The translations under genes and the position numbers were made by a program. Positions 1 through 20,327 of a stretch of DNA of 20,327 nt are shown in pieces. The stretch's first letter is position 1, and the number at the start of each line of letters is the position of its first letter. This stretch comes from a candidate division Zixibacteria bacterium SM23_81 (GTDB lineage Bacteria; SM23-81). The DNA lies in contig LJUY01000051.1 in assembly GCA_001304015.1 (NCBI GenBank), positions 1 through 20,327 on the forward strand. Direction: 5' to 3'. The notes under the pieces are model-generated. The model was given only the letters and a program-made list of their open reading frames with translations. It was not told where the DNA came from and did not search any database.

Positions 1-994
1 ATCCATCTCCAGTCTCTCGCCCGGGTATCTATTTGATATGGAAACTCCTTAGACCACAGTATGTTGCCATTGGCTGTCCCGACTAAGCAAACCGTGTTCT
101 CACCAGCCAAAACTAAGTATTTCTCATCTTTGGAGAACTTATGATGTCTCCAAGTGGCAGTATACGTTCCTACAAGTTCACCATGTCTATCAAACAGAGA
201 ACGGCCGTTTGCCAATATGAAATTACCCTTTGCTGACAAAGAGAGTGATACAACCCAGCCATTCTTCTCCACCAATCTTCGCCAAAGTTCCTCGCCCAAG
301 CTGTTGCGCCCAAGCTGTTGAAGAATATTAGATAAATATCCTTCTGCCATTGATCCTGAGGTTCCCAATAATCGTTGCATCCTACAAGGGCAAAGTAGTA
401 ATCGTTTTGTGAGAATGCACATTCCATTCCCTTGGCCATATCCCATTCATCGTTTTCAAACAGATCAATCCTTTTTTTCATATTTCCTTTTGAATCGTAG
501 AACACCACCTTTTGGTCACCAGGCTCCGCTTCTACAAAGGCACCATCAGAATTTGAGATAAAAAACACCTGACCGCCTTCTCCATCATATCCAACACTGT
601 ATTCAACAGCAGCCAGCTCTTCATATTTATCGTTGTATAAGGTCCATTCTACCTCACTCGGTCCTTTCTCCGTTGCAGGCTTGCTAATCACCCTGTTTAG
701 GCCAAAATAATGCCCTCCCTCAGAAACTGCGACTTGCGTTCCCCTAGGACGGGGCCATGACTTTATCAGCTCAAAAGTCTCATCATAGAACCTCAACTCA
801 TCCTCGAATACCACGATCTTAGGATAGAGCTTGCCATCCTCAGTCTCACCAAAAGCGACTTCTTCAATCTTCTTATCGAATTCTTTCTCCCATTGCATTT
901 TCAGGTCCACTTCATCTTCATCCACAAACCCAGCACCCAAGAGAATAAATAATAGGCCTATGGCGATCAGTACTACTTCTGCCTTCTTAAACAT
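1..994 (-). pseudogene. Secreted beta-propeller-like protein, frameshifted by a 14-bp tandem duplication; runs off the left edge
   Basis: Start ATG at 992-994, preceded by a GAGGGAGA-type SD. Residues 1-24 form a hydrophobic signal peptide or membrane anchor. The rest is acidic with short repeating beta-like motifs (VVFYDSKGNMKKRIDLF, ECAFSQNDYYFALVG) that resemble blades of a WD40/YVTN-type propeller. The long open frame stops at 170, but its last ~45 residues do not look native. Removing one copy of the 14-bp repeat at 293-320 joins ...FFNSLG to EELWRRLVEKNGW and opens a frame of about 100 codons to position 1. That frame carries the same motif style (HHKFSKDEKYLVLAG, NGNILWSKEF). I therefore read this as one gene broken by the duplication; the distal part lies outside the window. 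No specific function is recognised. A sequencing or assembly artefact is the main alternative. Confidence 0.75.
293..320. repeat. Exact 14-bp tandem duplication that breaks the reading frame
   Basis: The unit CGCCCAAGCTGTTG occurs twice back to back (293-306 and 307-320). Fourteen is not a multiple of three, so two copies shift the frame of the surrounding minus-strand gene and one copy restores it. Confidence 0.95.
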
Positions 995-1135
995 CTTCAG
1001 TCTCCCTCTTTTGCCTACTATTTGCTAACGGTATAGTAGCACTACATCGTGGACCTCAATTGGATGTGTTATCTTTAAAATGTCCTAACACAGCTTGAAG
1101 ATTATTCATCTCACGCAATTACCAAAAAACAGAGG

Positions 1136-1209
1136 TGGGCGATACTGGATTCGAATCAGGGACCGACCCATTATGAATCGACAGCTCTAGTCAGCTGAGC
1201 AATTGGCCC
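1136..1209 (-). pseudogene. Degenerate tRNA-Met(CAU)-like sequence
   Basis: The minus strand folds to an exact 74-nt tRNA layout: 7-bp acceptor, 4-bp D stem (GCTC/GAGC), anticodon loop TTCATAA (anticodon CAU), 5-nt variable loop and T loop TTCGAAT, then discriminator A followed by CCT. Several stem positions fail to pair: C5/C68 and A7/A66 in the acceptor, G30/G40 in the anticodon stem, and C49/T65 and A53/C61 in the T stem. The invariant loops are kept while stems have decayed, which fits a tRNA pseudogene rather than a working elongator tRNA-Met. A poorly scoring but active tRNA is possible. It lies between two leftward genes, in the only gap longer than 300 bp on that side. Confidence 0.65.
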
Positions 1210-1282
1210 GGATAAATTGCCATCCACATAATAATACTTTTTGAAAATTAGGTCAAGTTAAGCCAAGCACATTTTCCAAACC

Positions 1283-1314
1283 TCACAAGAAATAACGAAC
1301 CTGCCTGAAGCAGG
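1283..1314 (-). terminator. Weak terminator-like hairpin after the HhH/barrel gene
   Basis: On the minus strand a stem CCTGC/GCAGG with loop TTCAG (1300-1314) is followed by the T-rich stretch TTCGTTATTTCTT, just downstream of the stop at 1320. The stem is short, so the call is tentative. Confidence 0.35.
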
Positions 1315-1319
1315 GCAAG

Positions 1320-3272
1320 TTACCATTTCCAGTCCAGTTGTATAAGAATTTCCCTCTTGATACTCCCCTCTATCTGTTCTGCACCCTCTCCAATGAAGTG
1401 GCGGTCATCATAATGAGTGCTGCTAAACTTCACCGAGAGCTCCATACCCTTAGCAGCCTCGCATCTCGCCAGCAGAGATGTCCGGCTGCCCCGACCAAAA
1501 AGGGCCAGGTTACGGACTATTCCTGAAGGACCCGTCTCGCAGACGTATATCCGGCTATCGTAAGAAGGCACACAGAAGAAGGCGACCACACCCTTCACGC
1601 TGAGTTTCACAGTGGGGGTGAACTTTAGCTGGGCCAGGATCAGCGCTCCCCGCTCTCCAGAGCCTTTCGTCTCGATGACAATCCGGTTGGTCTCAAACCG
1701 CCCCCTCAGCTCTATCTCCCTGGAGGCTTTGCAATCCAGTTGAAAGCGTCGCGACCGGCAAACGCTCCGGACGTTTTTGCGCACCCCCAAGGCTGAAGCC
1801 GCGGCCACCTCTGCCCTCCTCTCCCGGTGGCGAAAAGTCAGGGTCATTCTGTTGCCTAGTCGCTTCATGATCTTGAGCGTGAATCGCTCACCCACCGAGG
1901 GCATTTCCAAAAGATAGCCTCTCCAGGGATGTCGGTGCTGATCCACCAGCAGCTCCAGCTTAGTGCCAACTGTGGGCTGCCAGTTGAGGCCAAGGAACAT
2001 ACCGGATTCGTTCTGATTTTCTTTGGTGGCCAGCCCACTGGAATGGAGGTTACAGAAGTTTGGAGGATAGCAGCGCCATACCAGTGAGGTGCCCAGAGAC
2101 CGTCCGTCCAGCAAGAGGCCTATTACTACTGCAGGGGCACCGAGCCGAGCTTGGGCTCCTTCCCCAAAGAAATTTAGGGGACCGAAGGCCAAGTCGAAGT
2201 GGCCACCCCAGACCTGGTTCAACCTTCCTCGGAACGCATATCGCTTTCGAACCAGATCAACAACGCTAAGCTCTGAACTATAACGGGAGCGATACCAAGT
2301 CAAACCCAACACTTTACCCTGGCCCAAGTGGCCAATTACATGACCGCCCACCAGAGTCTCACCCAAGGTGTCCTTCTTCTCCAGCTCTCCTTTGCTGCGG
2401 TGAAGTCCACCTTGATAGAAACTTCTGGCCTCATCGTCCTCCATGCTGGCATCCAGCCGCCTTCGGGAAAAAAACATGTACAACTCCACGGAACCCAGGG
2501 CACCTGTCAGCGCGATGCCGCGTAGGGCAAGATTCTCGTCGGTGGAAGTGTATGGACGGAGCCCACGCCCAACCAGTTTCATCCCGGAAAAGGAGCGGGG
2601 GCCTCCCCACAGGCCCTTGCTAGACCCCAAAACCAGGCCCTGTCCGAACTGAAGGGTAAAACTCCCCAGGATGGCTCGCCGAAGTGGACCCACGCTTTCC
2701 ACCTGCAGGTAGAGTGATCGGTAATCGGTCACATCCTTCTCGCCTGGATCCTTTTCTGTAAGAACCCCCATCCGCAAGTGTTCATCCACAGATAGGTCCA
2801 GACGAAGGTAGATTTTGCTGGGATCGCCCCGGTACAGATTTTGCCGATATCCCCGGGCTCGGGGAAGGTCCAGGGCAATTCGAGAACGCAGATTCCCCCA
2901 CCTCTGCCGGATTGTCCGAATTTTCAAAAACGCCCTGGCCCTAGCTAACGTCGCTTGGTCAATCCCCTGAACCCGGAGTAAATCCTCCATTTTCACGAAT
3001 CGTTTCCCTTTTCGATGCTCCAAGATGCTCTGAATTTGAGGGGCTGACAGGTAGGGAATGCGTTGAAGCTGTGAGAAGGAAGCGCGATTGGGGTCCAGCG
3101 GGGACCGGTGAAGCTCAAGCAGCCTCTCCAGAATCTCCTGGGGATCGAAGGCCTCATCGTCGGACTCCACCAATTCCTCGTCAGGAATCAACTCTTCCCC
3201 CCGGGCCGATGAGGGAAAAGCGACTGGATTGAGCAACATAAGGGCCGCAACGAGCCACGATGCGTGACGCAC
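1320..3272 (-). CDS. Helix-hairpin-helix domain protein with C-terminal beta-barrel-like region
   Basis: About 650 aa. I place the start at GTG 3270-3272, not at the upstream GTG 3333-3335 that directly follows the stop of the preceding gene. The inner GTG has a strong GGAGGG SD (3277-3282) and gives a clean signal peptide (RHASWLVAALMLLNPVAFPSSARG). Residues ~55-118 hold two ComEA-like helix-hairpin-helix motifs (NRASFSQLQRIPYLSAPQI; MEDLLRVQGID). The remaining ~530 residues are rich in alternating polar/hydrophobic strands typical of an outer-membrane barrel. HhH-plus-barrel proteins of this size recur in FCB-group genomes, and their role is not established. The gene is probably co-transcribed with the PorV/PorQ-like gene just upstream, since only 63 nt separate that stop from this start. 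The HhH domain might bind DNA at the envelope, but nothing here proves it. Confidence 0.8.
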   Translation of the reverse strand: MRHASWLVAALMLLNPVAFPSSARGEELIPDEELVESDDEAFDPQEILERLLELHRSPLDPNRASFSQLQRIPYLSAPQIQSILEHRKGKRFVKMEDLLRVQGIDQATLARARAFLKIRTIRQRWGNLRSRIALDLPRARGYRQNLYRGDPSKIYLRLDLSVDEHLRMGVLTEKDPGEKDVTDYRSLYLQVESVGPLRRAILGSFTLQFGQGLVLGSSKGLWGGPRSFSGMKLVGRGLRPYTSTDENLALRGIALTGALGSVELYMFFSRRRLDASMEDDEARSFYQGGLHRSKGELEKKDTLGETLVGGHVIGHLGQGKVLGLTWYRSRYSSELSVVDLVRKRYAFRGRLNQVWGGHFDLAFGPLNFFGEGAQARLGAPAVVIGLLLDGRSLGTSLVWRCYPPNFCNLHSSGLATKENQNESGMFLGLNWQPTVGTKLELLVDQHRHPWRGYLLEMPSVGERFTLKIMKRLGNRMTLTFRHRERRAEVAAASALGVRKNVRSVCRSRRFQLDCKASREIELRGRFETNRIVIETKGSGERGALILAQLKFTPTVKLSVKGVVAFFCVPSYDSRIYVCETGPSGIVRNLALFGRGSRTSLLARCEAAKGMELSVKFSSTHYDDRHFIGEGAEQIEGSIKREILIQLDWKW

Positions 3273-3335
3273 GATGCCCTCCAGGATGAAAGTCTCGATG
3301 GGCCAGGGAGTGACTTCAAATAAGACAAACCGCAC

Positions 3336-4175
3336 TTAAGGCCATGAGAGGGAAACGTAATGGGTCCCGCCCAAGAACTGATGAGAACGATAAGCGTAGT
3401 CGAGACTCAAGTGGCCGGCCTCGAGGCCCAGGCCTGCCGAAAATCGAGTCGGGCGGGTCTGCAGCCCCAGGCGAAGGGCTACAGGATTCCAGAGCCGAGA
3501 CTCCTGCCCCAGCCGGAGTTCCACGGGATATGCCCCTCTGGCCAGTTTTTCCACAGAACAGTCAGCGATATCCAGCAACAGATCGGCACTCAGAAGCAAT
3601 TTTGAATCGGGACGGTAGGCGAATCCCATGATGAAAACCTGGGGCATCTCCTGGCGCGATCTTCCCAGACGTCCGTTATTCAGGTTGTACACCCAGACGC
3701 CCCAGCGAAACCGGGGAGTCATGGCCGCCAAAAATCCCAAGTCCAGGCCAAAGGTCTGAGCAGAGCCGTATCCGGAGATGGCCAGCTGCAGACCTCGAAG
3801 AGAGATCCCTAAAGACAGCGCTTCCAGCAAGGATCGGCCAAAGCTCAGGCCGAGAGCCGTCTCTCGGTAGAGGTCTTGGCCAAACCGCTGGACCTCAAGC
3901 CCCAGGACTCCCCAGGAGGCGGATTGTAGAAGGCTGATATTATGCATGGAGGGACCAGCCAGGCCGAAGTATTGGCAGGTGCTGACAGACGCCCTTCGAC
4001 CCTGGAGCTGGCCCATGCCAGCAGCATTGTAATGGAGCGCGTGGGCGTCGTCGGCCACGGCACAGAAGGCCCCGCCCATAGCCGCGGGACGCGCGCCTAC
4101 GTCTAAAAATTCGAATGCGCCATGAACTGAATGGGGAAATAGGAGGATGAACAGGAGAACAAGATGCCAGCGCAC
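3336..4175 (-). CDS. PorV/PorQ-family (UPF0164-like) outer-membrane protein
   Basis: 279 aa, GTG start at 4173-4175 with only a weak purine-rich SD, then a signal peptide (RWHLVLLFILLFPHSVHGA). The mature N-terminus carries the family signature FLDVGARPAAMGGAF..VADDAHALHYNAAGM (residues ~22-56), which marks FadL-like barrels of the PorV/PorQ group. The rest is made of short amphipathic strands ending in SLSWP. Members are outer-membrane barrels. Some serve type IX secretion (PorV, PorQ), but many paralogues have no known role, and no other type IX gene is in this window. Its position directly upstream of the HhH/barrel gene suggests the two envelope proteins are made together. Confidence 0.82.
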   Translation of the reverse strand: MRWHLVLLFILLFPHSVHGAFEFLDVGARPAAMGGAFCAVADDAHALHYNAAGMGQLQGRRASVSTCQYFGLAGPSMHNISLLQSASWGVLGLEVQRFGQDLYRETALGLSFGRSLLEALSLGISLRGLQLAISGYGSAQTFGLDLGFLAAMTPRFRWGVWVYNLNNGRLGRSRQEMPQVFIMGFAYRPDSKLLLSADLLLDIADCSVEKLARGAYPVELRLGQESRLWNPVALRLGLQTRPTRFSAGLGLEAGHLSLDYAYRSHQFLGGTHYVSLSWP

Positions 4176-4182
4176 GATGTCA

Positions 4183-4340
4183 GGCCTTTAATAAAAAGGA
4201 GAGTTCAGAGAGTTGAAAGAGTTAGGAGAGTTGAGAGAGCTCGACGAGTTTCGAGCATCGACAGACGAGAGACGTAACAAGCTTCGACACCGCAAAACGA
4301 GTTACGAGTTTCTTCTCAAATCTCTCATCTCTGTTCTCTT
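4183..4340. repeat. Purine-rich degenerate repeats (GAGAGTT / GAGTT units) in an intergenic region
   Basis: From 4183 to ~4250 the + strand is a run of loosely repeated GAGAGTT, GAAAGAGTT and GAGAG units. From 4315 to 4346 a pyrimidine-rich stretch (TCTCTCATCTCTG, TCTTCAACTCC) is an imperfect complement of the first part. No open reading frame is convincing here. The promoter of the PorV/PorQ-like gene should lie in this stretch, but I see no clear one. Confidence 0.6.
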
Positions 4341-4354
4341 CAACTCCTTGGTTA

Positions 4355-4382
4355 GAAATAAAAAGGGGCCTTGACGGCCCCG
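4355..4382 (-). terminator. Rho-independent terminator, leftward
   Basis: A perfect 6-bp stem GGGGCC/GGCCCC with loop TTGAC lies at 4365-4381. On the minus strand it is followed by TTTTTATTTC. It would end leftward transcription from the TonB receptor-RidA unit and separate it from the PorV/PorQ-like gene. The RidA stop is almost 390 nt away, so the transcript would carry a long 3' tail. Confidence 0.75.
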
Positions 4383-4453
4383 CTCAACGACAAACATAAA
4401 CATGACGAAGGATGCAGTCAAGGCCAAAATTAATAATGACAAATTTTTCTGCC

Positions 4454-4476
4454 AACCTGCTGATAGCTAGCAGGTT
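4454..4476. repeat. 8-bp perfect inverted repeat
   Basis: AACCTGCT (4454-4461) and AGCAGGTT (4469-4476) are separated by GATAGCT. Neither strand has a T tract directly after it, so it is not a standard terminator. Confidence 0.6.
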
Positions 4477-4489
4477 GAAAACCTAAAAT

Positions 4490-4768
4490 CCAGGATCGGG
4501 GATTGGGGATCGGGAGTCGAGGATCAGGGATCAAGGCAACCCTTCTCCACCAGCACCTAAGCGGCAATGGCAATAGCAATGGCAATCCCCCCCAACCTCC
4601 CCAGTAAGCAGTAAACAGATGCTGGAAAACGGTTTATGGTTGTGGGTGCTGGTATGGAAGCTGGTGGCTAGATGCTGGAAGCTGGAAAATACTGTCTTTT
4701 ATGGCCCTTATCCAGGATCTCGTATCCAGGATCTGGGCTTGTAGATCCGGGGGCGAAGATCTAGAATC
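4490..4768. repeat. Low-complexity intergenic stretch with GGATC, GGCAAT and GCTGGAA repeats
   Basis: Three repeat styles follow one another: GGATC/GGGGAT-type units at ~4491-4533; four hexamers GGCAAT, GGCAAT, AGCAAT, GGCAAT at 4563-4586; and GATGCTGGAA/GCTGGAA units at ~4618-4690. Further ATCCAGGATCT-type units lie at ~4709-4735. No coding potential is evident. This is the 3' tail region of the RidA transcript. Confidence 0.6.
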
Positions 4769-5161
4769 CTAACTCTTTTTCCCTACGAAAGCCACAGCCT
4801 CGATCTCCACGCCCACCCCCTTGGGCAGCCGGGAAACCTCCACGGCGGCTCTGGCCGGTGGATCTTTCGAGAAGAAACGGCCATAGACCTCGTTCATGGC
4901 GGCAAAATCGTCCATGTTGGCCAGAAAAACGGTGCATTTCACTACATGGTCCAGACTTGCCCCAGCGGCTCGAAGCACTGCCTGGAGGTTCTCCAGTACC
5001 CGATCCGTCTGAGCTCCGATGTCGCCGCTAATGAGTTCTCCAGTTTTCGGATCCATGGCGATCTGCCCGGAGCAGAAGATGAAATCCGCGGCCCTCACGG
5101 CCTGGCTATATGGCCCGATGGCCTGGGGGGCTTCGTTGGTTGCGATGATCTCTTTGATCAT
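4769..5161 (-). CDS. ridA: RidA family protein (reactive enamine/imine deaminase)
   Basis: 130 aa, the normal length for the Rid (YjgF/YER057c/UK114) family. Members hydrolyse 2-aminoacrylate and related imines that leak from pyridoxal-phosphate enzymes, releasing ammonia and a keto acid in the cytosol. Visible family features are GPYSQ at 16-20, [13 protein letters not shown] at 31-43, [15 protein letters not shown] at 76-90 and PPARAAVEV at 101-109. Arg104 is the conserved carboxylate-binding arginine, and acidic residues 119 and 121 sit in VGVEIEA. The cysteine often found two residues after the arginine is alanine here, which is seen in active members. The gene starts 35 nt after the TonB receptor stop with only a weak SD, so the two are probably co-transcribed. 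The pairing with a TonB receptor has no obvious metabolic reason. Confidence 0.93.
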
Positions 5162-5196
5162 GGGTTGGTTTCCTTTAATGTTATAGGAGTTATCGG

Positions 5197-7296
5197 CTAA
5201 TAGTCGAATTTCAAGCCACCCAGGAATGACCTGCCGTATCCGACGATCGATTTTGCATCCTCATAGATCTCAAACTCCTGATCCATCAGGTTCTCAATTC
5301 TGACAAACGCCGTCAGTCCACCAGGCAGCTTTTTATTCACACTAAGACTCACCAGGGTGTAATCGTTGAGCTTATCCTGACCACCAGATGCTTTGTAATA
5401 TCTGCTCCTGGCATCTTCTAGGGACAGCATAGTCCCAAAGCTCAAGCTGGGCAGGTAATGATACAGCCTGAAATGTGTCATGTATTTGGGTGAGTAGGCA
5501 AGTGGGTTATCCTCATCATCTTTGGTATCGGTATAGGTATGACTGAGCATTGCGCTGAAGCTGCTGATCTTCAGCCTGAGCTCCACCTCCATCCCCTGAG
5601 CCAGCGCTTCCTTGACATTTTCCCTCCTGAAAATAGGCATCCCACCAAGGGAGTCACCCGTATCCAATGCCATGATCATGTCTGTGAAATCATTTCTGAA
5701 ACCGGAAACTCTAACCAGAACAGCGTCGCTGAAACGGTGCTCCACGCCCAGATGGTAGCTCATGGAGTACTCTGGTTTCAATTCCGCATTGCCGTTTCGG
5801 TAATAAGTCTTATGATTGAACTCCTTTTCGTACAAGTCCTGTAATGAAGGTGCCCGGAAGCCTTTTCCAACAGAGGCCCGTATGTCCGTATTCGGAGAGA
5901 GCCTGTACAGCGCCCCAACCTTTGGCGTGAATTCTGTGCCCACATTGGGGTGATGATCCACACGCAGTGCGGTGATGTAGGTCATATGAGAGCTCAGTTT
6001 GATCTCATCTTTGACGAATGTGCCCAGGATGGATTGCTCCTTTTGCGGGGTGGCATTCCGGCTGAACCGCTCGTTACGGATCTCGGCGCCGGCGCTGAGC
6101 GCGTTGTTGTCGAGAAAAATCCCGTTGAAAACGCAGTCGAGCTTCATGGTACGGTTGTCATCGTCGCGGTATTCGCCCTGGAAATGGGAATAGGTGAACC
6201 CGACGGCCAGGTCCGATCTCTCGCTGAAGCTCCTCTGCCAACGACTGGCCAGGTCGATCCAGCTATCCTTGACCTTTGGCATGGACACATTTCGTAGATA
6301 TTTATTACGATAGTAACGGGAGCTCAGGTGTAACCTGTTATTCTCACCCGTGCCGATGCAGAACTTGCCCAGCAGGTTGAACTGATCATAACCGAACTTC
6401 ACGTCGTTGACATCGGGCACTCCGTCGGTCCGAATCAAATTGCCATTGATGTAATATCCGACTTTCCCAACAGTGGCGCCGTGATTTACGTTGATATTCT
6501 GAGTATTGTATTCTCCATAGGAGAGCTCAGCGCCAAATTTCGACTTTTCGGGGAACTGCTTCGTGATGATATTGATGACGCCGCCGAAGGCCTCACTGCC
6601 ATATAGGGCCGACACAGGACCCTTGACGACCTCGATCCTCTCGATCATGCCCATGGGCACCAGATTGAGATTGACGCCGGTGTGAATGTGCTCGCTTTTG
6701 GCCCGTTGGCCATCCACCAGGATCATGCTGTAGTGGGCCGGCAAACCATGTATTATCCCTGTAAATCTGCGAGCAGCGCCGTTTGGCGCCCCCCCGGAGA
6801 TATTCACCCCCGGTACCCAACGAATGGCATCCGTTAAAGTTTGTAGACCAACCCCCATGACCTCTTTTGCAGACACAAGGTTGGTTTCAATGGGAACATC
6901 TTTGAGAGAATGGATGCTGCGCGTTCCCGTGACCACGATCTCCCGTAATTCGAGAAGGGTCGGCTGAAGGAGAACATGAAGATCAGTCGTCTTACCAGGC
7001 TCGACTGCGACCTCCGCCAACACTAACTCCTTGTAGCCGACGGCGCTGAACCGCAACGCATAAAAGCCGGCAGGAACGTTCTCGATGAAGAAGTTCCCCT
7101 TTCTGTCGGATGCAGCCCCCAATGTCATCTCCTCAACAGAGACGTTCACATTTTCTAGACCCATCCCCGTCGTTTTATCGGCGACAGTGCCCTCGATGGA
7201 AACTCGCTCCTGTGCTAAGAGAGGCAGCACCACTACAAAAAGGATCAACAATGGAACCAACACGAATTGAATCACGAATTTGCCATGAATCTGCAT
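5197..7296 (-). CDS. TonB-dependent outer-membrane receptor with carboxypeptidase-regulatory-like N-domain
   Basis: 699 aa. ATG start with SD GGAGG nine bases upstream. Residues 1-29 are a signal peptide and 31-112 a carboxypeptidase-regulatory-like beta-sandwich ([34 protein letters not shown]). A TonB-box-like LREIVVTGT lies at 117-125. The plug spans ~130-246 ([55 protein letters not shown]), followed by a barrel to the C-terminus ([14 protein letters not shown]). Such receptors use TonB energy to bring in siderophores, cobalamin, glycans or other large solutes. The sequence does not identify the substrate. I found neither a cobalamin riboswitch nor the DtxR-type operator described below upstream of it. 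RidA follows in the same direction. Confidence 0.92.
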
Positions 7297-7463
7297 TCTT
7301 TATGTCCTCCGCCATTTGTGTTTGAGATGGCCACTCTTCGGGATTCTCTACCAACATCTTGCAACATCTTGCATCGAGAAACTCTTTGGATACTGTTAAG
7401 ACTCCTTATTGTGAATGCGGGGGTAATGTATGCAACAACGATATATTGCTGAAGTCACAGACG

Positions 7464-8222
7464 CTATGATCGTAAATAGGAGGCCCCATTCACGTCCACA
7501 ATGGCCCCGGTGAGGTAATCCGAGCCCTCAGAGGCAAGAAAAAGGACCGTTCGAGCCACCTCTTCTGGTCGGGCCACCCTGCCCAGTGGGCTCTGACGCT
7601 TGATCTTTTCACCGTCGGGACCGGAAAGCAACTCTCTGGCCATCTCCGTCTCCACGAATCCTGGAGCCACCACTGTGATGAAGATGTTGTGCGGGGCAAG
7701 TGCCTGGGCCAGGGATTGACTCAGCGCGTTTAGCCCAGACTTGCTGGCCCCGTATGCGGGAGCCTCGGGCTCTCCCCGAAAAGCACCTCGTGAGGAGATG
7801 TTGACGATGCGCCCGCCGCCCTGCTTGATCATATGTTGTGATGCCCAATAGATCAGATTTGCGGGACCAACTAGATTTGTAGCCAGCGTTCTCTGCCAGT
7901 CTTCGAGCCATTGCTCATAACTCACCTTTTGGATGGGGTGAGCTTTGAATATTCCCGCGTTGTTCACCAACACATCCAGGCGGCCGAACTTTTTCAAAAT
8001 GTCTTCGATGAGAGATTGCCCTTCGTTGGGATCGGAAACATCACAGCAGAATAGTTGGTGCGGACCTCCTGGAAGTACGTTCATCGTCTTCTCGGCCATA
8101 CCAATGTCTCGATGATAGTGAACAGCAACTTTTGCGCCATGTTGCGCAAAGGCCTGGGCAATGGCGCGCCCTATTCCACGTGAAGCACCGGTCACCAGAA
8201 CGACTCTGTCTTTAAAATTCAT
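7464..8222 (-). CDS. SDR-family NAD(P)-dependent oxidoreductase (FabG-like)
   Basis: 252 aa, full length for a classical short-chain dehydrogenase. The dinucleotide-binding motif is TGASRGIG (11-18), with D61 in CDVSD and NNAG at 87-90. The catalytic set is N116, S143/S144, Y157 and K161 (YGASK). The C-terminal [11 protein letters not shown] is typical of FabG-like enzymes. Substrate cannot be predicted; it could be a 3-oxoacyl-ACP, sugar or other alcohol/ketone. The gene lies 44 nt downstream of the aldo/keto reductase in the same direction, so the two oxidoreductases probably share an mRNA. ATG start at 8220-8222 with a weak GGTGATGTG SD. No hairpin terminator is visible after the stop. Confidence 0.92.
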
Positions 8223-8266
8223 TCACATCACCAACCTGCGACGGTTTATCCTGTTCTTTAAGCCAG

Positions 8267-9226
8267 CTATTGACCTTCCGGAATCTCCTCTAATGGAAAC
8301 GGCCCCAGATCTGACGCCGCACAATTCTCTCTCACCTGTTTCGGCGTCTTGGCCCCGGGGATGGCGGTGTGACAGGCGGGGTGAGAGATGCAGAAGCGAA
8401 GGCTGGTCTGGGTCATGGTCTGATCGGGGTAGCGATCGTAGAATGGTTTCAAGTCATCTAATTTGTCGAGATACTCGCCCAGCTTCTCCGGCGAGAGGGT
8501 ATGCCGGCGGTGATCGTCCTCGCCGAACTGAGACTGTCGGTTAAATTTTCCGGTTAACAGACCAAATAAGATGGGGATGCGGACGATGACTCCGATGCCG
8601 TGTTCCTGAGCCTTGGGGAACAGCTCCTTCTCCGCCTCTCGCTCCAAGAGGTTATAGCGCACCTGGATGCAGTCTAAAAGATCATGATGCTCGTCCAGCA
8701 AAAAAGCCTGCTCCGTCTCGGCGAAGGAGATGATGCTGATGCCGGCATGCAGGATCTTGCCCTGTTCCTTCAATCTCAACAGAGCCTCCCAGGGCTCGTC
8801 CCGCTGGGCCAATTCCGTGGTAGGGCTGTGCAGCTGCATGATATCGATGGTCTCCAGCCGAAGACGTTTGAGGCTCTGCTCCGCGGCCCATATTAAATAC
8901 TTAAGATCGTAGTTGGCACGAATGGGGCCAAAGCCCGTATCATCGCTCTCATCGGCGTGGTAGAAATCGTTGCCCATCTTTGTGGCCACGATCACGTCCC
9001 CCTTGCCTCGCTCTTTGAACACCTCGGCGATGAGTTTCTCCGAGTGGCCGTTACCATAGACGTCGGCGGTGTCGATGAAGGTCACCCCCAGATCAAGAGC
9101 TTGATGCAGGGCTTTCTTGGACACCTCATCGTCCGTTGGGCCCCAGTTGACCCCACCTATGGCCCAGGCGCCAAAGCCTATTGTGGAGACAATAGGACCT
9201 TTTTTGCCCAGTTGGGTATATTGCAC
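8267..9226 (-). CDS. Aldo/keto reductase
   Basis: 319 aa, a normal length for the (beta/alpha)8 AKR superfamily. These cytosolic enzymes reduce aldehydes and ketones with NADPH. The catalytic tetrad is Asp52 and Tyr57 (IDTADVYGNGHSE), Lys83 (VIVATKMG) and His133 (IDIMQLHSP). The N-terminal MQYTQLGKKGPIVSTIGFGAWAIGG and the LRFCISHPACHTAIPGAKTPKQ segment near the C-terminus resemble the YhdN/YajO-type general AKR group. The start is GTG at 9224-9226 with AAAGGA about eight bases upstream; a nearby ATG pair is out of frame. Probably the first gene of a two-gene unit with the SDR enzyme. Confidence 0.92.
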   Translation of the reverse strand: MQYTQLGKKGPIVSTIGFGAWAIGGVNWGPTDDEVSKKALHQALDLGVTFIDTADVYGNGHSEKLIAEVFKERGKGDVIVATKMGNDFYHADESDDTGFGPIRANYDLKYLIWAAEQSLKRLRLETIDIMQLHSPTTELAQRDEPWEALLRLKEQGKILHAGISIISFAETEQAFLLDEHHDLLDCIQVRYNLLEREAEKELFPKAQEHGIGVIVRIPILFGLLTGKFNRQSQFGEDDHRRHTLSPEKLGEYLDKLDDLKPFYDRYPDQTMTQTSLRFCISHPACHTAIPGAKTPKQVRENCAASDLGPFPLEEIPEGQ

Positions 9227-9409
9227 GCCATCATCCTTTGCCCACAGAGTTCACCCTAACCTATGATAATATCCCCAAATTTAATCAATTTCATGACCAG
9301 AGGCAATTTTTTTCGTGAGATAATCCTCGAAGATCAAAATCGATCTGGTTGTGAAGGGTGCGCCGGCTCAAAGAGATTCAGATATGATCTTCTGTCAACA
9401 ACTGTTTCA

Positions 9410-10396
9410 TCAAAATTTTATCCGACAACCAATGGTCGGCACGACAACGGGAGCAAAGGCAGTCTTATTTGCATAGGGCATCCTTACTCCAATGTCTATG
9501 GAACCCGCATCTTCATCACCATAAGGCTGCCAGCGGAATTTGGCCACGATACTATGGGAATATGTGCTGCTATCTTCAATTTCGCTTCCGTCGCGTTCTT
9601 GGTTGCCCCCAGCCAGCCAGCCCTGAGGCCCGCCTATGACGACGAATCTATGATTCGAGAACTCACAGCCCATGAAGGCGCGATATCCAAATTTATCTCC
9701 CAGGTCCCACCCTGACTTGGCAAAACCATCTATATCTTTCACCTCTCCCCTAAATTGGTACCATGCATCGCTGCATAGAAAAAGTGCCTCTGTAAAATGA
9801 GGGTGGGAAAGGAGAACCAGCTTGAAATCCTGACCCCCGCTCGCGATGCCGCTTTTCACCTTCTCGTCAGAGCTGATAGATGGCTTGTAACCCAATGCGA
9901 GGAGAAGGCCATCCTCCCAATCCAACCCCAGCAGTCCGGGCGATTCTGAATACACCAGATATTTGGCTGACAGCCAAATGTCTGCCAAACCATCGTCCTC
10001 GATTTCCTTCCATACAGTCTTTTTGGCTGCTGGGGACCAGACCTGTCGCCTTAAATCCTTGATCACATACGGGAAAAAGACTCCTAAGCTCAGTTTGTCG
10101 ACAATCCCGTATTCAACTCCCAGGGCAATTTGAGTCACGCTCTGATGCCACTCTTCGGGCAAATCAACCATTTTATCGTCATCTATCGAGTATGGTGAAT
10201 GGTCGTGGAGGGCTTTCCACACTTCATCGGAGTAGCATTCTTGTGCCTGGACAAATGCTACCTTGCTCCGTATTTTCACTTTCCCCTTGCCCACGTTGTG
10301 AGGACAGCCGACGGTTTCCTCTGCAAAGGCATTTCCAGTTGCTGACAAAATTATCATCCCGGCCGCCATGATCGTTAAAAAGTGCTTGTTCATCAT
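9410..10396 (-). CDS. Outer-membrane beta-barrel-like protein (phenol-degradation MetA-pathway porin-like), putative DtxR target
   Basis: 328 aa. I choose ATG 10394-10396, which has a strong AAGGAGG SD and begins a clear signal peptide (NKHFLTIMAAGMIILSATGNAFAEE). A longer frame to 10462 has neither. The mature protein shows alternating strands, with GVEYGIVDKLSLGVFFPYV, then DDGLADIWLSAKYLVY, and a C-terminal aromatic strand (VVPTIGCRIKF). This pattern recalls PF13557 (putative MetA-pathway of phenol degradation), a family of outer-membrane barrels, but I hold this loosely. Two cysteines flank the mature N-terminal part (VGCPHNVGKG, QECYSDE). Upstream at 10518-10554 lies a promoter with a DtxR-type palindrome that closely matches the one before the methyltransferase gene. 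Metal-responsive control is therefore likely. Confidence 0.72.
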   Translation of the reverse strand: MMNKHFLTIMAAGMIILSATGNAFAEETVGCPHNVGKGKVKIRSKVAFVQAQECYSDEVWKALHDHSPYSIDDDKMVDLPEEWHQSVTQIALGVEYGIVDKLSLGVFFPYVIKDLRRQVWSPAAKKTVWKEIEDDGLADIWLSAKYLVYSESPGLLGLDWEDGLLLALGYKPSISSDEKVKSGIASGGQDFKLVLLSHPHFTEALFLCSDAWYQFRGEVKDIDGFAKSGWDLGDKFGYRAFMGCEFSNHRFVVIGGPQGWLAGGNQERDGSEIEDSSTYSHSIVAKFRWQPYGDEDAGSIDIGVRMPYANKTAFAPVVVPTIGCRIKF

Positions 10397-10517
10397 CTTC
10401 CTGCCTCCTTGGAGACTATAATTTTGAGATGCTGATGAACTCCATCTCTGTCGACAACTCATTCTTGATTTTTAGGTTCACGGTCTCATCTCCAGCCTCC
10501 TCTTGAACGAATCCGAT

Positions 10518-10554
10518 TTTTAGGTTTGCCTAACTTCTATTCCAAAAAATTTTT
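10518..10554 (-). promoter_or_regulatory. Promoter with DtxR-type operator upstream of the outer-membrane protein gene
   Basis: Reading leftward: AAAAATTTTTTG, -35-like TTGGAA, a 17-nt spacer, then -10-like TAAAAA. The palindrome TTAGG-N4-CCTAA (10520-10533) covers the end of the spacer and the -10. The block is 31/37 identical to 11307-11343. A repeated half site GATTTTTAGG recurs 48 bp closer to the gene (10467-10476). Confidence 0.65.
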
Positions 10555-10636
10555 TTAACTTCATTTCTGCACCGCCCACTGCCGATAACCGGGAGATCGG
10601 TCTCGATGTTCATACTCTCTCGTCACCTCTGTGCCT

Positions 10637-11197
10637 TCAGACGAAGAAAAAATACCTGGGCACCTGCCCTCTATAAACAGCGTACCTCTGCCCATATTTG
10701 CGCTCCAGAAACCCCTCTTCTCTGAGCACCATCCAATGGGTCGCCGCCACATTCCACAGGGCCACAACGGCTGCCAGAATGCCCATTATCGCAGCCGGGG
10801 ACCAGGCCATAAAAGCAAAAGCGACCATAACTAAAAACATGGCCACATACATCGGGTTCCGGGACAACCGGTAGATACCCACAGTGTTTAGTCCGAGTTT
10901 CGCTTTGATAAATGCTGTAATTGACAAAACATATAGAATTCCTGCCACAAAAATGAAGGCAACACCAACCCAGAACAATGGACTGGAAACGATGGGCGTG
11001 AAAATCGACAGAACGGTGAGCGCCAAGAGCGGCGGCATGCTAAACAGGCCAGTCTTGACATTGCAGTGATCCTCCTTGTTCTCGATTTTCACCCCCCGCA
11101 GCCTGTCACCTATGGCCATGCCAGCCCAGGCAAAGAGGAATATGGGAACCAGGACCAGCCACAGCGACCATATGGTGAACATTGGGAAGCTTAGCAT
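10637..11197 (-). CDS. Isoprenylcysteine carboxyl methyltransferase/PEMT-like integral membrane protein, putative DtxR target
   Basis: 186 aa from ATG 11195-11197, which has an AAGGAGGAG SD; a longer frame to 11227 adds an arginine-rich extension with no SD. There are four or five predicted membrane segments. The C-terminal half carries the ICMT/PEMT-type signature: LSRNPMYVAMFLVMVAF, then REEGFLERKYGQRYAVYRGQVPRYF. The last part is the R-P-Y / E-E / Y..Y...V-R pattern that binds S-adenosylmethionine and substrate in this superfamily. Bacterial members are widespread and mostly uncharacterised; lipids or small hydrophobic molecules are plausible substrates. It lies between a DtxR/MntR regulator and an outer-membrane protein, and its promoter carries the same palindrome. 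A metal-linked envelope role is therefore inferred. Confidence 0.8.
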   Translation of the reverse strand: MLSFPMFTIWSLWLVLVPIFLFAWAGMAIGDRLRGVKIENKEDHCNVKTGLFSMPPLLALTVLSIFTPIVSSPLFWVGVAFIFVAGILYVLSITAFIKAKLGLNTVGIYRLSRNPMYVAMFLVMVAFAFMAWSPAAIMGILAAVVALWNVAATHWMVLREEGFLERKYGQRYAVYRGQVPRYFFFV

Positions 11198-11306
11198 CGT
11201 TCTCCTCCTTATTGAAGACCTCATCACAAGGCTTGCAACGAATCTTTCCTAATCTAGATTCGAAATAATGACAAAACGCTCGGCCTATGTTAAATTTGTC
11301 TAAATA

Positions 11307-11343
11307 TTTTAGGAGTCCCTAACTTTTATCACAAAAAATTTTT
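11307..11343 (-). promoter_or_regulatory. Promoter with DtxR-type operator upstream of the methyltransferase gene
   Basis: Leftward: -35-like TTGTGA, 17-nt spacer, -10 TAAAAT. The palindrome TTAGG-N4-CCTAA (11309-11322) overlaps the spacer and -10, where a bound repressor would block RNA polymerase. It starts about 112 nt before the ATG and just past the stop of the regulator gene. Confidence 0.68.
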
Positions 11344-11353
11344 CGCCTCACTT

Positions 11354-11821
11354 CTAAACCGTTTTCTGATGCGATTTGGCACGCACGGCGCCTTTCTTGA
11401 CGAAGTCCCCAAAGTTGGAAAAACCAGTTTTTTCCTTGAAGGGATAAGTTTCGATGAACTCCATGAATTCGACCAGCCTATCGACGGTCTCTTTGTGCAT
11501 ATGATGTTCGATTCGACAGGCATCTTCTGTAGCCACGTCCAGAGAAAGTCCTAAAATTTCATGAAAAAACTTAGTTAGGATTTTATGTCTCTCAAAGATT
11601 TTCTTGGCCCTGACCACGCCCTTCTTGGTCAGCTCCACATACCCATACCGTTCGTGGATGACCAATTCTTTCTCTGCCAGGATCTTCAGAGCTCCTATGA
11701 CCGAGGCTGCCTTGACCTGAAGAAGCCTCGCGATATCCTTGACCCGCACGATCTTCTTTTCTAAGCCGATGATCCAAATGGCTTCTAAATAATCCTCCAG
11801 GCTTGCCGTCAATTCGAGCAT
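11354..11821 (-). CDS. DtxR/MntR-family metal-dependent transcriptional regulator
   Basis: 155 aa. N-terminal winged helix (~1-65: LEDYLEAIWII; VKDIARLLQVKAASVIGALKIL; YGYVELTKKG), then the dimerisation/metal domain (~70-140). There is no C-terminal SH3-like domain, so the protein is MntR-sized. Aligning by eye, the metal ligands are Asp10 and Glu13 (as Asp8/Glu11 in MntR), His79, and Cys102-Glu105-His106. Cys102 matches DtxR/IdeR rather than the MntR Glu99. The metal (Mn, Fe or another) therefore cannot be assigned from sequence. These proteins bind DNA when metal-loaded and repress uptake genes or, less often, control efflux. A strong promoter with a palindromic operator sits directly upstream (11853-11898), so autoregulation is likely. 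The next two genes downstream carry similar operators. Confidence 0.93.
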   Translation of the reverse strand: MLELTASLEDYLEAIWIIGLEKKIVRVKDIARLLQVKAASVIGALKILAEKELVIHERYGYVELTKKGVVRAKKIFERHKILTKFFHEILGLSLDVATEDACRIEHHMHKETVDRLVEFMEFIETYPFKEKTGFSNFGDFVKKGAVRAKSHQKTV

Positions 11822-11852
11822 GGCTCATCTCCAAAATAGGATAAGCTATAAT

Positions 11853-11898
11853 TTTTAGCTTTAGCTAAAATAATAAAAATTTATGTTGGGCTTGTCAA
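11853..11898 (-). promoter_or_regulatory. Promoter and 18-bp palindromic operator of the DtxR-family gene
   Basis: Leftward: -35 TTGACA (11893-11898), 17-nt spacer, -10 TATTAT (11870-11875). The perfect palindrome TTTTAGCT-TT-AGCTAAAA (11853-11870) abuts the -10 and covers the expected start site. Its TTAGC-N4-GCTAA core has the same spacing as the two target operators. Confidence 0.8.
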
Positions 11899-11915
11899 GG
11901 GGAAAATTCATCCCT

Positions 11916-13577
11916 TCATTTTTTCTTCAATCCTCGAAACGCCCTGACCCCTTCAACAACCATATACCCCGCCAACGCCACCAGCACCACCGCCGTCGCC
12001 CCCAAGGTGGTTTTCCCGGTGAAGAAAAATCCCGATGTGCTGTTGAAGGCCAGCCATATCAGGGCGGCCACGGTGGTGGCGCTCATGAAGGCCGCTGGCA
12101 AAACGGTGAGCTTATTGGGCTTGGCAACCCCCACCAGATAGGCGGAGATGACCACCAAGGCCAGGGCGGCGATGAGCTGATTGGCCGCTCCGAAGACCGG
12201 CCAGATGGTCTTCCAGGAGTTGGTCCAGCCCAGGTAGAAGGCCGGCAGGATGGTCACCATGGCGGCGATCAGCCGGCGCCGAAAAATCGGCACCGAGGTG
12301 CCCAGGGATTCCGTCACAATGAAGCGGCCTAGGCGGGTGGCCGTGTCCAAGGTGGTCAGCACAAAGGTTTTGAGCATGATCATGCCGAACAGGATGGCCA
12401 CAGTCACGCTGATAACGGGAAGCTGGCCCACCACCCGACCGTACCCAGTACCGAAAGCCACAATCCAACCCTTGGCGAAGTTGGCCTGAAAGCCAAACTC
12501 CTCCAGGCCCGGCGGGGCCTTCCAGAACAATCCAGCGGCGACCACCATCAGCGCCAGCACGGCCAGCACCGCCTCGGTGATCATGCTGCCATAGCCAATG
12601 ATTTTGCCCTGCGACTCCTTGGCCAGCTGCTTGGAGCTGGTCCCGCTGGCCACCAGGGAGTGAAACCCGCTGATGGCCCCACAGGCCACGATGACGAACA
12701 GCATGGGCCACAACGGTCCTTGGTCCGAGGTAAGCCCCGAGAAGGCTGGGGCGCTGATGGCTGGGCGGGCCCAGATCAGGCCCAGATAGCCCAACACCAA
12801 ACCGATGAACAGGGTGTAGGTGCTCAGATAGTCCCGGGGCTGCAGCAGAAACCACACCGGCAACACTGAGGCCACCAGGCAGTAGATCATCAATATGGCG
12901 AACCAGAACATGGTCGGCTCCAGGCCCAGCACCGGACCCAAGAGAGCTATGGGCCAGTGATATCCCAACCAGATGCAAACAAACAATGCCATAACCGCCA
13001 GAAACGAGCCCAGGACCACGGGAAAGCGCAGCCGATAGGTCATGGCACCGAAGAGCATGGCGATAGGGATGATCATCAGGGTGGGAAAGACGATTTCCGG
13101 CTTCTGCACCAGGGTTTGGGCCCCCACCACGCCGAAGACGGTGATGATGAGCACCAAGGCCAGCCATAAAAAGATGGAGAAGACCGCTTTGGCTCCCCGG
13201 CCCATGGTCCGGCGGGCAATCTCGGCGATGGAGGCACCCCGGCGGCGCACCGAGATCATCAGGGCCAGGTAATCGTGGACCGCGCCCAGGAAGATGCTGC
13301 CCATCACGATCCACAGGATGGTGGCCAGCCAGCCGAAGTAGGCCACGGCCACCAGGGGGCCGATGATGGGCCCAGCCCCGGCGATGGAGGAGAAATGGTG
13401 TCCAAACAGCAATGGCTTTTCCGCCGGGCAGAAGTCCACCCCGTCGCTGCAGGAGAAGGCTGGGGTGGGGTTATCATCATTGGGCTCGACGATGCGCCGC
13501 TCGATCCAACCGCCGTAAAAGCGGTAGCCCAGGTAAAGGGCCAGCACGGCCAAGGCTGATATGGAGAGCGCATTCAT
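11916..13577 (-). CDS. cstA: CstA-family carbon starvation protein (peptide/pyruvate transporter)
   Basis: 553 aa from ATG 13575-13577 (SD AAAGGA, six-base spacing). A longer frame to 13676 begins inside a likely -35 box, so I reject that start. The protein is highly hydrophobic with about 14-16 membrane segments. CstA hallmarks include LLFGHHFSSIAGAGPIIGP (residues ~55-75), GAVHDYLALMISVRRRGASI, GFHSLVASGTSSKQLAKES, TTLDTATRLGRF and FGAANQLIAALAL. It is shorter than E. coli CstA (~700 aa) and matches the compact form common outside enterobacteria. Family members import peptides or pyruvate on nutrient limitation; the solute here is not certain. The gene ends 94 nt before the DtxR-family start. 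It appears to be a separate transcription unit with its own structured leader. Confidence 0.93.
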   Translation of the reverse strand: MNALSISALAVLALYLGYRFYGGWIERRIVEPNDDNPTPAFSCSDGVDFCPAEKPLLFGHHFSSIAGAGPIIGPLVAVAYFGWLATILWIVMGSIFLGAVHDYLALMISVRRRGASIAEIARRTMGRGAKAVFSIFLWLALVLIITVFGVVGAQTLVQKPEIVFPTLMIIPIAMLFGAMTYRLRFPVVLGSFLAVMALFVCIWLGYHWPIALLGPVLGLEPTMFWFAILMIYCLVASVLPVWFLLQPRDYLSTYTLFIGLVLGYLGLIWARPAISAPAFSGLTSDQGPLWPMLFVIVACGAISGFHSLVASGTSSKQLAKESQGKIIGYGSMITEAVLAVLALMVVAAGLFWKAPPGLEEFGFQANFAKGWIVAFGTGYGRVVGQLPVISVTVAILFGMIMLKTFVLTTLDTATRLGRFIVTESLGTSVPIFRRRLIAAMVTILPAFYLGWTNSWKTIWPVFGAANQLIAALALVVISAYLVGVAKPNKLTVLPAAFMSATTVAALIWLAFNSTSGFFFTGKTTLGATAVVLVALAGYMVVEGVRAFRGLKKK

Positions 13578-13595
13578 GAGAGATCCTTTGAGAAT

Positions 13596-13632
13596 GTGCC
13601 TAAATGACGGTATAGGCACGGCGCGCCGTGCC
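13596..13632 (-). promoter_or_regulatory. Overlapping inverted repeats in the cstA leader
   Basis: GGCACGGCGCGCCGTGCC at 13615-13632 is a perfect 18-bp palindrome. TAGGCAC (13613-13619), which overlaps its proximal half, can instead pair with GTGCCTA (13596-13602), about seven bases before the SD. In the leftward transcript the two hairpins share one arm and exclude each other. A dispersed REP-like palindrome is the other reading. Confidence 0.6.
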
Positions 13633-13647
13633 CGTACATATGTTGTA

Positions 13648-13676
13648 AAGGTATAGATTTGTGGGGGGATTGTCAA
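13648..13676 (-). promoter_or_regulatory. Putative sigma70 promoter of cstA
   Basis: Leftward TTGACA (13671-13676), 17-nt spacer, TACCTT; alternatively TATACC with a 15-nt spacer. The -35 is perfect and the -10 is weak. Transcription would start near 13641, giving a ~64-nt leader that contains the overlapping inverted repeats. Confidence 0.45.
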
Positions 13677-13677
13677 G

Positions 13678-13895
13678 AGGAAGAAACGAAGGGGTGAGGA
13701 TTGAGGGGTGAGGGAAGAGGGACTCGAGACTCATGAGTCGTGAAAAGCTAAATTTGAAGTTCATGGTTTTGCGAACCACGATTCACGATACACGAATCAC
13801 GATCTTTCTCATTTGTCGTTGTGAAAGCTGATACGGAAGCTAAAGGCTCGAAGGCAATGTCACCTTGCCCCCACATCGTTCACGATGCACGATCC
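13678..13895. repeat. Degenerate intergenic repeats (GGGTGAGG, CACGAT units)
   Basis: From 13690 to 13722 there are GGGTGAGG/GAGGGAAGAGG units, then the perfect 12-bp palindrome GACTCATGAGTC (13728-13739). CACGAT/CACGAA units follow at 13776-13803 and again at 13879-13894. There is no convincing coding frame in this stretch between two divergent promoters. Confidence 0.6.
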
Positions 13896-13976
13896 CAGAA
13901 TACCGAGTTATAAACAGTGATAGTTAAAAATTATTTCACCTTTTTTCGTCTCTTATAAAATTTAAAATTTAAATTC

Positions 13977-14005
13977 TTGACAAAAATAAGGGTTTGTGGT
14001 AAAAT
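13977..14005 (+). promoter_or_regulatory. Strong sigma70-type promoter of the fibre-like protein gene
   Basis: TTGACA (13977-13982), exact 17-nt spacer, TAAAAT (14000-14005). An AT-rich stretch of alternating A and T runs lies immediately upstream (13955-13974) and could act as an UP element. The resulting leader is about 160 nt. Confidence 0.8.
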
Positions 14006-14108
14006 GACTTTGCGAAATTGTTCAGATAGAAAAGGTCGCTTATAATAGCACCTATTTTAATTCGCCATTTTCTAAAATCTCTCACCATATTCGCAGAGGA
14101 GGTGTTTT

Positions 14109-14126
14109 ATGGCTTCTTCCGTGTAA
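14109..14126 (+). CDS. Possible 5-codon leader ORF (MASSV)
   Basis: ATG GCT TCT TCC GTG TAA is preceded by GAGGAGGTG at good spacing (14097-14105) and lies 46 nt before the start of the 806-aa protein. The SD is strong, so ribosomes may load here. The peptide itself need have no function. Confidence 0.3.
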   Translation: MASSV

Positions 14127-14171
14127 ACGCTCGTTCGTTTAAAACCTTTCACCTTTCAAGGAGGAGCATCC

Positions 14172-16592
14172 ATGAAAGCGATAGCTTTTGTGGTCGTGCT
14201 GTCGATGGTTCTGCTGTCGACAGCGGCGCTGGCTGGCGATTCCGCCACCCAGTCTGAACAGACTGAAGCTTCCCGGACGGTTTCTACTGATAAGTCCGGG
14301 ATTTCTTTTATCCGGAGCCCAAAATCGCAGGGATCCAAGGCCGAAGTGCCCGGCCTGATGAGCTACCAGGGCACACTGACCGACGCAGGTGGTGTCGCTT
14401 TGGACACCACTGTCTCCATGACCTTTACCATCTATGACGATTCCACGGGAGGATCCACCATATGGACCGAAACTCAACCCTCAGTGCAGGTGACCGCAGG
14501 GATCTTTGACGTCTTGTTGGGTCAGATAAATAGCATCACAGATGCGGTTTTCAGCGATCCAGTTCGCTGGCTGGGGGTTCAGGTGGGTGGTGATCCGGAG
14601 ATGACGCCTCGGCAGCGGATCGTGGCGGTGGGATATGCCTTCCGGGCTGCCGAGGCCGACAGTGCCGATTATGCCCGCAGCGGTGTGGGCGGAGGTGGTG
14701 GTTGGGTGGATGATGGCACCGTGGTCCGGCTGGAGACGGAAACCGATTGGGTGGGCATTGGAACGACGAGCCCTGGCCAGCCTTTAGATGTCGTAGGGGA
14801 TGTCAATGTTGGAGGTGATAGTACAGGTTATGATGGAGGGAGCGAATTAATCTCCATAAGGGGTCGATCGGACGACTGGTACATTGGTGTTCAGAACGAA
14901 GCTACGGCAGAAGCCACAGGCTTTTTCATAGGAAAATATGGAGAAGAAAACCTCTACATAGACAATGACGGCAACGTCGGCATCAGGGCGACGAATCCTA
15001 CAGCGGACCTTCATATCATGACACGGGATTCGACTCAAGTCAAATTGAGTGGTGTAGCAAACACCGGCGCCAATGCGGGAGGATACAAGCTATACATCTC
15101 CAACTACGATAACGACGATTCAGTCTACACCTACCCGATCTATGCAGTGGATGAGAACGACGGCGTCGATTTTTACCTGCGGTCCAGATCATCGCAGGGA
15201 GGTAATTCGCAGGCCTATTTTCAGGGCAATGTGGGCATCGGGACGACGAGTCCAACTTCAAAACTGGACGTTCACTACGGAGCTATCAGGGCGAAGAGAG
15301 ATTCTGATCAGTACATCGAGATCATAGATAATGATGCCAGCGGGGGTCACATCATCTCTCATTCGCGCGAGGGGAACAAAAAGGCATTATTGTTAGAAGC
15401 ACTGCACGATGGCAGCGGTTCACCAGCTGGTGAAACGTTTGTCCTGTTCAGGGTGGGCGAGGAATCGTCTCCAACGAGTGCAATGACAATAAAAGAAGAC
15501 GGCAACGTGGGCATCGGAACGACGAGCCCGAGCTCCAAGCTAGAGATGTATGATACATCTCCCGAGGTCAGTATCACCGCTTCCGGATCAAGTCCGGTGG
15601 GTCTTATCCTAAAGAGAACTGGCTCCAGCTACATCGACTGGAGGATCAGGGACGACGGCGGGAATCTCAAATTCGACTCTAGCGAAGACGACGGAGCAGC
15701 ATGGACTAACCGCCTATGGATCAGTTCGTCTGGCGAGGTCGGCATCGGGACCAGTCCAAGCTATGCACTGGATGTTTCTGGTAAGGTGGATGTTTCTGGT
15801 GAGATTCGTGCTCAGACCGATAGTGATCTGGAAGATGCCATCTATGGTCGAGCTGAGGGCACAAATGGAATCGGCGTGCGTGGCACCGCCTATGGAATGG
15901 CTGAGTACGGGGTTTATGGTTATATCAATATATCCGCAAGCGCTGATGGAGCTGGAGTCTACGGACGTGCTGAGAGTCCGGTCCATTATGCTGGACACTT
16001 CTACAACTCCAGCGGTCCAGCCCTCTATGCAGAGGTTGATAGTACCGATGATAAAGCAGGCATATTTGAAGGCGATGTGGTCATCTCCGGCCGTGTCGGC
16101 ATTGGGACGACAAGTCCAGGTACCAAGTTAGAGGTCAAAGGTACCACGACCACCGATATACTCACCATCACCGGCGGCTCAGACCTCGCCGAGCCTTTTG
16201 CCATGTCCGATGGGAGGAGTATCCCGGAAGGGGCTCTGGTGGTGATCGACGATCAGAATCCAGGGAGACTGCGGATGAGCCGGCAGCCTTACGATCACCG
16301 AGTGGCGGGCGTGGTAAGTGGGGCAGGCGGTATCAATCCCGGCATTACACTCAGCCAGCCGGGTGCACTTGAAGATGGTCGCGATGTGGCCCTCAGCGGC
16401 CGGGTGTATGCCCTGGCCGATGCTTCCAACGGTGCCATTCAGCCGGGAGATCTGCTGACCACCTCCAGCACCCCGGGCCATGCCATGAAAGCCACAGATA
16501 GAGACCGTTCGCACGGGGCCATCATTGGCAAGGCGATGAGCACGCTAGAAGAGGGAGAAGGTCTTGTTCTTGTGCTGGTAAACCTACAATAA
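14172..16592 (+). CDS. Large secreted fibre-like protein with VGIGTTSP repeats
   Basis: 806 aa, ATG with AAGGAGGAG SD (14158-14166). Signal peptide 1-21. Residues ~60-165 form a domain beginning PGLMSYQGTLTDAGG, with TFTIYDDSTGGSTIWTETQ, WLGVQVGGDPEMTPRQRI and GYAFRAAEADSADYA. Six fibre-shaft-like repeats of the type GNVGIGTTSPSSKLEV follow, at DNA ~14751, 14970, 15226, 15502, 15731 and 16089. The second and fifth are altered (GIRATNP, GIGTSPS). The last ~140 residues form a distinct domain (GGSDLAEPF; VAGVVSGAGGINPG; GDLLTTSSTPGHAMKA; GLVLVLVNLQ). VGIGTTSP repeats are typical of phage tail-fibre-like and chaperone-of-endosialidase (S74) proteins, but I see no S74 domain. Exported, probably trimeric; the function is unknown. 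It may be co-transcribed with the protease 59 nt downstream. Confidence 0.82.
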   Translation: MKAIAFVVVLSMVLLSTAALAGDSATQSEQTEASRTVSTDKSGISFIRSPKSQGSKAEVPGLMSYQGTLTDAGGVALDTTVSMTFTIYDDSTGGSTIWTETQPSVQVTAGIFDVLLGQINSITDAVFSDPVRWLGVQVGGDPEMTPRQRIVAVGYAFRAAEADSADYARSGVGGGGGWVDDGTVVRLETETDWVGIGTTSPGQPLDVVGDVNVGGDSTGYDGGSELISIRGRSDDWYIGVQNEATAEATGFFIGKYGEENLYIDNDGNVGIRATNPTADLHIMTRDSTQVKLSGVANTGANAGGYKLYISNYDNDDSVYTYPIYAVDENDGVDFYLRSRSSQGGNSQAYFQGNVGIGTTSPTSKLDVHYGAIRAKRDSDQYIEIIDNDASGGHIISHSREGNKKALLLEALHDGSGSPAGETFVLFRVGEESSPTSAMTIKEDGNVGIGTTSPSSKLEMYDTSPEVSITASGSSPVGLILKRTGSSYIDWRIRDDGGNLKFDSSEDDGAAWTNRLWISSSGEVGIGTSPSYALDVSGKVDVSGEIRAQTDSDLEDAIYGRAEGTNGIGVRGTAYGMAEYGVYGYINISASADGAGVYGRAESPVHYAGHFYNSSGPALYAEVDSTDDKAGIFEGDVVISGRVGIGTTSPGTKLEVKGTTTTDILTITGGSDLAEPFAMSDGRSIPEGALVVIDDQNPGRLRMSRQPYDHRVAGVVSGAGGINPGITLSQPGALEDGRDVALSGRVYALADASNGAIQPGDLLTTSSTPGHAMKATDRDRSHGAIIGKAMSTLEEGEGLVLVLVNLQ

Positions 16593-16651
16593 ATAGTTGC
16601 GTATGAGACAAGCGACACACCATATCTTGTTTTCAAGAAAGGATTTTGGCC

Positions 16652-18013
16652 ATGAATAAGATAAACATGCATGTAATTTGGGGCTTAATCCTCTGGCTGA
16701 CATTCCTGGCCGCTGTCACTTGCTTTGCGCAACCAGCGTCTATGCCGTGCCACACTGAAGTGCATATAGTGAACTCCGGTGTGCAAGATGGCCAGATGGA
16801 AAAGCACGTTGTGGCATTTAGGGAGGTCATTCGAGTTCCCCAAGCTCCATGGCTTCGGCTGAACTTCGGCAAGTGCAACCTTGGTCAGGAAAGCTATCTT
16901 CTCATAACCTCTCTTGAAGACGGAGCTTGGCAGCGCCTTAACTCTATAAGTTTGATACAGTGGCAGAGTGCCTCTGCCTTTTTCAACGGCGATGCCTTAG
17001 AGGTGGAGCTGCATGTTGCCTCCGGAGACAAAGGGATCTTCTTTGAGGTGCGGGAAATTATGGTCGGTGAACACGAGAGCAACAACTGGATAGAAGGATC
17101 AAAAGATATCTGTGACATCATCGATGATCGTGTTCCCTCAGAGGACGATGCCATAGGTCGCTTTATTTGGATTGTTGGCGCCGACTCTGCGTCTAAATGT
17201 ACCGGCTGGATAACCTCTAGCGGAGCCTATCTGACTGCCGGACACTGCGCTGGGATGATAGACGTATTGGAGTTTAATATTCCCCCTTCGGACAGCAACG
17301 GGACTACGAATTTTGCTCACCCTCACGACCAATACGCGGTCATCCCTGGAAGTATCGACTTTCACGATAACGGCCTGGGAGATGATTGGACGGTTTTTAA
17401 CGTCAGTCCCAACAGCAATACTGGTTTGCTTCCTCCGCAGGTACAGGGTGCGTTCTACCGTATGTCCCGCGATAGCAATCCAGGTAACATTCGCATCACA
17501 GGCTATGGCGTAGATGACGATCCTCTGGGTACCACTGGTGGTTATAATTTATTTAACCGAACCCAGCAGACGCATGCAGGGCCGAATGAAGGAGAAACCG
17601 TAGACGGCCCTGCGGACTCCTATTGGGAATATCGTGTTGATACCATGACGGGCAACTCCGGCGGTCCTGTGATATCCTTTGGTTCGACCCTAACTCTAGG
17701 TATCCACACACATGGTGGGTGTGGTCCAGCGGGCTTTGGGGCAAATGCTGGCACCAGTTTTGAGAATGATAGCCTAGAAGCTGCCATTCAGACCTTCCCA
17801 GGCGATAGCGTTGTGTATGTGGACAAAGGTCATACGGTTATCCAAGAGGACGGGACGGTTTTTAGACCTTGGGACACGGTGGCTGAAGGAGTGATCGATG
17901 TGCTTGAGGGTGGGAAACTGAGCATTGTCAAAGGATCTTACGATGAGCCGATGGAAATCAACAAGGCCATGACGATTGTGGCCCCTGTGGGCGCGGTGAC
18001 CATTGGGGAGTAG
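16652..18013 (+). CDS. Secreted S1 (trypsin-like) serine protease
   Basis: 453 aa. I choose ATG 16652 with SD AAAGGA nine bases upstream; an in-frame TTG at 16646 is too close to the SD. Signal peptide ~1-26. Residues ~30-145 look like a beta-sandwich prodomain (APWLRLNFGKCNLGQESYLLITSLEDG). The protease domain spans ~165-380 with the full catalytic triad: His198 (LTAGHC), Asp245 (GDDWTVF) and Ser336 (GNSGGPV). Cysteines Cys183 and Cys199 flank the His loop as in chymotrypsin-like enzymes. The last ~65 residues (VVYVDKGHTV; GSYDEPMEINKAMTIVAPVG) resemble one or two rungs of a right-handed beta-helix, so the C-terminus may be a surface-binding module. Neighbours are secreted proteins, and processing of them is possible but unproven. 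Confidence 0.88.
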   Translation: MNKINMHVIWGLILWLTFLAAVTCFAQPASMPCHTEVHIVNSGVQDGQMEKHVVAFREVIRVPQAPWLRLNFGKCNLGQESYLLITSLEDGAWQRLNSISLIQWQSASAFFNGDALEVELHVASGDKGIFFEVREIMVGEHESNNWIEGSKDICDIIDDRVPSEDDAIGRFIWIVGADSASKCTGWITSSGAYLTAGHCAGMIDVLEFNIPPSDSNGTTNFAHPHDQYAVIPGSIDFHDNGLGDDWTVFNVSPNSNTGLLPPQVQGAFYRMSRDSNPGNIRITGYGVDDDPLGTTGGYNLFNRTQQTHAGPNEGETVDGPADSYWEYRVDTMTGNSGGPVISFGSTLTLGIHTHGGCGPAGFGANAGTSFENDSLEAAIQTFPGDSVVYVDKGHTVIQEDGTVFRPWDTVAEGVIDVLEGGKLSIVKGSYDEPMEINKAMTIVAPVGAVTIGE

Positions 18014-18064
18014 TGACAGCCAGAAGATCATTGACTGAAGGCCTCTTCGAAAAAACCACTATCG

Positions 18065-18094
18065 TTGACTCCCACGCGCAGAGATTGCTATTAG
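18065..18094 (+). promoter_or_regulatory. Putative promoter ahead of the fibronectin-III protein gene
   Basis: TTGACT (18065-18070), 18-nt spacer, TATTAG (18089-18094). It lies in the 176-bp gap before the next gene. The -10 is only moderate. A strong SD-like GGAGGAGG at ~18115-18122 follows without an obvious start codon. Confidence 0.35.
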
Positions 18095-18189
18095 AAAACT
18101 TTAAACAGTCTAACGGAGGAGGTAAGCTAGATCATTCATAAAATCAATGGGTCGACTGCTCACATAGTAGCTGAAAGGAGAAAAGTAAG

Positions 18190-18765
18190 ATGATGAGAAG
18201 AAATCTAAGCTTAAAAATTCTCAACGATTATCTGATTTCAGTAACATGTGTACTCTTGTTTTCGGTTATCTTGACCGCGACTGTCTCAGCCGAAACCCAA
18301 CTGGTCACCTCGGTACTTGGCTCCGCTGGCGGACAGGCCAGCTCCACCAACTTCGCCATGAAGTCCACCCTGGGCCAGTCCACACCCATCGGGCCATCTG
18401 CCAGCACCAACTTCGGCGTGGGAGCCGGCTTCTGGTACCAGGATCCGGTGGCTCCCTCGGCCATCGGCGATCTGACGGCCCAGCTTTCAGTGAGCGATAT
18501 CTACCTGGAGTGGTCCCACGCTAAGGATAACGTGGCAATCGATCACTATGTGGTTTACCGGAATACGAATCCTGGTTTTACACCTGCCGGCGGGGATTCC
18601 ATCAGCGAGACCAAGGGGACTTCATATTTGGATCCCAGCGCCGCCGGGACGGTGGGAACCAATTATTTCTACGTGGTTAAGGCGACAGATCCCAGCCGCA
18701 ACCTTGCCGAGGATTCCAACCGTGTGGGAGAGTTCGACAGGGGGACAACGGGCGGAGTCAAATAG
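18190..18765 (+). CDS. Small secreted protein with a fibronectin type III domain
   Basis: 191 aa, ATG with AAAGGAG SD. The signal peptide ends near SVILTATVSAE (~residue 35). Residues ~40-85 contain two similar strands, ASSTNFAMKSTLGQS and SASTNFGVGAGFWY, as in many FCB-group secreted proteins. Residues ~88-183 form a fibronectin type III domain (APSAIGDLTAQ; DIYLEWSHAKDNVAIDHYVVYR; NYFYVVKATDPSRNLAEDSN). The protein ends soon after this domain, so it is shorter than most relatives of this layout. It probably works as an adhesin or a carbohydrate- or protein-binding accessory. It has no catalytic motif, and its partner is unknown. Confidence 0.78.
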   Translation: MMRRNLSLKILNDYLISVTCVLLFSVILTATVSAETQLVTSVLGSAGGQASSTNFAMKSTLGQSTPIGPSASTNFGVGAGFWYQDPVAPSAIGDLTAQLSVSDIYLEWSHAKDNVAIDHYVVYRNTNPGFTPAGGDSISETKGTSYLDPSAAGTVGTNYFYVVKATDPSRNLAEDSNRVGEFDRGTTGGVK

Positions 18766-18806
18766 TCCTGTTGCAGCGTAAAGATCAAGACCATACGGCA
18801 ATTTTG

Positions 18807-18899
18807 GACGGGTGCCGAAAAATTAAGGCGTACTTCCTCATGCGAAAAGCTGAGGATGTGATCCTATAACCTCTGGAACCGAGGTTTTCGGCACCCGTC
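18807..18899. repeat. 93-bp element with perfect 15-bp terminal inverted repeats
   Basis: GACGGGTGCCGAAAA (18807-18821) and TTTTCGGCACCCGTC (18885-18899) are exact complements. The 63-nt interior holds two further hairpins: CCTCA/TGAGG (18836-18855) around a GCGAAAAGC loop, and AACCTC/GAGGTT (18868-18886, its last two bases shared with the outer arm). As RNA this would be a three-way junction. As DNA it resembles a MITE. No target-site duplication is visible at the borders, and no T tract follows on the + strand. Confidence 0.7.
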
Positions 18900-18930
18900 T
18901 CTGTCTTGCTTGTGGTTGATGATAAAAATT

Positions 18931-18948
18931 ATTCTAGAAAAATAGAAT
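18931..18948. repeat. 6-bp inverted repeat in an AT-rich leader region
   Basis: ATTCTA and TAGAAT are separated by six A/G bases, in the AT-rich stretch before the GEVED gene. The promoter of that gene is expected nearby, but no clear -35/-10 pair is seen. Confidence 0.4.
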
Positions 18949-19046
18949 AGCCACAAAGCAGCTTTTTTAGAAGCCATTGGCTTTCAAAATCATATGTCTC
19001 ATTGGAGCATCCTAAAACCTTTTCTTTTGAAAGGAGGAAGGGTCAG

Positions 19047-20327
19047 ATGAAAAAAGCAGCATTTCTATTGGCAATATTTAGCCTCTCGGTTTTTACAGCG
19101 CAATTTGCACTCGCTGGTGACTACGCCGACTACGGCGATGCCCCGGATCCTCCGTATTGCTCCCTTTTTGAAAGCGACGGTGCCCGCCATATCAACTCTG
19201 AGGCGATTTATGAATGGCTGGGCGAGAACGTCGATCTGGAGTTCAACTCTCACCAGGTGAACAATGACCTGTATGACGACGGAGTGGTCTTCAACACGCC
19301 GTACTGGCCGGGCGATACTTGCAGCGTGGATGTCACTATATCTGTATCGCAGTGGGATGGTGGTCGTTATCCTCCTAATCTATACCTCGATGCCTGGTTC
19401 GACTGGAACAGGGATAATGACTGGGATGATGCCGGCGAAAACGCCATCTGTGGATATTCCATAGATCCCAGCACTTGGGATGGCAACACCAAGACTTACA
19501 ACATCACCTTCCCCGTTCCATCATATGCAACCAACCTCAGCTTCATATGGGCACGATTTCGCCTCCACTACAGTTCTACCCTCAACCAGTATTGTCAGCA
19601 GAGTCCTTACGGCGAGGTCGAGGACCACCGACTCGAGGTACCCGTGCACGACGTGGGCGTCCATGCTATCGTCCCCGGGTACGAGATGGTCGGCCATAGC
19701 GATATTGCTGCCACCGTCAGGAACTACGGGGCCAATGACGAGACTGGCATCGACCTATACTGGATGACGGACACCGGCGATTCAGGTGCCACAACCATTG
19801 ATACCCTACTCTCCCAGCAGGAGAAGGATGTCAATCTGGGATGGACACCCGATACTACTGGCCTGGTGAGCTTGACCGCCTGGACGGATCTGGCAGGTGA
19901 CGAGAACGCCTTTAACGACACCACATCACGCTCTGCTGTCATACTTCACCGATGCTCTAGACTCCTGCGGCTATACTTACGCTGTGGTGGAGAAGGATAC
20001 CGGCGGCGAAGACGGTCCCGATCATACGGTGATGCAGAACTATGAGGCCGTGGTTTGGTTTACCGGTGAGGTCTATAATCAGCCCGGCTGGACCTTGACT
20101 GCCAACGACGAGGTCGAGCTGGCTCTATATCTGGACGGCGGCGGCAACCTGTTTCTCTCGGCTCAGGATTACTTTTGGGATCGCTATTATGGCTATGGCA
20201 GTTTCTCGTCGGGCGAATTCCCATACGACTACCTGGGGGTGGACTCAACCTCGCAAGATGCATGCACCATCCCCGACACTGGACATGGCGATGGTTATGC
20301 CAGCTCGGTGGGAGAGGGATTGTCTTA
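19047..20327 (+). pseudogene. Secreted GEVED/CARDB-domain protein, frameshifted near 19940; runs off the right edge
   Basis: ATG 19047 with SD AAAGGAGG (19030-19037), then a signal peptide (1-23). Residues ~25-198 form a GEVED-type domain: DYADYGDAPDPPY, GARHIN, LDAWFDWNRDNDWDDAGE, and GEVEDHRLEV at 189-198. Residues ~200-297 resemble a CARDB adhesion domain (VGVHAIVPGYEMVG; DIAATVRNYGAND; DENAFNDTT). The frame then turns into arginine-rich sequence and stops at 20045. In the next frame, from 19942 to the window end, the text is clearly native: YFTDALDSCGYTYAVVEKD, NYEAVVWFTGE and LYLDGGGNLFLSAQDYFWD. That part resembles a glutamine-amidotransferase-like fold found after CARDB domains in large secreted proteins. 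I therefore read one gene with an indel near 19935-19945. It may be a real mutation or a sequencing error. Confidence 0.75.

Follow-up and report, generated by a model that had tools for sequence, protein, structure and literature searches.

The operator of the IdeR/DtxR regulators of Actinobacteria is a 19-bp box with four CCTAA repeats, which forms two overlapping dimer sites, and it was proposed that the IdeR 19-bp consensus is reducible to a 14-bp half-site for one dimer, TTAGGNNNNCCTAA (PMC8464063). PgMntR of Porphyromonas gingivalis, whose metal site consists of Asp, Cys, Glu and His residues, binds both Mn and Fe tightly, serves a manganese-carrying FeoB homologue, and forms a complex with DNA that is destabilised by iron (PMC4805248). 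In Bacteroidetes, iron starvation induces genes for proteins like isoprenylcysteine O-methyltransferase (ICMT); upon iron limitation, the ICMT-like gene PG1868 of P. gingivalis was increased 3.7-fold and the PG1461-1469 locus 2- to 27-fold, and an ICMT-like gene of P. intermedia was increased 12.2-fold (PMC10434189). DUF4198 proteins have been tied to iron acquisition elsewhere (PMC12004947).

The locus described here is located in a window of 20,327 nucleotides (the whole stretch of DNA that was analysed) from the candidate division Zixibacteria bacterium SM23_81. One of its genes encodes a member of the DtxR/MntR family, with an N-terminal winged-helix domain (PF01325, Fe_dep_repress, 50.2 bits against a cut-off of 26) and a metal-binding/dimerisation domain (PF02742, Fe_dep_repr_C, 71.3 bits against a cut-off of 27), which bears out the DtxR-type regulator named in a preliminary description of this DNA. 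The three palindromes reported there were also verified letter by letter, TTAGGTTTGCCTAA at 10520-10533, TTAGGAGTCCCTAA at 11309-11322 and TTAGCTTTAGCTAA at 11855-11868, and these 14-mers are the only zero-mismatch matches to TTAGSN4SCTAA in the window; at up to two mismatches, the window contains 21 matches versus 19 expected, which is not above chance. As predicted operators of the regulator gene, a methyltransferase gene and an outer-membrane protein (OMP) gene (Table 1), the three sites support the earlier proposal of a repressor acting on itself and on these two genes. Our analysis suggests that a Fe(II)-responsive DtxR-family repressor probably controls itself, a barrel that possibly admits iron, and a PEMT/ICMT-like methyltransferase.

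Table 1. Predicted features of the window and gene order at related OMP loci (op, operator; coordinates refer to the window)
Feature	Coordinates	Strand	Basis or remark
DtxR/MntR-family regulator, 155 aa, two-domain, without SH3/FeoA domain	11354..11821	-	Pfam and homology
Regulator promoter, sigma-70-type, TTGACA-17-TATTAT	11870..11898	-	11/12 consensus matches
Primary operator of regulator, TTAGCTAAAGCTAA	11855..11868	-	exact; just downstream of -10; same place in homologues
Secondary operator copy at regulator, ATAGCTTATCCTAT	11836..11849	-	6/8 core letters; 19 bp downstream of primary
METHYLTRANSFERASE: PEMT/ICMT-like integral-membrane methyltransferase, 186 aa	10637..11197	-	Pfam PEMT, 44.6 bits
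Methyltransferase promoter, TTGTGA-17-TAAAAT	11306..11334	-	9/12 consensus matches
Primary operator of methyltransferase, TTAGGGACTCCTAA	11309..11322	-	exact; runs into -10; core kept at G001 orthologue
Secondary operator copy at methyltransferase, TTAGACAAATTTAA	11290..11303	-	7/8 core letters; 19 bp downstream of primary
Predicted outer-membrane beta-barrel protein (OMP), signal peptide, 328 aa	9410..10396	-	homologues, AlphaFold model
OMP-gene promoter-like element, TTGGAA-17-TAAAAA	10517..10545	-	register as methyltransferase promoter; weak
Operator of OMP gene, TTAGGCAAACCTAA	10520..10533	-	exact; no 19-bp partner seen
OMP loci of G154 and G290			op-op-DtxR-FeoA-FeoB-OMP
OMP locus of G037			DtxR-FeoA-op-FeoB-OMP
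OMP locus of G138			op-DtxR-op-OMP-DUF4198
OMP locus of G166			FeoB-OMP-DUF4198
OMP loci of G249, G297 and G298			op-OMP, operator directly before OMP
OMP locus of G292			one-mismatch site only
OMP locus of G109			neither FeoB nor DtxR site nearby

The strict pattern, TTAGSN4SCTAA, occurs at seven sites in the whole 3.07-Mb assembly (about one per 440 kb), three of which lie inside this 1.35 kb, and the looser pattern, TTAGN6CTAA, occurs at 15 sites, again with three inside the same 1.35 kb. Since both counts are below those of the reversed-pattern controls (18 and 44, respectively), the number of sites is not enriched genome-wide; what goes beyond chance is the clustering of sites beside the sole DtxR-family gene of the genome, which adjoins them. 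The other sites were taken as background because of these control counts and were rejected as regulon members, including the strict ones inside the MreB gene, a 1818-aa ORF and a 124-aa ORF or upstream of mutS, and the looser ones, among which, of those examined, one immediately precedes an M23 peptidase gene.

The regulator's own promoter had been described as strong, with a palindrome at its start site, and the methyltransferase palindrome as lying on a -10 element. Both descriptions held: the operator directly follows the -10 of TTGACA-17-TATTAT in the former case and extends into the -10 of TTGTGA-17-TAAAAT in the latter. The hexamers of the OMP promoter are weaker and fell below the threshold of the consensus promoter scan. 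The reported 31/37 identity between the methyltransferase and OMP promoters is exact for the best 37-bp block and fits a promoter duplication; as the two promoters are near-duplicates, their sites are not fully independent of each other.

Conservation of the palindrome was analysed for 30 diverse DtxR homologues, obtained from a search of 60 genomes, by scoring TTAG-Nn-CTAA (n = 2-11) in the 150 bp preceding the start and in shuffled controls. TTAG-N6-CTAA was identified upstream of 10 of the 30 homologues (mean of 0.14 and maximum of 1 in the shuffles) and each of the spacers 2-5 and 7-11 upstream of none or one, with enrichment at spacer 6 only. A common layout in the homologues, TTGACA, a -10 element and then the operator, is that of the window. 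The preliminary description had staked its proposal on conservation of the sites upstream of orthologues, and such conservation was found for the regulator, for the methyltransferase in genome G001, and for OMP homologues in several genomes. These results indicate that the TTAG-N6-CTAA palindrome is a DtxR-family operator and that the three-promoter regulon is, at the sequence level, real and conserved.

In G003, a genome of the same phylum, a promoter with a tandem operator, resembling the one at the G002 regulator, extends to a contig end and is cut there (L147 1-80, C13). No match to the regulator gene was found in G003, and the gene was probably lost to an assembly gap, since the G002-like promoter and operator end at the contig edge.

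The 19-bp phasing of the predicted operators is a new element here, which the preliminary description had missed. In an alignment of 20 operators, the position 19 bp downstream matched the core at a mean of 4.15 of 8 letters versus 2.2 at other offsets, and none of 2000 shuffles reached this signal at any of the offsets 14-45, a control that covers the choice of offset and not the prior sight of some of the same sites, the 20 operators having been selected for an exact primary site and the phasing having been noticed before testing. A second copy with six or more core letters was located 19 bp downstream of seven of the 20 operators, two of them in the window, at the regulator (11836-11849) and the methyltransferase (11290-11303); the OMP gene is without one. 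When the whole genome was searched for the tandem pattern with up to two mismatches, only these two matches were obtained (control, 1). No enriched offset corresponding to overlapping DtxR boxes shifted by 5 bp was seen among the 20 operators. The 19-bp spacing may accommodate two adjacent dimers, separated by nearly two turns of the helix.

Related genomes connect the regulator to ferrous iron transport. In G002, which belongs to the same phylum, a homologue with 54% identity to the window's regulator is the first gene of a feoA-feoB operon and is preceded by the same kind of promoter and operator. Regulator homologues also head feoA-feoB in G154 and G290, and adjoin feoA/feoB in G037 and G017. 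In this genome, feoAB is located on another contig behind a gene that appears to be of the Fur type by reading of its translated sequence, and the arrangement in G001 is likewise; no DtxR-type operator was found at this genome's feoAB, which was rejected as a regulon target on account of the Fur-type gene upstream and the lack of an operator. This arrangement suggests that iron control is either shared by Fur and the DtxR protein or split between them, and we read it as a possible division of labour in this family, with feoAB of G002 under the DtxR protein. The Fur-type genes at feoAB (L086 5370-5816 in G000 C22, and L087 2581-3009 in G001) belong to this genus and its sister, and their promoter contains a palindromic stretch rich in TTGA/TCAA, possibly a box of their own. 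The window also carries, on the same strand, a gene for a TonB-dependent receptor of the BtuB/heme/siderophore type (5197-7296); it was rejected as a target, having no DtxR-type operator upstream.

The OMP showed no Pfam or NCBIfam match in a domain scan and no credible homologue in a sequence search of the PDB. Homologues were identified in ten other genomes among those searched, giving 11 loci with the window, and their alignment revealed an invariant N-terminal GCP motif and scattered invariant residues. AlphaFold modelled the OMP as a barrel, with low confidence (mean pLDDT of 61). Outer-membrane channels and the barrels of autotransporters shared the top structural match scores; the COG4313-type structure 4rl8 is among the best matches of this low-confidence model (Z 8.6), tied with unrelated barrels. 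The OMP gene is beside feoB at 4 of the 11 loci and beside the regulator at 5, and the operator is on the OMP gene or its cluster at 8, counts in which G154/G290 and G297/G298 are same-genus pairs and hence not independent; the exact operator is absent at 3 of the 11. Operator control of the OMP would be indirect in G037, as the site there falls between feoA and feoB, at a distance of about 380 bp from the latter. The window OMP (9410-10396) is 67% identical to that of G292 (L139 7850-8905), a genome of another phylum, and a search of three genomes from the window's own phylum gave no OMP homologue; the gene may have been transferred horizontally.

As judged from these gene neighbourhoods, the OMP family is a small, uncharacterised family linked to FeoB and DtxR, which is a new element here. 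Since the family is linked to feoB and the regulator homologues head feoAB operons, ferrous-iron uptake is the parsimonious theme of the locus. The usual assumption is that ferrous iron passes the outer membrane via unspecific porins, and against this background a dedicated, iron-regulated barrel would be a concrete candidate for another Fe(II) route. Tentatively, the OMP family may be a dedicated outer-membrane Fe(II) entry feeding FeoB and co-regulated by a DtxR-type sensor via tandem, 19-bp-phased operators for one dimer each. If true, a dedicated Fe(II) route would replace the general assumption of unspecific porins in these phyla.

The methyltransferase scored above the Pfam PEMT cut-off (44.6 versus 25 bits) and below that of the NCBIfam isoprenylcysteine O-methyltransferase equivalog (27.2 versus 160 bits), and a sequence search of the PDB yielded no homologues. 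ATG at 11197 was favoured as its start over GTG at 11227 because the orthologue in G001 starts there. This orthologue is 72% identical, is preceded by the operator TTAGTTCATGCTAA at a distance of 59 bp from its start, and is found in the order op-PEMT-TM128-TonB receptor. TM128 (L088 7908-8294, L100 1123-1527) is a small membrane protein of about 130 aa with no clear Pfam family that is found together with the methyltransferase in G001 and G154; the window's genome yielded no match to it. The OMP gene of G154 is followed by a gene for the TM128 homologue and by a truncated methyltransferase gene (L088 8297-8545), which matches the N-terminal 60 residues only and is without the catalytic half, suggesting a remnant or an assembly error.

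Which metal the regulator senses was considered from its ligand residues. The regulator has ligands at the known places (D10, E13, H79, C102, E105 and H106), of which E105 and H106 are present in 30/30 DtxR homologues; D10 and E13 are MntR-like and C102 is DtxR-like. The positions were read from an alignment with MntR and DtxR reference sequences. The MntR alignment agrees with the PDB search, and the ligand positions agree with those published for PgMntR (PMC4805248). The regulator missed the MntR equivalog cut-offs (85.2 versus 138 bits and 72.6 versus 153 bits), and, among IdeR/DtxR features, it has Cys102 but Asp at the place of Met10 and, at 155 aa, no SH3 domain. Manganese is a serious rival to iron as the metal, and the regulator could be an MntR-like manganese sensor with the barrel and the methyltransferase in a manganese regulon, since MntR is its best match in both PDB and NCBIfam searches, D10/E13 are ligands of the MntR type, and the D/C pair is shared with PgMntR, a Mn-responsive protein whose FeoB partner carries Mn (PMC4805248). 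The ligands themselves do not settle the metal, as PgMntR with the same set binds both. Against manganese are the Cys at the DtxR C102 place, the scores below the MntR equivalog cut-offs, the repeated linkage to feoA-feoB and DUF4198, and the absence of Nramp, for which no gene was found in 5 of 7 genomes including this one and only sub-cut-off fragments were found in G002 and G003. Iron is favoured because of the linkage to feoA-feoB and the absence of Nramp in this genome, and a manganese regulon seems rather unlikely.

The preliminary description had regarded the targets as unusual and proposed a metal-dependent modification of lipid or envelope, in which the methyltransferase would act on a membrane lipid or prenyl compound with the barrel as its partner. 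A membrane-bound, PEMT/ICMT-like enzyme and the neighbouring TM128 in G001 and G154 would suit this proposal, but members of the OMP family mostly occur without the methyltransferase and together with FeoB, DtxR or its operator, the methyltransferase of G001 precedes a TonB receptor, which again indicates uptake, and the feoAB operons headed by regulator homologues also speak against it; we consider it quite improbable. That the palindromes are not operators at all, and reflect chance or shared promoter ancestry, might be argued from the near-duplicate methyltransferase and OMP promoters (31/37). The regulator's site, however, differs from the other two outside the arms, conservation across phyla is specific to one spacer, the 19-bp phasing was matched by 0/2000 shuffles, and the methyltransferase orthologue of G001 keeps its site, all of which makes this explanation hardly credible.

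If ferrous iron is the signal, sufficient intracellular Fe(II) (possibly Mn(II)) would lead the metal-loaded dimer to bind the 14-bp TTAG-N6-CTAA palindrome, where it would overlap the -10 element or the start site and block RNA polymerase; 19 bp further downstream, the regulator and methyltransferase promoters could take up a second dimer. Under metal scarcity, the regulator and the two neighbouring transcription units would be released from repression. The barrel of the FeoB-linked family, whose most likely role is that of a passive iron-entry channel or docking protein, and the PEMT/ICMT-like membrane methyltransferase would then be made. Evidence for this reading includes the rise of ICMT-like genes upon iron limitation in P. 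gingivalis and P. intermedia (PMC10434189). Points against it are the operator-free feoAB of this genome behind a Fur-type gene, the iron-destabilised DNA complex and the manganese-carrying FeoB partner of PgMntR, which has the same D/C ligands (PMC4805248), the low confidence of the barrel model, and the three OMP loci that lack an exact operator, of which G109 also has no FeoB nearby.

In comparison with known systems, the barrel fold of COG4313/FapF-type outer-membrane channels is among the best structural matches of the OMP model, but identity is about 7-14%, there is no sequence-family match, and the model has a pLDDT of 61. The methyltransferase is related to PEMT/ICMT-like membrane methyltransferases, above the Pfam PEMT cut-off and below the NCBIfam ICMT cut-off. 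The regulator belongs to the same family as IdeR/DtxR of Actinobacteria, with the same CCTAA arms in its operators (PMC8464063), but it is shorter, lacks SH3, and has Asp for DtxR Met10. The window lacks the 19-bp box but has the 14-bp half-site, with two of its 14-mers equal to TTAGGNNNNCCTAA and the third nearly so. The window operators are individual sites of 14 bp, in some cases with a repeat at 19 bp, and whereas two overlapping DtxR dimers bind opposite DNA faces, dimers here may bind side by side. This offers a testable operator rule for DtxR-type regulators of little-studied phyla, namely 14-bp sites for one dimer, often followed by a second copy at a distance of 19 bp. With MntR of Bacillus subtilis and E. 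coli the regulator shares the two-domain architecture, the Asp/Glu ligands D10 and E13 and its best sequence matches, and it differs in having Cys for MntR Glu99, FeoB-linked targets and no Nramp. PgMntR is similar in its mixed D/C/E/H metal site and its link to a FeoB homologue, but carries two C-terminal FeoA domains (PMC4805248), whereas the regulator of the window has none.
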